A stretch of 53,463 nt of DNA. It comes from Gemmatimonadota bacterium. GTDB taxonomy: Bacteria > Gemmatimonadota > Gemmatimonadetes > Gemmatimonadales > GWC2-71-9. The stretch spans positions 1 to 53,463 of the forward strand of contig QHUT01000096.1 in the NCBI GenBank assembly GCA_003222055.1. Direction: 5' to 3'. This document shows, in pieces, positions 1 to 53,463 of this stretch. Numbering within the stretch: position 1 is the stretch's first letter; each line of letters begins with the position of its first letter. A program made the position numbers and the translations under genes. The notes below the pieces were generated by a model. It was not told the origin of the DNA, searched no databases, and was given only the letters and a program-made list of their open reading frames with translations.

Positions 1-423
1 GACTTGAGCCTGACGGGGACCAAGCACGGCTGCGAGCTGGGCGAGTGCGGCACCTGCACCGTGCTCGTCGACGGCACGCCCGTGCTCTCCTGCCTGGTCC
101 TCGGCCTCGCCTGTGCCGGACGGCGCGTGAAGACGATCGAGGGGATGGCCGCCGGCGGCAAGTTGCACCCGCTGCAGGACGCCTTCGCGGAGCTGGGCGC
201 AGCGCAGTGCGGCTATTGCACGCCGGCGTTCCTGCTCGCCGCCGAGGCCCTGCTCGCCGGGAACCCTCGCCCCGACCGGGACGACATCAAGCGGGCGCTC
301 TCGGGCAACCTCTGCCGCTGCACCGGCTACCTCAAGATCTACGAGGCCGTCGAGCTGGCCGCGGCCCGGATGCGCGGTGAACAAGCCGAGCCGACTCCGG
401 AGAGCCTGTATGGCGTCCGCTGA
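1..423 (+). CDS. Molybdenum hydroxylase small [2Fe-2S] subunit (HcrC-like), 5'-truncated
   Basis: Electron-transfer subunit of a xanthine-oxidase-family molybdoenzyme; its two [2Fe-2S] clusters carry electrons between the Mo site and the FAD subunit. The fragment opens inside the first cluster motif (Cys11, Cys16, Cys19, Cys31 of the visible part: CELGECGTC then LSC) and contains the second cluster pair, CGYC and CRCTGY. The family is usually about 150-160 residues, so roughly the first 20 residues lie upstream of the window; the TTG at base 4 is not a real start. Its stop (421-423) overlaps the start of the large-subunit gene, so the two are translationally coupled. The small-large-medium order and the special medium subunit point to the 4-hydroxybenzoyl-CoA reductase branch, but the true substrate is not shown by the sequence. 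Confidence 0.93.
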   Translation, partial: DLSLTGTKHGCELGECGTCTVLVDGTPVLSCLVLGLACAGRRVKTIEGMAAGGKLHPLQDAFAELGAAQCGYCTPAFLLAAEALLAGNPRPDRDDIKRALSGNLCRCTGYLKIYEAVELAAARMRGEQAEPTPESLYGVR

Positions 424-2881
424 GCAAGGCCTCCGTGTCGTCGGCAAGGCGCTCCGCAAGGTGGACGCCACCGCCAAGGTCACGGGCACGACGAAATTCG
501 CCGACGACCTGTTCCTCCCGCGGATGCTCTACGCCCGACTGCTGCGCAGTCCGCACGCCCACGCGCGCATCCGGTCGATCGACACGACCCAGGCGACCAC
601 CCTCACCGGCGTGAAAGCGGTGCTGACGGGGAAAGATCTGCCGATCCCCTTCGGGATCCTTCCCGTAAGCCAGGACGAGCACGCGCTGGCACTCGACAAG
701 GTGCGCTTCGTGGGTGATCCCGTCGCGGCCGTCGCGGCGACCAGCGAGGAAACGGCCGCCGCCGCGCTCGCTCGCATCGCCGTCCAGTACGAGCCGCTGC
801 GCCCGGTCACCGACGCCGAAGACGCACTCGCTCACCCCGAGCCCCGCATCCACGAATACGGCGACCAGGGCAACATGCACAAGCTCATCCACCTCGAGTT
901 CGGCGACGTGGAGGAGGGGTTCCGGGACGCCGACCTGGTGCGCGAGGACACGTTCTTCTTCGAGGGCAGCACGCACCTCCCGATGGAGCAGCACGCGGCG
1001 GTGGCCGATTGGTCGGCCGACGGGAAGCTCACGCTGTGGAGCTCCACCCAGACGCCCCACTACGTCCACCGCGCCCTCGCCAAGGTGCTCGAGCTCTCAC
1101 CTGCGCGGATCCGGGTGGTCGCGTGCCCCAACGGGGGCGGGTTCGGCGGCAAGAGCGACCCCTTCAGCCACGAGATCGTCGCGGCGAAGTTGGCGATGGT
1201 CACGGGCCGGCCCGTGAAAATCACGCTCACGCGCGAGGAGGTGTTCTACTGCCACCGGGGGCGTCACCCGACGCTCATGTGGGTCAAGACGGGCGTGAAG
1301 AAAGACGGCGCCATCACGGGCATGCACTTCAGGTCGCTGCTCGATGGCGGCGGATACGGGTCCTACGGCGTGGCGAGCACGTATTACACCGGCGCACTGC
1401 AGACCGTCACGTATCACGTTCCACGTTACAAGTTTCAAGGCGCACGCGCCTTCACCAACAAGCCGCCGTGCGGGCCGAAACGGGGGCACGGGACACCGCA
1501 GCCGCGCTTCGCGCTCGAGGTTCACCTCGACAAGATCGCCGAGCAGCTGGGGCTCGATCCCGCTGAGCTCCGGCTCAAACACCTGGTTCCGCCCAATTCA
1601 ATCACCGCCAACTGGCTGCGCGTCGGCACCATGGGCCTGGGGCGCTGCATCGAGAAGGTGGTCCAGGGGTCGGGGTGGAAGGACAAGTTCAGGAAGCTGC
1701 CCACCGGCAAGGGGATCGGTCTCGCCTGCTCGTCGTACATCACGGGCGCGGGGCTGCCGATCTACTGGAACGCCATGCCGCATTCCGGGGTGCAGCTCAA
1801 ATGCGACCGCGGCGGCGGGGTCACCGCGTTCTGCGGTTCGACCGAGATCGGGCAGGGCTCGGACTCGGTCCTGGCGGCGATCGTCGCCGAGGTGCTGGGC
1901 CTCGATCCGCTGGACGTGGCGGTCGTCACGGGCGACACCGATCTCACGCCCGTAGACCTGGGCAGCTATTCGAGTCGCGTGACGCTGATGACCGGGAACG
2001 CGGCGATCCAGGCGGCCGAGCGCGCGCGCGACATCATCGCGCGCCACGCGGCCGCGAAGCTCGACGTGTCCCCGGAGCGCGTCGCCTTCGCCGCGGGACG
2101 CGTGTTCGACGTCGAGCGTCCCGAGCGCGGGCTCACATTCGCCGACGCCGTACAGCTCGCGGAGGCCGCGGAGGGGACGGTGGGAACCGTCGGCTCCTAC
2201 ACACCGCCGCCGTCGCCCGGCACCTACCGCGGCGCGGGCGTCGGGCCGTCGCCCGCCTACTCCTACAGCGCCTGCGTGGCGGAGGTCGACGTGGACCCGG
2301 CCACGGGGATCGTGCGCGTCCCCAAGATCTGGATCGCGCACGACGTGGGGCGAGCGATCAACGCCGCGACGGTGATGGGCCAGATCGAGGGCTCCGTGTA
2401 CATGGGCCTGGGCGAGGCGCTGATGGAGGAGATGGCGTACCGGGGAAACCGTAACGTCGTCCACAAGATTCCCAGCCTGCTCGAGTACAAGAGCCCCACC
2501 ACCCTCGAGATGTGCGACGTGGTGACCTACGTGGTCGAGGACCCCGATCCGAACGGCCCGTTCGGCGCCAAGGAGTGCGGCCAGGGTCCGTTGCTCCCCG
2601 TACCGCCCGCCGTGGCGAACGCGGTGTACGACGCCGTCGGCGTGCGCATCGACGAGGTGCCCATAACACCAGAAAAGGTGTTCAAGGCACTGCGGCGTAA
2701 GGAAAAGGGCGAAGCTCCGCGGTTCGGACCGGCGGCGTTCCCGGATATTGCGTGGCCGGAAGCGACCCGGGTGCCGCCACCGTGGGAGGGTGGGGACGGC
2801 AAAGCGGTCCCCCTGACCCCGGGCGCAAGCCCGGGGAAAACCCGGTCCCGCAAGCCCCGGGCTCGCGCCCGGGGTCGGTGA
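410..2881 (+). CDS. Molybdopterin-binding large subunit of a xanthine dehydrogenase / 4-hydroxybenzoyl-CoA reductase-type enzyme
   Basis: Catalytic Mo-cofactor subunit, 823 residues from ATG 410, which has GGAG about 7 bases upstream; a GTG at 377 in the same frame is a weaker alternative. The N-terminal a/b hammerhead domain (about 10-120) is followed by the Mo-cofactor domains. The cofactor loop GGGFGGK lies near residues 241-247, the PPCGPKRGHGTPQPRF loop lines the substrate funnel, and Glu722 in GAKECGQGP is at the place of the catalytic base glutamate of the family. The last ~30 residues (TPGASPG and an Arg-rich tail) are encoded by two tandem palindromic hairpins (2817-2836, 2855-2874) and look like a repeat captured as coding sequence rather than an enzyme domain. 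HcrA of Thauera is, from memory, near 770 residues, which agrees with the tail being extra. It sits between the [2Fe-2S] and FAD subunit genes. Confidence 0.92.
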   Translation: MASAEQGLRVVGKALRKVDATAKVTGTTKFADDLFLPRMLYARLLRSPHAHARIRSIDTTQATTLTGVKAVLTGKDLPIPFGILPVSQDEHALALDKVRFVGDPVAAVAATSEETAAAALARIAVQYEPLRPVTDAEDALAHPEPRIHEYGDQGNMHKLIHLEFGDVEEGFRDADLVREDTFFFEGSTHLPMEQHAAVADWSADGKLTLWSSTQTPHYVHRALAKVLELSPARIRVVACPNGGGFGGKSDPFSHEIVAAKLAMVTGRPVKITLTREEVFYCHRGRHPTLMWVKTGVKKDGAITGMHFRSLLDGGGYGSYGVASTYYTGALQTVTYHVPRYKFQGARAFTNKPPCGPKRGHGTPQPRFALEVHLDKIAEQLGLDPAELRLKHLVPPNSITANWLRVGTMGLGRCIEKVVQGSGWKDKFRKLPTGKGIGLACSSYITGAGLPIYWNAMPHSGVQLKCDRGGGVTAFCGSTEIGQGSDSVLAAIVAEVLGLDPLDVAVVTGDTDLTPVDLGSYSSRVTLMTGNAAIQAAERARDIIARHAAAKLDVSPERVAFAAGRVFDVERPERGLTFADAVQLAEAAEGTVGTVGSYTPPPSPGTYRGAGVGPSPAYSYSACVAEVDVDPATGIVRVPKIWIAHDVGRAINAATVMGQIEGSVYMGLGEALMEEMAYRGNRNVVHKIPSLLEYKSPTTLEMCDVVTYVVEDPDPNGPFGAKECGQGPLLPVPPAVANAVYDAVGVRIDEVPITPEKVFKALRRKEKGEAPRFGPAAFPDIAWPEATRVPPPWEGGDGKAVPLTPGASPGKTRSRKPRARARGR
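2815..2874 (+). repeat. Two tandem REP-like palindromic hairpins inside the large-subunit gene
   Basis: Hairpin 1 (2817-2836) has perfect 8-bp arms CCCCGGGC/GCCCGGGG around a GCAA (GNRA-type) loop. Hairpin 2 (2855-2874) has the same arms around TCGC. Both lie in frame just before the stop codon. Bases 2815-2836 are identical to the minus strand of 12346-12367 inside leuS, and in both genes the mRNA-sense strand is the same, so this is a dispersed element rather than chance palindromy. It could also act as an mRNA-stabilising or attenuating hairpin between the large- and medium-subunit genes. Confidence 0.85.
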
Positions 2882-2887
2882 GCGCTG

Positions 2888-3907
2888 ATGCTCCGACTTC
2901 CCTCGTTCACCTATCTGCAACCTCGCACGCTCCACGAGGCGCTCGCGATGAAGACGGACGCGGGCCCCGATGGGATGTACGTGGCCGGAGGCACGGACCT
3001 TTACCCGAACATGAAGCGGCGACATCAGGAGCCGCGCACGGTCATCTCTCTTATGGGCATTCCGGAGCTCGCACAAATCGGAATGCGGAATGCGCAATGC
3101 GGAATTGGACCATGTGTGACACTCACCACAGTATCTGGCCATCCCACGATCCGCGACGACTACGCCGCTGTCGCCCACGCCGCCGGGCTGGTCTCCACCC
3201 CGCTGCTTCGCAACATGGGCACCCTGGGCGGCAACCTCTGCCTCGACACGCGCTGCAATTACTACAATCAGACGTACGAGTGGCGCCAGGCGATCGACTT
3301 CTGTATGAAGAAGGACGGGCACATCTGCTGGGTGGCGCCTTCGTCCCCGCGCTGCTGGGCCGTCAGCTCGTCGGACGTGGCCCCCGTGATGGTCGCGCTG
3401 GGGGCGGACTATGTGCTCGTCGGGCCCGGCGGCGAGCGCGTCGTGCCGGCCGCACGCTTCTATCACAACGACGGGATCAATTACCTGACGAAACAGCCCG
3501 ACGAGGTTCTCTGGGAGGTGCGCCTGCCGCGGCCGGATGGGTGGGACGCGGTGTATCACAAGCTGCGCCGCCGTGACTCGTTCGACTTTCCCGTGCTCGG
3601 TGTGGCGGCATGGGTGAGATGGGAAGGGGGACGAGGGACGAGGGACGAGGGACGGGTAGCGGAGGCGCGCATCGTGCTGGGCGGCGTGGCGAGCTGGCCG
3701 CAGGAGGTGCCCGAGGCAGGCGCCGCGCTCGTCGGGACCGACCTGTCGGACGAGGGTGTAGCGGCCGCCGCCGACGCCGCGTATCGACCCGCCAAGCCGA
3801 TGGACAACACCGACTTCGATCTGTCGTGGCGCAAGCAGATGACGCGCGTCTATGTGAGCCGGGCCCTGGCCGAGCTGCGCCGGCGCCGCCTCCCTCCCGC
3901 GCGATGA
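2888..3907 (+). CDS. FAD-binding medium subunit with extra [4Fe-4S] loop (4-hydroxybenzoyl-CoA reductase HcrB-like)
   Basis: FAD subunit of the molybdoenzyme, 339 residues; ATG lies 6 bases after the large-subunit stop. FAD contacts are YVAGGTDLYP (31-40) and the MGTLGGNLC loop (110-118). Unlike ordinary xanthine dehydrogenase or CO dehydrogenase medium subunits, a ~40-residue insertion follows with Cys123, Cys139, Cys147 and Cys156; the 16-8-9 spacing is the one I know for the additional [4Fe-4S] cluster of Thauera HcrB. That cluster allows low-potential electrons from ferredoxin to drive reductive dehydroxylation. Two tandem-repeat patches interrupt the usual fold: residues about 64-72 (3079-3106) and about 242-255 (3628-3655), both in frame. 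Last gene of the three-gene operon. Confidence 0.9.
   Translation: MLRLPSFTYLQPRTLHEALAMKTDAGPDGMYVAGGTDLYPNMKRRHQEPRTVISLMGIPELAQIGMRNAQCGIGPCVTLTTVSGHPTIRDDYAAVAHAAGLVSTPLLRNMGTLGGNLCLDTRCNYYNQTYEWRQAIDFCMKKDGHICWVAPSSPRCWAVSSSDVAPVMVALGADYVLVGPGGERVVPAARFYHNDGINYLTKQPDEVLWEVRLPRPDGWDAVYHKLRRRDSFDFPVLGVAAWVRWEGGRGTRDEGRVAEARIVLGGVASWPQEVPEAGAALVGTDLSDEGVAAAADAAYRPAKPMDNTDFDLSWRKQMTRVYVSRALAELRRRRLPPAR
3079..3106 (+). repeat. In-frame heptanucleotide tandem repeat, 4 units (CGGAATG type)
   Basis: Units CGGAATG, CGGAATG, CGCAATG, CGGAATT follow each other with a 7-bp period within the FAD-subunit gene, encoding about residues 64-72 (MRNAQCGI), where relatives normally have a short turn. It is AT-richer than its surroundings and resembles the 7-bp units of the fold-back at 35244-35339. 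Confidence 0.8.
3628..3655 (+). repeat. In-frame heptanucleotide tandem repeat, 4 units (GGGACGA type)
   Basis: Three perfect GGGACGA units plus GGGACGG, in frame in the FAD-subunit gene. They encode a charged stretch (GRGTRDEGR) between two b-strands of the C-terminal domain, probably a surface loop that tolerates length change. Confidence 0.85.
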
Positions 3908-3926
3908 CCTCTACCCCGGAGTCCCG

Positions 3927-4520
3927 ATGGAAGAGCTGAGTCCCCTCGAGCCGTCCCTGGCCCCGTTTCACAACCTCGTCGCCGAGCGCCTGTTCCGCGC
4001 CCGCATCGTGATTCTCACGGGTGAGATCACCCAGCGCGTCGCGGCCAACGTGACCGCGCAGCTCTTGGCCCTGGCCGGCGAATCGAGCGACGATATCACG
4101 GTGTTCATCAACTCCCAGGGCGGGCATGTAGAAGCGGGCGACACGATCCACGACCTGGTGCGCTTCCTGAGCCCCCGCGTGCGGATGGTGGGGACGGGGT
4201 GGGTGGCGAGCATCGCGGCCCTGATCTTCGTCGCCGTACCGCGCGAAGACCGCTACTGCCTCCCGAACACCCGCTTCCTACTCCACCAGCCAGCGGGCGG
4301 GGCGGGCGGCTCCGCGAGCGACATCGAGATCGAGGCGCGCGAGATCCTCAAGATGCGCGATCGGTTGAACCGCGTCTTCGCGCAACAGACCGGACAGCCG
4401 CTCGAGCGCATCGAGGAGGACACGCGCCGCAACTTCTGGCTCTCGGCCGAGGAGGCGCGTCGCTATGGCTTGGTCGGGCGGATCATCGAGCACCAGGCAG
4501 AGCTCGGCACGGCGCGGTGA
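3927..4520 (+). CDS. ClpP-like serine protease (divergent Clp proteolytic subunit)
   Basis: Tetradecameric cytoplasmic peptidase of the ClpP/crotonase fold, 197 residues, the usual ClpP length. The Ser-His-Asp triad is recognisable: Ser95 in WVASIAALI, His120 in LLHQP, Asp165 in EEDTRRNF; SQGGHV (63-68) supplies the oxyanion-hole glycines. It is divergent: the canonical MASMG-type nucleophile loop and several handle residues differ, and no clpX, clpA or trigger-factor gene is adjacent, so it is likely a secondary ClpP paralogue rather than the housekeeping copy. ATG 3927 follows CCGGAG at a good spacing. The gene begins 19 bases after the Mo-hydroxylase operon, so co-transcription is possible. 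Confidence 0.85.
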   Translation: MEELSPLEPSLAPFHNLVAERLFRARIVILTGEITQRVAANVTAQLLALAGESSDDITVFINSQGGHVEAGDTIHDLVRFLSPRVRMVGTGWVASIAALIFVAVPREDRYCLPNTRFLLHQPAGGAGGSASDIEIEAREILKMRDRLNRVFAQQTGQPLERIEEDTRRNFWLSAEEARRYGLVGRIIEHQAELGTAR

Positions 4521-4523
4521 CCC

Positions 4524-5195
4524 ATGAGACCACACCGGATGGTGATCGCGGGAAGCGTGCTGGCCCTGCTGGCCGCGTGTGGCCGGCCCGACCGTGAGCC
4601 GGCCCAGGCGAAAGCGACCGCAGCGGGGGCGGCCAGTCCCCTGCTCGACCCGCAGTCGTCCGAGATGCGAGCCTCGGCCCCGGCGAGCTTCCGCGTCCGG
4701 TTCGAGACCGGTGGCGGCCCGTTCGTCGTCGAGGTGACGCGCGCGTGGGCGCCGCACGGCGCGGACCGACTCTACAACCTCGTGCGGCACGGGTTCTACG
4801 ACGGAGCGCGCTTTTTCCGCGTCGTACCGGGGTTCGTCGTCCAGTTCGGCCTGAGCGGCGATCCCGCCGTTTCGGCCCGCTGGCGCCCCGCCACCATCGC
4901 GGACGATCCCGTGACGCAGCACAACACGCGCGGCACCATCACGTTCGCGACGGCGGGACCGAATACGCGCACCACGCAGCTGTTCATCAACTATCGCGAC
5001 AATAGTCGCCTCGACGGCATGGGGTTCGCGCCGCTGGGTCGCGTCGTCGAGGGCATGGACGTCGTGGACCACATCTACGCGGGTTATGGGGAGCGGCCCG
5101 ATCAAGGCCGGATCGAAGCGCAGGGGAACGCGTACCTCGCGGCTCAGTTCCCCCACCTCGACTCGATCACGCGCGCGACGATCGTCGCACCCTAG
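4524..5195 (+). CDS. Cyclophilin-type peptidyl-prolyl isomerase lipoprotein
   Basis: Catalyses cis-trans isomerisation of X-Pro bonds in exported proteins. 223 residues: lipoprotein signal with lipobox LLAAC (Cys19), a ~30-residue Ala/Pro-rich tether, then a compact cyclophilin domain from about 55. Core motifs are RFFRVVPGFVVQFG (97-109), carrying the catalytic Arg/Phe/Gln set, TQLFINYRDNSRLD (151-164) and the FAPLGRVVEG strand (168-177). It starts 3 bases after the ClpP-like stop, so the pair is probably one transcript. A short hairpin (GGCGAC 5196-5201 / GTCGCC 5210-5215) lies across the gap to the convergent padR gene. Confidence 0.92.
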   Translation: MRPHRMVIAGSVLALLAACGRPDREPAQAKATAAGAASPLLDPQSSEMRASAPASFRVRFETGGGPFVVEVTRAWAPHGADRLYNLVRHGFYDGARFFRVVPGFVVQFGLSGDPAVSARWRPATIADDPVTQHNTRGTITFATAGPNTRTTQLFINYRDNSRLDGMGFAPLGRVVEGMDVVDHIYAGYGERPDQGRIEAQGNAYLAAQFPHLDSITRATIVAP

Positions 5196-5205
5196 GGCGA
5201 CGTCC

Positions 5206-5748
5206 TCAGGTCGCCGCGCCCTCGACCTCGCCGAGCGTGCGCTCGAGCAGTTCGACCAGGCGGCGCCGTGCGGCCTCGTCGCGCGCTTTCCAGCCGGCGC
5301 GGTATACCGCGCGCGCCAGCCGCCCCACGGCGCGGTTCACTTCGACCATGCCGCCGCCCAGCGCGCGGTCGACGGCATCGCGCACGCGCTCGAAAATGTC
5401 GTCCACCACGTCGCGGTGCTCTTCCAGAAAGCGGGTTCCCGCGGCGGTGATTTCGTAGACTTTCTTCCCCTCGACGTCCTTCGCGCTCACGAGCCCTTCG
5501 TCCTCGAGCCATTGCAGCGTGGGGTAGACGGTTCCGGGCGAGGGGGAATAGCACCCGTGCAGCTGCTCTTGCAGCTCTTTCATCACCTCGTAGCCGTGTC
5601 GTGGCTTGTCCTTCAGGAGCTTGAGGATCACGTACTTCATGTCGCCCGATTCGAACCACCGGCGGCGCCGGCCGCGCGGCCCGCCCCAGAAGAAGGCCCG
5701 TGGCCCGAACCCGAAAGCGAGCCCATCCCATCCGAACTGTCGCGTCAT
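5206..5748 (-). CDS. PadR-family transcriptional regulator
   Basis: Winged-helix repressor, 180 residues. An unusual Gly/Arg/Trp-rich N-terminal arm (to about residue 36) precedes the PadR domain: MKYVILKLLKDKPRHGYEVM, YSPSPGTVYPTLQWLEDEGL and the wing KKVYEITAAG. A C-terminal helical dimerisation domain carries many Arg/Glu residues. ATG 5748 is chosen because the arm homologous to other PadR proteins starts here and GAGGCGA precedes it; the open frame continues further up through promoter DNA. Its own promoter holds a perfect palindrome between -35 and -10 (5791-5804), the expected site for autorepression. Divergent from the diiron-protein gene at 5955, which it may also control. Confidence 0.92.
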   Translation of the reverse strand: MTRQFGWDGLAFGFGPRAFFWGGPRGRRRRWFESGDMKYVILKLLKDKPRHGYEVMKELQEQLHGCYSPSPGTVYPTLQWLEDEGLVSAKDVEGKKVYEITAAGTRFLEEHRDVVDDIFERVRDAVDRALGGGMVEVNRAVGRLARAVYRAGWKARDEAARRRLVELLERTLGEVEGAAT

Positions 5749-5780
5749 TGTCGCCTCGCTGATGTACGATGTAACGTCAA

Positions 5781-5808
5781 GATATACCGTCACGATATAT
5801 CGTGTCAA
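5781..5808 (-). promoter_or_regulatory. padR promoter with palindromic operator in the spacer
   Basis: On the minus strand, -35 TTGACA (5803-5808, perfect consensus), 16-bp spacer and -10 TATATC (5781-5786). The spacer holds the perfect 14-bp palindrome CACGATATATCGTG (5791-5804), so a dimeric repressor bound there would block RNA polymerase. This points to PadR autoregulation. Confidence 0.7.
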
Positions 5809-5847
5809 GCCGTCGTAACCCGGCTCACCGCGATCCCCTGGACTGTC

Positions 5848-5900
5848 GCACAAGTTCCAAGGCCGCATGAACTTGTGCAGGGGAGCCGGGGTGATACATT
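5848..5900 (+). promoter_or_regulatory. Dyad operator and putative promoter of the diiron-protein/kinase operon
   Basis: A perfect 10-bp inverted repeat, GCACAAGTTC (5848-5857) and GAACTTGTGC (5869-5878), has an 11-bp spacer. Its right arm contains a -35-like TTGTGC (5873-5878), followed after 16 bp by TACATT (5895-5900) preceded by TGA, an extended -10. The dyad differs in sequence from the padR palindrome, so a second regulator or an RNA hairpin is equally possible. Confidence 0.5.
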
Positions 5901-5954
5901 TGGAGCCCGCGCTAACCCTGTTTCCCTTAGCCCGCGCGCCCGGAAGGAGCTTCG

Positions 5955-6629
5955 ATGTCCGTGCAGGTGACCCCCCACCCCCCTTGGGTGGCCGACCTGG
6001 ATGCAGCACTGGATCCTAGCCGTGAGGCGATCCTCGACACTCGGGTGATCGTCCACGCGTCGGAGAACGAGCTGGTCGACGGCAAGATCCAGAACTTCCT
6101 CGTGGCCTTCTACCCGATCATCCGTGACTTCCCCCAGTGGCTGCAGCTGCTGCTGGACCGCTCGCCGGAGGACGGCAAGGTATTCTTCCGGGACAACATC
6201 CGCGTGGAAAAGCGCCACGACGCCATGTGGCGCGCCATGGGAGATGGCTTTAACGTCCCCAAGGAGCGGTTTCAGGTGCCCGAGCCGATGATCCCCGAGG
6301 TCAAGGAATTCCACGCCTATCTGACCGAGATGTGCCGCGGCGCGACGTTCGGCGCGGCCGTGTCGGCGACCAACTACGCGGTGGAAGGCGTGGCGCAGAA
6401 GATTTCCGAGAAAGCGCTGCGGGGGCTCGCCAAGAACGAGAAGATCGGACCGCGCGGGCGGTGGTGGCTCGAGGAGCACGCCAAGTACGACGACGAGCAT
6501 CCCATTCACGCGCTCGAGATCATCAAGGGCTGCGTGAAGCGCGGTGAGGCGCCGCGCGCCGTGACCGAGTCGGCGCTCAAGAGCCTCGGACTGATGAAGG
6601 ACGCGATGGTGGCCTCGTACGACTCATGA
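5955..6629 (+). CDS. TenA/PqqC/CADD-like heme-oxygenase-fold protein, putative diiron oxygenase
   Basis: All-helical protein of 224 residues resembling heme-oxygenase-like diiron oxidases. Candidate metal ligands are Glu85 and His88 (EKRHDAMW), Glu144 (YAVEGV), and His175, Asp179, His182 (HAKYDDEH). The H-x3-D-x2-H triplet matches the one I recall for the Chlamydia CADD-type para-aminobenzoate enzyme and its relatives; the first Glu-His spacing is shorter than in CADD, and CADD's sacrificial N-terminal tyrosine has no clear counterpart. The substrate cannot be told. ATG 5955 has a strong AAGGAG 6 bases upstream. Its stop overlaps the kinase start by ATGA, so the two products are made together. 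Alternatives are a TenA-like thiaminase or a non-catalytic sensor protein. Confidence 0.72.
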   Translation: MSVQVTPHPPWVADLDAALDPSREAILDTRVIVHASENELVDGKIQNFLVAFYPIIRDFPQWLQLLLDRSPEDGKVFFRDNIRVEKRHDAMWRAMGDGFNVPKERFQVPEPMIPEVKEFHAYLTEMCRGATFGAAVSATNYAVEGVAQKISEKALRGLAKNEKIGPRGRWWLEEHAKYDDEHPIHALEIIKGCVKRGEAPRAVTESALKSLGLMKDAMVASYDS

Positions 6630-8545
6630 CCAAGGGCCGGCGCGCTACGCCCGCGCGCGGGCTCCGGTCACCCGTGCCGTCCTCCAAGACGGGGTCCAAG
6701 CACCCGCTTGATTCGCAGCACATCGCGGCCGAAATCGTGGCCGCGCTCGCCGACGCGGTGATCGTCACGGGCGTGGATCGCCGGGCGCTCATGGCCAACC
6801 GCGCCGCCGCGGACCTGTTCGGCCGCCCCCTCGAGGACCTGCCGGGGACGCCCATCGACGACCTGGTGGCCGCCGGCGAGCGCGCGCTCGTCGCCGAGCA
6901 CGAGCAGAAGGCGTTCCGGGGCGAAGAGCAGCACTACGAGACGAAGATCGTGAGCGGGAACGGCGAGGAACGGGTGGTCGCCGTCTCCACTACGGGGCTC
7001 GTCGTCGAAGGCGAGCTGATCGGGGCCGTGGCGACCTTGCGCGATATCACCGACCAAAAGCGGGCAGAGGAAACACTAACCCGCTCCGAGGCTCGCTATC
7101 GCCATCTGTTCGAGTCGGCGTCGGATGCGATCGTTACACTGGACGCAACCGGCCGGTTTACCACTGTCAACCACGCTTCCGAGATCATCTCAGGCTACCG
7201 CCGCGAGGAGCTGCTAGGGATGTTTTTCGCTCCCTTGTTCCCGGACGACGAGCTTCCCCGGGCCCTGACCCACTATCAAAGGGCGCTAGGGGGCGAGACG
7301 GGGTTGTTCGAGACTGCCTTCTACCGGAAGGACGGTGAAGTCCGGACCATTCAGGTGACCTACTCGACGCCTCAGCTCGACGAAGAGGTGCTGTGCGTCA
7401 TCCGCGACGTCACCGACCAGAAGATGCTGCAGGAGCAGCTGATCCAGTCGGAGAAGATGTCGGCGATCGGGCAGCTCGTCTCCGGTGTGGCGCACGAGCT
7501 CAACAACCCGCTCGCCGGGATCTCGGCGTTCGCCCAGCTGCTGCTGAGCGAAAAGCGCTTCCCGCCCGACCAGCGCACGGCGGCGGAAATGATCTACGCC
7601 GAAGCCCGGCGCGCCTCGCGCATCGTACAGAACCTCCTGACCTTCGCGCGCCAGCACAAGCCCGAGCGCTCCCCGACGTCGGTGAACCAGGTGCTGGACG
7701 ACACGCTCGAGCTGCGGGGGTACGAGCTGCGGGTGCGGGGAATCGACGTGCAGCGCGACTACGACGATCAGGCCCCCGAGACCATGGCGGACGCCCACCA
7801 GCTGCAGCAGGTGTTCCTGAACCTGATCACCAACGCCGAGCAGGCGATGGAGCGGGCCGAACGGGACCAGCAGCGCCTCACCGTGCGCACGCGCCAGGCC
7901 GGCGCCGTCATCCGCATCGAGATCGAGGACACGGGCCCGGGCATCCCCCCCAATCTGCTCGAGCGGATCTTCAATCCGTTCTTCACCACCAAGCCCACGG
8001 GGTCCGGCACGGGGCTGGGGCTCTCGATCTCCCTCGGCATCGTGCGCGAGCACGAGGGGCGGATCTGGGCGGAGAATGCCCCGCAGGGCGGCGCCCGGTT
8101 CGTCATCGAGCTGCCGGTCGTGACGCCGCGCGCGACGGGAGAGTTCCAGAGCACGCCGCTGGCGCAGCCCGTCACCGACCGCTTGCACGTGCTCGTGGTG
8201 GACGACGAGGCCTCGGTGCGAGTCGCGCTGCAGCGCTACCTGTCCGGCCGTGGCCACGAGGTCGAGACGACCGCCAGCGGCCGGGAAGCCCTCGCCCGAA
8301 TGCGCGAGGACGCCTTCGACGCGGTCATCATCGACATGCGGATGCCGGACCTGTCGGGAGAGCAGCTGTTCGGGGAGCTCAAGGCCCGCGACCCGTCCTA
8401 CGCGGATCGCGTGATCTTCACGACGGGACAGCTGGTGGACGACACCGTGCGCAGCTTCCTCTCGTCCACGGGCCGTCCCTGCGTGCCGAAGCCGTTCGAG
8501 TTCAGCGCCTTCGACCAGGTGCTGCCGGCGCGCCGCGTCTCCTGA
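6626..8545 (+). CDS. Cytoplasmic PAS-PAS hybrid histidine kinase with C-terminal receiver
   Basis: 639-residue sensor kinase with no membrane segment. Order: PAS 1 (about 35-145), PAS 2 (about 155-265), HisKA dimerisation helix with phospho-accepting His290 in VAHELNNPL, HATPase with N-box NLITNAEQAM, G1 DTGPGIP and G2 GTGLGLS, then a receiver domain (about 520-635) with acidic DDE and phospho-acceptor Asp570 in IIDMRMPDLSG. The internal receiver means a phosphorelay or self-modulated output; no response-regulator partner is adjacent. Start overlaps the diiron-protein stop (ATGA), suggesting that the kinase senses something linked to that protein's redox state or product. Its TGA abuts the stop of the convergent PDZ gene. 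Confidence 0.93.
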   Translation: MTKGRRATPARGLRSPVPSSKTGSKHPLDSQHIAAEIVAALADAVIVTGVDRRALMANRAAADLFGRPLEDLPGTPIDDLVAAGERALVAEHEQKAFRGEEQHYETKIVSGNGEERVVAVSTTGLVVEGELIGAVATLRDITDQKRAEETLTRSEARYRHLFESASDAIVTLDATGRFTTVNHASEIISGYRREELLGMFFAPLFPDDELPRALTHYQRALGGETGLFETAFYRKDGEVRTIQVTYSTPQLDEEVLCVIRDVTDQKMLQEQLIQSEKMSAIGQLVSGVAHELNNPLAGISAFAQLLLSEKRFPPDQRTAAEMIYAEARRASRIVQNLLTFARQHKPERSPTSVNQVLDDTLELRGYELRVRGIDVQRDYDDQAPETMADAHQLQQVFLNLITNAEQAMERAERDQQRLTVRTRQAGAVIRIEIEDTGPGIPPNLLERIFNPFFTTKPTGSGTGLGLSISLGIVREHEGRIWAENAPQGGARFVIELPVVTPRATGEFQSTPLAQPVTDRLHVLVVDDEASVRVALQRYLSGRGHEVETTASGREALARMREDAFDAVIIDMRMPDLSGEQLFGELKARDPSYADRVIFTTGQLVDDTVRSFLSSTGRPCVPKPFEFSAFDQVLPARRVS

Positions 8546-9454
8546 TCAGACGCGCTGGAGGCGCACCCGACGCGACTCGCGCACCCGCTGGAAGCGACTC
8601 TGGTCCTCGTGCTCGCCGTGCTCATCGTGCCGCCGGAACATGCGCGTCTCGCGCGACGGCACTTTCCAGCTCACCGTCGTACGCTTCTGCTTGCGCATGA
8701 TGTCGATGGAGACGGTCTCGCCCTTGTCGTAGGACCGCAGGATCCGCATCGCGTGTGAGGGGCTCGAGGGCTTGCGCCCGCCGATGGACAGGATCACATC
8801 CCCGCCCTTGAGCGACAGGCTCGAGTCCGCCGGGGCCTTCACCACCAGGACGCCCTCCTTGCTGCCGAAATATTCTCCCAGGTCGGGGTTGAGACTCACG
8901 AGCTCGAGATCGCCCCACGGCGCGCCAAACGACATTTCGAAGCCCATCTCCGGCATTACCGGCATGACCATGGGGCCGGGACCCGGCATCTCCATCGGGA
9001 GGCCGCCGCCCAGGTCCTCGGCGACGAGCGTGGCCTGTTTGGTGTCGCTGCCGCGACGAAACTCGAGCCGCACCGTGTCGCCGGGCTCAAGCTTGCGCGC
9101 CAGCGCGATGAGCTTCTGACTCGGCCCCGACTCGTCTTCATCTTCCGCCTTCAAGCCGCCCAGCGCCGTCCCGTTGAACTTGGTGATGATGTCGCCCACC
9201 TTGAGGCCCGCTTTCTCGGCCGGGCTCCCCGGCGTGATGCCCTCAATCTTAGCCCCGACGTTATCGCTCTCCTGACTCGCATCGGGCCGTACGACGACCC
9301 CAATTCGAGCGCGGTTGTCTCCCCACGCGAAGGCGAATGCGCGCGGCGCCCGGGACGCCCGCGGCGGGCGGGCTGTCGGCGCGGGCTCCTGCGCCGTGAG
9401 CCCGGCCGCCCACAGGGCCGCGACGGCGACGATGACCAACCACTGACGTTGCAT
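8546..9454 (-). CDS. Secreted protein with two PDZ domains
   Basis: 302 residues with a Sec signal peptide (cleavage likely after GLTA, about residue 21). PDZ 1 (about 45-140) shows GITPGSPAEKAGLKVGDII; PDZ 2 (about 175-265) shows a GVLVVKAPADSSLSLKGGD-like segment. A Met/Pro/Gly-rich linker lies between, and a His/Arg/Glu-rich tail follows. There is no protease domain, so it probably acts as a periplasmic binding or scaffolding factor. It is the third gene of the sigma / anti-sigma operon; PDZ proteins there can relay envelope stress to the membrane anti-sigma factor, which is the likely role here but is inference from context. Confidence 0.87.
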   Translation of the reverse strand: MQRQWLVIVAVAALWAAGLTAQEPAPTARPPRASRAPRAFAFAWGDNRARIGVVVRPDASQESDNVGAKIEGITPGSPAEKAGLKVGDIITKFNGTALGGLKAEDEDESGPSQKLIALARKLEPGDTVRLEFRRGSDTKQATLVAEDLGGGLPMEMPGPGPMVMPVMPEMGFEMSFGAPWGDLELVSLNPDLGEYFGSKEGVLVVKAPADSSLSLKGGDVILSIGGRKPSSPSHAMRILRSYDKGETVSIDIMRKQKRTTVSWKVPSRETRMFRRHDEHGEHEDQSRFQRVRESRRVRLQRV

Positions 9455-9473
9455 GTGTGCTACCTCCGGGGCC

Positions 9474-10055
9474 CTAGAGCCCCACGTAAGCGGCCCGCGT
9501 CACGTGAACCCCCACCAGCTGCTGCATGAGATCCACGCGCTGCTGCCACAGTTTGACGAGCTCCGCCGGACGCGGCGGCACGTCCGGGGGCCCGAGGCGG
9601 GCCAGCTCGCCGTCGATGACGGCAATACGATCTTCCAGCGCGGCCGCGAGTGCCGCCAGCCGACCGCTGATCACCCGGGCGTCGGGGTCGTAGCGGTCGA
9701 GCTGCTGCTCCAGCGTCGCCGACTCCTGCTTCACACGGGCGAGCTCGGCCGCATCCGCTTGGCGAGTGCCGAACGGGCGGAACACGAGCAGGCCGGCGAC
9801 CGCGGCGGCCGCGGCCACACTCCAGACGCCCCAGCGCTCGCGCCGCCGCCGCCCGGCCATCACGGCCTCGCGCACCACGGGCCAGCGGTCGCGCGCCGGA
9901 CGCCGCGCCGGGAGCGCCTTGAGCTGCGCGACGCGCTGGTACAGCGCATCGAGCTCCGCACGGCACGTCGCGCATGCCTCTACGTGCGAACGCGCCCAGG
10001 CGGACCCCTCCCCCGCCCGCAGGGCCAGCAGATCGTCCATCGTGCAATGCATCAT
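9474..10055 (-). CDS. Membrane anti-sigma factor with zinc-binding (zf-HC2/ZAS) motif
   Basis: 193 residues. The N-terminal anti-sigma domain has His3 and the H-x3-C-x2-C signature (His24, Cys28, Cys31), which grips the ECF sigma factor in the cytoplasm. One membrane segment follows at about 75-93, then a periplasmic coiled-coil-like region rich in Glu/Gln/Arg (about 105-165). ATG overlaps the sigma-factor stop as ATGA, ensuring stoichiometric synthesis, and AAGGAG precedes it. The PDZ gene follows 19 bases downstream. Confidence 0.92.
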   Translation of the reverse strand: MMHCTMDDLLALRAGEGSAWARSHVEACATCRAELDALYQRVAQLKALPARRPARDRWPVVREAVMAGRRRRERWGVWSVAAAAAVAGLLVFRPFGTRQADAAELARVKQESATLEQQLDRYDPDARVISGRLAALAAALEDRIAVIDGELARLGPPDVPPRPAELVKLWQQRVDLMQQLVGVHVTRAAYVGL

Positions 10056-10591
10056 CGTGCCGCTCCTTCATCATCCAGCATGCCGCGCAACCGCGCGTGC
10101 GCCCGCGCCAGCTGCGACTTCGAAAAACTCACCGTCTTGCCCATCTGCTCGGCGATCTCCTCGTGCGTGTACCCCTCGACGTCGTGCAGCCATACCACCG
10201 CCCGCGACGTCTCGCTCAGCCGCTCGAACGCGCGCTCGAGGTCGATCCGCGCCGGGATAGCCGAGCCTCCCGGTCCGGCCGCCGCTTCCTCGTGAAGCTC
10301 ATCCGTCGCGCGCACCTGGTTGCGCCGGATCCGCATCAGGGCCTTGGACGCCGCGATCTGCCGCACCCAACCCCACAGGTGCCCCTCCGCCCGATACTGC
10401 TTGATGCTCCGCACCACCTCGAGAAACGTCTCCTGCAGCACGTCCTCGGCGTCCTCGGGGCTCCGCAGCATCCGGAACGCGAGGTTGTACACGGGCGTCT
10501 CGAACGCCCGGTACAGCGCCTCCAGCGCTTCCAGGTCGCCAGATTTCGCCCGGGCAACGAGAATGTCGGGGACGGCGAGCGAGATGGTCAT
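10052..10591 (-). CDS. ECF-family RNA polymerase sigma factor
   Basis: 179 residues. Region 2 covers about 25-90: the Asp/Glu-rich SPEDAEDVLQETFLEV core-binding helix and the GWVRQIAASKALMRIRR -10-recognition helix. Region 4 covers about 115-170: helix-turn-helix YTHEEIAEQMGKT followed by SFSKSQLARAHARLR. Start taken as ATG 10591, where region 2 homologues begin. AGGAG lies directly against this ATG, which is poor spacing, and the frame is open to an ATG at 10645 that would read into the repeat element, so the start is uncertain. First gene of the sigma/anti-sigma/PDZ operon and probably autoregulated. Confidence 0.92.
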   Translation of the reverse strand: MTISLAVPDILVARAKSGDLEALEALYRAFETPVYNLAFRMLRSPEDAEDVLQETFLEVVRSIKQYRAEGHLWGWVRQIAASKALMRIRRNQVRATDELHEEAAAGPGGSAIPARIDLERAFERLSETSRAVVWLHDVEGYTHEEIAEQMGKTVSFSKSQLARAHARLRGMLDDEGAAR

Positions 10592-10637
10592 CTCCTGAAC
10601 TACAAAGATGCGTCGACTACGAAAGACGTCGCGCCAA

Positions 10638-10718
10638 GGCGTCAAGCAAAGACGTCGCGCGACGGCGTTGTGCTACGTCTCCGTGCTACGTCGTCGCTTG
10701 ACGTCTCTGCGAGACGCC
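10638..10718. repeat. Fold-back element between sigma-factor and mbfA-like genes
   Basis: Two 27-nt arms (10638-10664 and 10692-10718) are inverted copies with 22 of 27 positions matching. Inside are direct repeats, AAAGACGTCGCG twice with a 26-bp period and GTGCTACGTC twice with a 13-bp period, and a terminal small dyad CGTCTC/GAGACG (10702-10716). It fills the divergent promoter region, so it may carry regulatory sites; it is built like the other fold-backs in this window. Confidence 0.7.
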
Positions 10719-10762
10719 GTTCTAAGCTGTTGCTATCTTGCAAGTTGCAGCTATTTTGCGGG

Positions 10763-11878
10763 ATGCTCGATCTCGACAAATCCACGCTGCACACCTGGCT
10801 GCACCACTGGCAGGACGAATACGACGCCGCCTACCTGTACCTGGTGCTCGCCGGCCAGGAGCCGGACCAGAAGCGCAAGGACGTCTACATCAAGCTGGCC
10901 GGCGTGGAAGAGCGGCATGTGCAGATGTGGGAGAAGCTGCTCGCGGAGCACGGCCATCCGGTCGGCCGGCCGCAGCCTTCGGTGAACGCACGGCTGCGTG
11001 CCTGGTTCGGGCGGCGCTTCGGGCCCGGATACCTGCTGCCGCTGCTCCTGCGCGAAGAGGGGCAGGAGGTGAAGGGGTACATGGACCTCCACAAGCAGGC
11101 GACGTTCGCCGATGCGCGCGACGTGTCGCTCAAGCTCGCGAAGGAATCCGCGGCGCACGCGGAGACGCTGGCGGACCTGGCGGGGCGGGCGGCGGAGCCC
11201 TGGCACAACACGGGGTCGGGCGGATTCCTGCGCAATGTCGTGTACGGGTTCAATGACGGCCTGACCGCGAATTTCGGTCTCGTGGCCGGCGTGATCGGCG
11301 CCAGCGTGGCGTCGCACATGGTGCTGCTCTCGGGCCTCGCCGGGATGATCGCGGACGCGCTGTCGATGGGCGCCTCGGGCTATCTCGCGGCGAAGAGCGA
11401 GCAGGAGGTGTACGCCCACGAGATCGCCATGGAGAAGGAAGAAATCCGGATCATGCCCGAGGTGGAGGAAGAGGAGCTCGCCCTGGTCTATCAGACCAAG
11501 GGCATCGAAGCCGGGATCGCCCGCCAGATGGCCGCCGAGGTGATGCGCGACTCGCAGCGGGCGCTGGACGAGCAGGTGCGGGAGGAGCTGAAGATCGGCG
11601 AGGCGCACGCGACCCCGTTCAAGGAGGGATGGGTCACGGGGGCGTCCACGGCGGTCGGGGCGCTCATTCCCGTGGCACCGTTCCTCGTGCTGAGCGGACG
11701 GGCGGCCGCATGGACCGCATTCGCCATCGCCATGCTCTCCCACTTCGCGGTCGGAGCGGCCCGCAGCTTTTTCACGGGCCGCGGTGTGATCCGCAGTGGA
11801 ATCGACATGTTCGTGGTGGGGCTGGGCGTGGCTGCTGTCGGGTACGTCGTCGGGGACGTGATCGCGAAAGTGCTCTAG
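10763..11878 (+). CDS. mbfA: MbfA-like membrane-bound ferritin / VIT1-CCC1 iron exporter
   Basis: 371-residue fusion. The N-terminal ferritin/rubrerythrin-like four-helix domain (about 1-140) has iron-ligand candidates in DEYDAAYLYL, VEERHVQMW, REEGQE and KESAAHAETL. The C-terminal VIT1/CCC1 transporter domain (about 150-371) has VYGFNDGLTANFGLVAGV, an acidic cytoplasmic insert (MEKEEIRIMPEVEEEE) and several membrane helices ending in FVVGLGVAAVGYVVGDVI. In rhizobia such proteins oxidise and export iron under excess iron or peroxide; that role is inferred here. ATG 10763 is where the ferritin domain starts; the open frame extends much further upstream through the opposite-strand sigma gene and is not real. 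The stop overlaps the convergent leuS stop by a few bases. Confidence 0.88.
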   Translation: MLDLDKSTLHTWLHHWQDEYDAAYLYLVLAGQEPDQKRKDVYIKLAGVEERHVQMWEKLLAEHGHPVGRPQPSVNARLRAWFGRRFGPGYLLPLLLREEGQEVKGYMDLHKQATFADARDVSLKLAKESAAHAETLADLAGRAAEPWHNTGSGGFLRNVVYGFNDGLTANFGLVAGVIGASVASHMVLLSGLAGMIADALSMGASGYLAAKSEQEVYAHEIAMEKEEIRIMPEVEEEELALVYQTKGIEAGIARQMAAEVMRDSQRALDEQVREELKIGEAHATPFKEGWVTGASTAVGALIPVAPFLVLSGRAAAWTAFAIAMLSHFAVGAARSFFTGRGVIRSGIDMFVVGLGVAAVGYVVGDVIAKVL

Positions 11879-14301
11879 ACGACCAGGTTGAGCAGGCGGT
11901 CTTGCACGTAGACCGTCTTTCGCACCGGCTTTCCGTCCACGAACTTGCGGACGGACTCGTCCTTCATCGCCAGGGCCACGACCTCCGCCTCACTCGCGCC
12001 GCGGCCCACCGTCACCCGCGCTCGCACCTTGCCGTTCACCTGCACCACCACTTCCACGTCTCCCGCCGCGGCGAGCCGCTCGTCGAACGCCGGCCATGCC
12101 GCCGTGAAGATCGAGCGCTCGTGTCCGAACAGGGACCACAGCTCCTCGGCGAGGTGCGGGGCGTACGGCGCCACCATCACGAGCAGGGGTTGAATCGCTT
12201 CCCGCGCCACGACGCGCTCGTCGCGCACCGTGTTGAGATACTCCATCATCGCCGAGATGGCCGTGTTGTAGTCGAGCCGCTCGGTGTCGCTGGTCACCTT
12301 CTTGATCGTCCGATGCAGCTTCCGCTCGACAACTGACCCCGGGAACCCCGGGCTTGCGCCCGGGGTCGGTTGGGTCGCCGCCTCGTGGGCCGTGGTCCAC
12401 AGCTTGTCGAGGAAGCGGCGGACACCGATGATGCTCGTGTCGCGGAAGTCGCCGCCCTCCTGGAACGGTCCCAGGAACATCAGGTACATGCGCAGCGTAT
12501 CGGCGCCCCACTTCTGGATGTAGGCGTCCGGGATGACCACGTTGCCGCGCGACTTGGACATCTTCGCGCCGTCTTTGATGATCAGCCCGTGCGCGCGGAG
12601 CTTCGGAAACGGCTCGTCGAAGTGCAGCTTCCCGAGCTCGCGCAGCACCATCGTGACGAAGCGGGAATAGAGCAGGTGGAGCACGGCGTGCTCGTTCCCC
12701 CCGATGTAGCTCGACACCGGCAGCCACGTCGTCGTCCGCGCCGGGTCCCACGGCCGGTCGTCGAATTCGGTCGAGGGGTACCGCAAGAAGTACCAAGCCG
12801 AGTCGAGGAACGTGTCCGAAACGTCGGTCTCGCGCCTGCCCTGGGAGCCGCACTGCGGGCACTTCACGAAGTACCACTCCTTGTGGCGTGCGAGGGGCGA
12901 GACCCCGCTTGCATCGGGACGGAAGTCCTGGATGAACGGCAGCTCCACGGGCAGGTCCCGCTCCGGCACCGCCACGGGACCGCAGCGGTCGCAATAGATG
13001 ATCGGGATGGGTGGTCCCCAGTAGCGCTGGCGCGAGATACACCAGTCGTGCAGCCGGTACTGCACCTCCGGGGTAGCGAGTTTCCGCTCCTGGAGCCAGG
13101 CGACGATGGCGCCCTTCGCCTGGCGGCACGGCCTGCCGTCGAACTGCTGCGAGTTCACGAGCACGCCGTCCTCACTGACGCGGGGGAGCGGCTCGGCTCC
13201 GCTAGTGCGCACCACCTCGCGGATGGGCAGCTTGAACTGGGTGGCGAACTCGAAGTCGCGCGTGTCGTGCGCCGGCACGGCCATGATCGCCCCGGTGCCG
13301 TATTCCATGAGCACGTAGTCCGCGATCCAGATGGAGATCGCCTCACCCGTCGCCGGATTGCGGGCGTAGGAACCGAGGAACACTCCGGTCTTGGTCTTGT
13401 CGCCGACCCGGCGTGATACGAGGTCCTTCCCCTGCATCTGACGCCGGTAGGCGTTCACCGAGCGCCGCTGCTCGTCGGCCGTGAGCTGGTCCACCAGCGG
13501 GTGCTCGGGGGCGAGCACGAGGTAGGTCGCACCGAACACCGTGTCGGGACGGGTGGTGAACACGGGGATCCTGGCACCGGCCGGCGTCTCGAAAATCAGC
13601 TCGGCCCCCTCGCTGCGACCGATCCAGTTGCGCTGCAGCGTACGCGTCGAGTCGGACCAGTCGAGCCGGTCGAGGTTCTTGAGCAGCGGCTCCGCGTACT
13701 TGGTGATGTTGAAGAACCACTGCTCCAGGAAGCGCTGCTCGACCTTGGTGTCGGGGTGCCGCTCGCAGTAGCCATTGATCACCTGCTCGTTGGCGATCAC
13801 GCTCATGTCCTTGGGACACCAGTTGACCGCCGCCTGCTTGCGGAACGCCAGGCCCGCGGCGAACAGCTGCAGGAAAATCCACTGCGTCCACTTGTAGTAG
13901 CGGGGGTCGGTGGTGGAGAGCTCGTGCCGCCAGTCGAACATGCCGCCGAAGCGCCGCAGCTGGCGGCGGAAGGTCTCGATGTTCTTCGGGATCAGCTGCG
14001 CCGGGTTGGTCCCCACCGAGAGCGCGTAGTTCTCCGAGTGGATGCCGAACGCGTCGAACCCGATCGGCTCGAACACGTCGTACCCCTGCAGCCGCTTGAA
14101 CCGCCCGTAGATGTCGGCGCCGGTGAACGCGAACATGTTCCCCACGTGCAGGCCCTCAGCCGAGGGATAGGGGAACATCATGAGGTTGTAGAACGGCCGG
14201 CGCGTTCGGTCCAAGTCGGGCTCGTTGGTGTGCTCCCGCACCCAGCGCTCCTGCCACTTGGCCTCGACCAGCTGCGGATCGTACGGCGGGACCTGAGTCA
14301 T
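11875..14301 (-). CDS. leuS: Leucyl-tRNA synthetase
   Basis: Charges tRNA-Leu; essential class I synthetase, 808 residues, a normal bacterial length. The HIGH box appears as HVGN in PYPSAEGLHVGN (about 44-55), the CP1 editing domain has TTRPDTVFGATYLVLAPEHP, the KMSKS loop is at 580-584, and the anticodon-binding and C-terminal domains complete the protein. Between the KMSKS region and the anticodon-binding domain (about residues 644-658) the sequence PTPGASPGFPGS is encoded by an in-frame palindromic element also found in the Mo-hydroxylase gene. The gene should be functional because the insertion falls in a linker. Convergent with the mbfA-like gene and divergent from the MCP gene. SD before ATG 14301 is weak. 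Confidence 0.97.
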   Translation of the reverse strand: MTQVPPYDPQLVEAKWQERWVREHTNEPDLDRTRRPFYNLMMFPYPSAEGLHVGNMFAFTGADIYGRFKRLQGYDVFEPIGFDAFGIHSENYALSVGTNPAQLIPKNIETFRRQLRRFGGMFDWRHELSTTDPRYYKWTQWIFLQLFAAGLAFRKQAAVNWCPKDMSVIANEQVINGYCERHPDTKVEQRFLEQWFFNITKYAEPLLKNLDRLDWSDSTRTLQRNWIGRSEGAELIFETPAGARIPVFTTRPDTVFGATYLVLAPEHPLVDQLTADEQRRSVNAYRRQMQGKDLVSRRVGDKTKTGVFLGSYARNPATGEAISIWIADYVLMEYGTGAIMAVPAHDTRDFEFATQFKLPIREVVRTSGAEPLPRVSEDGVLVNSQQFDGRPCRQAKGAIVAWLQERKLATPEVQYRLHDWCISRQRYWGPPIPIIYCDRCGPVAVPERDLPVELPFIQDFRPDASGVSPLARHKEWYFVKCPQCGSQGRRETDVSDTFLDSAWYFLRYPSTEFDDRPWDPARTTTWLPVSSYIGGNEHAVLHLLYSRFVTMVLRELGKLHFDEPFPKLRAHGLIIKDGAKMSKSRGNVVIPDAYIQKWGADTLRMYLMFLGPFQEGGDFRDTSIIGVRRFLDKLWTTAHEAATQPTPGASPGFPGSVVERKLHRTIKKVTSDTERLDYNTAISAMMEYLNTVRDERVVAREAIQPLLVMVAPYAPHLAEELWSLFGHERSIFTAAWPAFDERLAAAGDVEVVVQVNGKVRARVTVGRGASEAEVVALAMKDESVRKFVDGKPVRKTVYVQDRLLNLVV
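12346..12367 (-). repeat. In-frame palindromic hairpin element in leuS
   Basis: 22 bases identical on the coding strand to 2815-2836. Arms CCCCGGGC/GCCCGGGG enclose GCAA, giving a very stable hairpin in the leuS mRNA. It encodes TPGASPG in a linker. A second partial palindrome (CCCCGGG/CCCGGGG, about 12337-12350) is fused to it. Confidence 0.85.
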
Positions 14302-14323
14302 AAGTCCATGAAATTAAACAGGC

Positions 14324-14352
14324 TTGCTCAACCGGGTAACCCTGCGTAGCTT
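14324..14352 (+). promoter_or_regulatory. Possible promoter of the MCP gene
   Basis: TTGCTC (14324-14329), 17-bp spacer, TAGCTT (14347-14352) in the short leuS/MCP divergent gap. Match to consensus is moderate, and no clear Shine-Dalgarno precedes ATG 14370. Confidence 0.3.
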
Positions 14353-14369
14353 CGCTTCCGACCCGCATC

Positions 14370-16493
14370 ATGTCCAGCCGCACCCCGCAGCTCCGGCAGA
14401 GCTTCCTGGTGACGGGAGCGGCCGTGGCCCTCGTCCTGGTGACGGGGTTCGCCCTCCTCTCGAGCCGCAGCGCCAGCCGGATCGTCGAGCGGCAGGCGAA
14501 CGCGCGCGGCCAGGACCTGGCGACCCACGTCGCCGCGCTGCTGGACCTGTATCTGCGCGAGCGCCGCCGCGAAGCGGAGGCGCTGGCGGGCTCCCCCGCC
14601 GTGATCCGCGCCGCACTCGAGGCGTCACAGGCCGCGGTGCGCCAGCGCCTGCCGCAGCTCGACATCCCCACGCTGGAGCGGATGTTCAACCAGCGGCGCG
14701 AGCTCGGCGGCGATCCGGATCTCGCCGCCTACCTGCGCGGCTACGGACAGCACTCCGACTTCGCCGAGGTGTTTTTCACGGAGAGCCACGGGTACAACGT
14801 GCTCGCATCGGACCGCACCTCGGACTTCGTGCAGTCGGACGAGGACTGGTGGCAGCGGACCGTGAAGACGGGAGCGTACGAGGGTCCGCCCCGGTACGAC
14901 TCGTCGGCGGCCGTGGTCTCGCTCGAATACGACATCGCCATCCGCGCGCCGCGCGTGGCGCGTCCGGTGGGCGTCCTCAAAGCCGTGTTCGCGCTGGATC
15001 GCCTGTCGAAGCTCCTGGCCGCCGCCGATCTGCCCGGCGGGGTACGGCTCGAGGTGGTCGACGCCCAGGGCCGACGCATCGTCACGCCGGACTCGACCGA
15101 TCTGCTGCGCCCGCTGCCGCAGGCGGCGGACATCCCGCGGCAATCGCGCCCCGCCACGGCGCGCGTGCCGGCGCCGGGGGGGCCGGGGGGCAGTGCCGAT
15201 CTCGTCGTGACGGTGCCGACCGCCGACGGAAAGTGGTGGGTCGTGTTCCGCGAACCGGAGAGCGCGGCGTATGCCGTGGCGCGCACCACGGCGACCAACA
15301 TCGTGCTCTGGACGGTGGCGCTGTTCGGCGCCGCGCTCACGCTGCTGGTCGTGTTCTGGCGGCGGCTCAATCGGCGGGTCACAGAGCCGGTGAAGGCGGC
15401 GGGGGCGATCGCGAGCCGGGTGGCGGGCGGCGATTTGTCCGTCACGGTTGTGACCGAGCGTACGGAGGCCGCGGAGGTGGGCGATCTGCTCTCGTCCGTC
15501 CACTCCATGGTCGTGGCGCTGCGCCGCCTGGTGGGTGCCATCCGCACCGCCGCGGACGAAGCCGCGGCCATGGCCACGGAGATCTCGGCTTCGACCGAGC
15601 AGATGAGCGCGTCCACCCAGGAGATGTCGGCCACGTGCCAGGATCTCACCAAGCGCGCCGCGGAGCAGGCGCAGCTGGTGCGCGCCGCCGCGGACGACGC
15701 GGCCAAGATCCTCCAGATCGCGACGATTCTGGCGGCCGGCGCCGACGACTCGGTGCGGCGCAACAGCGCCGTCGCCGAAGTCGCCAAGCGGCACAAGGAC
15801 GTCCTGGACCAGAGCACGGCCCAGCTCGCGAAGCTCGTGGAAGAGGTGGCGCGCGGCGCGGCGGAGGCCGAGGCTCTGGCGCGCGCCTCGGCGGACATCC
15901 AGAAGTTCGTCGCCCAGGCCAAGGCCGTCGCGACGCAGACCAACATGCTGGCCCTGAACGCGGCCATCGAGGCGGCGCGCGCCGGACCGCAGGGACGGGG
16001 CTTCGCCGTCGTGGCGGACGAGGTGCGCAAGCTCGCCTCGGTGGCCGCCGCGGCGGCGACCGACACCGCCGACACGGTGCGCGGCGTGCTGGGGCGCGTG
16101 CAGGCGACGCGCGATCGGCTGGCGCACCTCGCCCAGGGCGCGGGCGTCGCGCGGGAAGCGGCCCAAACGGCCGCTCAAGGGCTCGGGACGGTGGCCGCCG
16201 AAGCGGAGGCCAACGACGTGTGGAGCCGCGAGATCGCCAACATGGCGGGTGAGATGCGGCGGCTGGTCGAGGAGATCGGGGCCCGGCTCAACTCCGTCGC
16301 CGAGGGGACGGAGAACCTGCTCGCGTCGGCGCAGGAGATCGCCGCGTCGAGCGAGGAGCAGAGCGCCTCGACCGAGGAGATCGCGTCGTCCGCGAACCAG
16401 CTCGCCGAGGCAGCGGACAAGCTCACCGGCGCCGTCAAGTCGTTTCGCCTGCTGGCCGACGAGGAGCCGCCCCGGCAGCAGGCGGCGGACTAG
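14370..16493 (+). CDS. Methyl-accepting chemotaxis protein
   Basis: 707-residue transmembrane chemoreceptor. TM1 is about 12-32. A periplasmic Cache-like sensor domain (about 35-305) has [18 protein letters not shown] and [12 protein letters not shown], typical of PDC folds that bind small ligands. TM2 is about 307-327, then HAMP, then a long signalling coiled coil with the conserved hairpin tip [19 protein letters not shown] (about residues 525-545) that contacts CheA/CheW. Glu/Gln/Ala heptads on both helices offer methylation sites. There is no C-terminal CheR-docking pentapeptide. No che genes are nearby, so it is an orphan receptor. The downstream gap (16494-16569) holds only a weak CCGCTC/GAGCGG dyad. 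Confidence 0.95.
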
Positions 16494-16569
16494 CCCGGAA
16501 CCAATCGGCAGCCCGCTCCGTACGTAACACGCACCCCGTATTGCGCACTCCGAGCGGAGCCGTCCTAAG

Positions 16570-17664
16570 ATGAAGCGCCGCACGATGTTCGTCGTCACCA
16601 TCATGGTCGTAGTGCTGGGGCTCGGCGCCATGGCCGCGAGCGGCAAGCTCGCCGGCAGGAAGAAAGACGCAGCCAAGGCGGTGGCGGTGGCCCGCGGGTC
16701 CTTGGTCGACAAGGCCCTCGCCGTCGGCACCATCGAGCCGCGGGTCGAAGTCAGCGTCAAGTCCATCCTCGCCGGCGTCGTGCGGCGGCGCTTCGCCGGC
16801 GTCGGCGACTACGTCAAACGGGGCCAGCCGCTGCTCGAGATCTCCCCCAACCCGACGCCGCTGGAAATGGTAGAGCTGCGCCGCAACGTCGAGCTGCGCG
16901 AGATCGAGCTCAAGAACCTCGAGCGTGAGTTGGCTCGCCAGCAGGAGCTGCGCGACCGGAACCTGATTTCCCCTTCCGACCTGGAGATCGCTCAGCGACG
17001 GGTGGACGAGTCGCGCAGCCAGCTCTCGCTCGCGCAGGAACGGCTGGCGTTGCAGGAAGGCGGCAAGGTGCTCACCGGGGGCAAGCAGGTAGAGACCGTG
17101 GTGCGTGCCCCCATCGACGGCTACATCCTCGAGGACTCCATCGAAATCGGTGATCCGGTGGTGCCGCTGACCCCGTACCAGGCCGGCACCGTGCTGATGC
17201 GCATGGCGGCCATGCGGGACTTGATCTTTCGGGGCACCGTGGACGAGATCGACGTGGGTCGGCTCAAGGAGGGCATGCCGGTGACCATCAAGATCGGCGC
17301 CCTGCCCAACGCAAGCGTGAAAGGTCGGCTCGAGAAGATCTGGCTCCAGGCGCACAAGCAAGAGCAGGCGACGGTGTTCCCGATCGAGATCGTCCTGACC
17401 GAGGTGGCAGGGGCGACACTGCGTGCGGGGTATTCTGCCAATGCCGAGGTGATCATCTCGCGCCGGGACAGCGTGCTCTACATCCCGGAGCGGCTCATCA
17501 CGCACCGCAACGACTCGAGCTTCGTAACCGTCCGCACCGGCCCCGGCAAGACCGCACAGCGGAGCATCAAGACCGGCCTCTCCGACGCCATCAACATCGA
17601 GGTGCTGGAGGGCCTGCAGGCGACCGACTCGATCGTCGAGCCGGCGCCGCGCGAGATCAGCTGA
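16570..17664 (+). CDS. Periplasmic adaptor (MacA/HlyD-type membrane fusion protein)
   Basis: 364 residues linking an inner-membrane ABC permease to an outer-membrane channel. One N-terminal signal anchor (about 6-24), then a barrel-sandwich/lipoyl half (AVGTIEPRVEVSVKSILAGV), a short coiled-coil hairpin rich in Glu/Arg/Leu (about 95-165), the returning lipoyl half (VVRAPIDGYILEDSIEIGDPV), a b-barrel and the membrane-proximal domain. The hairpin is short, as in MacA-like adaptors. It ends one base before the GTG of the first permease, so the three genes form one operon. Confidence 0.9.
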   Translation: MKRRTMFVVTIMVVVLGLGAMAASGKLAGRKKDAAKAVAVARGSLVDKALAVGTIEPRVEVSVKSILAGVVRRRFAGVGDYVKRGQPLLEISPNPTPLEMVELRRNVELREIELKNLERELARQQELRDRNLISPSDLEIAQRRVDESRSQLSLAQERLALQEGGKVLTGGKQVETVVRAPIDGYILEDSIEIGDPVVPLTPYQAGTVLMRMAAMRDLIFRGTVDEIDVGRLKEGMPVTIKIGALPNASVKGRLEKIWLQAHKQEQATVFPIEIVLTEVAGATLRAGYSANAEVIISRRDSVLYIPERLITHRNDSSFVTVRTGPGKTAQRSIKTGLSDAINIEVLEGLQATDSIVEPAPREIS

Positions 17665-17665
17665 C

Positions 17666-18883
17666 GTGTGGCGCGAGTTCTTTGCCGATCTCCGGGCGCA
17701 GAAGCTGCGCACCTCCCTCACCGTGCTCGGGATCGCCTGGGGCACCGTCGCCGTGGTGGTGCTGCTGGCGTTCGGTGTCGGCCTGGAGCGGCAAACCAAG
17801 AAGCGGTTTCACGGTTTGGGGGACCGGATCGTGATACTCTGGGGCGGACGGACCACGAAGCCGTTCGCCGGCTTCGGCGATGGCCGCCCGATCCGCCTGC
17901 GCTCTGACGACGCGCCGCTCCTGGCACGCGAGGTCGCGGAGATCGAGTACATCAGCCCGGAGTTCATCACGCATAGCGCGCGGGTGCGGCGTGGCGTCAA
18001 GGCCGCCACCCCCGCCATCACGGGCATTCTTCCCGTGTACGGCCTGATGCGCAACATCATCCCCGAGGCGGGCGGCCGCTTCATCAACGATCGCGATATC
18101 GCCGAGCGGAGACGGGTGGCCGTGTTGGGCGACGAGCTCGCCAAGCTGCTGTTTGGTGACGAAGCCGGCGTGGGACAGCAGGTGTCCCTGGGTGACGCAC
18201 CGTTCACGGTCGTAGGCGTGATGCGCCCCAAGCTGCAGAATTCCTCCTACGAGGAGCGTGATAAGGACCGGATCTTCATTCCGGCGACCACCCACTATGC
18301 GTTGTTCGGTAACCGGTTCCTGAACGACATCGTCTACCGCGCGCGGACGTCGGAGATCACCAAGCAGGCCGAGCGGCGCGTGTACGAGACGATGGGGCGC
18401 AAGGACAAGTTCGATCCGCAGGACAAGGACGCCCTGGCCTTCTGGGATACGAGCGAGTGGGAGACCCGGTTCGGCAAGATGTTCGTCGCCTTCAACATTT
18501 TCTTCGCGATCGTCGGGAGCTTCACCCTGCTCGTGGGCGGCATCGGGGTGGCGAACATCATGTACATCGTGGTCAAAGAGCGCACGCGCGAGATCGGCGT
18601 GCGGCGCGCCGTGGGTGCGACCCGTGCCGACATCATGCGCCAGTTCTTCGCCGAGGCCCTGATGATCGTGGCGATGGGAGCCACGCTCGGTTTGCTGCTC
18701 TCGCTCGGGCTCGTTGCCGCCCTGAGCGGCTTGCCCATTAAAGAATTCGTCGGCGTCCCGACCATCTCGCCACAAGTGCTTACGGCAACCCTCGTGCTGC
18801 TCGCGGCGGTGGCCTTTGCCGCAGGCCTGATGCCGGCCCGGCGCGCGGCTGCGCTCGACCCGGTGGAAGCGCTGCGAACCTAG
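17666..18883 (+). CDS. MacB/FtsX-type ABC transporter permease 1
   Basis: 405 residues. TM1 near the N-terminus (TSLTVLGIAWGTVAVVVLLA), a large periplasmic MacB-type core domain (about 45-270; GRFINDRDIAERRRVAVLG, VGVMRPKLQNSSYEE), then an FtsX domain with three C-terminal helices and the coupling segment VVKERTREIGVRRAVGATR. MacB-like mechanotransmission moves substrates from periplasm to the outer-membrane exit duct or extracts lipoproteins. There is no nucleotide-binding domain in this protein. GTG start 17666, 1 base after the adaptor stop. Confidence 0.92.
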   Translation: MWREFFADLRAQKLRTSLTVLGIAWGTVAVVVLLAFGVGLERQTKKRFHGLGDRIVILWGGRTTKPFAGFGDGRPIRLRSDDAPLLAREVAEIEYISPEFITHSARVRRGVKAATPAITGILPVYGLMRNIIPEAGGRFINDRDIAERRRVAVLGDELAKLLFGDEAGVGQQVSLGDAPFTVVGVMRPKLQNSSYEERDKDRIFIPATTHYALFGNRFLNDIVYRARTSEITKQAERRVYETMGRKDKFDPQDKDALAFWDTSEWETRFGKMFVAFNIFFAIVGSFTLLVGGIGVANIMYIVVKERTREIGVRRAVGATRADIMRQFFAEALMIVAMGATLGLLLSLGLVAALSGLPIKEFVGVPTISPQVLTATLVLLAAVAFAAGLMPARRAAALDPVEALRT

Positions 18884-18885
18884 GC

Positions 18886-20136
18886 ATGTTCTACATCCTG
18901 CTCCAGGAATTCATCGGCGATCTGAGGGCGCAGCGCACGCGAGCCTTTCTGACCTTCTTTGCGGTCACCTGGGGAACGCTCGCGGTCGTCTTGCTGCTCG
19001 CGTTCGGTGAGGGACTGAAACGCACCGTCCGTGACGGCCTGCTCGGCGCCGGCGAACGGATCTTCATGATCTACGGCGGTGAGACCAGCAAGTCATTCGC
19101 CGGCCTGGGGCAAGGCCGGCGCATCCGGCTCGTGGAGGAAGACCTCGACCTCCTCAAGAGCGCGATCCCGGACGTCGACCGCGGCAGCATCTCGTATGGG
19201 CGCTGGGGGACCGCGTTTCAGGTGGGCAAGACTCGCACCAATGCGTACCTCGAGGGGGTCGGCCCCGATCACGAGGCGATGCGCCACATGGAGCCGGCGC
19301 AGGGCGGACGCTTCATCAATGCCGCCGACATCGCGCAGAAGCGGCGCGTGTTGTTCCTCGGCAACGAGCTGGCGGAGCGAATTTTCGGCAAGGGCGTGGA
19401 TCCGATCGGCAAGAGCGTCGTCGTCGACGGCTTGCCCTTCACCGTGGTCGGCGTGCTGCAGAAGAAGTTCCAGGACTCGAGCAACAACGGCCCGGACGCC
19501 GACCGTGCCGTCATCCCGTATTCGACCTTTCGCACCATCTGGGGCAACCGCTTCGTGAGCCATCTCATCGTGCAGCCGCACGATGCGTCCCGGGGACCGC
19601 TGGTGAAAGCGGAGCTCTACCGGGTGTTGGGGCGGAAGTACCGCTTCGACCCCAAGGATGAGCGGGCGCTGGGCGTTTGGGACTTCATCGAAAGCGAAAA
19701 GGAAACCCTCGCGGTCGGGCTCGGCATCCAGATCTTCATGGGGCTCGTCGGGGCCTTCACCCTGCTCATCGCCGGGGTCGGCGTCGCGAACATCATGTAC
19801 GTCGTGGTGAAGGAGCGGACCCAGGAGATCGGCATCAAGCTCGCCCTCGGCGCCCGCCGCCGACACATCATGGCGCAATTCCTGTTCGAGGCCCTGACGA
19901 TCGCCGTGTCCGGCGGGCTGGTGGGGCTCGCGACCGCGGCGCTGATCGTGCTCGGGGTCGACGCGATCCCGACCGCGGACAACCCGGCGATGCAGTACAT
20001 CCTGAACCCGAAGCTGTCGTGGCCGATCGCCCTTATCTGCGTCGGCATCCTGGTCGGGGTGGGACTCCTCGCCGGCATCCTGCCCGCACGGCGTGCCGCG
20101 GCAGTGGACCCGGTGGAGTCGCTGCGGTACGAGTGA
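18886..20136 (+). CDS. MacB/FtsX-type ABC transporter permease 2
   Basis: 416-residue paralogue of the preceding permease with the same layout: TM1 (TRAFLTFFAVTWGTLAVVLLLA), periplasmic core with GRFINAADIAQKRRVLFLG, and C-terminal FtsX helices with VVKERTQEIGIKLALGARR. It starts 2 bases after permease 1 stops. The tandem divergent pair suggests a heterodimeric transporter. No ATPase gene follows; the next gene is on the opposite strand one base away, so an ATPase must come from elsewhere. Confidence 0.92.
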   Translation: MFYILLQEFIGDLRAQRTRAFLTFFAVTWGTLAVVLLLAFGEGLKRTVRDGLLGAGERIFMIYGGETSKSFAGLGQGRRIRLVEEDLDLLKSAIPDVDRGSISYGRWGTAFQVGKTRTNAYLEGVGPDHEAMRHMEPAQGGRFINAADIAQKRRVLFLGNELAERIFGKGVDPIGKSVVVDGLPFTVVGVLQKKFQDSSNNGPDADRAVIPYSTFRTIWGNRFVSHLIVQPHDASRGPLVKAELYRVLGRKYRFDPKDERALGVWDFIESEKETLAVGLGIQIFMGLVGAFTLLIAGVGVANIMYVVVKERTQEIGIKLALGARRRHIMAQFLFEALTIAVSGGLVGLATAALIVLGVDAIPTADNPAMQYILNPKLSWPIALICVGILVGVGLLAGILPARRAAAVDPVESLRYE

Positions 20137-20137
20137 G

Positions 20138-20611
20138 CTAGGGCTTGCCCTGCTTCTGTGGATCGTCCGCCGGGTTGACGTAGGTCATCCCGAACGGGCC
20201 CATGGCCGTCACCTCAATGAAGGTGGCGCCCTGCGTCGCGGCGAAGTGGTGTGCCTTCGCCGGTATCGACCCCTTGTCACCCACCTTCATCGCCTTCGTC
20301 TTCGAGGCGTCGAACTTGTCACCCATACCGACGAGCAGCGTGCCCTTTTTGACTTCGACGGCCTCGTCGGTGGGATGGAAGTGCGGCGGGATCTTGTACC
20401 CGCTCGGCATCGCCAGTTCGACGGTAAAGAGCGCCGCCTTGCCGGGGTCGCCGGTCACGACGGCCATCCGTGCGCCCTGGGGAAATACTGGCGGGGCCGG
20501 GCCCCACTTCGCCGCCGACTTTTCCGCCGGGGCAGCTTGGGCGTGAATCGCGGGGGCTACCGCGAGCAACAAGGAGGTCGAGAGGCTGACAGCGAGGCCA
20601 ACAGGGCGCAT
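20138..20611 (-). CDS. Exported cupin-domain protein
   Basis: 157 residues with a Sec signal peptide (cleavage likely after AIHA). Single cupin b-barrel with motif 1 PPHFHPTDEAVEV (metal ligands His, His, Glu) and motif 2 GSIPAKAHHFA. Such periplasmic mononuclear metal cupins can be dioxygenases, isomerases or binding proteins; the substrate is unknown. It lies 75 bases downstream of serA on the same strand and could be its last co-transcribed gene, but the exported location makes a functional link unlikely. Stop codon one base from that of the convergent permease. Confidence 0.85.
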   Translation of the reverse strand: MRPVGLAVSLSTSLLLAVAPAIHAQAAPAEKSAAKWGPAPPVFPQGARMAVVTGDPGKAALFTVELAMPSGYKIPPHFHPTDEAVEVKKGTLLVGMGDKFDASKTKAMKVGDKGSIPAKAHHFAATQGATFIEVTAMGPFGMTYVNPADDPQKQGKP

Positions 20612-20686
20612 AGGATCTCCGATAGGTGAGGGAGCGTCGGCATGATGTAGCGCCGGAAACCGATAAGCGGAAGAGTGGGTGTGCGT

Positions 20687-22282
20687 TCAGTCCCCGAAGT
20701 TCACCAGCCGCACCAGCTGGATGTCCGGCACGCGGGCGAGCTGGTCGAGCACGCCGTTCAGGAGGGGCTGATCCACGGTGATGGCGGCGAGCGCATCGTG
20801 CCCCGGGAAGGGCACTCGTGCCTGGTGGTAACTGCCGATGTTGATGCCGGCGCCGCCGAGCAGCGTGCCGACCCGGCCGATGACGCCGGGCACGTCCCGG
20901 TTCCGGATCACCAGCATCCAGCCTTCGGGCGCCACGTCGACGTGGTAGTCGTCGATGCGGATCACGCGCCCCTGGCCGTTTCCCAGGACGGCGCCCGCCA
21001 CCCGCGCGCGCCCGCGCGCCGCCTCGAGCGTCACGCCCACGGTGGTCTCGAAGCCCGGCTCGGGCGTTCCGGTCTTGCGCGCGTGACGGACCCCGCGCTC
21101 CTCCGCGATGAGCAGGGCGTTGACGAGACTCACGGGCTCGACGTTCATGGCCGAGAGCAGGCCCTCGACCGCGGCCATCAGGACCGGTCGCGACGCCGCC
21201 TCGTCCCTCCCGCCGTAGTCCACCTCCACAGCGGCGACCGGTCCGTCCACCAGTGCGAGCGCCAGGCGGCCCAGCCGGCGTGCCAGGTCGAGCAGCGGCC
21301 CGAGGCGCCTCAACAGGTCGCCCGAAATGCCGGGCACGTTGATGGCGAACGACAGGTCGCCGGCGAGTAGCGCGTCGCGCACGGCACCGCAGATCTCCAG
21401 ACTCACGCGCTCCTGCGCCTCCGCCGTGGACGCGGCGAGGTGGGGCGTGAGGATCACACGCTCGAGCTTGCGGAGCGGCGAATCGGCGGGGAGCGGCTCC
21501 ACCGCGAATACGTCGAGCGCCGCGCCACCGATGCGCTTCTCCCCGATCGCTTCGGCCAGGGCCACGGCGTCCACCAGCTCACCCCGTGCCGTGTTCACGA
21601 GCACCGCCGTGGGCTTCATGAGCTTCAACCTCGCGGCGTTGATCAGGTGGTGCGTCTGCTCGGTGTGCGCCACGTGCAGCGTGACCACGTCCGCCTGGCT
21701 GAGCAGCTGGTCGAGCGGTAGCAGCTTGAGCTGCAGCTCCGCGGCGCGCTCGGGAGAGAGGTAGGGGTCGTGCCCGACCACGTGCATGCCGAACGCGCGG
21801 GCGAGCTGCGCCACATGTCCGCCGATGCGGCCCAGTCCAACGATGCCGATCGTCTTGCCACGGAGCTCGGTCCCCTCGAACCGCTTGCGGTCCCATTCGC
21901 CGCGGCGCATCGCCTCCGCGGCCCACGGGATGTGACGGGCTTGCGCGAGGAGCAGACCCATCGCGTGCTCGGCGGCGCTGACCGTATTGGCACCGGGCGC
22001 GTTCATGACGGCGATCCCCCGGCGGGTGGCCGCGTGTACGTCGATGTTGTCGACGCCGGTGCCGGCGCGGGCGATCACGCGGAGCCCGGGGCCGTGCGTG
22101 AGCAGGTCCGCGGTGACCCGCGTCTCGCTGCGCACGATGAGGGCGTGCGCGCCGCCGAGCGCCCGCTCGAGCTCGTCGCGCGGCTTGCCGGCGCAGTTGA
22201 CCACCTCGATCTCCGGCGTCGCCGCCAGCAGCTTGAGCCCGGCTTCGGTCAAGCGATCCGCCACTACCACGCGAACGCTCAC
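20687..22282 (-). CDS. serA: D-3-phosphoglycerate dehydrogenase
   Basis: First step of serine synthesis: oxidation of 3-phosphoglycerate with NAD. 531 residues, the long type with catalytic and nucleotide domains (GIVGLGRIGG, about 146-155; catalytic His in LTPHLAAST near 290), an intervening allosteric substrate-binding domain (about 320-450), and a C-terminal ACT domain for serine feedback (about 455-531; MLVIRNRDVPGVIGRVGTLL). GTG 22282 overlaps the aminotransferase stop as GTGA; the protein begins exactly where homologues do (MSVRVVVADRLTEAG). Last enzyme gene of the Arg-NAD-Ser chain. Confidence 0.96.
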   Translation of the reverse strand: MSVRVVVADRLTEAGLKLLAATPEIEVVNCAGKPRDELERALGGAHALIVRSETRVTADLLTHGPGLRVIARAGTGVDNIDVHAATRRGIAVMNAPGANTVSAAEHAMGLLLAQARHIPWAAEAMRRGEWDRKRFEGTELRGKTIGIVGLGRIGGHVAQLARAFGMHVVGHDPYLSPERAAELQLKLLPLDQLLSQADVVTLHVAHTEQTHHLINAARLKLMKPTAVLVNTARGELVDAVALAEAIGEKRIGGAALDVFAVEPLPADSPLRKLERVILTPHLAASTAEAQERVSLEICGAVRDALLAGDLSFAINVPGISGDLLRRLGPLLDLARRLGRLALALVDGPVAAVEVDYGGRDEAASRPVLMAAVEGLLSAMNVEPVSLVNALLIAEERGVRHARKTGTPEPGFETTVGVTLEAARGRARVAGAVLGNGQGRVIRIDDYHVDVAPEGWMLVIRNRDVPGVIGRVGTLLGGAGINIGSYHQARVPFPGHDALAAITVDQPLLNGVLDQLARVPDIQLVRLVNFGD

Positions 22283-23388
22283 GCCACGAGCCCCGCGAGC
22301 AGTGCCAGGAGCTCGTCCAGGGTCGCGACCGTGTGGTCGCCCATGTGGCCGATGCGGATGGTCGACTCCTTGAGCGAGCCGTAGCCCGCGCCGATGGTCC
22401 AGCCCACCTGCTTCAACGCGGCGACAATGGACTTCGACGTCTTGCCCTCGGGAAGCTTGAGGCACGAGACGGTCCAGCTGCGGCGTTCTTCGCGCGGCAG
22501 GTACGCGACGCCGTGCTGTCCGCTCCACTCCTCAACGCGGCGGCGCATGGCGTCGTGACGCCGCCACCGCGCCTCCACCCCGCCCTCGCGCTCGATCCGG
22601 GCAAGCTGCGTCTCGAGCGCGAACAGCAGGGAGATCGCGGGCGTGTTGGTCGGCTGGTGCTTGGTGGTCGCTTCGAGGAAGCTCACCAGGTCGAAGTACA
22701 GCCCGCGACCGGGAAGGGTCTTGGCCCGCTCGACCATGCGCTCGGAGGCGACGCCCAGGGCGAGGCCCGGCGGGAGGGCGAGGGCCTTTTGCGACCCCGT
22801 GAGGACGAAGTCGAGCCCTCCCGCGCCGCCCCAGCGATCGGTCTCAACGGGAGAGCCCGCCAGCGACGTCACGGCGTCCACCAGCAGCACCACATCGTCG
22901 AACTCGCGCACGACGCCGGCGAGCGCTTCGACGTCCTGGAGCACGCCGGTCGATGTCTCGGAGTGAACGAGCGTGACGGCGTCCACCGGAGAGCGCTTGA
23001 GGGCGTCCCGCAGCATGTCGGGCTCGACCGCACAGCCGAGCGGCACATCCAACCGGACGCTTTCCTTGCCGCAGGCGCGGACGAGTTTCGCAAAGCGCTC
23101 GCTGAACGAGCCGTTCACGAGCGACAGGGCGCGGTGCCGCACGCCATTGCGCACCGCCATCTCCATGAAGCCCGTCGCCGAGGTCGTGCCGACCAGTACG
23201 GGACGAGACGTGCGGAACAGGCGGGCGAGCGGCGCTTCGAGCCGCGCGAGCAACTGCTCCATGGCGCCGGAGCGATGCCCGATCATCGGGCGCTGCATCG
23301 CGGCCAGCACCTCGGGATGGACGTCGGTGGGACCCGGCAGAAAAAACCGCCCAAAGGCGGGGGCGGTGGCGACGGAGGCCGCGCTCAT
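22279..23388 (-). CDS. Class V aminotransferase, probable phosphoserine aminotransferase
   Basis: PLP enzyme of 369 residues in the alanine-glyoxylate / serine-pyruvate aminotransferase branch. Lys201 in LTGSQKALALPPG is the Schiff-base lysine; FLPGPTDVHPEVLAAM at the N-terminus and GHRSGAMEQL are typical. Directly coupled to serA (GTGA overlap), which argues that it makes phosphoserine rather than glycine from glyoxylate; archaeal-type SerC enzymes belong to the same branch. ATG 23388 overlaps the pncA-like stop as ATGA. An alternative is serine-glyoxylate aminotransferase. Confidence 0.88.
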   Translation of the reverse strand: MSAASVATAPAFGRFFLPGPTDVHPEVLAAMQRPMIGHRSGAMEQLLARLEAPLARLFRTSRPVLVGTTSATGFMEMAVRNGVRHRALSLVNGSFSERFAKLVRACGKESVRLDVPLGCAVEPDMLRDALKRSPVDAVTLVHSETSTGVLQDVEALAGVVREFDDVVLLVDAVTSLAGSPVETDRWGGAGGLDFVLTGSQKALALPPGLALGVASERMVERAKTLPGRGLYFDLVSFLEATTKHQPTNTPAISLLFALETQLARIEREGGVEARWRRHDAMRRRVEEWSGQHGVAYLPREERRSWTVSCLKLPEGKTSKSIVAALKQVGWTIGAGYGSLKESTIRIGHMGDHTVATLDELLALLAGLVA

Positions 23389-24050
23389 ACGGCGGCGCGG
23401 GCGAGACTCTCGACGAGCCCCTCCTCCACGACTTCCCTGGTCTTCACGAGGCGCACGCCCTCGTCGCCCCAATCCTTGAGCAGCTGCTCCGACACGTCCT
23501 TGTCGATGCCCTTCACGGCATCGGTGACCACAAACAGTCGGGTGTGCGGCCGCCGCTCGAGCAGGCCCTCGATCGCCGCCTTGTCGCACACGTCGGTCGC
23601 CACGCCGTACAGGACGATGTCGTCGGGCGCCAGCACGTCGAGCACGGTCGGCACGTTTTCGTTGGTGAACACGTCGAAACGGTGCTTGTGGAACAAGATG
23701 TCTCCTCGGTGCGCCCGCACCCGCTCCCCTAGCGCCTTGGGGTCAGTCCGCCCCGGCTCGATCACGAGCGGGTCGCGGAGTGCCGTTTCCGGAATCTTCT
23801 TCTGGCCGGGAGTGCCCCGCAGGCAATGCGGGGGAAACGTGGTCTTCCAGTCCGGCGTGTCGGAGATCTCGGCGTGGGCCAGCACGTGGTCGTCGGCGCT
23901 TGCTATCAAGCAAATGGCGTGCCCGTGCGCGTAGTCGGTGAGGCGCTTCAGGTTGCCGATGATGCGCTCCGCGCCCGGCACGTACAGCTTGCCGTCGGCG
24001 TGCATGAAGTCGTACTGGGTGTCGACGTCCCAGAAGATGACACGGGGCAT
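23385..24050 (-). CDS. pncA: Nicotinamidase-like cysteine hydrolase (isochorismatase fold)
   Basis: Hydrolyses nicotinamide to nicotinate in NAD salvage. 221 residues with the Asp-Lys-Cys triad: Asp10 (WDVDTQYDFM), Lys122 (FHKHRFDVF), Cys155 (GVATDVCDKAA). Metal-site candidates Asp53, His55 and His75 (DDH, PPHC) favour nicotinamidase over isochorismatase. GGAGAG precedes ATG 24050. The upstream acetyltransferase frame runs through its first ~300 bases. A nicotinate phosphoribosyltransferase gene at 29528-30586 supplies the next salvage step, which supports the assignment. Confidence 0.85.
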   Translation of the reverse strand: MPRVIFWDVDTQYDFMHADGKLYVPGAERIIGNLKRLTDYAHGHAICLIASADDHVLAHAEISDTPDWKTTFPPHCLRGTPGQKKIPETALRDPLVIEPGRTDPKALGERVRAHRGDILFHKHRFDVFTNENVPTVLDVLAPDDIVLYGVATDVCDKAAIEGLLERRPHTRLFVVTDAVKGIDKDVSEQLLKDWGDEGVRLVKTREVVEEGLVESLARAAV

Positions 24051-24552
24051 GGCGGGGAATCTCTCCGAGGATGTAGGAGGGTGTCAACAGGCTAGACGCA
24101 CAGTTCTGCCGTGGACAGCGCGCGCAATCCGCCCACACCTTGAGCGGGAACTGCTCGCGCTCGGCCGGCACGAAACCGAGCTTCAAGAAGAATGCGGGCT
24201 TGCGCGTCAGGGCCAGCACCTCGTGCAGCCCCTGCGCGTGCGCCTCGGCGGTGAGCGTCTCGAGCAGCGCCCGGCCCACCCCCGCCCCCTGCCACTGCGG
24301 ATGCACGGCGAGGCCGGCGACCTCGGCGAGGCCACGCGAATAGATCTTGAGGGAGCCGCATCCCACGATCTCGCCGCCCGGCGCGGCGGCGACGGCGTAT
24401 TCCTTTATGTGCCGGCACAGATCGTAGTTGCTCCGCGGCAACAGATCGCCGGTCGCCACGTACGGGGCCATGAGCGTCTCGAGGGCCGGGACATCGGCGA
24501 GCACGGCGCCCCGCACCGCAACGCCGTGGACCGGTATGGGAAGAGCGGTCAC
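23743..24552 (-). CDS. GNAT N-acetyltransferase, probable N-acetylglutamate synthase, with read-through tail
   Basis: Makes N-acetylglutamate for arginine synthesis, judging from its place after argC-argB-argD. The GNAT domain covers residues about 10-145, with acetyl-CoA loop HPQWQGAGVGRALLE (84-108 region) and FFLKLGFVPAEREQFPLKVW, followed by the Cys motif ADCARCPRQNC (Cys153, Cys156, Cys161) typical of short bacterial ArgA proteins. Homologues end soon after this motif. Here the frame stays open for ~105 more codons and overlaps the nicotinamidase gene by 308 bases. A TAG (in TCTAGC) and a TGA occur at the expected end in other frames, so an indel or assembly error near 24085-24095 is likely. 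GTG 24552 overlaps the argD stop. Confidence 0.8.
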   Translation of the reverse strand: MTALPIPVHGVAVRGAVLADVPALETLMAPYVATGDLLPRSNYDLCRHIKEYAVAAAPGGEIVGCGSLKIYSRGLAEVAGLAVHPQWQGAGVGRALLETLTAEAHAQGLHEVLALTRKPAFFLKLGFVPAEREQFPLKVWADCARCPRQNCASSLLTPSYILGEIPRHAPCHLLGRRHPVRLHARRRQAVRAGRGAHHRQPEAPHRLRARARHLLDSKRRRPRAGPRRDLRHAGLEDHVSPALPAGHSRPEEDSGNGTPRPARDRAGAD

Positions 24553-25712
24553 GCCAGCACCTCTTCCAGAATTCCGACGCCGCGCTCGAGCTCCTGCTGC
24601 GCGATGACGAGCGGCGGGATCAGCCGCAGCACGCCCGGCCCCGCGGTCGCTACGAGCAGCCGCCGTTCGCGCGCCGCGGCGACGAACGGGGCCGCCGGCT
24701 CCGTCAGCTCGACGCCCCACATCAAGCCGCGTCCGCGCACCTCCGCGACGCGCGTGCAACGGGCGGCCAGCTGCGCGAGCCGTCCGCCGAGCCACTCCCC
24801 CGTGCGGCGTACCTCGGCGAGAAACTCCGGCGCGGCGATCGCGCGCACCACGTCGAGGGCGACGCCGGCGACCAGCGGCCCGCCCCCGAACGTCGTGGCG
24901 TGATCGCCCGGCTTGAGCGCCCCCGCGACGGCGCCTGTGAGCAGCACCGCTCCCATCGGCAGCCCGCCGGCGAGCGGCTTGGCGAGCGTGAGCACGTCGG
25001 GCACGACGCCCGTCTGCTCGTAGGCGAAGAGCGTCCCGGTGCGACCCAGCCCGCACTGTACCTCGTCGAAGATGACCGCGACGCCGCGCGAATCGCACAG
25101 CTCCCGCACGAACCCGAGCCACTCGGGATCCACCGGCCGGACCCCGCCCTCGCCCTGCACCGGCTCCACGATCACCGCCGCCGTGCGCGACGCCGACACG
25201 GCGTGATCCACCGCCGCCCAGTCCTCGCGCGGCACGATGCGGATGCCCGGCACCAGGGGCTCGAACGGCTTGCGGTATTCGGGGCGGTCGGTGGCGGCGA
25301 GCGTGGCGAACAGCCGGCCGTGAAACGAGCCCGAGAACGCGACGATCTCCGGCTTGCCGGACCACTTGCGGACGAACTTGAACGCGGCCTCGTTCGCCTC
25401 GGCGCCCGAGTTGCAGAAGAACACACGATCGGCGAACGAGCGCGCCACGAGCTCCTCCGCGAGCCGCTCGCCCGCCTCGGTGCGGTACAAGTTCGAGACA
25501 TGGATGAGGCCGGAGCGCAGCGCGCGCTCGATCGCCCCGCGGACGACCGCGTGGTTGTAGCCGAGCGCGTTCACGCCGATGCCGGCGACGAAGTCGAGAT
25601 AGCGCGTCCCGTCGTCGGCGACCAGCTCCGCGCCGTTCCCCGTCACGAACACGGGGCCGGCGCGGGAATACACGTCGAGCAACGCGGACAGCGCGGAAGG
25701 GACTGTGGTCAC
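24549..25712 (-). CDS. argD: Acetylornithine aminotransferase
   Basis: Class III PLP aminotransferase converting N-acetylglutamate semialdehyde to N-acetylornithine; 387 residues, normal length. Lys245 (LTLAKPLAGGLPMGA) binds PLP, FCNSGAEANEAAFKF holds the phosphate, VIFDEVQCGLGRTG carries the PLP-ring aspartate, and FSGSFHGR and TTFGGGP are conserved. GTG 25712 overlaps the argB stop (GTGA). The family cannot be separated by eye from ornithine or LysW-aminoadipate aminotransferases, but the arg context decides. Confidence 0.95.
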   Translation of the reverse strand: MTTVPSALSALLDVYSRAGPVFVTGNGAELVADDGTRYLDFVAGIGVNALGYNHAVVRGAIERALRSGLIHVSNLYRTEAGERLAEELVARSFADRVFFCNSGAEANEAAFKFVRKWSGKPEIVAFSGSFHGRLFATLAATDRPEYRKPFEPLVPGIRIVPREDWAAVDHAVSASRTAAVIVEPVQGEGGVRPVDPEWLGFVRELCDSRGVAVIFDEVQCGLGRTGTLFAYEQTGVVPDVLTLAKPLAGGLPMGAVLLTGAVAGALKPGDHATTFGGGPLVAGVALDVVRAIAAPEFLAEVRRTGEWLGGRLAQLAARCTRVAEVRGRGLMWGVELTEPAAPFVAAARERRLLVATAGPGVLRLIPPLVIAQQELERGVGILEEVLA

Positions 25713-26482
25713 GCCGGTTGCGGGGCCGGGGCGGGGGCGACGAGACGGGTGCCGGCGCTGGGGTCTTCGAGCAGGCGCAGATCCCCGATGCGGACGGCGC
25801 GGGCGCCGGCGCGGAGCGCCGCGGTCGCGGCCCGGAGCTTCGCGGCCATGCCGTCGGTCGCTGCGCCGGCGTCGATCAGCGCTTCCACGTCCCCCACATC
25901 CAGCGTGGGCCGCAGCACACCGTCCACCTGCACGCCGGCCACGTCGGAGACGAGCAGCAGCTCGGCGGCGTGCAGTGCGCCCGCGACCGCGGCCGCCGCG
26001 GCGTCCGCGTTGACGTTGAGCGGCGGACCACCCTCGGCTGCCGGAGGCGGGGCCATCGGCGCGATCACGGGGGTCAGGCCCGCGAGCAGGAGGCGCTCGA
26101 GCAGCGAAGCACGCACGTGCGCGATCTCCCCCACCATCCCGAGCCCGCCCACCGCGGTACGGGCGACCAGCAAACCACCGTCCACGCCCGACAACCCCAC
26201 CGCGTCGAGCCCGGCCGCGCGCAGTGCCGCGACCACCTGCCGGTTCACGGGGCCGGCCAGCACGAGCTCCACCACCTCCGCGACCTCGGGAGTCGTCACC
26301 CGCAGCCCGTCCCGCTGCTCGACCGTGAGGCCGAGCCGGCGGCACAGCCCGCTGATCGCGCGCCCGCCGCCGTGTACCACGACGATGGGGTCGAGGCGCA
26401 CCAACGCCCGGGCGCAGGCCGCGAGCCAGCCGGGGCGATCGAGCTCGTTTCCGCCCAGCTTGACGACGCGCGGGCTCAGCAT
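25709..26482 (-). CDS. argB: Acetylglutamate kinase
   Basis: Phosphorylates N-acetylglutamate. 257 residues, amino-acid kinase fold: PRVVKLGGNEL at the N-terminus, the IVVVHGGGRAISGL glycine loop (about 33-46), substrate region LNVNADAAAAAVAGAL and ATP-site segment TDGMAAKLRAA. It lacks the ~25-residue N-terminal helix found in arginine-inhibited hexameric enzymes, suggesting little direct arginine feedback (inference). ATG 26482 lies 7 bases inside the argC end. Confidence 0.95.
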   Translation of the reverse strand: MLSPRVVKLGGNELDRPGWLAACARALVRLDPIVVVHGGGRAISGLCRRLGLTVEQRDGLRVTTPEVAEVVELVLAGPVNRQVVAALRAAGLDAVGLSGVDGGLLVARTAVGGLGMVGEIAHVRASLLERLLLAGLTPVIAPMAPPPAAEGGPPLNVNADAAAAAVAGALHAAELLLVSDVAGVQVDGVLRPTLDVGDVEALIDAGAATDGMAAKLRAATAALRAGARAVRIGDLRLLEDPSAGTRLVAPAPAPQPA

Positions 26483-27435
26483 ACGAGTCCCGCCGTCTCG
26501 GGCAGCCCCAGCATCACGTTCATGTTCTGAATCGCCTGTCCCGCGGCACCCTTCACGAGGTTGTCGATCGCCGCGATCACGGTGAGCCGCGGGCGGCGCA
26601 CGTTGGCCACGGCCGCCACGCCGATGGCGACGCGGTTGCGATACACGACGTCTTTGAGCGACGGCAGCGCGCCGCGCAGCACCGTCACGCACGGCTCGGC
26701 GGCGTACACGGTTTCGTAGATCCCCTCGGCCGTGGCCTGGTCGACCGCGCGGGTCAAGGGCACGTGGATGGTCTCGAGAATTCCCCGCTTCACGGGAAGC
26801 AGATGGGGCGTGAAGACCAGGTCGCCCGTGAAGCCGCCCTCGCGCGCCAGCGTGGCCTTCAGCTCGGGGAGGTGGCGGTGGTCGTTCCCCACGCCGTACG
26901 CCCGGAAGTCCTCGGCCACCTCGCCGAACAGCAGCTCCCGCTTGGGCGTGCGGCCGGCGCCGGTGACGCCCGAGGCGGCGTCGATCACGACCTCGCGCGA
27001 CTGGTCGATCAGGCCGTGCTGCGCCAGTGGCAGCAACGCCAGCAGCGCCGCGGTCGGGTAGCAGCCCGGGTTCGCGACCAGCTCGGCGGCCGGGAGCCGG
27101 GGCCGCGTGACCTCCGTGAGGCCGTACACCGCCTCGGGGGAGAGCCGGAAATCGGACGACAGGTCGACGGCGCGCTTGCCCGCGGCGCGGGCCTCGAGCA
27201 CGTAGCGACCGGACACGCCGTGCGGCAGCGCCGACAGCACGATCTCGGCGCGCGCCAACGGGGCGTCGTCGACCCGCACCAACGCGACGCCGTCCAGCGT
27301 CTCGCCGGCCGCGGATTCCGCGGTGGCAAACACGACCGCGGCCCCCGGATGCCGAGTGAGCAGCCGCAGCAGCTCCTGCCCGACGTAGCCGGAGGCCCCC
27401 ATGACGCCCACGGGCACGGGTGAATTAATATTCAT
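26476..27435 (-). CDS. argC: N-acetyl-gamma-glutamyl-phosphate reductase
   Basis: NADPH-dependent reduction of acetylglutamyl phosphate. 319 residues: Rossmann motif GASGYVG (13-19), catalytic Cys125 in NPGCYPTAALLAL, and a conserved His in the LTPHLLPVKRGI-like segment (VFTPHLLPV). First gene of the chain argC-argB-argD-acetyltransferase-pncA-aminotransferase-serA. The start codon is inside an ARG-box-like sequence, and the predicted -10 ends only 9 bases before ATG, so the message may be leaderless. Confidence 0.96.
   Translation of the reverse strand: MNINSPVPVGVMGASGYVGQELLRLLTRHPGAAVVFATAESAAGETLDGVALVRVDDAPLARAEIVLSALPHGVSGRYVLEARAAGKRAVDLSSDFRLSPEAVYGLTEVTRPRLPAAELVANPGCYPTAALLALLPLAQHGLIDQSREVVIDAASGVTGAGRTPKRELLFGEVAEDFRAYGVGNDHRHLPELKATLAREGGFTGDLVFTPHLLPVKRGILETIHVPLTRAVDQATAEGIYETVYAAEPCVTVLRGALPSLKDVVYRNRVAIGVAAVANVRRPRLTVIAAIDNLVKGAAGQAIQNMNVMLGLPETAGLVC
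27421..27434 (-). promoter_or_regulatory. ARG-box-like ArgR operator over the argC start codon
   Basis: On the coding strand TGAATATTAATTCA fits the ArgR half-site consensus TGAAT-wwww-ATTCA at every fixed position, in otherwise very GC-rich DNA. A weaker second box (27441-27454) is centred 20 bp away, close to the 21-bp spacing of tandem ARG boxes. It lies just downstream of the predicted -10, where a bound ArgR hexamer would block initiation. Confidence 0.65.
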
Positions 27436-27444
27436 TGCTTCGGA

Positions 27445-27472
27445 AAAATATGCATTTGCACGGGGAGTGCAA
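27445..27472 (-). promoter_or_regulatory. Putative argC promoter
   Basis: Minus strand -35 TTGCAC (27467-27472), 16-bp spacer, -10 TATTTT (27445-27450). TTGCAC and GTGCAA form a 6-bp dyad (27456-27472) that could also serve the divergent peptidase gene. Predicted transcription start is at or within a few bases of the argC ATG. Confidence 0.5.
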
Positions 27473-27492
27473 GGGCCATAGGCTTTGCGCGC

Positions 27493-29502
27493 ATGATCCG
27501 GACGCTCCTCGTCGCGCTCTGGGCGCTCGTCGCGCGCGGTCTCGGCGCGCAGGCGCCCGCCCCCGCCCCCGCCCCTGCGCCCCGACCGGTGACGGCCACA
27601 GACCTTTTCCGGCTGCGCGACGTGGCCGATCCGCAGCTCTCCGCCGACGGCGCCTGGGTGGCTTACACCGTGGCCAGGGCCGATTCGACGGAGGACAAGC
27701 AGCCCGGCGCCGTGTGGATGACGAGCTGGGACGGCACCCGCACACTGCGCCTCACCAATTCGAAACAGGGGGAAAGCGCCCCGCGCTGGAGCCCCGATGG
27801 ACGCTGGCTCGCCTTCCTGTCGAGCCGCGAGGACGAGCACGCGCAGGTCTGGCTGCTCGATCGTTCGGGGGGCGAAGGCCACAAGCTCACGAGTTTCGGC
27901 GGCGACGTCGAGGATTACGTGTGGGCACCCGATGGCAAGCGGCTCGCCGTCGTAGTCGGGGACGCCGACACCGCCAAGCCCAAGACGCCCGCCCCTATCG
28001 TCATCGACCGTTTCCAGTTCAAGCAGGACGAGATCGGCTATCTCGGCAAGGAGCGGCGCCATCTCTACGTGGTCGACGTCGAGACCGGGAAGGGCCCGAT
28101 CCTCACGCCGGGGGCGTACGACGAGCTGCTCCCGGCATGGTCGCCGGACGGCCGCTCGCTCGTGTTCGTGAGCAAGCGGCGCGCGGATTTCGACCGGGAC
28201 AACAACTGGGACCTGTACGTGATGGACGCCGTCCCGGGGGCCGTGCCGCGTCGGCTCACGACGTTCGAGGGCCCGGACAACGATCCCGACACGGAAAGCC
28301 GCCCCGCGTGGAGCCCCGACGGCCGCTCGATCGCGTACCTGCAGGGTGGGCCTTTGAAGCTCATTTACTATGGGATACAGAAGCTCGCGGTGGTCCCGGC
28401 CGCGGGCGGCGCGCCCCGCGTCCTCACGTCGGCGCTCGACCGCAGCGTGGCGAACCCGACCTGGTCGCCCGATGGGACGGCGATCCTGTTTCAGCTGGAA
28501 GACGACCGCACCGTGCAGCTGGCCCGCGTTCCCGCCGCCGGCGGGGCGATCGAGCGCCTGATCGCCGGACCGCGGGTCGTCACCGGCTTCACCACCGCGC
28601 CGGGTGGGAGGCTCGCGGTGGCAGTCTCCACGCCGGAGGCGCCCGCCGAGGTGTTTGCGGTGGACGGCGCGGGGAACGCGCTGCGGCCGTTGTCACACCA
28701 GAACGACGCATGGCTGACCGAGGTGAAGCTCGCACCCACGGAGCCGATCACCTTCAAGAGCCGCGACGGCACGACGGTGAACGGCCTCGTCGTGAAGCCG
28801 CCGGACTTCCGGGCGGGGGCGCGTTACCCCGCGATTCTGCGCATCCACGGCGGCCCGGTGTCGCAGTTCCAGTACGAGTTCAGCCATCTGTTCCAGGTGC
28901 TGGCGGCTCGCGGCTACCTCGTGGTGGTCGCGAACCCGCGCGGCAGCTCAGGCCGCGGCGAGAGCTATGCGACCGCGATCTACGCCGACTGGGGGAACAA
29001 GGACGCGCAGGACGTCCTGGGGGCGGTCGATTACGTGGTGGCGCAGGGGCTGGCCGATCCCGCCCGGCTCGGGGTGGGCGGGTGGAGCTACGGCGGGATT
29101 CTCACGAACTACGTGATCGCGCAGGACCGGCGTTTCAGGGCCGCCGTGAGTGGCGCCTCGGCCTCGAACATCCTGGCCGGCTATGGGACCGATCAGTACG
29201 TGCGGGAATACGAAGGGGAGCTGGGCGTCCCGTGGCACCACGCCGACGTGTGGCTCAAGCTATCGTTCCCGTTCCTGCACGCCGACCGGATCGTCACGCC
29301 GACGCTGTTCCTGTGCGGCGACAAGGATTTCAACGTGCCGTTGCTCAACTCGGAGCAGATGTATCAGGCGCTGCGAAGCCTCGGCGTCGAAACCCAGCTC
29401 GTGATCTACCCGGGGGAGCATCACGGGATCAGCAAGCCGAGCCACCTGCGCGACCGGATGGAGCGGTATCTGGCATGGTATGACAAGTATCTGAAGCCGT
29501 AG
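27493..29502 (+). CDS. Secreted S9-family prolyl oligopeptidase (acylaminoacyl/dipeptidyl peptidase type)
   Basis: 669 residues: signal peptide (MIRTLLVALWALVARGLGA), Ala-Pro repeat linker, a TolB-like b-propeller (about 40-390; repeated PRWSPDGRWLAF, PAWSPDGRSLVF, PTWSPDGTAILF), then an a/b-hydrolase with Ser532 (GGWSYGG), Asp612 (GDKDFNVP) and His644 (GEHHG). The propeller limits access to short peptides, so it probably degrades oligopeptides in the periplasm or outside. Divergent from argC; its stop lies inside a perfect palindrome shared with the convergent nicotinate phosphoribosyltransferase gene. Confidence 0.93.
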   Translation: MIRTLLVALWALVARGLGAQAPAPAPAPAPRPVTATDLFRLRDVADPQLSADGAWVAYTVARADSTEDKQPGAVWMTSWDGTRTLRLTNSKQGESAPRWSPDGRWLAFLSSREDEHAQVWLLDRSGGEGHKLTSFGGDVEDYVWAPDGKRLAVVVGDADTAKPKTPAPIVIDRFQFKQDEIGYLGKERRHLYVVDVETGKGPILTPGAYDELLPAWSPDGRSLVFVSKRRADFDRDNNWDLYVMDAVPGAVPRRLTTFEGPDNDPDTESRPAWSPDGRSIAYLQGGPLKLIYYGIQKLAVVPAAGGAPRVLTSALDRSVANPTWSPDGTAILFQLEDDRTVQLARVPAAGGAIERLIAGPRVVTGFTTAPGGRLAVAVSTPEAPAEVFAVDGAGNALRPLSHQNDAWLTEVKLAPTEPITFKSRDGTTVNGLVVKPPDFRAGARYPAILRIHGGPVSQFQYEFSHLFQVLAARGYLVVVANPRGSSGRGESYATAIYADWGNKDAQDVLGAVDYVVAQGLADPARLGVGGWSYGGILTNYVIAQDRRFRAAVSGASASNILAGYGTDQYVREYEGELGVPWHHADVWLKLSFPFLHADRIVTPTLFLCGDKDFNVPLLNSEQMYQALRSLGVETQLVIYPGEHHGISKPSHLRDRMERYLAWYDKYLKP

Positions 29503-29526
29503 GGGCGCAGCATGCTGCGCCCCTAC
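29499..29526. terminator. 28-bp perfect palindrome, probable bidirectional terminator
   Basis: Bases 29499-29526 equal their own reverse complement (core GGGGCGCAGCATGCTGCGCC). It starts at the S9 peptidase stop codon and ends 1 base before the stop of the convergent gene. No T-tract is visible, so termination may depend on the hairpin alone. Confidence 0.65.
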
Positions 29527-29527
29527 A

Positions 29528-30586
29528 TCATTCCACCCGCTCGAGCCGCGGGTTGGGCCGATAGCTGCGGCCCACCTTGGCGACGGGTTTCCCCTCCACC
29601 CGCACCACGTCCGCGGTGAAGTCGAAGCGCCCCTGGAACAGGCTCGACCCGACGCCGTACATGTCGACGGGAACCTCCTCCTCCTCGAACTGGCGGATCT
29701 TCTCGACGGTAAATCCGCCGGAGACGACGATCTTCACGAACTGGAACCCTTCTTTGTCGAGCGCGCCGCGCACGTTCCGCACCAGCTGCGGGTTGACCCC
29801 GGTCGGCTTGAACGTGCCCATCTGGGGAATGACCGAATTGTCGACCAGGGTCTCGGACGTGTCGATGCGCACGCCGTAGAGCCGCTCGCCCAGGGCGCGG
29901 GCGACCTGGAGCGACGTATCCACGCAGTCGTTCTCGAAATCGACGAGGGTAATGAGCCGGACGCCGGGATCCATGTGCCGGGCGAACTTGCTGGAGGCGA
30001 GCACGGTGTCGCCGCCGTATGCGGCGATGAGGGCGTGCGGCACGGTGCCGACACCTTCGGAGCCCCACCACGAAGCCTGCGCGTCGGTGGAGACGCCGAT
30101 GGCACCGGCGATGTGTGCGGCATAGCCGTCGCCGGTCTGCACCAGCCAGTGGTCGTGGCGCGCCGGGAAGAACATCACCTGCTTGGGCCGCGCCGCGTCC
30201 ACCACCCGGCGCGTGTTGGTCCCCACTTTCGTGCGGCGGGCGAGGACGCCGAGATACAGCGTCTCCAAGTGGGCGAAGGCGTCGTACGGTCCTTCGATGA
30301 GGAGGACCGTCTCCCACGGCTCGATCTCGTCGCCGTCGTACAGCGCGTACACCTGGAGCTCGTCCCACTCGGTGGAGCAGAGCTTGAGGATGGCGATCGC
30401 CTCGTCGATGCCGCCGAGGAAGGCGTGCGCCTTGCCGAACACCTGCATCGTCACGCAGGGGCGATGGTTGTCCTTGAGGAGCAGTTCCCGCGTCCGGACG
30501 AAATACTTGTCCGAGTAGTACCCCTCCCGCATCCGGTCCACGGGGAGGTGGAAAATCGCGGGATCGAGCCGCTTGCGACTGGGCAT
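29528..30586 (-). CDS. pncB: Nicotinate phosphoribosyltransferase
   Basis: Converts nicotinate and PRPP to nicotinate mononucleotide in the Preiss-Handler NAD pathway. 352 residues: YYSDKYFVRTRELLL at the N-terminus, IEGPYDAFAHLETLYLGVLARRTKVGTNTRRV, HWLVQTGDGYAAHIAG, and phosphoribosyl-binding strands KIVVSGGFTVEKI and VDMYGVGSSL. It is the short form, related to quinolinate phosphoribosyltransferases. It partners with the nicotinamidase-like gene at 23385. Last gene of a minus-strand run starting at 32951, 18 bases after the secreted hypothetical gene. Confidence 0.92.
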   Translation of the reverse strand: MPSRKRLDPAIFHLPVDRMREGYYSDKYFVRTRELLLKDNHRPCVTMQVFGKAHAFLGGIDEAIAILKLCSTEWDELQVYALYDGDEIEPWETVLLIEGPYDAFAHLETLYLGVLARRTKVGTNTRRVVDAARPKQVMFFPARHDHWLVQTGDGYAAHIAGAIGVSTDAQASWWGSEGVGTVPHALIAAYGGDTVLASSKFARHMDPGVRLITLVDFENDCVDTSLQVARALGERLYGVRIDTSETLVDNSVIPQMGTFKPTGVNPQLVRNVRGALDKEGFQFVKIVVSGGFTVEKIRQFEEEEVPVDMYGVGSSLFQGRFDFTADVVRVEGKPVAKVGRSYRPNPRLERVE

Positions 30587-30604
30587 CGCTGGATAATACC
30601 GCGC

Positions 30605-31492
30605 TCACCGCACGGCCGGCCAGGCGAACGTGGCGACGAGCGTGTCGCCGTCCACCAGCGCGAGGCGCCGGGCCACGTTGTCGAGGCGGCCGCAGCGCAC
30701 GCGGGCCGGCCCCGACGACCCCGGAACCAGGAGCCGCAGGCACACCACGTCCGCGTCGACCGCCAGCGCGCTGTCGCGCCCGGTGCGGGGAGGCTCGGGT
30801 CGCTCGAGCGTAACGTCGAAGTCGAACGTCTCGCCCCCCAGCACGAAACTCACGCGCCGTCCGGGTGTTTCGGGGACGAAATCGACGGTGCGCTGGCTGC
30901 TCGCGGTATCGCCGCGCACCAGGCTCATGCGCACGGTGACGCGGCGGGGCGGGATCACGGCTTGGGCGTCGAACGCGAGCGCGCTGTCGACGATCGTGAC
31001 TTCCTCGCTCGCCCGTGTCTCGCCGGCCGCGAACTGGCGACCGACGGTGATCTCGACCCAGAGCGGCGGCCGGGCGGCGCGGGCCGGCCGCGCGGCTCCC
31101 CCCGGTCCGAACGGATAGAGGCGAGCCGTGCCGCCCCACGGCAGACGGGTCCAGCGCCGGTAGCTGTCTTCCTCCCACAGCGGCAGGCCCCGGCGGGAGC
31201 GGCCCGCCGCGCGGCGACTGAAGAACAGCGCGGCCAGATTGACGGTGTCCGGCTCCGGGAGGGTGGCGAGTAACCCGCGCAGCTCGGCTCCCGGAGCACG
31301 CAGCGAGAGCCGCAAGTTCGTCTCCGGGGGGCCGGTCACGACGCCGCTCGCGAGCAGCTGAGTGTCGACCCCGGCCGCCCCGGGCTGGACCACGCGCAGC
31401 CGATAGGTCACCCGGTAATTCGGCGCCTGCAGGGCGGCGGCCAGCAGAGCCGCCGCCGCAACGGGCAGGCTACTGCGCCACGAACGTCGCAC
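30605..31492 (-). CDS. Secreted/membrane-anchored hypothetical protein
   Basis: 295 residues, family not recognised. A signal peptide or anchor (SSLPVAAAALLAAALQ) is followed by b-rich sequence with paired strands (VTYRLRVVQPG, VTVRMSLVRGD, FDFDVTLERPE) and an Arg/Pro/Ala-rich centre. Only Cys-poor exported features can be stated. GTG 31492 is taken because it precedes the signal peptide and overlaps the end of the zf-HC2 gene by 23 bases; the frame stays open upstream without homology. It follows an anti-sigma-like gene, so it may be a stress-response or cell-surface component. Confidence 0.6.
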   Translation of the reverse strand: MRRSWRSSLPVAAAALLAAALQAPNYRVTYRLRVVQPGAAGVDTQLLASGVVTGPPETNLRLSLRAPGAELRGLLATLPEPDTVNLAALFFSRRAAGRSRRGLPLWEEDSYRRWTRLPWGGTARLYPFGPGGAARPARAARPPLWVEITVGRQFAAGETRASEEVTIVDSALAFDAQAVIPPRRVTVRMSLVRGDTASSQRTVDFVPETPGRRVSFVLGGETFDFDVTLERPEPPRTGRDSALAVDADVVCLRLLVPGSSGPARVRCGRLDNVARRLALVDGDTLVATFAWPAVR

Positions 31493-31805
31493 GCGTCGCC
31501 TCGAGCGGGCCCGCACCCGGTCCACCCCAGCGCCCGTGCGCCAGCCAGCCCGCCGCAGCCCCCGCCACGAGCGCGAGGGCGACCGCGATCGCCAGCGCGC
31601 GAGCGCGGATGCGGGGGCGGGGCACGGTGCGGGCGTGGGGCTCGCCCGCCGAGCGGGCGAACGCGACGCGCATTTCGAGGTGGCTGACCCGTGCTTCGGC
31701 GCAGTGCCGGCACGTGGCGAGATGGCGTGACAGGGCGGCGCGCTCGGGCAGGCTGAGCTCGCCATCCAGCTCCAGGTCGACCTGTCGCACCCAGTCCTCG
31801 TGCAT
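31470..31805 (-). CDS. Small anti-sigma-factor-like membrane protein (zf-HC2)
   Basis: 111 residues: N-terminal zinc-binding anti-sigma motif H-x3-C-x2-C (His28, Cys32, Cys35 in HLATCRHC), an Arg-rich stretch, one membrane helix (about 69-88, LAIAVALALVAGAAAGW) and a very short outer tail. No sigma-factor gene is adjacent, so the partner is either distant or absent. ATG overlaps the glycosyltransferase TGA (TGATG) and has GGAG upstream. Confidence 0.82.
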   Translation of the reverse strand: MHEDWVRQVDLELDGELSLPERAALSRHLATCRHCAEARVSHLEMRVAFARSAGEPHARTVPRPRIRARALAIAVALALVAGAAAGWLAHGRWGGPGAGPLEATRATFVAQ

Positions 31806-32527
31806 CAGGGTAGCTCCTCCCGCACGCGGTAGCGCAGCGCCCGGCGCTGCATCCAACGGACGGCGAGTGCGTCCGCCAGCCCTCGAAACACGCGGTTCCA
31901 CATACCGTACTTGGTCTTCCCGTACCGGCGGGGGCGGTGCCGCACGGGCACTTCTCGCACGCTCCCCCCCTGCATCCGGATGAGGGTCGGGAGGAAGCGA
32001 TGCATCCCGTTGAACAGCGCCAGCTCGCGCAGCGCGTCGGCGCGGAACGCCTTGAGCGAGCAGCCGGTGTCGCGGATCGTCTCCCGATTCAGCCGGTTCC
32101 GCACCCCGTTCGCGATACGGCTCTGCAGCCGCTTCCAACCGCTGTCGCGCCGGTCGACGCGGTATCCGGCGACCGCCGTGGCCCCGCTCTTGGCGAGCTC
32201 CGCCACGAGGGCCGGGATGTCGGCGGGATCGTTCTGGAGATCGGCGTCGAGCGTCACGACGACGCGACCCCGGGCCACGCGGAATCCCGCGGCGAACGCG
32301 GCCGTCTGCCCCGCGTTCGCCGCGAACGCGACGATGTGCAGCTCGGGGTGATCGCGCTTCAGGGCCTTGAGCTCGTCGAGCGAGCCGTCGCTTGACCCGT
32401 CGTCCACGGCCACGATTTCGTAGCGCCGCCCCGGGAGCGCTCGGCCGATCTCCTCCACCAGAATCGCCAGGCTCTCGCGCTCGTTGTACACCGGCACGAT
32501 CAGCGACAGCTCAACGGGGGCGGACAT
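31805..32527 (-). CDS. Family 2 glycosyltransferase (dolichol/undecaprenyl-phosphate sugar transferase type)
   Basis: 240 residues, GT-A fold: VPVYNERESL, VDDGSSDGS and the DxD-type metal site TLDADLQND (Asp94, Asp96), then DTGCSLKAFR and HRPRRYGKTKYG, characteristic of DPM1-like enzymes that load a sugar on a polyprenyl phosphate. No C-terminal membrane helices, so it acts at the cytoplasmic membrane face. Start overlaps the end of the upstream TPR-like gene by 17 bases. Confidence 0.92.
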   Translation of the reverse strand: MSAPVELSLIVPVYNERESLAILVEEIGRALPGRRYEIVAVDDGSSDGSLDELKALKRDHPELHIVAFAANAGQTAAFAAGFRVARGRVVVTLDADLQNDPADIPALVAELAKSGATAVAGYRVDRRDSGWKRLQSRIANGVRNRLNRETIRDTGCSLKAFRADALRELALFNGMHRFLPTLIRMQGGSVREVPVRHRPRRYGKTKYGMWNRVFRGLADALAVRWMQRRALRYRVREELP

Positions 32528-32951
32528 ACGCGAGCTCGGGCGCGTCCGGATACCGGGCCACGAGCCGGGCGATCACCTGCTCCGCCTTGGCGGCGTCGTG
32601 CTGGTGTGTCCGATAGATCTCGGCGAGCCGGATGCCGGCCAGCACGGTCCGGTGCCGCGGCGGCGGTGGATCCGCGTCGAGCAGACGCTCGAGCATCGCC
32701 GTCTCGTCGTCGATCGTGATCGTGCTCCCGCCCGACATGGCGCCGCCGGTCAGGGCGGTGCCGAGAAACCGGCCGAGCGGCTCGACCACGGATTCCAGCA
32801 GCGCGCCGAAGAAGCTCCACGCGCCCCAGAGGGAGAGCAGGAGCGCGACCAGCCGCCACTCCACGTGTCCCTCGTCGATCGATACGACGACGAGCGCCAG
32901 GCCGACCACCACCGACGCGGCGCCCAGCACCCCGCGTATCACCGCACGCAT
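32511..32951 (-). CDS. Small membrane protein with TPR-like C-terminus, function unknown
   Basis: 146 residues. Two hydrophobic helices (VLGAASVVVGLALVVVSI and LVALLLSLWGAWSFFGALL) are followed by a Gly/Ser/Thr turn and a cytoplasmic helical part with tetratricopeptide-like spacing (IRLAEIYRTHQHDAAKAEQV, VARYPDAPELAY). I do not recognise the family. First gene of the minus-strand run and divergent from the asparaginase gene. Start ATG 32951 places the first helix directly at the N-terminus. Confidence 0.65.
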   Translation of the reverse strand: MRAVIRGVLGAASVVVGLALVVVSIDEGHVEWRLVALLLSLWGAWSFFGALLESVVEPLGRFLGTALTGGAMSGGSTITIDDETAMLERLLDADPPPPRHRTVLAGIRLAEIYRTHQHDAAKAEQVIARLVARYPDAPELAYVRPR

Positions 32952-33044
32952 GCTCGGCGGATCTGCGAAGTCCACGAGGAGCAAGTTGACAGGGCCCGCC
33001 CGACCGCGCAACCTACGCACGCGTCTTTCAACCGGAGTGTTTCC

Positions 33045-34106
33045 GTGGCCGATCTGCTGTCGCGTCGCGAGTTTCTCGCCTCCGCCGCCGTCGGGGTGGC
33101 CGCCGCCCAGGCGCGCGACATCCCCTTCCCGATGCGGCCGCCGCGTCCGCTGCCGCCCCGCAGCCGTTGGGCCGCGAAGCCGGTAGCGGTCTCGAGCGCC
33201 AACGGGTTCCGGGCGGTGCAGAAAGCGTTCGACATGCTGATGCAGGGAGCGGACACGCTCGACGCGGTGATCGAGGGGGTGAAGATCCAGGAGCTCGACC
33301 CGAACGACGATTCGGTGGGCTACGGCGGCTTGCCGAACGCCGCGGGCGTCGTGCAGCTCGACGCGTCGTGCATGCACGGGCCGACCAGGCGCGCCGGCGC
33401 CGTGGGCGCCCTGGAAGGGATCAAGACGCCGTCCGAGGTCGCCAAGCTCGTGCTCAAGTACACGAACCATATCTTCCTGGTGGGCGAGGGCGCCAAGCGG
33501 TTCGCGCTCGAGTACGGCTTCAAGGAGGAGGACCTCCTGACCCCGCACGCGCGCGAGGCCTGGCTGCACTGGCGCGCCAACCTGAACCCGACCGATGACT
33601 ACCTCGACGTCCCCGAAACCCAGGACTTGTCGGTCCGGCCCACCGGCACGATCAATTGCGACGCCGTCACCCCGCAGGGCGACATCTCTTCCGTCACGAC
33701 GACCAGCGGACTCGCCTACAAGATCCCGGGCCGGGTGGGCGACAGCCCGATCATCGGCGCCGGCCAGTACACCGATAACGACGTGGGCGCGGCCGGGTCG
33801 ACCGGGCGGGGCGAATCGAACATCAAGGTGTGCGGCGGCTTCCTGACCGTGGAGTTCATGCGCCGCGGCATGAAGCCGACCGACGCGTGTCTCGAAACGC
33901 TCAAGCGGGTCGTGCAACTCAGCGAGCCGCGCCTGCTGGGCCCCGACGGGAAGCCGACGTTCGACCTCAAGTTCTATGCAGTGAACAAACGTGGTGAGTT
34001 CGGCGCCGCCTCACTCTACCCGGGGCGCTACGCCGCGCACGACGGAGTCGAGGCCAAACTCCGGGACCTGGCCCATCTCTACGAGCGCCCCGCCGCGAGC
34101 CGCTAG
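33045..34106 (+). CDS. Exported N4-(beta-N-acetylglucosaminyl)-L-asparaginase (Ntn hydrolase)
   Basis: 353 residues. A twin-arginine signal (SRREFLASAAVGVAAAQA) indicates export folded. The N-terminal-nucleophile hydrolase region contains Thr202 in PTGTINCDAVTPQGDISS, the expected autocleavage site and nucleophile, then TTTSGLAYKIPGRVGDSPIIGAG, the family's substrate loop. It splits the GlcNAc-Asn bond of glycoasparagines or related amides. GTG 33045 has CCGGAG at 7 bases. The 3' end overlaps an alternative start of the next gene. Confidence 0.92.
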   Translation: MADLLSRREFLASAAVGVAAAQARDIPFPMRPPRPLPPRSRWAAKPVAVSSANGFRAVQKAFDMLMQGADTLDAVIEGVKIQELDPNDDSVGYGGLPNAAGVVQLDASCMHGPTRRAGAVGALEGIKTPSEVAKLVLKYTNHIFLVGEGAKRFALEYGFKEEDLLTPHAREAWLHWRANLNPTDDYLDVPETQDLSVRPTGTINCDAVTPQGDISSVTTTSGLAYKIPGRVGDSPIIGAGQYTDNDVGAAGSTGRGESNIKVCGGFLTVEFMRRGMKPTDACLETLKRVVQLSEPRLLGPDGKPTFDLKFYAVNKRGEFGAASLYPGRYAAHDGVEAKLRDLAHLYERPAASR

Positions 34107-35244
34107 CGTCGCGCTCGCGTTGCTCGCGGCCGCCGCCCCGTGGGGAGCGGGCGGGACGCTCTCGGCGCAGCGCTACTGGCGCGGCAGCTTCTATCCCAAT
34201 CTGTCCCACAGCACGGGCGACGGGTTGTGGATCGGGCTCCACTACGGGCGGTACAGCCCCGTCGGCTTCGCCGAGCGGCCGGAGCCGAACTACGCCTCGA
34301 TCAACCTCGATGCCGGGGCCAGTACCCAGGGCAGCTACGCGTTCGTCGTGGACGCGCAAGCACCGGCCTGGTGGCCCGGCTGGCGGGCCGGACTCGCCTT
34401 CGGCGCCGTGCGCGTGAACCGATTGGGCTATTACGGACTGGGAAACGACACGGAATACTCGAGGGACAGCCTCACGACCGCCGGGTCCTACTTCTACAAG
34501 GTCAGCCGCACTACCCAGTTTGCGCGCGCCGGCGTGCAGCGCCGGGTGATCGGACCCCTGCGGGTCCTAGCCGGCGCTTCCATCGAGCACACCGACTTCC
34601 GCGCCCTCCCGGGCCGGAGCGTGTTTGGCAGCGATCTCGCCGCCGGGGTTGTCGATCCGGGTACGATCCCGTTCACCGACAAGGTGGTCCGCGCGGGCGT
34701 CGTCCTGGATACGCGGGACAACGAAATCGACCCGCATCGCGGCGTCGCCGCGGAAGCGCTGTTCGCGAGCGGCACGAGGTACACGCGCACGACGGCGAGC
34801 GCTCGGTTATATGTGCATCCCTTGCAGCGGCTGGTTCTGGCGGGGCGGATCGGGGCCGAGGGCACGGGCGGGAACCCGCCCCTGGCGGCGCTGGAACTGA
34901 TGGAGTCGTCGGCGCGGCCCTTCGTGGCGGTGGGCGGTTACTACTCGCTGCGCGCGTACTATAACGGTCGATTCACGGGGCCGGGCAAGCTGATCGGCGG
35001 CCTGGAGGCGCGGTACGCGCTCATCTCGGTGCCGAGCGTGGTCGAAGTCAAGCTGGTCGGGTTCTACGACGCCGGTCGCGTGTTCGAGCGGGGGGAGGCG
35101 GTCCGGCTCACCACCACCGGCCTCCACGGTAGCGGCGGCGCGGAGCTGGCGCTGCGCCTGCTCCGCAATTCACTCCTGTGCATGGGCTATGGCCACGGGA
35201 GCGATGGGGGACGGTTCCTGTTTGGGACCAGTTGGAGTTACTGA
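33991..35244 (+). CDS. Outer-membrane BamA/TamA-type (Omp85, surface antigen D15) barrel protein
   Basis: A b-barrel protein without POTRA domains, ending in FGTSWSY, a classic aromatic barrel terminus. The Omp85 signature appears as VVRAGVVLDTRDNEIDPHRG, and strand-turn repeats run through the C-terminal half. Signal peptide hydrophobic core is VALALLAAAAPWGAG with cleavage near LSAQ. The start is unsure: GTG 33991 or 33994 would give a ~35-residue Arg/Ser/Pro-rich pre-signal overlapping the asparaginase gene, while no ATG, GTG or TTG lies nearer; ATC 34075 would be non-canonical. It may insert or secrete a partner, or be a plain porin-like barrel. Confidence 0.82.
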   Translation: MVSSAPPHSTRGATPRTTESRPNSGTWPISTSAPPRAASVALALLAAAAPWGAGGTLSAQRYWRGSFYPNLSHSTGDGLWIGLHYGRYSPVGFAERPEPNYASINLDAGASTQGSYAFVVDAQAPAWWPGWRAGLAFGAVRVNRLGYYGLGNDTEYSRDSLTTAGSYFYKVSRTTQFARAGVQRRVIGPLRVLAGASIEHTDFRALPGRSVFGSDLAAGVVDPGTIPFTDKVVRAGVVLDTRDNEIDPHRGVAAEALFASGTRYTRTTASARLYVHPLQRLVLAGRIGAEGTGGNPPLAALELMESSARPFVAVGGYYSLRAYYNGRFTGPGKLIGGLEARYALISVPSVVEVKLVGFYDAGRVFERGEAVRLTTTGLHGSGGAELALRLLRNSLLCMGYGHGSDGGRFLFGTSWSY

Positions 35245-35339
35245 ATTGCGGATTGCGGATTGCTGATTGCGGATTGGACGGTGCCGACCTCTCGACGCTC
35301 GTCATGCCAATCCGCAATCCGAAATCCAAATCCGCAATT
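35244..35339. repeat. Fold-back of heptanucleotide repeats between convergent genes
   Basis: Left arm 35244-35277 is five units of GATTGCG type with a 7-bp period. Right arm 35307-35339 is its inverted copy with a few mismatches. A 29-bp centre separates them. The element spans exactly from the stop of the outer-membrane gene to the stop of the saccharopine-dehydrogenase-like gene and is much AT-richer than the flanks. It probably serves as a bidirectional terminator. Confidence 0.85.
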
Positions 35340-36471
35340 AGACCTCCCGAATCTCCACGCCGCGCTTGGCGAGCTCTGCAACGTACGCGCCGAACGGCAC
35401 GGCTTCATCGGGCGTGCGCACTCCCTTCACGGCGATACGGCCGTCCACCTGCATGAGGCCGGTGATCGCGAGCGAATACCCCGTCGTCCGCATCATCGCA
35501 CTGATGCCGTGGGCTGCGTCGTAGTAATCGAGCAGCTGCCAGGCGGCCCGCTTCCCGTTGTCGGCGCGCACCTCGACACGCAAGGCGACCAGGTCGCGCC
35601 CGTCGGGTTTGGTGAGCTTGGGGGACACGGTCGTGATGAAGGCATCGCGCGGCACGACGTCCGTCCCGTTCACCCTCACGGGAGTCAGGTCGAGCAGCCC
35701 CAGCTCGCGGATGGGGCGCATGATTGCAACGTGCCCGGGGTAGCGCAGCGTCTTGTACTCCATCGTCCGGACCCGGCCCTCGTACGCCCACGGCATGGTG
35801 GAGATGCCCCCGCCCGTGTGGAACGCCTCGAGCTCGCCCACCGGCGGGGGGAAGGCGACGTGCTCGAGCTCCGAGAGCGCCTCCACGCGCGCCGGCCTGC
35901 CGTCGCGCAGCACCCATGAGGGCGTCGTGTAGTAGTCGAGCGCGCCGGCGAGCGAGTACACGATCTGGTAGTTGAGAGGGGGCTCGGGATGCTGCGGCAG
36001 GCCGCCGACGTAGATCTTCACGACGTCGGCGTCCCCCACCCGGCGGATCCCCTCCGCCGCGAGGATGTTGACCATCCCCGGCGCGAGGCCGCAGTCGGGG
36101 ATGATGGACACGCGCCGCGCCTGCGCTTCGGCGTCGAGCGCCTTCTGCTGAAAGACGATCTCGGTGTTGCCGCCCAGGTCGGCGCAGTGGACCCCGGCAT
36201 CCAGCGCCGCGCGCGACACCGCGAGGTTGAAGTAGTACGGCGCCGCGTTCTGCACCGCTTCGTGACCGCGCATCGCGTCGCGCAGCGCCGCGCCGTCCTG
36301 CACGTCGAGCTTGAGGAGCGCGAGCCGTCGGCCGGCATGGGGTCGGAGCACCGCGGGGATGCGGTCCGGCTCGAGGTCGGCGATCGTGACGCGCTCCACG
36401 CCGGGCTGCTGCAACAGATCATAGGCGCAGGCGGACCCTTGCAGGCCCGCGCCCAGAACCAACATGCGCAT
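35338..36471 (-). CDS. Saccharopine dehydrogenase-family oxidoreductase
   Basis: 377 residues. N-terminal Rossmann domain (MRMLVLGAGLQGSACAYDL, then VQNAAPYYFNLAVSRAALDAG and HCADLGGNTEIV), followed by the saccharopine-reductase-like a/b domain (CGLAPGMVNILAAEG, YTTPSWVLRDG). Related enzymes act on lysine-derived imines or as L-lysine dehydrogenase / carboxynorspermidine synthase; the substrate cannot be chosen from sequence alone. The TAA stop lies within the right arm of a heptamer fold-back. Confidence 0.88.
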   Translation of the reverse strand: MRMLVLGAGLQGSACAYDLLQQPGVERVTIADLEPDRIPAVLRPHAGRRLALLKLDVQDGAALRDAMRGHEAVQNAAPYYFNLAVSRAALDAGVHCADLGGNTEIVFQQKALDAEAQARRVSIIPDCGLAPGMVNILAAEGIRRVGDADVVKIYVGGLPQHPEPPLNYQIVYSLAGALDYYTTPSWVLRDGRPARVEALSELEHVAFPPPVGELEAFHTGGGISTMPWAYEGRVRTMEYKTLRYPGHVAIMRPIRELGLLDLTPVRVNGTDVVPRDAFITTVSPKLTKPDGRDLVALRVEVRADNGKRAAWQLLDYYDAAHGISAMMRTTGYSLAITGLMQVDGRIAVKGVRTPDEAVPFGAYVAELAKRGVEIREV

Positions 36472-36568
36472 GACGCGATTGCCTCCGGACGACGTGAGGG
36501 AATGCGGCGCCGAAACCTAGCGAGGCCAGGCCACCGCTGGAACCCCTGGGAGGTTAGATTCGCGCCCG

Positions 36569-37144
36569 ATGAGCCAAGCCGACTTGACGCGCGAGCGCCT
36601 GGTCCGAGCGGCGCTGGAGCTGTTCACCGCGCAGGGATACCACGACACCACCACGCCCGCGATCGCGAAGAAGGCCGGGGTGGCCGAGGGGACGATCTAC
36701 CGTCATTTCGCCGGCAAGCAGCAGTTCTTCAACGAGCTGTACCGCGCCTCGGCGCGCTGGGCCGACAACCTCGTCAAGGACGCCAACGCCCTCAAGGTGG
36801 GGCCACGCGAGAAGCTGGCCGAGCTCGCCCGCGGGCTCGTCGCGGGTGCGGCGCGCGAGCCGGCCGTAGCGCGCCTCTTCTTCGTGCAGCGCTACGACGA
36901 TCTCCTCGACGAGGAGAGCCGCAAGACGGCCCGCGAATTCCGGGTCGACCTCGAGAGCCTCATCGCGCAGGGCAAGGCGGACGGCTCCGTGAAGCCCGGG
37001 GCTGCCGAGATATGGGCGGGCGTGTGGCTCGGCGTCGTCACCCTGGCGATCGATCACATCTCGGCGCGGGAGTGGCCCGAGACGCACGCCGGGGTGAAGC
37101 TGGCGCTCGACGGCGCCTGGGACGCGATCGCGGCACCCCGGTGA
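36569..37144 (+). CDS. TetR-family transcriptional regulator
   Basis: 191 residues. N-terminal helix-turn-helix (about 8-55: LVRAALELFTAQGYHDTTTPAIAKKAGVAEGTIYRHF in two overlapping helices) and a C-terminal ligand-binding/dimer domain with FVQRYDDLLDEESRK and a hydrophobic helix WAGVWLGVVTLAI. Target and ligand unknown; it is divergent from the saccharopine-dehydrogenase-like gene, 97 bases away, so that gene is the first candidate target. The stop codon lies in the left arm of a long inverted repeat. Confidence 0.93.
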   Translation: MSQADLTRERLVRAALELFTAQGYHDTTTPAIAKKAGVAEGTIYRHFAGKQQFFNELYRASARWADNLVKDANALKVGPREKLAELARGLVAGAAREPAVARLFFVQRYDDLLDEESRKTAREFRVDLESLIAQGKADGSVKPGAAEIWAGVWLGVVTLAIDHISAREWPETHAGVKLALDGAWDAIAAPR

Positions 37145-37212
37145 GGCGGTTGGGGTCCCACTCCGCGACAAAACGACGCAGTCGCTGCGTGGGACCCCAA
37201 CCGCCTCACCGG
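37138..37212. terminator. 24-bp perfect inverted repeat (probable bidirectional terminator)
   Basis: Arms 37138-37161 and 37189-37212 are exact reverse complements (24 of 24) around a 27-base loop. The left arm contains the tetR stop and the right arm ends 13 bases before the metallophosphoesterase stop. No T-run follows either arm. Sequence differs from the other palindromes in the window. Confidence 0.75.
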
Positions 37213-37225
37213 CCCACCCCCGACC

Positions 37226-38479
37226 TCACCGGCGCCTAAGCTCGAACAGCTCGATCTCCGGCGGCGCGAACACGCGGATCGGAACGCCGACCACCCCGAT
37301 CCCGCGGCTCACGTACAGCTGGCTCGACCCCCGCTGAAAGTGACCCATCACGTACTTGGTGATCAGGCGTCCCGGCGACCAGCCGATCAGCGGCACGTAG
37401 AACTGGCCGCCGTGGATGTGCCCGGCGAGCGTGAGCGGAATGCCGCGCGGCGCGGCGGAGTCCCAGGCGCCCGGGCGGTGGGCGAGGAGCACCCGAAACG
37501 CATCCGGCGGTGCGGCGGCGAGGGCCGCGTCGACGTCCCTGGTCTGGGGGTCGTCCGCCGTCCAGTTGTGCGGATCGTCGATGCCGAGCAGCGCGAGCGT
37601 GGCCCCGCCCCGCTCGATCACGTGGCAACCGTTCTGCACGAACACCTGCCCCGCCTCGCGGCACGCGCGAATCACCTCGCGCTCGCCCGTGTAGCGGTCG
37701 TGGTTCCCGAGCACCGTCACCACGCCGAGCGGGGCCCGCAGGTCCCGGAACGCGCGCACGTACGCCGGAATGTAGGACTGCGAGATGTCGATCATGTCCC
37801 CCGTCTGCACGATCAGGTCGGGGCGGAGCACGTTGGCCTGCGCCACGATCTCCTGCATCTTGTCCTCCCCGAGATGTACGCCCGCGTGCAGGTCGGAGAG
37901 ATGCAGCAGCGTGAGCCCGTCGAGCCCGGCGGGCAGATCGGGGAACCGGAGCGTGCGGCGTGTCAGCTGGGGAAGCCGATAGGCGCTCCAGATGCCGTAG
38001 GAGGAGAGCGCGACGCCAGCGCCGGCGTAGGCGTACGTGGCGCGGGCGAGGAAGCGGCGACGGGAAAGAGCGGGTGCGCGGTCCGCGGTGCGCGGTTGCT
38101 CCCGGTGCGCATCGGAGTTCCGGTCCGCATCGGCGGCAACCGCGTACCGCGCACTGCGTACCCGCTGCACCAGCCACCATCCCACCTTGCCGAGCAGGTA
38201 CACGGCCACCAGCGCGCAGAAAATCCATCCCAACAGCTGCCAGGCGATCCAGGGGCCGGTGAGCGGGAGCCGGCCGACGCTCCACATGGAGCCGAACAGC
38301 GCACGTTGCGCCACGAACACCCATGGCAGGTTGAACGTCACGAACACGAGCGCCAGCACGGCGCGCACCACCCGCGCTCGATGCGGCCGGCTCGGGTCGG
38401 GCAGGCGCGTGCGCAGGTACAGATAGAGCAGCGCCTGCGGCGCGACGAACAGAAGGAGATAGATTAGGCGCGTGACCAC
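37226..38479 (-). CDS. Membrane metallophosphoesterase (YkuE/YaeI-like)
   Basis: 417 residues. Three N-terminal membrane helices (LIYLLLFVAPQALLYLYL, VVRAVLALVFVTFNLPWVFV, WQLLGWIFCALVAVYLLG), then a repeat-derived Arg/Ala/Asp-rich linker (about 105-137), a fourth helix after SRRRFLARATYAYAGAG, and the calcineurin-like domain with all metal motifs: HLSDLHAG, QTGDMID, LGNHDRY, and GHIHGG. Relatives hydrolyse lipid-linked or UDP-sugar phosphates at the membrane. GTG 38479 is used; it overlaps the divergent S41 peptidase start by 8 bases, so one of the two starts is likely a little further in. Confidence 0.9.
   Translation of the reverse strand: MVTRLIYLLLFVAPQALLYLYLRTRLPDPSRPHRARVVRAVLALVFVTFNLPWVFVAQRALFGSMWSVGRLPLTGPWIAWQLLGWIFCALVAVYLLGKVGWWLVQRVRSARYAVAADADRNSDAHREQPRTADRAPALSRRRFLARATYAYAGAGVALSSYGIWSAYRLPQLTRRTLRFPDLPAGLDGLTLLHLSDLHAGVHLGEDKMQEIVAQANVLRPDLIVQTGDMIDISQSYIPAYVRAFRDLRAPLGVVTVLGNHDRYTGEREVIRACREAGQVFVQNGCHVIERGGATLALLGIDDPHNWTADDPQTRDVDAALAAAPPDAFRVLLAHRPGAWDSAAPRGIPLTLAGHIHGGQFYVPLIGWSPGRLITKYVMGHFQRGSSQLYVSRGIGVVGVPIRVFAPPEIELFELRRR
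38069..38166 (-). repeat. In-frame fold-back of heptanucleotide repeats inside the metallophosphoesterase gene
   Basis: Left arm 38069-38097 holds GTGCGCG, GTCCGCG, GTGCGCG; right arm 38138-38166 holds CGCGTAC, CGCGCAC, TGCGTAC and is an inverted copy of the left (about 24 of 29). The centre contains a near-duplicate 14-mer (38102-38115 and 38120-38133). Size and build match the intergenic fold-back at 35244-35339, yet here it is translated as a linker between membrane helices 3 and 4. Confidence 0.8.
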
Positions 38480-39773
38480 TCGCTCCAAGCTCCTGATGTA
38501 TCTGGCCGCCCTGTCGCTCGTGCCGCTCCGCGCGGTGGCCGCACAGCAGCTCACCGCCCCCGAGCGCGCTCACGCCCTCGCCACGATCTGGGCCGAGGCC
38601 CGGTACAACTTCGCCTACTGGGACCGCGTGCGGGTCGACTGGGACTCGGCGCTCAGGGTGAATCTGAAGCTCGCCGCCGAACCGCAGCCCGACCTGCTGT
38701 TCTACCGCCGCCTGCGCCGCTTCGTCGCCCTGCTGGGCGACGGACAGGCTGCGGTGCTCGCGCCCCCGAATCTGCGGTCCCGGATCGCGCGCCCGCCGCT
38801 CCTGCTGACGAGCGCCGCGCGCAGACCGTTCATCATGGACTACGCCGAGAACGACGAGATGCGCGTCGCGCACCCCGATCGGCTGGCCGAGATCGTCGCC
38901 GTCCAAGGGGTCCCCGCGGAGTCGTGGATCCGCGACTCGGTGCTCCCGGAGACCCCCGCCGCGACGCCCGCCGACCGCTGGCAGCGGGCCGTCGCCTGGA
39001 TGCTGCAGGGCGAAAAGGGCACCAGCCTGCATCTGCTCATCCGCGTGCCCGGCGGCGATCCCCGAGGGGTGAGCGTGACCCGCTCCGTATCGCTCAACGA
39101 TCGCTGGCCGCTCGACCCACCCGCCTTCGCGGTGGACTCGCTTCCCGGCGGCGTCGCCGTCGTGCGGATCAGCTCGCTCGCCGACGAGGACGTCGTCCGC
39201 CAGTTCGACCGGACCTACCCGGACTTCGCCACCGTACAGGGGCTCGTGCTGGATCTCCGCGGCGCGAGCGGCGGCCAGACCGAGTACGCCTACCAGATCC
39301 TCGCCCGCCTCACGGACCAGCCGTTCCCGGCCGTGCGCTGGAAAACGCCGCAATACCGGGCGGCGTTCCGCGCGTGGAACCTGCCGGACTCCGCCATGAC
39401 CTGGTACGGACCGGCGGCCGGAAGCGTTGCACCGCGGCGCGAGCACCCCCCCTACGGCGGCCCGATCTCGCTGCTGGCGTCGAGCGTCACCTCCGGCGCC
39501 GCGGAAGATTTCCTGGCCGCGTTCCGCGCGTCGGGCCGCGGGGTCATCATCGGCGAGGCGTCCGCCGGGAGCGTGGGCGACATCGCGACGTTCGCGCTCC
39601 CCAAGAACTGGGGCGTCCAGTTCTCGGTCACGCGCCACTCGTTCGCCGACGGGACGGAGTACGCGGGGCTCGGTGTGAAGCCCGACTTGGTGGTCGTCCC
39701 GACGGTGGACGACCTCCTGGCGGGGAACGAGCCGATGCTGGAGCGGGCGCGGGAGTACCTGAAGGGACGGTAG
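38472..39773 (+). CDS. Exported S41-family (tricorn/CtpA-like) serine peptidase
   Basis: 433 residues. Signal peptide (n-region MTTRSK, core LLMYLAALSLVPL, end VAAQ). An N-terminal helical part (PERAHALATIWAEARYNFAYWDRV) is typical of tricorn-core-like S41 proteins, then the tail-specific protease domain with VVRISSLADE, LVLDLRGASGG and the nucleophile loop SSVTSGAAEDFL followed by GEASAGSVGD. The Ser-Glu pair in TSGAAEDF favours the tricorn-type triad over the Ser-Lys dyad of CtpB. No PDZ domain is obvious. GTG 38472 gives a better charged n-region than ATG 38496. Confidence 0.88.
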   Translation: MTTRSKLLMYLAALSLVPLRAVAAQQLTAPERAHALATIWAEARYNFAYWDRVRVDWDSALRVNLKLAAEPQPDLLFYRRLRRFVALLGDGQAAVLAPPNLRSRIARPPLLLTSAARRPFIMDYAENDEMRVAHPDRLAEIVAVQGVPAESWIRDSVLPETPAATPADRWQRAVAWMLQGEKGTSLHLLIRVPGGDPRGVSVTRSVSLNDRWPLDPPAFAVDSLPGGVAVVRISSLADEDVVRQFDRTYPDFATVQGLVLDLRGASGGQTEYAYQILARLTDQPFPAVRWKTPQYRAAFRAWNLPDSAMTWYGPAAGSVAPRREHPPYGGPISLLASSVTSGAAEDFLAAFRASGRGVIIGEASAGSVGDIATFALPKNWGVQFSVTRHSFADGTEYAGLGVKPDLVVVPTVDDLLAGNEPMLERAREYLKGR

Positions 39774-39812
39774 AAGACGGTAGAGGACGGTAGAGGCGGC
39801 GGGGCTCTACCG
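39766..39812. repeat. Decanucleotide tandem repeat with terminator-like hairpin
   Basis: GACGGTAGAA then GACGGTAGAG twice (39766-39795) run out of the S41 stop. The last unit pairs with CTCTACCG (39805-39812) to give an 8-bp stem with a 9-base loop. The convergent dienelactone-hydrolase gene ends 6 bases further. Confidence 0.75.
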
Positions 39813-39817
39813 CCCTC

Positions 39818-40561
39818 TCAGCGCTCCAACGTCTCCCGGAAGAACTCCCGCACCGCCCGCCACGCGCTGTCCGCGACCTCGGGCCGCTCGCGCGTGCGCA
39901 GGAACCCGTGGCCGACGCCGGGATAAACCGTGTAGCGGTAGCTCTTGCGGTACGTCCGGATCGCCGCGTCCACGTCGGGCAGCCCCGCGTCGATCCGCGC
40001 ATCGTTCTCGGCGTAGACTCCCAGACCCCGGGCCCGAATGCGCGCGACGGCGAGCGCTTCCGGGCCGGGCCCGTAGCAGACGACGAAGCCGCGGAGCGAG
40101 GGGTTGTTGGTGGCGTAGCGGAAGCTCTGGCCGCCGCCCCAGCAGAATCCGATCACGCCGATGCGGTCGGGCCGCACCGCTTTCACGCCCCGGACGTACG
40201 CCACCGTGGCGTCGAGGTCCCGCGTGACCGTGTCCGGGTGGAGTCCCGCGATGAGCTTGCGGGCCGAGTCGGGAGATGGAGGCGTACCGCCCCGGCGCGA
40301 GAGGAGGTCGGGAGCGATCGCCACGAAACCGTCCTGGGCGAGCTGCTCGGTGGTCTGCCGGATGAAATCCGACATTCCGAAGATCTCGTGGATGACGACC
40401 ACGGCCGGGGCCCGTTCCCGGCGCTCGGGATAGGCCAGATACGCCGTGATGGTGTCGCGGCCGCTCGGCACCTTCACGTACTCCGCGTGAACGTCGCTGG
40501 AAGAGCGAACCGGCGGAACCGCGGACAGCAGCATGACCGCCGCCAGAGTCTTCAGATTCAT
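39818..40561 (-). CDS. Exported dienelactone hydrolase-family protein
   Basis: 247 residues: signal peptide (MNLKTLAAVMLLSAVPPVRS), then a small a/b-hydrolase. Catalytic Cys140 in IGFCWGGGQS, Asp187 in YAENDARI and His218 in GVGHGFL make the Cys-Asp-His triad of dienelactone hydrolases; VVVIHEIFGMSDFIR is also typical. Substrate uncertain, likely an ester or lactone in the periplasm. ATG overlaps the E1 alpha stop (ATGA). Confidence 0.9.
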   Translation of the reverse strand: MNLKTLAAVMLLSAVPPVRSSSDVHAEYVKVPSGRDTITAYLAYPERRERAPAVVVIHEIFGMSDFIRQTTEQLAQDGFVAIAPDLLSRRGGTPPSPDSARKLIAGLHPDTVTRDLDATVAYVRGVKAVRPDRIGVIGFCWGGGQSFRYATNNPSLRGFVVCYGPGPEALAVARIRARGLGVYAENDARIDAGLPDVDAAIRTYRKSYRYTVYPGVGHGFLRTRERPEVADSAWRAVREFFRETLER

Positions 40562-41616
40562 AGGCCTCCCCTCGGTTGCACGACGCCGTTGCCCGCGTAC
40601 ACCCCTGCCAGCGCCGACGAGCCCGCCGGCATCCGGTCGCGGCTCCGCAGCGCTTCTTCGGCGGCCCGCTCCACCTCCGCCGTGATGTTCGCCTCGATGT
40701 CCGCGAGTCGCTGCGGGGCGACGTCCCGCTCCTTGAGGTATTCCTCGTAGAGCCCGATCGGATCCCGCCTGCCCCAGCTCTTGAAGAGCTCATCCGGCAG
40801 CGTTTCGCGTGCCTCGCGCTCGTCGTGGGTGGCGTGCCCGCCCATCCGGAACGTCTCCGCCACCAGCAGCGCCGGCCCCTCGCCCCGGCGACAGCGCTCG
40901 GCCGCGAGCCGGGTCGCCGCGTAGGCGTCGAGCACGTTGTTGCCGTCGAACTCCGCTCCGTGGATGCCGTAGCTCGCCGCCCACTCGTGAAACTGGCCCG
41001 GCAGGTGATGCCGGTCGAGCCGGGTCCCCAGGGCGACCTGGTTGTTCTGGAGGACGAAGATGGCGGGGAGCCGGCGGACGGCGGCGAAGTTGGTGCCCTC
41101 GTGGGCGGCCGCGGTGTTGGCGGCGCCGTCGCCCACCCACGTGAGGGCCACGCGGGGCTCGTGCCTCATGCGGAAGGTGAGCGCGACACCGCTGATGACC
41201 GGCACCATGTCGCCGACGTGCGAGATCGGCTGCAGCACGCCACGGTCCCATGCGCCGACGTGCAGGTCGCGGCCGCGGGAGGGCGAGTCGTCGCTGCCGA
41301 GATAGCCGCGCAACATGTCGGCGACCGGGATCCCCAGCTCGCAGCACGCGGCCGCGTTGCGGATCATCGGCGCCACCACGTCCCGCCCGCGCTCCAGCGC
41401 GTGCACGGGCCCGACGGTGACGGCCTCCTCGCCCGTGCCCAGCCACGCCTTGGAGATCACCCCGGTCCGCACCCAGCGCTTGAGCTGGATGTCGTGCAGC
41501 CGGGCGCGCAGCAATCCCGCGTACAGGTCGAGGGCGGCTTCGGGCGCGAGTCGCGCGACGACGGCGGCGCGCTCGGGGTCCCGCTCGAGCGTCTCCCGGA
41601 AGCCGCGCACCAGCAC
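40558..41616 (-). CDS. Thiamine-diphosphate-dependent 2-oxoacid dehydrogenase E1 alpha subunit (orphan)
   Basis: Decarboxylating E1 alpha of pyruvate or branched-chain 2-oxoacid dehydrogenase type, 352 residues from GTG 41616. ThDP/Mg motif GDGAANTAAAHEGTNFA, LQNNQVALGTRL and the HATHDEREARE loop are clear. Homology seems to begin further upstream at IKRFPAFDPPEYVEW, but no ATG, GTG or TTG exists there; an AUA at 41673 overlaps the kinase stop and has AAGGAG 8 bases before it. No E1 beta, E2 or E3 gene is near, so its partner subunit must be elsewhere. It directly follows a Ser/Thr kinase gene. Confidence 0.87.
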   Translation of the reverse strand: MLVRGFRETLERDPERAAVVARLAPEAALDLYAGLLRARLHDIQLKRWVRTGVISKAWLGTGEEAVTVGPVHALERGRDVVAPMIRNAAACCELGIPVADMLRGYLGSDDSPSRGRDLHVGAWDRGVLQPISHVGDMVPVISGVALTFRMRHEPRVALTWVGDGAANTAAAHEGTNFAAVRRLPAIFVLQNNQVALGTRLDRHHLPGQFHEWAASYGIHGAEFDGNNVLDAYAATRLAAERCRRGEGPALLVAETFRMGGHATHDEREARETLPDELFKSWGRRDPIGLYEEYLKERDVAPQRLADIEANITAEVERAAEEALRSRDRMPAGSSALAGVYAGNGVVQPRGGL

Positions 41617-41669
41617 GGGGTCGGGTTGCCATTCGACGTACTCCGGTGGATCGAAGGCCGGGAAGCGCT

Positions 41670-42734
41670 TTATTTCAGCTTCTCCTTGATCTTCGACAGG
41701 AAGCCGCCTTCGTGGAAGGTGGACAGGGCGTCGGCGAACTCGAGCGCGGTGGTGTAGCGCGCCTCGGGGTTCGACTCCAGGGCGCGCCCCAGCGTCCGTT
41801 CGAGACCCTCGGGGAGGTCGGGCCGCAGCTGCCGCAGCTTCAGCGGGTGACCGCGCAGCCGCGCGATCATCATCTCCTGCGCGTTGCGGCCGTGGAACGG
41901 GAGCTTTCCGGTGAACATCTCGAACGCGACGATCCCGAGCGCATAGATGTCGGAGCGCGCGTCGAGCTGTTTGCCGCGAATCTGCTCCGGGCTCATGAAC
42001 TCCGGCGTGCCGAGGATGATGCCCGTCGCGGTGAGCTTCGCGATCGCGGGGTCGGCGCGGCGCTCCTTGGCGAGCCCGAAATCCATGACGACCGCCCGAT
42101 CGCCCGCCGGCTCCCCGGTCACGAGCATGATGTTCTCGGGCTTCAAGTCCCGGTGCACGATCTGCAGCTCGTGCGCGTGGTGCAGACCGGCGCACACCTG
42201 CCGCAGCACCGCGATCCCGGCCGCGACGGCCATCGGACCGCCCTTCACTTCGCGATCCGAGAGCAGCTCGCCCTTGAGGAACGGCATCACCAGGTAGATC
42301 AGGCCGTCCTCGGACTCGCCCAGGCGCAGGATGCGGCACACGTTGGGATGGTCGAGCCGCATGGCGAGGCCCGCCTCGCGCCGCAGCCGCTCGACCGAGC
42401 TCTTGTCGGTGGCGAGCTTGGGGGAGAGCACCTTGATCGCGACGTCGTGTCCGCTCGCCACCTCGCGGGCCAGGTACACGTACGACATGCCGCCCTCGCC
42501 CAGCTTCTTCTGGACCTGGTAGCGCGAGTCCAGGACCTGCCCCGAGAGCGAGGCGGCGCGGTCGAGCCCCGGCTTGGGTTTGGTCGGTGTGCGCACGGCG
42601 GTGCCGCTGCCGGCCGGCGGGGTGGGCGTCGCACCTTTCGACTGCACTTCCACGAGCATGTTGCCGTCGCGGGCGCAGAAGCGCGCGGCATCGGTGTACG
42701 CCGCGCCGCACTTGGGGCAACGTCGCTCGCTCAT
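41670..42734 (-). CDS. Zinc-ribbon Ser/Thr protein kinase (Hanks type)
   Basis: 354 residues, soluble. N-terminal zinc ribbon with Cys6, Cys9, Cys20 and Asp23 where the fourth Cys would be; a Pro/Thr-rich linker (about 33-60); kinase domain from about 70: GEGGMSYVY, Lys101 (VAIKVL), HRDLKPEN (Asp196), DFGLA (Asp218), GTPEFMSPEQ. The catalytic set is complete, so it should be active. No membrane helix or PASTA repeats. ATG overlaps the cyclase stop (ATGA). Confidence 0.94.
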   Translation of the reverse strand: MSERRCPKCGAAYTDAARFCARDGNMLVEVQSKGATPTPPAGSGTAVRTPTKPKPGLDRAASLSGQVLDSRYQVQKKLGEGGMSYVYLAREVASGHDVAIKVLSPKLATDKSSVERLRREAGLAMRLDHPNVCRILRLGESEDGLIYLVMPFLKGELLSDREVKGGPMAVAAGIAVLRQVCAGLHHAHELQIVHRDLKPENIMLVTGEPAGDRAVVMDFGLAKERRADPAIAKLTATGIILGTPEFMSPEQIRGKQLDARSDIYALGIVAFEMFTGKLPFHGRNAQEMMIARLRGHPLKLRQLRPDLPEGLERTLGRALESNPEARYTTALEFADALSTFHEGGFLSKIKEKLK

Positions 42735-44170
42735 TGACGCACCAGGTTGCGGCCTTCGTTCTTGGCGCGGTAGAGGGCCTGGTCGGCCAGGGCGACGAAG
42801 CTGTCGGCGCTGCTCACGCGATCGTCGGGGAACGACGCCAGCCCGATCGAGATCGTCAGGTTGAGGGGATCCTCTCCCGGCTCGGCGAAGTCGTGGTGCA
42901 TGACGCGGCGCCGCAGCCGCTCGGCGAAGATGGCGGCGCCGTGCAGCGCCGTCTCGGGCATGACGACCACGAATTCCTCCCCGCCGTACCGGGCGACCAG
43001 ATCGACCGAGCGCGCCTCGCGGCGCAGGATCTCGCCAACCTGGCGCAGGACGGAGTCGCCCGCAATGTGGCCCCGCGTGTCGTTCACGAGTTTGAAGCGG
43101 TCGATGTCGGCGAGCAGGATGGTGAGCGCGAGGTTGTAGCGGCGGGCTCGATCGAGCTCGGCCTCGAGCTCTTCCGAGAGGGCGCGCCGGTTCATGCATC
43201 CCGTGAGCGCGTCGGTGGCCGCCAGCTTCTCGAGCCGCTTCTTGTCCGACACCGCGGTCTCGAAATCGTACGCCTTCTCGATCGCCGCCACCGCCGTGCG
43301 GATCACCGTCTCGGCGAACCCGGCGTCGGCGCGGGTGAGCGGCGGGTCCTCGCCCGTGGTGCGCAGAAAGAAGACGCCGAGCTGCTGGTCCTTCATGGAG
43401 AAGGGGAGCGCCACGGCGGAGCGCGTCGGCACGGTGATGCCCTCGCGCTGCCAGCGCACGCGCTCTCCCTCGTACAGCGGATCGGACGAGACGTCCTCCA
43501 CCAGGACCGGGCGACTGCCCGTGAGCGCGCGTTGAATCTCGGGGTAGCGCGCCAGCTCGATCTCGAGGTTGCGGAGCATGGGGTTCTCGTACGCCGCCAC
43601 CACCACGCCCAGCTCGTCCCCCGGCTTGGCGAGCACCATGGAGCACTTGGAGATCTGCAGCACGCGAGCGACGCGCCGCACCAGGATATGATAGATCTCG
43701 TCGGGCTTGAGGGAGTCGGTCACCTCGTGCAGGATGTCGACAATGGCGGCGCGGCTCTGCGCCTCGTCGCGGGCCCGCGCCAGCTCCTGCGCCGAGCGGA
43801 TGTGCGCCTTCACGCGCGCCAACAGCTCGCGCACGCGGAATGGCTTGGAGATGAAATCGGCGGCGCCCAAGCCGAGCGCCTTCACCGTCGCCTCTTCGGG
43901 CGGCATCGACGAGAGCATCAGGACCGGGACGTCGCGAAACCGGTCGTCGGCCTTCATTTTCGCCAGCAGCTGCAGGCCGTCGACCTTCGGCATCATGATG
44001 TCGAGCAGCAGGAGATTGGGACGCTCCTCTTCCAGCTTGCCGATCAACCCCTCGCCACCCGGCGCGGTCACGACGTCGTACCCGTTCTCCTTCAGGATCC
44101 ACGTGAGGGTGCGGACCAGGGACTGGTCGTCGTCGGCGACGAGGATCTTCGCGGCGGCTTCGGGGCTCAC
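42731..44170 (-). CDS. Response regulator with GAF and diguanylate cyclase (REC-GAF-GGDEF)
   Basis: 479 residues. Receiver domain (1-125) with Asp57 (LLLLDIMMP) and Lys in SKPFR; GAF domain (about 150-305); GGDEF domain with active-site GGEEF (396-400) and inhibitory I-site R-S-V-D (387-390) exactly five residues before it. It should therefore make c-di-GMP with product feedback. A coiled helix (QELARARDEAQSRAAIVDIL) links REC to GAF. No cognate histidine kinase is adjacent. GTG start 44170 lies 6 bases after the threonine-dehydratase stop. Confidence 0.94.
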   Translation of the reverse strand: MSPEAAAKILVADDDQSLVRTLTWILKENGYDVVTAPGGEGLIGKLEEERPNLLLLDIMMPKVDGLQLLAKMKADDRFRDVPVLMLSSMPPEEATVKALGLGAADFISKPFRVRELLARVKAHIRSAQELARARDEAQSRAAIVDILHEVTDSLKPDEIYHILVRRVARVLQISKCSMVLAKPGDELGVVVAAYENPMLRNLEIELARYPEIQRALTGSRPVLVEDVSSDPLYEGERVRWQREGITVPTRSAVALPFSMKDQQLGVFFLRTTGEDPPLTRADAGFAETVIRTAVAAIEKAYDFETAVSDKKRLEKLAATDALTGCMNRRALSEELEAELDRARRYNLALTILLADIDRFKLVNDTRGHIAGDSVLRQVGEILRREARSVDLVARYGGEEFVVVMPETALHGAAIFAERLRRRVMHHDFAEPGEDPLNLTISIGLASFPDDRVSSADSFVALADQALYRAKNEGRNLVRQ

Positions 44171-44176
44171 GGGCCT

Positions 44177-45106
44177 TCAATCCTCTAGCAGCGAGGGGTC
44201 GACGTTGCCGCCGCTCACCACCAGCACGGTGGGCGGGACGGAGCCAACGGCACCGGAGCGGAGCGCGGCGGTCGTCGCGGCGCCCGACGGCTCCACCGCG
44301 AGGTGGCACTGCCGCCAGAGAAACTGCACCGCCTCCCGCAGCGTGTCATCCTCCACCAGCACCACCCCCGCCAGCCGGTCGCGCTGCGCGGTGAGGTGAG
44401 CGAAGGGAACGGCCCCGACGCTCAGCGTGATCAGCCCATCGGCGAGGCTCGCCGTGCGCTCGAGCCGCACCGGCCGGCCCGCCTCGAGCGAGCGCGTGAG
44501 TTTGGGTGCGCCCGTGGGCTCCACCCCCCACACGCGCGCCTGGCTTCCCGCCGCCGCGAGGCCCGTCACCACGCCCGCGATGAGCCCGCCGCCGCCTACC
44601 GGCACCACCACCGTCCGCACGTCGGGCAGCTGCTCGGCGATCTCCAAGCCCACGGTTGCCTGCCCCGCGACGATGTCCGCGTGGTCGAACGGCGGCACGA
44701 TCGCGAGCCCCTGGTCGGCCGCGATAGCCTCGGCCCGCTGCTGGCGGTCCTCCGACGTACGGCCGGCAAACACCACCTCCCCGCCCCAGCGCTTGACCCC
44801 CGCCACCTTGACGGCGGGCGCGGTCTCGGGCATCACGACCACCGCGTCCACGCCCACGAGCTGCGCCGCGTACGCGACGGCCTGACCGTGATTGCCGCTC
44901 GAGTAGGTGATGACCCCGTTGCGGCGTGCGGCTTGCGGCAGGCGCCTGATCGCATTGTACGCGCCCCGCAGCTTGAACGCCCCCACGGGCTGCAGGCTCT
45001 CGAGCTTGAGGTAGGCGTTCAAGGGCTCGACGAAGCGCAGCGGCGTACGCACCGCCACGCCGGCGAGTCCCGCGGCCGCCTCGCGGACCTCCTGGGCGGT
45101 GACCAC
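44177..45106 (-). CDS. Threonine/serine dehydratase-type PLP enzyme
   Basis: 309 residues, fold type II. Lys45 in GAFKLRGAYN binds PLP; SSGNHGQAVAYAA cradles the phosphate side; VPVGGGGLIAGV is the glycine loop. It lacks the C-terminal ACT-like regulatory domain of biosynthetic IlvA, so it is the catabolic, short type (threonine ammonia-lyase, or serine racemase/dehydratase). GTG 45106 begins 1 base after the gyrA stop. Confidence 0.9.
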   Translation of the reverse strand: MVTAQEVREAAAGLAGVAVRTPLRFVEPLNAYLKLESLQPVGAFKLRGAYNAIRRLPQAARRNGVITYSSGNHGQAVAYAAQLVGVDAVVVMPETAPAVKVAGVKRWGGEVVFAGRTSEDRQQRAEAIAADQGLAIVPPFDHADIVAGQATVGLEIAEQLPDVRTVVVPVGGGGLIAGVVTGLAAAGSQARVWGVEPTGAPKLTRSLEAGRPVRLERTASLADGLITLSVGAVPFAHLTAQRDRLAGVVLVEDDTLREAVQFLWRQCHLAVEPSGAATTAALRSGAVGSVPPTVLVVSGGNVDPSLLED

Positions 45107-45107
45107 G

Positions 45108-47654
45108 CTAGGACTTCTTTTTCTTCGTCTGCTTCGCCCTGGCCGGGGCGGCCGGCTTCTTGGCCTTGGCGGGCTTGCGCGGCGCGTCCTCGTCGTCCTC
45201 GCCGTCGCCGTTCTCCGCCTCGTCTTCCTTCACGACCCGGGCCACGTCCACCAACAGATCACCCGAGGTCAGGTTCATCACCTTCACGCCCTGCGTGTTG
45301 CGGCCCGAGATGCGGATCCCCTCGACCGGTACGCGGATCATGATGCCCTTCTTGGTGATCATCATCAGCTCGTCGTCTGGGAGCACCTCCTTGAGCGCGA
45401 CGATGTCGCCGGTCTTGTCCGCCCGCTTCAAGGTGATGATGCCCCGTCCGCCGCGATGCTGCACGCGGTATTCGTCGAGCTCGGAGCGCTTGCCCATCCC
45501 CTTTTCCGTGACGGCGAGCAGCGTCGACTTGCGTCGCACCACGACCATGTCGATCACGTGGTCTTTCTTGTCGAGCTCGATCCCTTTCACCCCCGTCGCT
45601 GTGCGCCCCATGTCGCGCACGTCCTTCTCGTGGAACCGGATGCTCATGCCGTGGCGTGTGGCGAGCACGATGTCGTTCCGGCCATCGGTGACCTGCACGT
45701 CGATCAGCTCGTCGCCTTTCTCGATGTTGATGGCCCGGATGCCCACCGAGCGCGGATTGCCGAACTCCGAGAGGACGGTCTTCTTCACGACGCCTTGCTT
45801 CGTGGCGAACAGCAGGAACTGATCCTCGGAGAACTCGCGCACCGGTACGAGCGCGGCGAGGCGCTCGTCGGGCTTCATGGCGACGCACGAGATGATCGGC
45901 TTCCCGCGGGCGGCGCGCGCCGCCTGGGGAATCTCGTGGACCTTGAGCCAGTAGCACTGCCCCTGTTGCGTGAAGAACATGACGTAGTCGTGGGTCGAGG
46001 CGATGAACAGGTGCTCGACCCAGTCGTCTTCCTTGGTATGGGCGGAGATGACGCCCTTGCCGCCGCGGCGCTGGCGGCGGTACGCGGACACAGGGAGCCG
46101 CTTGATGTAGCCGGCATGGGACACGGTGATGACCATGTCCTCTTCGGCGATCAGGTCCTCGATTGAGAACTCGCCCTGGTCGGCGACGATCTCGGTGCGG
46201 CGCTCGTCCCCGAAGCCGTGCGCCAGCTCCGAGAGCTCCTCCTTGAGGATCTTCAGGCGCCGCGGCTTGGAGCCGAGGATCTCCTTGCATTCCTTGATGA
46301 ACTTGCGCACTTCCTTCAGCTCCTCCTCGAGCTTGGTGATCTCGAGGGCGGTGAGCCGGGCGAGCCGCATGTTGAGGATTTCCGCCGCCTGCTTCTCGGA
46401 CAACTTGAACCGCTTGCGCAGGGCCGCGTCGGCCGTGGGCACGTCCTTCGCCTTGCGAATGATCCTCACCACCTCGTCGATGTGGTCGACGGCGATCTTC
46501 AGACCTTCGAGAATGTGCTCGCGGTCCTGGGCCCGCCTGAGCTCGAACTCGGTGCGGCGCGTGATGACGGTGTGGCGGTGCTCGATGAAGTGCTCGAGCA
46601 GCTCCTTCAGGGTCATCTCCTTGGGCGCGCCGTCGACCAGCGCCAGCATGATCGCGCCGAAGGTCGTCTGCATCTGGGTGTGCTTGTAGAGCTGGTTCAG
46701 CACCACCGCGGGGACGGCGTCGCGCTTCAGATCGATGACGATCCGCATCCCCTCGCGGTCGGAGTAGTCCTGGATGTCCGCGATCCCGTCGAGCTTCTTG
46801 TCGTTGGCGAGCTGGGCGATCTGCGCGATGAGGTTCGCCTTGTTCACCTGATAGGGGATCTCGCTCACGACGATCTGCTGCTTACCCGTGGATTCTTTCT
46901 CTTCCACCACGGCGCGCGCCCGCAGCACGATCCGGCCGCGGCCCTTCTCGTAGCACTCCTTGATGCCTTCGCGACCGTACACGATCGCGCCGGTCGGGAA
47001 GTCCGGGCCCTTGATGAACTTCCTGAGATCCTTGATGGACGCGTCCGGGTGGTCCACCAGATGATTGATCGCTTCGACCGTCTCGGCGAGGTTGTGCGGC
47101 GGGATGTTCGTGGCCATCCCCACCGCGATGCCCGACGTGCCGTTCACGATCAGGTTGGGGAGCCGCGCCGGCAGCACCGTCGGCTCCTGCAGCCGGTCGT
47201 CGAAGTTGGGGACGAAATCGACGGTGTTCTTGTCGATGTCCTCGAGCATCGTCATCGCGATGCGCGTGAGGCGGGCTTCGGTGTAGCGGTACGCGGCGGG
47301 GGGGTCGCCGTCCACGGAGCCGAAGTTGCCCTGGCCGTCCACCAGCGGGTAGCGCAGCGAGAAGTCCTGCACCATGCGCACCAGCGAGTCGTAGACCGCC
47401 ACGTCGCCGTGGGGGTGGTACTTGCCGAGCACATCGCCGACCACCGTAGCGCTCTTCTTGTAGGGGCGGCCGGGGACGAGCCCCAGCTCGTTCATCGCGT
47501 ACAGGATGCGGCGGTGCACGGGCTTGAGCCCGTCGCGCACGTCGGGCAGCGCGCGCTGCACGATCACGCTCATCGAGTAGTCGAGGAACGACTCCCGCAT
47601 CTCGTCTTCGATGAGACGCGGCAGGATGCGTTCGCGGGCGTTGGGTGCGGTCAT
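45108..47654 (-). CDS. gyrA: DNA gyrase subunit A
   Basis: 848 residues. Breakage-reunion domain with catalytic Tyr124 ([10 protein letters not shown]) and the quinolone-determining region [15 protein letters not shown]: Val85 stands where E. coli has Ser83, while Asp89 matches Asp87. The C-terminal b-pinwheel contains the GyrA box QRRGGKG (528-534), which separates gyrase from topoisomerase IV ParC. The Lys/Ala/Pro-rich tail follows an acidic stretch ([15 protein letters not shown]). First gene of a six-gene minus-strand chain. No gyrB or recF in the window. The ATG lacks a clear Shine-Dalgarno. Confidence 0.97.
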
Positions 47655-47709
47655 GAAAGCAGGTGTCAGGCCTTAGGGGTCAGGGGTTGAAAAGGGCCTA
47701 AGTTGCCAA

Positions 47710-47738
47710 AAAATAATCACTTAGCCAGAGAAAGGCAA
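47710..47738 (-). promoter_or_regulatory. Putative gyrA promoter
   Basis: Minus strand -35 TTGCCT (47733-47738), 17-bp spacer, -10 TATTTT (47710-47715) in an AT-rich island, 55 bases before the gyrA ATG. The -10 is the same hexamer as that proposed for argC. Confidence 0.55.
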
Positions 47739-47931
47739 CGCGAATGCGGACCCAACCGGCGCCCTGTAGGGCACGTACACGCGCGATTGACGATCGGTTG
47801 ACCGAGCCTCGCTACGATAGGGCTGCGCTGAAGCCTGGGCTCGGCAGACGCTGTGCCGAAGGACAATGAGCGAAGCGGACCGGCAGGGAGCGGATGTCCT
47901 TCTGGACAGTGCCTCGCCGGGCCCACGCGCT
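47739..47931. other. Intergenic stretch between gyrA promoter and dehydrogenase gene
   Basis: No convincing gene on either strand. Two small dyads are visible, GCCCT/AGGGC (47761-47772) and TCGGT/ACCGA (47794-47805), which may belong to the end of the dehydrogenase transcript or to gyrA control. Confidence 0.5.
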
Positions 47932-48990
47932 TCAGGGATTGATTTCCACCACGATCTTCCCCAGCTGCTCCCCCCGCTCCAACCGCTCGAACGCGCCACG
48001 CGCCTCCGTGAACGGGAACACCCGGTCCACGATCGGTCGCAGCTGGCCCGCGCCCAACAGGCGCACGATCTCGCGGTACTCCGCGTCGTTCCCCATGGTC
48101 GAGCCCAGGAGGCTCCACTGGTGCCAGAACAGCCGGCGCAGGTCGAGCGAGACCTGGGGCCCGGTCGTGGACCCACACGTCACGAGTCGCCCGCCGCGGC
48201 CCAGTGATCTCAACGACTCGTCCCACGTCGCCTCGCCCACGTTCTCGATCACGACGTCGGCGCCGCGTTTCTCGGTGAGGGCGCGAATCTCCTGAGAGAT
48301 CTTTTGCGTGGTGTGATTGAGCGTCGCGTCCGCACCGAGTTTCTCCGCCTCTTGCAACTTGGCGTCGCTGGAACTTGTAACGATCACTCTCGCCCCCTTG
48401 AGCTTGGCGATCCGCAACGCCGCGAGGGCCACGCCGCCGCCGATCCCCCAGATCAACAGCGTCTCGCCGGCGACGATCCGCGCCCGCGTCACGACCATGC
48501 GCCAGGCCGTGAGCGTCACGAGCGAGAACGCCGCCGCCTCGACCCAGGTGAGCGGTGTCGGAAGTGTCGGGATGGTGGCCACGTTCTGCTCGGGCACCAC
48601 CACGTATTGCGCCATTGTCCCGGAGAGGTGCTCGCCCAGAATCCCGTAGCTGCGACACAGCGAATGCTCACCGGCGCGGCAATACTCGCACGCGTAGTCG
48701 GGGATTCCCGGATTGATCATAACCCGGTCGCCCGGTCGCACTGACCGGACCTCGGACCCGACGGCGTCCACGACGCCCGCGCCATCGGCGCCCACGACGT
48801 GGGGGAAGCGGTACTCGTGCGGCAGTCCGTGCACCACGAAGAGGTCGAGGTGGTTGAGCGCCGACGCTCGCAGCGCCACACGCACGTGACGCGGGCCCAG
48901 GGAGGAGGAGCTCGGACCCGGCGGGTCGGGGACGTCGCTCTGTTGCAGCTGCTCGAGGTCGCCGGTGGCGCGGATCACCCAGGCGCGCAT
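47932..48990 (-). CDS. Zinc-type medium-chain dehydrogenase/reductase
   Basis: 352 residues, MDR superfamily. GroES-like N-terminal domain (ASALNHLDLFVVHGLP, VVGADGAGVVDAVGSEV, RVMINPGI) and NAD(P)-binding domain (LIWGIGGGVALAALRIAK). The structural-zinc lobe has Cys101, Cys104 and Cys112, but the first ligand position is Asp98, so zinc binding may be altered. Residue 46-type catalytic Cys is replaced by Asn, as in quinone-oxidoreductase- and enoyl-reductase-like members. Substrate unknown. The start is 16 bases past the end of the Big2/PD40 gene, so both may be on one transcript. Confidence 0.88.
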   Translation of the reverse strand: MRAWVIRATGDLEQLQQSDVPDPPGPSSSSLGPRHVRVALRASALNHLDLFVVHGLPHEYRFPHVVGADGAGVVDAVGSEVRSVRPGDRVMINPGIPDYACEYCRAGEHSLCRSYGILGEHLSGTMAQYVVVPEQNVATIPTLPTPLTWVEAAAFSLVTLTAWRMVVTRARIVAGETLLIWGIGGGVALAALRIAKLKGARVIVTSSSDAKLQEAEKLGADATLNHTTQKISQEIRALTEKRGADVVIENVGEATWDESLRSLGRGGRLVTCGSTTGPQVSLDLRRLFWHQWSLLGSTMGNDAEYREIVRLLGAGQLRPIVDRVFPFTEARGAFERLERGEQLGKIVVEINP

Positions 48991-49006
48991 GGCGTGGCCG
49001 CCCCCG

Positions 49007-51277
49007 CTACGGCATGAACGCGGGAGATAGCATCTGCTCGGCGCCGCTGGTCGGGATGGCCACGGGCGCGCCGCCGCCGCTCGCCCCGATCGGCTGGATG
49101 TACACCCGGAACACGTTTTTTTGCACGGCCACCACGAGACCCAGCAGGTCACCCACCCCCGAGACGGCGAAGTCCGTGACCATCAGATCCGTGCCCGCGA
49201 GCGGCGCGACCTTTCCGGTGGTCAAGTCCGCCTTTACCACTTGCGTCGAGGTGCGCCCCCCCTCTTTCTGCTCCACCAGATAGGCGAGCGTGCCGTCGCG
49301 CAGGAAATGGGGTACGCTTTCCTTGCCCTGCGGGCCTCGTGTAAACGGACGCTGGTTGGTGCCGTCTTTCGCCATCAGCCAGATGTGGTTGTTCCCGTCG
49401 CGGTTCGACACGAAAGCGATCACCTCGCCGTCGGGCGACATGCTCGGCTGCGAGTTGTCGGCGGGCTCCTGCGTGAGCGGCACCGCCACGGAGCTGGTGA
49501 TCGGCTGGAGGTAGACCTGGCGATGACCGGTGCGCTGGGAGTGAAACACCACCGCCTGGCCGTCGGCGCTGAAGGACGGGTCGCCGTCCAGCCCCGGAGA
49601 GTTGGTGAGCCGGGCGGCGTTCGACCCGTCGGCATCCATGACGTACACCTCGGGCTGGCCGTCGCGGGTCGAGGTGAACGCGATGTGGGAGCCGTCCGGC
49701 GAGAACGCGGGCTCGGTCGCGGTCGCCGTGTCGTCCGTGATCTTGCGCAGCTGCGCCAGGTTGGCGCGCTCGGCCGCGTACAGCTGCAACCGTCCGGAGC
49801 GCGAGCTCGCCACCACGATCTCGCCCTGGACGAACACCTCGGCGACCGCGCGCCGCCCGCCCGGCGCCGTGGCGGTGATGCGGGCGTGCCCGTATGCGGC
49901 GGTCGTCACCGTCCCGTCTTCGGCGACGGTCGCGACCGCCGGATTGTCCGACGCCCACGACACCCCCGTGGCCGGCCCGATCACCGCGCCCGCTTCGTCG
50001 GCGAAGCTCGCCCGCAGCGGCACACGCCGGGCGAGCGGAACGCCCAGCCGGGCCGCTGACAACTTGAGGCCCGCCGCGATCACGCGAATCGGCCAGACGA
50101 CCCGGAGCCCCAGACCCGGCCCATTCACCGCGAGCGTCGTCTTGCCGGCCCTCTTACCGGTGAGGACGCCCGTCGCGGGATCGAACGTGACGAGGCTGGT
50201 GTCGCCGACATTCCATCGAAACGGCGCTTCGGGCACCGGCATCCCGTCGGCCGCGAACCCTTGAACCGTGAACTTCGCCGTCCCCTGGATCGGGAGCGCG
50301 AGCTCGGTCTTTGAACTCGGGATAGCCGTCAGTTTTTCCACCGTTTTGTGCACCAGGATGTCGACGGTCTTGGTCTGCAGCAGCCCCGCGACCGTGAGCG
50401 TGGTGCGCCCGGGCGCCACGGCCGTGACCACGCCCGTGAGGTTGACTCGCGCGACGCTCGGGTCGGCCGCCGACCATTGCAGCGCGAGCGGGCTGACGAC
50501 GCGGCCCCCCTGGGCGGGCACCAGTACGTGCAGCGTATCGATGTCTCCGGGCGAGAGGGTCAGCGGGTTGGGCTCCTGCACCGCGAGGTCGCTCTGCTGC
50601 ACCACGACGGGCGCCGTGGCGGTGAGCCCGCCCGCGCTGGTCACTTGCACCGTGCCTTGTCCCGGCGCGAGCGCGACGATCACGCCGTTCTGGTCCACGC
50701 TCGCAATGTCGGGCCGGAGCGATTTCCACGTCACCACGACCGGCGCGGCGGGCGTGCCGTCGTCCTTCAAGGCCCGCGGCGCGACGCGCGTGTTCTCGGA
50801 GGGCAGCAAATAGATCGTGGGGGGCTCGATACGCAACACCGCGGCGGGACCGGTCCCAGCCGGCTGGCCCGCGAAGGCGTCCGGCGCCGGTGCCGCGGGC
50901 TCCCCGGTGGCGTGGGTGGGGGCCCCGGGTTGCCCCGCCTGGGGCGGCGGGGCCGCGGGGCTGCCGACGACCTGAACCGCCGCTTGTCCCTTGCGCGCGC
51001 CGACGCGCGCTTCGATGATCGCGACGCCGCCGCCCATCCCCGTAACGGTGCCGCTGTTGTCGACCTTGGCGACCGCGACGTTGTTGGACGACCAGATCAC
51101 GCGCGCATTGGGAATCACGTTGCCGACGCGATCGAAGGCGGTGGCCAACAGCCCGCTCCTCTCCCCGACCTTGATGGTCACCGAGGGCGGAGCGACCTGG
51201 ACTTCCGTGACGGCTTGCGCGAGCGCGACACCGGGCCACGCGAGTGCGGTGCTGACCAAGAGACAGCGAGCGATCAT
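49007..51277 (-). CDS. Exported protein with five Big2-type Ig-like domains and a C-terminal TolB/PD40 propeller
   Basis: 756 residues. Signal peptide to about residue 21 (LVSTALAWPGVALAQ). Ig-like domain 1 (about 23-105), a Pro/Ala-rich spacer, Ig-like domains 2-5 (to about 480; each with the VTW/WSS-D-x-S-VA-V-G-V-pattern, e.g. WSAADPSVARVNLTGVV), then b-propeller repeats (PAFSPDGSHIAFTS, PSFSADGQAVVFHS, PSMSPDGEVIAFVS). The fusion suggests a surface adhesin or polysaccharide/peptide-binding protein. Start ATG 51277 is where the signal peptide begins; the open frame upstream is spurious. Promoter with perfect TTGACA directly upstream. Confidence 0.88.
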   Translation of the reverse strand: MIARCLLVSTALAWPGVALAQAVTEVQVAPPSVTIKVGERSGLLATAFDRVGNVIPNARVIWSSNNVAVAKVDNSGTVTGMGGGVAIIEARVGARKGQAAVQVVGSPAAPPPQAGQPGAPTHATGEPAAPAPDAFAGQPAGTGPAAVLRIEPPTIYLLPSENTRVAPRALKDDGTPAAPVVVTWKSLRPDIASVDQNGVIVALAPGQGTVQVTSAGGLTATAPVVVQQSDLAVQEPNPLTLSPGDIDTLHVLVPAQGGRVVSPLALQWSAADPSVARVNLTGVVTAVAPGRTTLTVAGLLQTKTVDILVHKTVEKLTAIPSSKTELALPIQGTAKFTVQGFAADGMPVPEAPFRWNVGDTSLVTFDPATGVLTGKRAGKTTLAVNGPGLGLRVVWPIRVIAAGLKLSAARLGVPLARRVPLRASFADEAGAVIGPATGVSWASDNPAVATVAEDGTVTTAAYGHARITATAPGGRRAVAEVFVQGEIVVASSRSGRLQLYAAERANLAQLRKITDDTATATEPAFSPDGSHIAFTSTRDGQPEVYVMDADGSNAARLTNSPGLDGDPSFSADGQAVVFHSQRTGHRQVYLQPITSSVAVPLTQEPADNSQPSMSPDGEVIAFVSNRDGNNHIWLMAKDGTNQRPFTRGPQGKESVPHFLRDGTLAYLVEQKEGGRTSTQVVKADLTTGKVAPLAGTDLMVTDFAVSGVGDLLGLVVAVQKNVFRVYIQPIGASGGGAPVAIPTSGAEQMLSPAFMP

Positions 51278-51288
51278 AGCGGCGCGAA

Positions 51289-51316
51289 CGTAAGTGCTCG
51301 TAAGTGCCCTTGTCAA
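51289..51316 (-). promoter_or_regulatory. Putative promoter with direct-repeat operator for the Big2/PD40 gene
   Basis: Minus strand -35 TTGACA (plus 51311-51316). The region from spacer to -10 is occupied by two exact GCACTTACG repeats, 10 bp apart (plus 51289-51297 and 51299-51307), one helical turn. This looks like a site for a cooperative regulator. Confidence 0.5.
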
Positions 51317-51449
51317 GCTAACTTGTCGCGACCGCTCCGCACCGGAGCCGCGCGCCGCGGCCCCGACGCGGCGCACTTGCGTGGCAGCATTCCCGCGGTA
51401 AGCTATAGGCCACGCGCCCACCGACAACCAGCAGAGGAGAGATCGTCCG

Positions 51450-51716
51450 ATGCTCGAGGCAACCGATTTTTCGGAGAGCAGCTGGACCGGCCCAGGGATG
51501 ATGGAGCCACTGTATCCGCCGGCCCCCCTGACGCCGCCCACCCCAGCGCCGATGATGGATGAGCCGATGGCGTCGCCGCGGCGGAAGCCAGCTGCCAAGC
51601 GGAAGGCGGCGCGACCCAAGGCGAAGAAGCGGGCCGCGAAGAAGCGGCCGCGCGCCAAGGCAAAGCGCGGCGGCAAGGCGAAACGGAGGAAGACGGCGAG
51701 ACGGCGTCGCCGCTAG
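51450..51716 (+). CDS. Small bipartite protein with histone-H1-like Lys/Arg/Ala tail
   Basis: 88 residues. Residues 1-40 are acidic and Pro/Met-rich (MEPLYPPAPLTPPTPAPMM). Residues 43-88 are almost only Lys, Arg, Ala and Pro, about 60 per cent basic, with PKAKKRAAKKRPRAKAK-like repeats ending in five Arg. Strong AGGAGAG 9 bases before ATG and a long hairpin after the stop argue for a real gene. The tail resembles eukaryotic H1, Chlamydia Hc2 and Bordetella BpH1 tails and should bind DNA or RNA nonspecifically. A nucleoid or ribosome role is inference. A TATAGG -10-like box lies at 51404-51409. Confidence 0.72.
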   Translation: MLEATDFSESSWTGPGMMEPLYPPAPLTPPTPAPMMDEPMASPRRKPAAKRKAARPKAKKRAAKKRPRAKAKRGGKAKRRKTARRRRR

Positions 51717-51732
51717 CAGACGTCGACGGCAC

Positions 51733-51788
51733 AGCGCGGGAGCGTCTTTCGGATGGTCAGGCCCATCTCCGCGAGACGCTCCCGCGCT
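51733..51788. terminator. 15-bp perfect hairpin downstream of the basic small protein
   Basis: Arms AGCGCGGGAGCGTCT (51733-51747) and AGACGCTCCCGCGCT (51774-51788) pair fully. The 26-base loop contains a smaller GATGG/CCATC stem. No U-tract. It may terminate the upstream gene or cap its mRNA 3' end. Confidence 0.6.
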
Positions 51789-51822
51789 ACGTTATGGAGC
51801 CCAGCAGCCCGGAGGTGACGCG

Positions 51823-51843
51823 GTGCGTGGTGCGTGGTGCGCG
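51823..51843 (+). repeat. Heptanucleotide repeat forming a lipoprotein gene start
   Basis: GTGCGTG, GTGCGTG, GTGCGCG in tandem; the first unit supplies the GTG start codon and the array encodes MRGAWCA of the signal peptide. Confidence 0.8.
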
Positions 51844-52260
51844 GTGATCCTGGCGGCCTGTGCGACCCCTGCACCTGGAGACCCGCGGGGCGAGATCGCG
51901 GCGATGCTCTCCCGCAGCGCGTCCGACTGGAATCGCGGCGACCTCGCGGGCTTCATGAGCGACTACGCGCACGACTCGCTCACGAGCTACGTCTCCGCCG
52001 GTCACGTGGTGTACGGCTGGCAGACGTTGTTCGATCGCTACCAGACGACCTACTTCGCCCGCGGCAAATCGCGTGACTCGTTGGCGTTCGAGGAGGTACG
52101 GGTGCGCCCGCTCGCACCCGATCTCGCGCTCTGCACCGCGCGCTTCAAGCTGTTGCGCCGGGACTCCGTGACGGCGAGCGGGCCGTTCACGCTCATCCTT
52201 CAGAAGCGCGGAGATCGCTGGCAGATTCTGCACGACCACACGTCTTCGGATCCGAAGTGA
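51823..52260 (+). CDS. SnoaL/DUF4440-like lipoprotein
   Basis: 145 residues, NTF2-like fold: IAAMLSRSASDWNRGDLAGFM, YGWQTLFDRYQTTYF, and FTLILQKRGDRWQILHDHTSS, the usual strand order of DUF4440 proteins. Lipobox VILAAC puts the lipid on Cys13. GTG 51823 has GGAGG at 7 bases. Its first seven codons are made from three GTGCGTG-type heptamers, so the signal peptide n-region is repeat-derived. Small-molecule binding pocket likely; no catalytic residues can be assigned. Confidence 0.85.
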   Translation: MRGAWCAVILAACATPAPGDPRGEIAAMLSRSASDWNRGDLAGFMSDYAHDSLTSYVSAGHVVYGWQTLFDRYQTTYFARGKSRDSLAFEEVRVRPLAPDLALCTARFKLLRRDSVTASGPFTLILQKRGDRWQILHDHTSSDPK

Positions 52261-53463
52261 CGCGTCGCGCATCCCGCATCCCGCATCCCGGCCTCCTCCT
52301 CATGTTCGTGCTGGCCGGCTGCAAGGGCTCCGGCGACGGTGTCATCGCGCTCGAGGGGGCGACGTTGATCGACGGCTCGGGCCGCGCTCCGGTGCAGGAT
52401 GCCCTGGTCCTCGTGAAGAACGGCCACATCCAGGCCGTGGCCCGGGTGAACGAGGTCCCGGTGCCGCGCGGCGCGCGCACGGTGAGCCTGATCGGGAAGA
52501 CGGTGATGCCGGGGCTGGTCGACGCGCACGCTCACGTGGAGCGCTGGGCGGTCGAGCGCTACCTCGCCTGGGGCGTCACCACGGTGCGGGACCTCGGCGC
52601 GTCGAGCACCGACTCCGCGATCGCCCTCAAGAACGACCTCGACCTCGGCTCGGTGCTGGGCCCGCGCATGTTCACCTCCGGGGCCATGATCGACGGCGCG
52701 CCGCCCACCTACCCCGCGGCCACCGCCGTCCGAAGCCGCGCCGACGTGCGCAAGGCGGTCGACCTGCGCGCCGTCGCCGGGGCGGACCTGGTCAAGATCT
52801 ACACGAAGTTCACCGCCGACCTGCTGCCGGCGCTGGTGGACGAGGCGTCGACGCTGCGGTTTCCGGTGGCGGCGCACCTCGGCAAGATCGACGCGCTGAC
52901 CGCGGCCCGGGCCGGGGTCGCGTCACTCGAGCACATGGCGGGCGTGGTGCAGGCGGCGAGTCGCGACCCGGGCCCCTACCTCCGGGCTCACGACCAGTTC
53001 CTGCGCGGCTGGACCCTGGAGGAGGCGGGGTGGGCGCTGCTCGACTCCGCCGCGCTCGAGCGCGTGGCCCGGGGGCTCGCCGCCACGCACGTGGCCCTCG
53101 TTCCGACGCTCGTGCTCCACGAGATGCTCTCCCGGCTCGACAACCCCACGCTGCTGTCGCGCCCCGGCATGGAGGACGTGCCCCCCGCGGCGACGAGCGT
53201 GCGCGACGTCGCGGGCCTGCTGCGGCGCAGCGGCTGGCGCGCGGGCGACCTGCAGGCGTTCCGCCGGTCGCGCGCGCGCCAGAACCAGTTCGTGCGCGAG
53301 TTCAAGCGGGCGGGGGGGCTCGTCGCCGCGGGCTCCGACGCCGCGAACCAGCTGCTCGTGCCGGGGCTGTCGTTGCACGAGGAAATGAGCCTGCTGGTCG
53401 GCGCCGGCCTCACCCCGGTCGAGGCCATCACCGCCGCCACGCGCAAGGGCGCCGAGGTGTTGC
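52257..53463 (+). CDS. Amidohydrolase-family lipoprotein, 3'-truncated by the window end
   Basis: At least 402 residues. Lipobox LAGC follows a short signal (LLLMFVLAGC). Metal-dependent hydrolase domain with His91 and His93 (VDAHAHVE), Lys180 (LVKIYTK, the carboxylated lysine), His207 (AAHLGK), His226 (LEHMAG) and Asp361 (GSDAAN), the binuclear set of the imidazolonepropionase / Xaa-Pro dipeptidase group. GTG 52257 overlaps the previous stop (GTGA). The n-region is encoded by three GCATCCC heptamers (52269-52289). Likely cleaves an amide or dipeptide in the periplasm; the substrate is unknown. The usual C-terminal composite domain lies beyond the window. Confidence 0.9.
   Translation, partial: MTRRASRIPHPGLLLMFVLAGCKGSGDGVIALEGATLIDGSGRAPVQDALVLVKNGHIQAVARVNEVPVPRGARTVSLIGKTVMPGLVDAHAHVERWAVERYLAWGVTTVRDLGASSTDSAIALKNDLDLGSVLGPRMFTSGAMIDGAPPTYPAATAVRSRADVRKAVDLRAVAGADLVKIYTKFTADLLPALVDEASTLRFPVAAHLGKIDALTAARAGVASLEHMAGVVQAASRDPGPYLRAHDQFLRGWTLEEAGWALLDSAALERVARGLAATHVALVPTLVLHEMLSRLDNPTLLSRPGMEDVPPAATSVRDVAGLLRRSGWRAGDLQAFRRSRARQNQFVREFKRAGGLVAAGSDAANQLLVPGLSLHEEMSLLVGAGLTPVEAITAATRKGAEVL
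52269..52289 (+). repeat. Heptanucleotide repeat within an amidohydrolase signal peptide
   Basis: Three perfect GCATCCC units, in frame, encoding SRIPHP between the start codon and the hydrophobic core. Confidence 0.85.

Follow-up and report, generated by a model that had tools for sequence, protein, structure and literature searches.

Dispersed arrays of G-rich heptamers are known from Xanthomonas and Nostoc (GGGAATC / GGGGA(C/T)T, mostly about four units long), and each Xanthomonas genome carries 70-75 convergent inverted pairs of them, some intragenic (Rehm et al, 2015, PMC4692102); the arrays that we describe here resemble these in being dispersed, G-rich and 7 nt in period, in forming convergent pairs, and in varying between species in both unit and length (PMC4692102). 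A second parallel is the P6b element of the Nostoc trnL intron, a heptamer stem in which the NNTGAGT class has repeatedly been replaced by TDNGATT (Kaasalainen et al, 2015, PMC4476775). Short dispersed hairpins with lineage-specific populations are also a feature of REPINs and their RAYT transposases (PMC3116915, PMC8266576). Beggiatoaceae genomes also contain genome-wide sets of tandem heptamers, although these consist of one unit (TAACTGA), are direct rather than inverted, and lie mostly in intergenic sequence upstream of start codons (PMC4679880); Borg tandem repeats also evolve fast within ORFs and yield amino-acid repeats, but are perfect direct repeats with no inverted pairs, and in ORFs their unit length is divisible by three (PMC9879509).

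The locus considered here is a 98-bp inverted repeat at 38069-38166, the longest within the window (the whole 53,463-nt stretch analysed, part of a 3.69-Mb draft genome referred to hereafter as G000). It lies within a gene for a membrane metallophosphoesterase (MPE), not far from an intergenic hairpin of related design:

35244-35339: ATTGCGG-heptamer hairpin, intergenic between two convergent genes; absent from the closest relative, G028
37226-38554, minus strand: MPE host gene (Pfam Metallophos), a 442-aa ORF with the hairpin in frame
38069-38116, plus strand: G-rich (5') arm of the hairpin, 48 nt, with the GGTGCGC array at 38073-38096
38119-38166, plus strand: C-rich (3') arm of the hairpin, 48 nt, 81% complementary to the first arm

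Two nucleotides separate the arms, and the heptamers (GGTGCGC x 3.4 at 38073-38096) make up the outer half of each. The element folds far more stably than its dinucleotide shuffles (z -5.8 as DNA and -5.4 as RNA; reached by 0 of 200 shuffles) and has relatives elsewhere in G000, as does the intergenic hairpin, with dozens. In G028, the same convergent genes are separated, at the position of 35244-35343, not by that hairpin but by ~600 bp that apparently hold a thioredoxin-like gene. An initial annotation of this DNA had proposed a 98-bp heptamer-armed fold-back, which our measurements bear out, with arms of 29 bases, which they do not; the arms are 48 nt long and heptameric only in the outer half. 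Its further claim, that the MPE element and 35244-35339 are alike in design and unlike in sequence, agrees with their respective heptamers (GGTGCGC vs ATTGCGG).

The hairpin encodes MPE residues 130-162, QRVRSARYAVAADADRNSDAHREQPRTADRAPA, a charged and variable linker directly before the sequence SRRRFL. The Metallophos domain, of the calcineurin-like phosphoesterase type, occupies residues 215-381, and the linker sits between the third and fourth hydrophobic stretches (delimited by eye rather than by prediction), consistent with the earlier placement of the element in frame between helices 3 and 4; the twin-arginine-like SRRRFL begins the fourth stretch. Full-length orthologues display three apparent hydrophobic helices followed by a conserved twin-arginine-like S/T-R-R-x-F-L, an arrangement that suggests a mixed Sec/Tat membrane protein. 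A separate inverted repeat at 37138-37212 (32 nt, 94% complementary, devoid of heptamers) lies between the end of the neighboring gene (36569-37144) and the MPE stop codon. The region from 34500 to 38700 gave no Rfam match, and the 38069-38166 element, at a protein-coding site, is not part of a group I intron. The MPE site resembles Nostoc P6b in having a heptamer stem at a fixed position with replacement of the repeat class, but P6b is a single group I intron locus with two classes (PMC4476775), whereas here many protein-coding loci and many classes are involved and the unit tracks the genome.

Comparison across orthologues places the MPE site as old. The protein was matched in 45 of 102 genomes of the same Gemmatimonadota family; the linker is common to its closest orthologues, is carried by nearly all orthologues within the family, and is found in those of at least seven genera, showing that the site has been held at the same codons in most of the family. 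The initial annotation had treated the linker as a possible local insertion that might be absent elsewhere, an idea that the orthologue alignment overturns, and recent insertion was ruled out by this family-wide occurrence. Folding energy discriminated weakly between the linker and synonymous shuffles (mean z -1.25) as the amino-acid sequence itself already dictates much of the palindrome, and direct scoring of inverted repeats was used in its place for the orthologue comparison. By this measure, no window of the gene forms a better inverted repeat than the linker DNA in 24 of 27 orthologues, the linker having a mean score of 17.0 vs 7.4 for other windows of the gene and 9.1 for synonymous shuffles. 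We regard it as highly improbable that a G+C-rich disordered linker, or an RNA hairpin, has simply persisted, whether fortuitously or because it serves as a transcription signal, with no special process at work: the linker is indeed charged and variable and the region G+C-rich, but it outscores all other windows of the gene in nearly every orthologue and the synonymous shuffles nearly twofold on average, matches no Rfam family, and switches its units in concert. Chance pairing in a G+C-rich linker, considered as a candidate in its own right, was ruled out by the dinucleotide-shuffle folding together with the orthologue inverted-repeat scores.

The repeat unit at this conserved site differs between genomes (the named relatives among them being soil Gemmatimonadota from metagenomes). 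GGTGCGC is found in G000, G028, and G025; GGTGCGT in G021, G027, G022, G012, and G026; GGGAGCA/GGGAGCT in G013, G014, and G016; GGGGCGT/GGGGAGT in G020 and G019; CGTGCGT in G009 and G005; and octamers around GGCGGTTG in G002, G003, G004, and G007. Pairing between the 5' and 3' arms of one gene scores 17.2, against 8.8 for arms combined across species (a difference reached by 0 of 10,000 permutations). The outcome that the initial annotation had named as telling against its reading, the same linker encoded by non-repetitive DNA, is approached in only ~3 of the 27 orthologues; what it had not foreseen is the rule among the remainder, that the linker is kept while the repeat unit differs, both arms having changed together.

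The same behavior is seen at other coding sites, where arms may be paired or single. Within the window, the single-sided arrays are as follows:

2888-3907: gene for an FAD-binding subunit, holding two single-sided arrays
3079-3105, plus strand: (CGGAATG)n in this gene; relatives carry GGGATGC heptamers or octamers
3621-3654, plus strand: a translated (GGGACGA)n array, also in this gene; the counterpart in relatives is (GGGAAAC)n or (GGGAGCA)n
51822-51846, plus strand: (GGTGCGT)n near an ORF start; units differ in G028
52261-52290, minus strand: (GGGATGC)n near an ORF start, read as CGCATCC on the plus strand

Each of the last two arrays is located at, or close to, the 5' end of one of two neighboring ORFs, and may possibly affect signal peptides or start sites. 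Site 3621 is empty in most relatives; its filled alleles are usually exactly 21 bp, that is, three in-frame heptamers, and the unit is a matter of lineage (GGGACGA, GGGAGCA, GGGAAAC, CGGAACG, or GGGAGCC). Passage from GGGACGA to GGGAAAC at one such coding array amounts to ~12 coordinated changes between genomes that are ~90-94% identical in DNA. In-frame arms, paired or single, were also located in the genes for HflX, RarA/MgsA, CCA nucleotidyltransferase, and RsmA/KsgA; at these sites, the flanks and loop are homologous between species while both arms switch together (the RsmA unit is GGATTGC in G000, GGAACGC in G028 and G027, and GGAGTGC in G025). Across nine sites other than MPE in five genomes, pairing scores 22.9 for a site's own arms, 14.3 when one arm is taken from the orthologous site of a different genome, and 10.6 for unrelated arms. 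Single-sided arrays likewise switch unit between genomes. One region of G027 is present in two copies (L200 and L203) that carry GGATTGC and GGAACGC at the same site, and could be a real duplication or contamination.

These coding sites bear directly on whether the hairpins are mobile palindromic elements of REPIN or MITE type, moved by a transposase, with different lineages receiving insertions of different families at the same tolerant sites. Such elements would fit well with the dispersed copies that share loop cores, with differences in presence and absence between close relatives, and with Y1 transposases in 6 of 10 genomes of the genus. Repeated in-frame insertion at the same codon is nevertheless implausible, and the loops at some coding sites are native coding sequence of 72 to over 400 bp; since this sequence is conserved across species, the arms do not bound an inserted unit. 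Among the 10 genus genomes searched, Y1_Tnp was absent from G026, G027, G022, and G029, two of which are 93-94% complete and yet carry arrays. We therefore consider mobile elements improbable as the source. Relative to REPINs (PMC3116915, PMC8266576), the arms here are tandem heptamers that may flank native coding sequence, and a Y1 transposase is not consistently present in the genomes that carry them.

The arrays form a population distributed through the genome. Period 7 dominates a 729-kb sample of G000, with 94 arrays; no other period between 4 and 13 has more than 14, and the shuffled sequence yields a single array (a further 62 arrays have a period of 14, a multiple of 7). These 94 collapse into 71 elements, approximately one per 10 kb, dispersed as in Xanthomonas and Nostoc and forming close convergent pairs of the same kind. 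The initial annotation had inferred, from one design occurring both between and inside genes, an ongoing process generating heptamer palindromes; the shared design stands, and the process finds support in the period-7 excess and in units specific to lineages. Eighteen unit families coexist in the sample, nearly all GG-N5 on one strand, and the commonest units (GGATTGC and GGAATGC), like the GGTGCGC of the MPE element, have only GG and thus no quadruplex-type G-tract of three, which the GGGA-type units do contain. This coexistence of ~18 families, many with GG only, separates the present arrays from those of Xanthomonas and Nostoc (PMC4692102), as does the location of paired arms in frame at conserved codons of housekeeping genes, where they are replaced together between species (PMC4692102). 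In the open-licence literature that we searched, we met no description of translated array pairs whose arms switch in unison at fixed coding sites, in step with a unit that prevails genome-wide, and nothing relevant for the heptamer strings themselves.

Array pairs obey a strict order. Among arrays of the G000 sample that have an inverted partner within 130 bp, all 67 have it on the downstream side of the G-rich arm and none upstream, and the same G-then-C order holds for period-7 arrays in sampled stretches of eight related genomes, with two exceptions. More than any other observation, this rule hints at a strand-specific step. G-rich units on one strand and G-then-C pairs would be expected if both 3' ends at a break were extended by a telomerase-like or reverse-transcriptase activity adding G-rich heptamers and so creating junctions of G-arm and C-arm; we judge such templated writing very unlikely, as no RVT_1 protein was found in any of the 10 genus genomes (controls were positive) and the arms often enclose native sequence where a junction would be expected. 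Among the short-loop intergenic hairpins, loop cores are more similar than expected by chance (10.7 vs 7.0 for shuffles), from which it follows that whole hairpins are probably copied to new places too.

We observe that the unit goes with the genome rather than with the site. In a test spanning six sites on two contigs in related genomes, comparisons of different GGA-type sites within a genome gave the same unit in 32 of 46 cases, and comparisons of different genomes at a given site did so in 6 of 39 (0 of 20,000 permutations reached this contrast, a figure which, like the p-value below, serves only as a guide because related genomes are not independent). At site 3621, GGGAGCA occurs only in G022, G027, and G098, whose genomes contain 111, 50, and 26 copies of it, respectively; (GGGAGCA)n is nearly absent from G028, where the site carries GGGAAAC. 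Similarly, (GGTGCGC)n is present in 12 copies in G000, 11 in G028, and 3 in G025, all of which have GGTGCGC at the MPE site, and in 0-1 copies in six genomes with GGTGCGT there (Fisher p 0.012). All genomes compared are drafts; assembly error is an unlikely source of these patterns because a typical read is longer than these arrays of ~30 bp and separate assemblies show the same sites.

This co-switching points to a process that rewrites heptamers throughout the genome. As slippage acting independently at each locus cannot produce uniformity across loci, something must act in trans. One candidate is a DNA- or RNA-binding protein that recognizes inverted heptamer pairs, with roles in chromosome organization, transcript stability, or termination, such that pairing and orientation are functional and the sites are selected to follow its drifting specificity. 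Such a factor would account for arm matching, the G-then-C orientation, positional conservation, and genome-wide uniformity; it sits poorly with the several distinct unit families that coexist within G000, with the switching of single-sided arrays, and with the GGGACGA-to-GGGAAAC passage, whose ~12 coordinated changes are too many for point mutation and selection alone, and we hold it to be unlikely, if somewhat less so than mobile elements.

The reading that we favor, and to which we give about an even chance, is that the 38069-38166 element is a fixed, translated member of a population of heptamer inverted repeats and single arrays under genome-wide concerted evolution, through slippage and template switching. 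Slippage by 7/8 nt at seeds containing GG would give rise to arrays and lengthen them, and within genes only those that are in frame and placed in surface loops that tolerate them would persist, the protein linker being a passive passenger. Rewriting would then occur by template switching or gene conversion: in cis, a nascent strand could snap back on the hairpin and copy one arm from the other, and in trans, dispersed arrays of similar unit could exchange, such that one unit spreads through the genome and displaces older ones. We consider this combination, trans template switching or gene conversion with snap-back copying between arms, the most likely mechanism, while recognizing that arrays of ~30 bp with unit identity of ~5/7 and no flanking homology are an unusual substrate for conversion, that neither simple slippage nor symmetric conversion predicts the strict G-then-C orientation, and that the shared loop cores of the intergenic short-loop hairpins suggest copying of whole hairpins in addition; both slippage and conversion are deduced from end states, no event having been seen directly. 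A bolder form, which we advance as a speculative and improbable variant, is an activity that writes arrays, imposing a single current G-rich heptamer at many sites across the genome, strand-specifically and in both arms, even in housekeeping genes; were it real, it would be a template-driven bacterial equivalent of the turnover of telomeres or satellites.

Concerted evolution is a familiar property of eukaryotic satellites. Here it would act on hundreds of very short, dispersed bacterial inverted repeats, including translated segments of enzymes, and the long-standing puzzle of heptamer dominance among bacterial repeats becomes testable, with related species providing a natural before-and-after series of sites and with matching arms and the strand rule constraining any mechanism. 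In this group, peptides like IADCGLR and NPQSAIR, inserted into proteins, are products of DNA repeats rather than conserved protein motifs.

GGA-type arrays were detected in 25 of the 298 genomes of the phylum searched, nearly all of them in the family to which the window belongs. In G123, a distant relative from the same class, the GGA pattern was matched 25 times, always on one strand, a distribution suggestive of a single long array. Arrays of (GGATTGC)3 are also found in 32 stretches of contigs listed as viral by IMG/VR.
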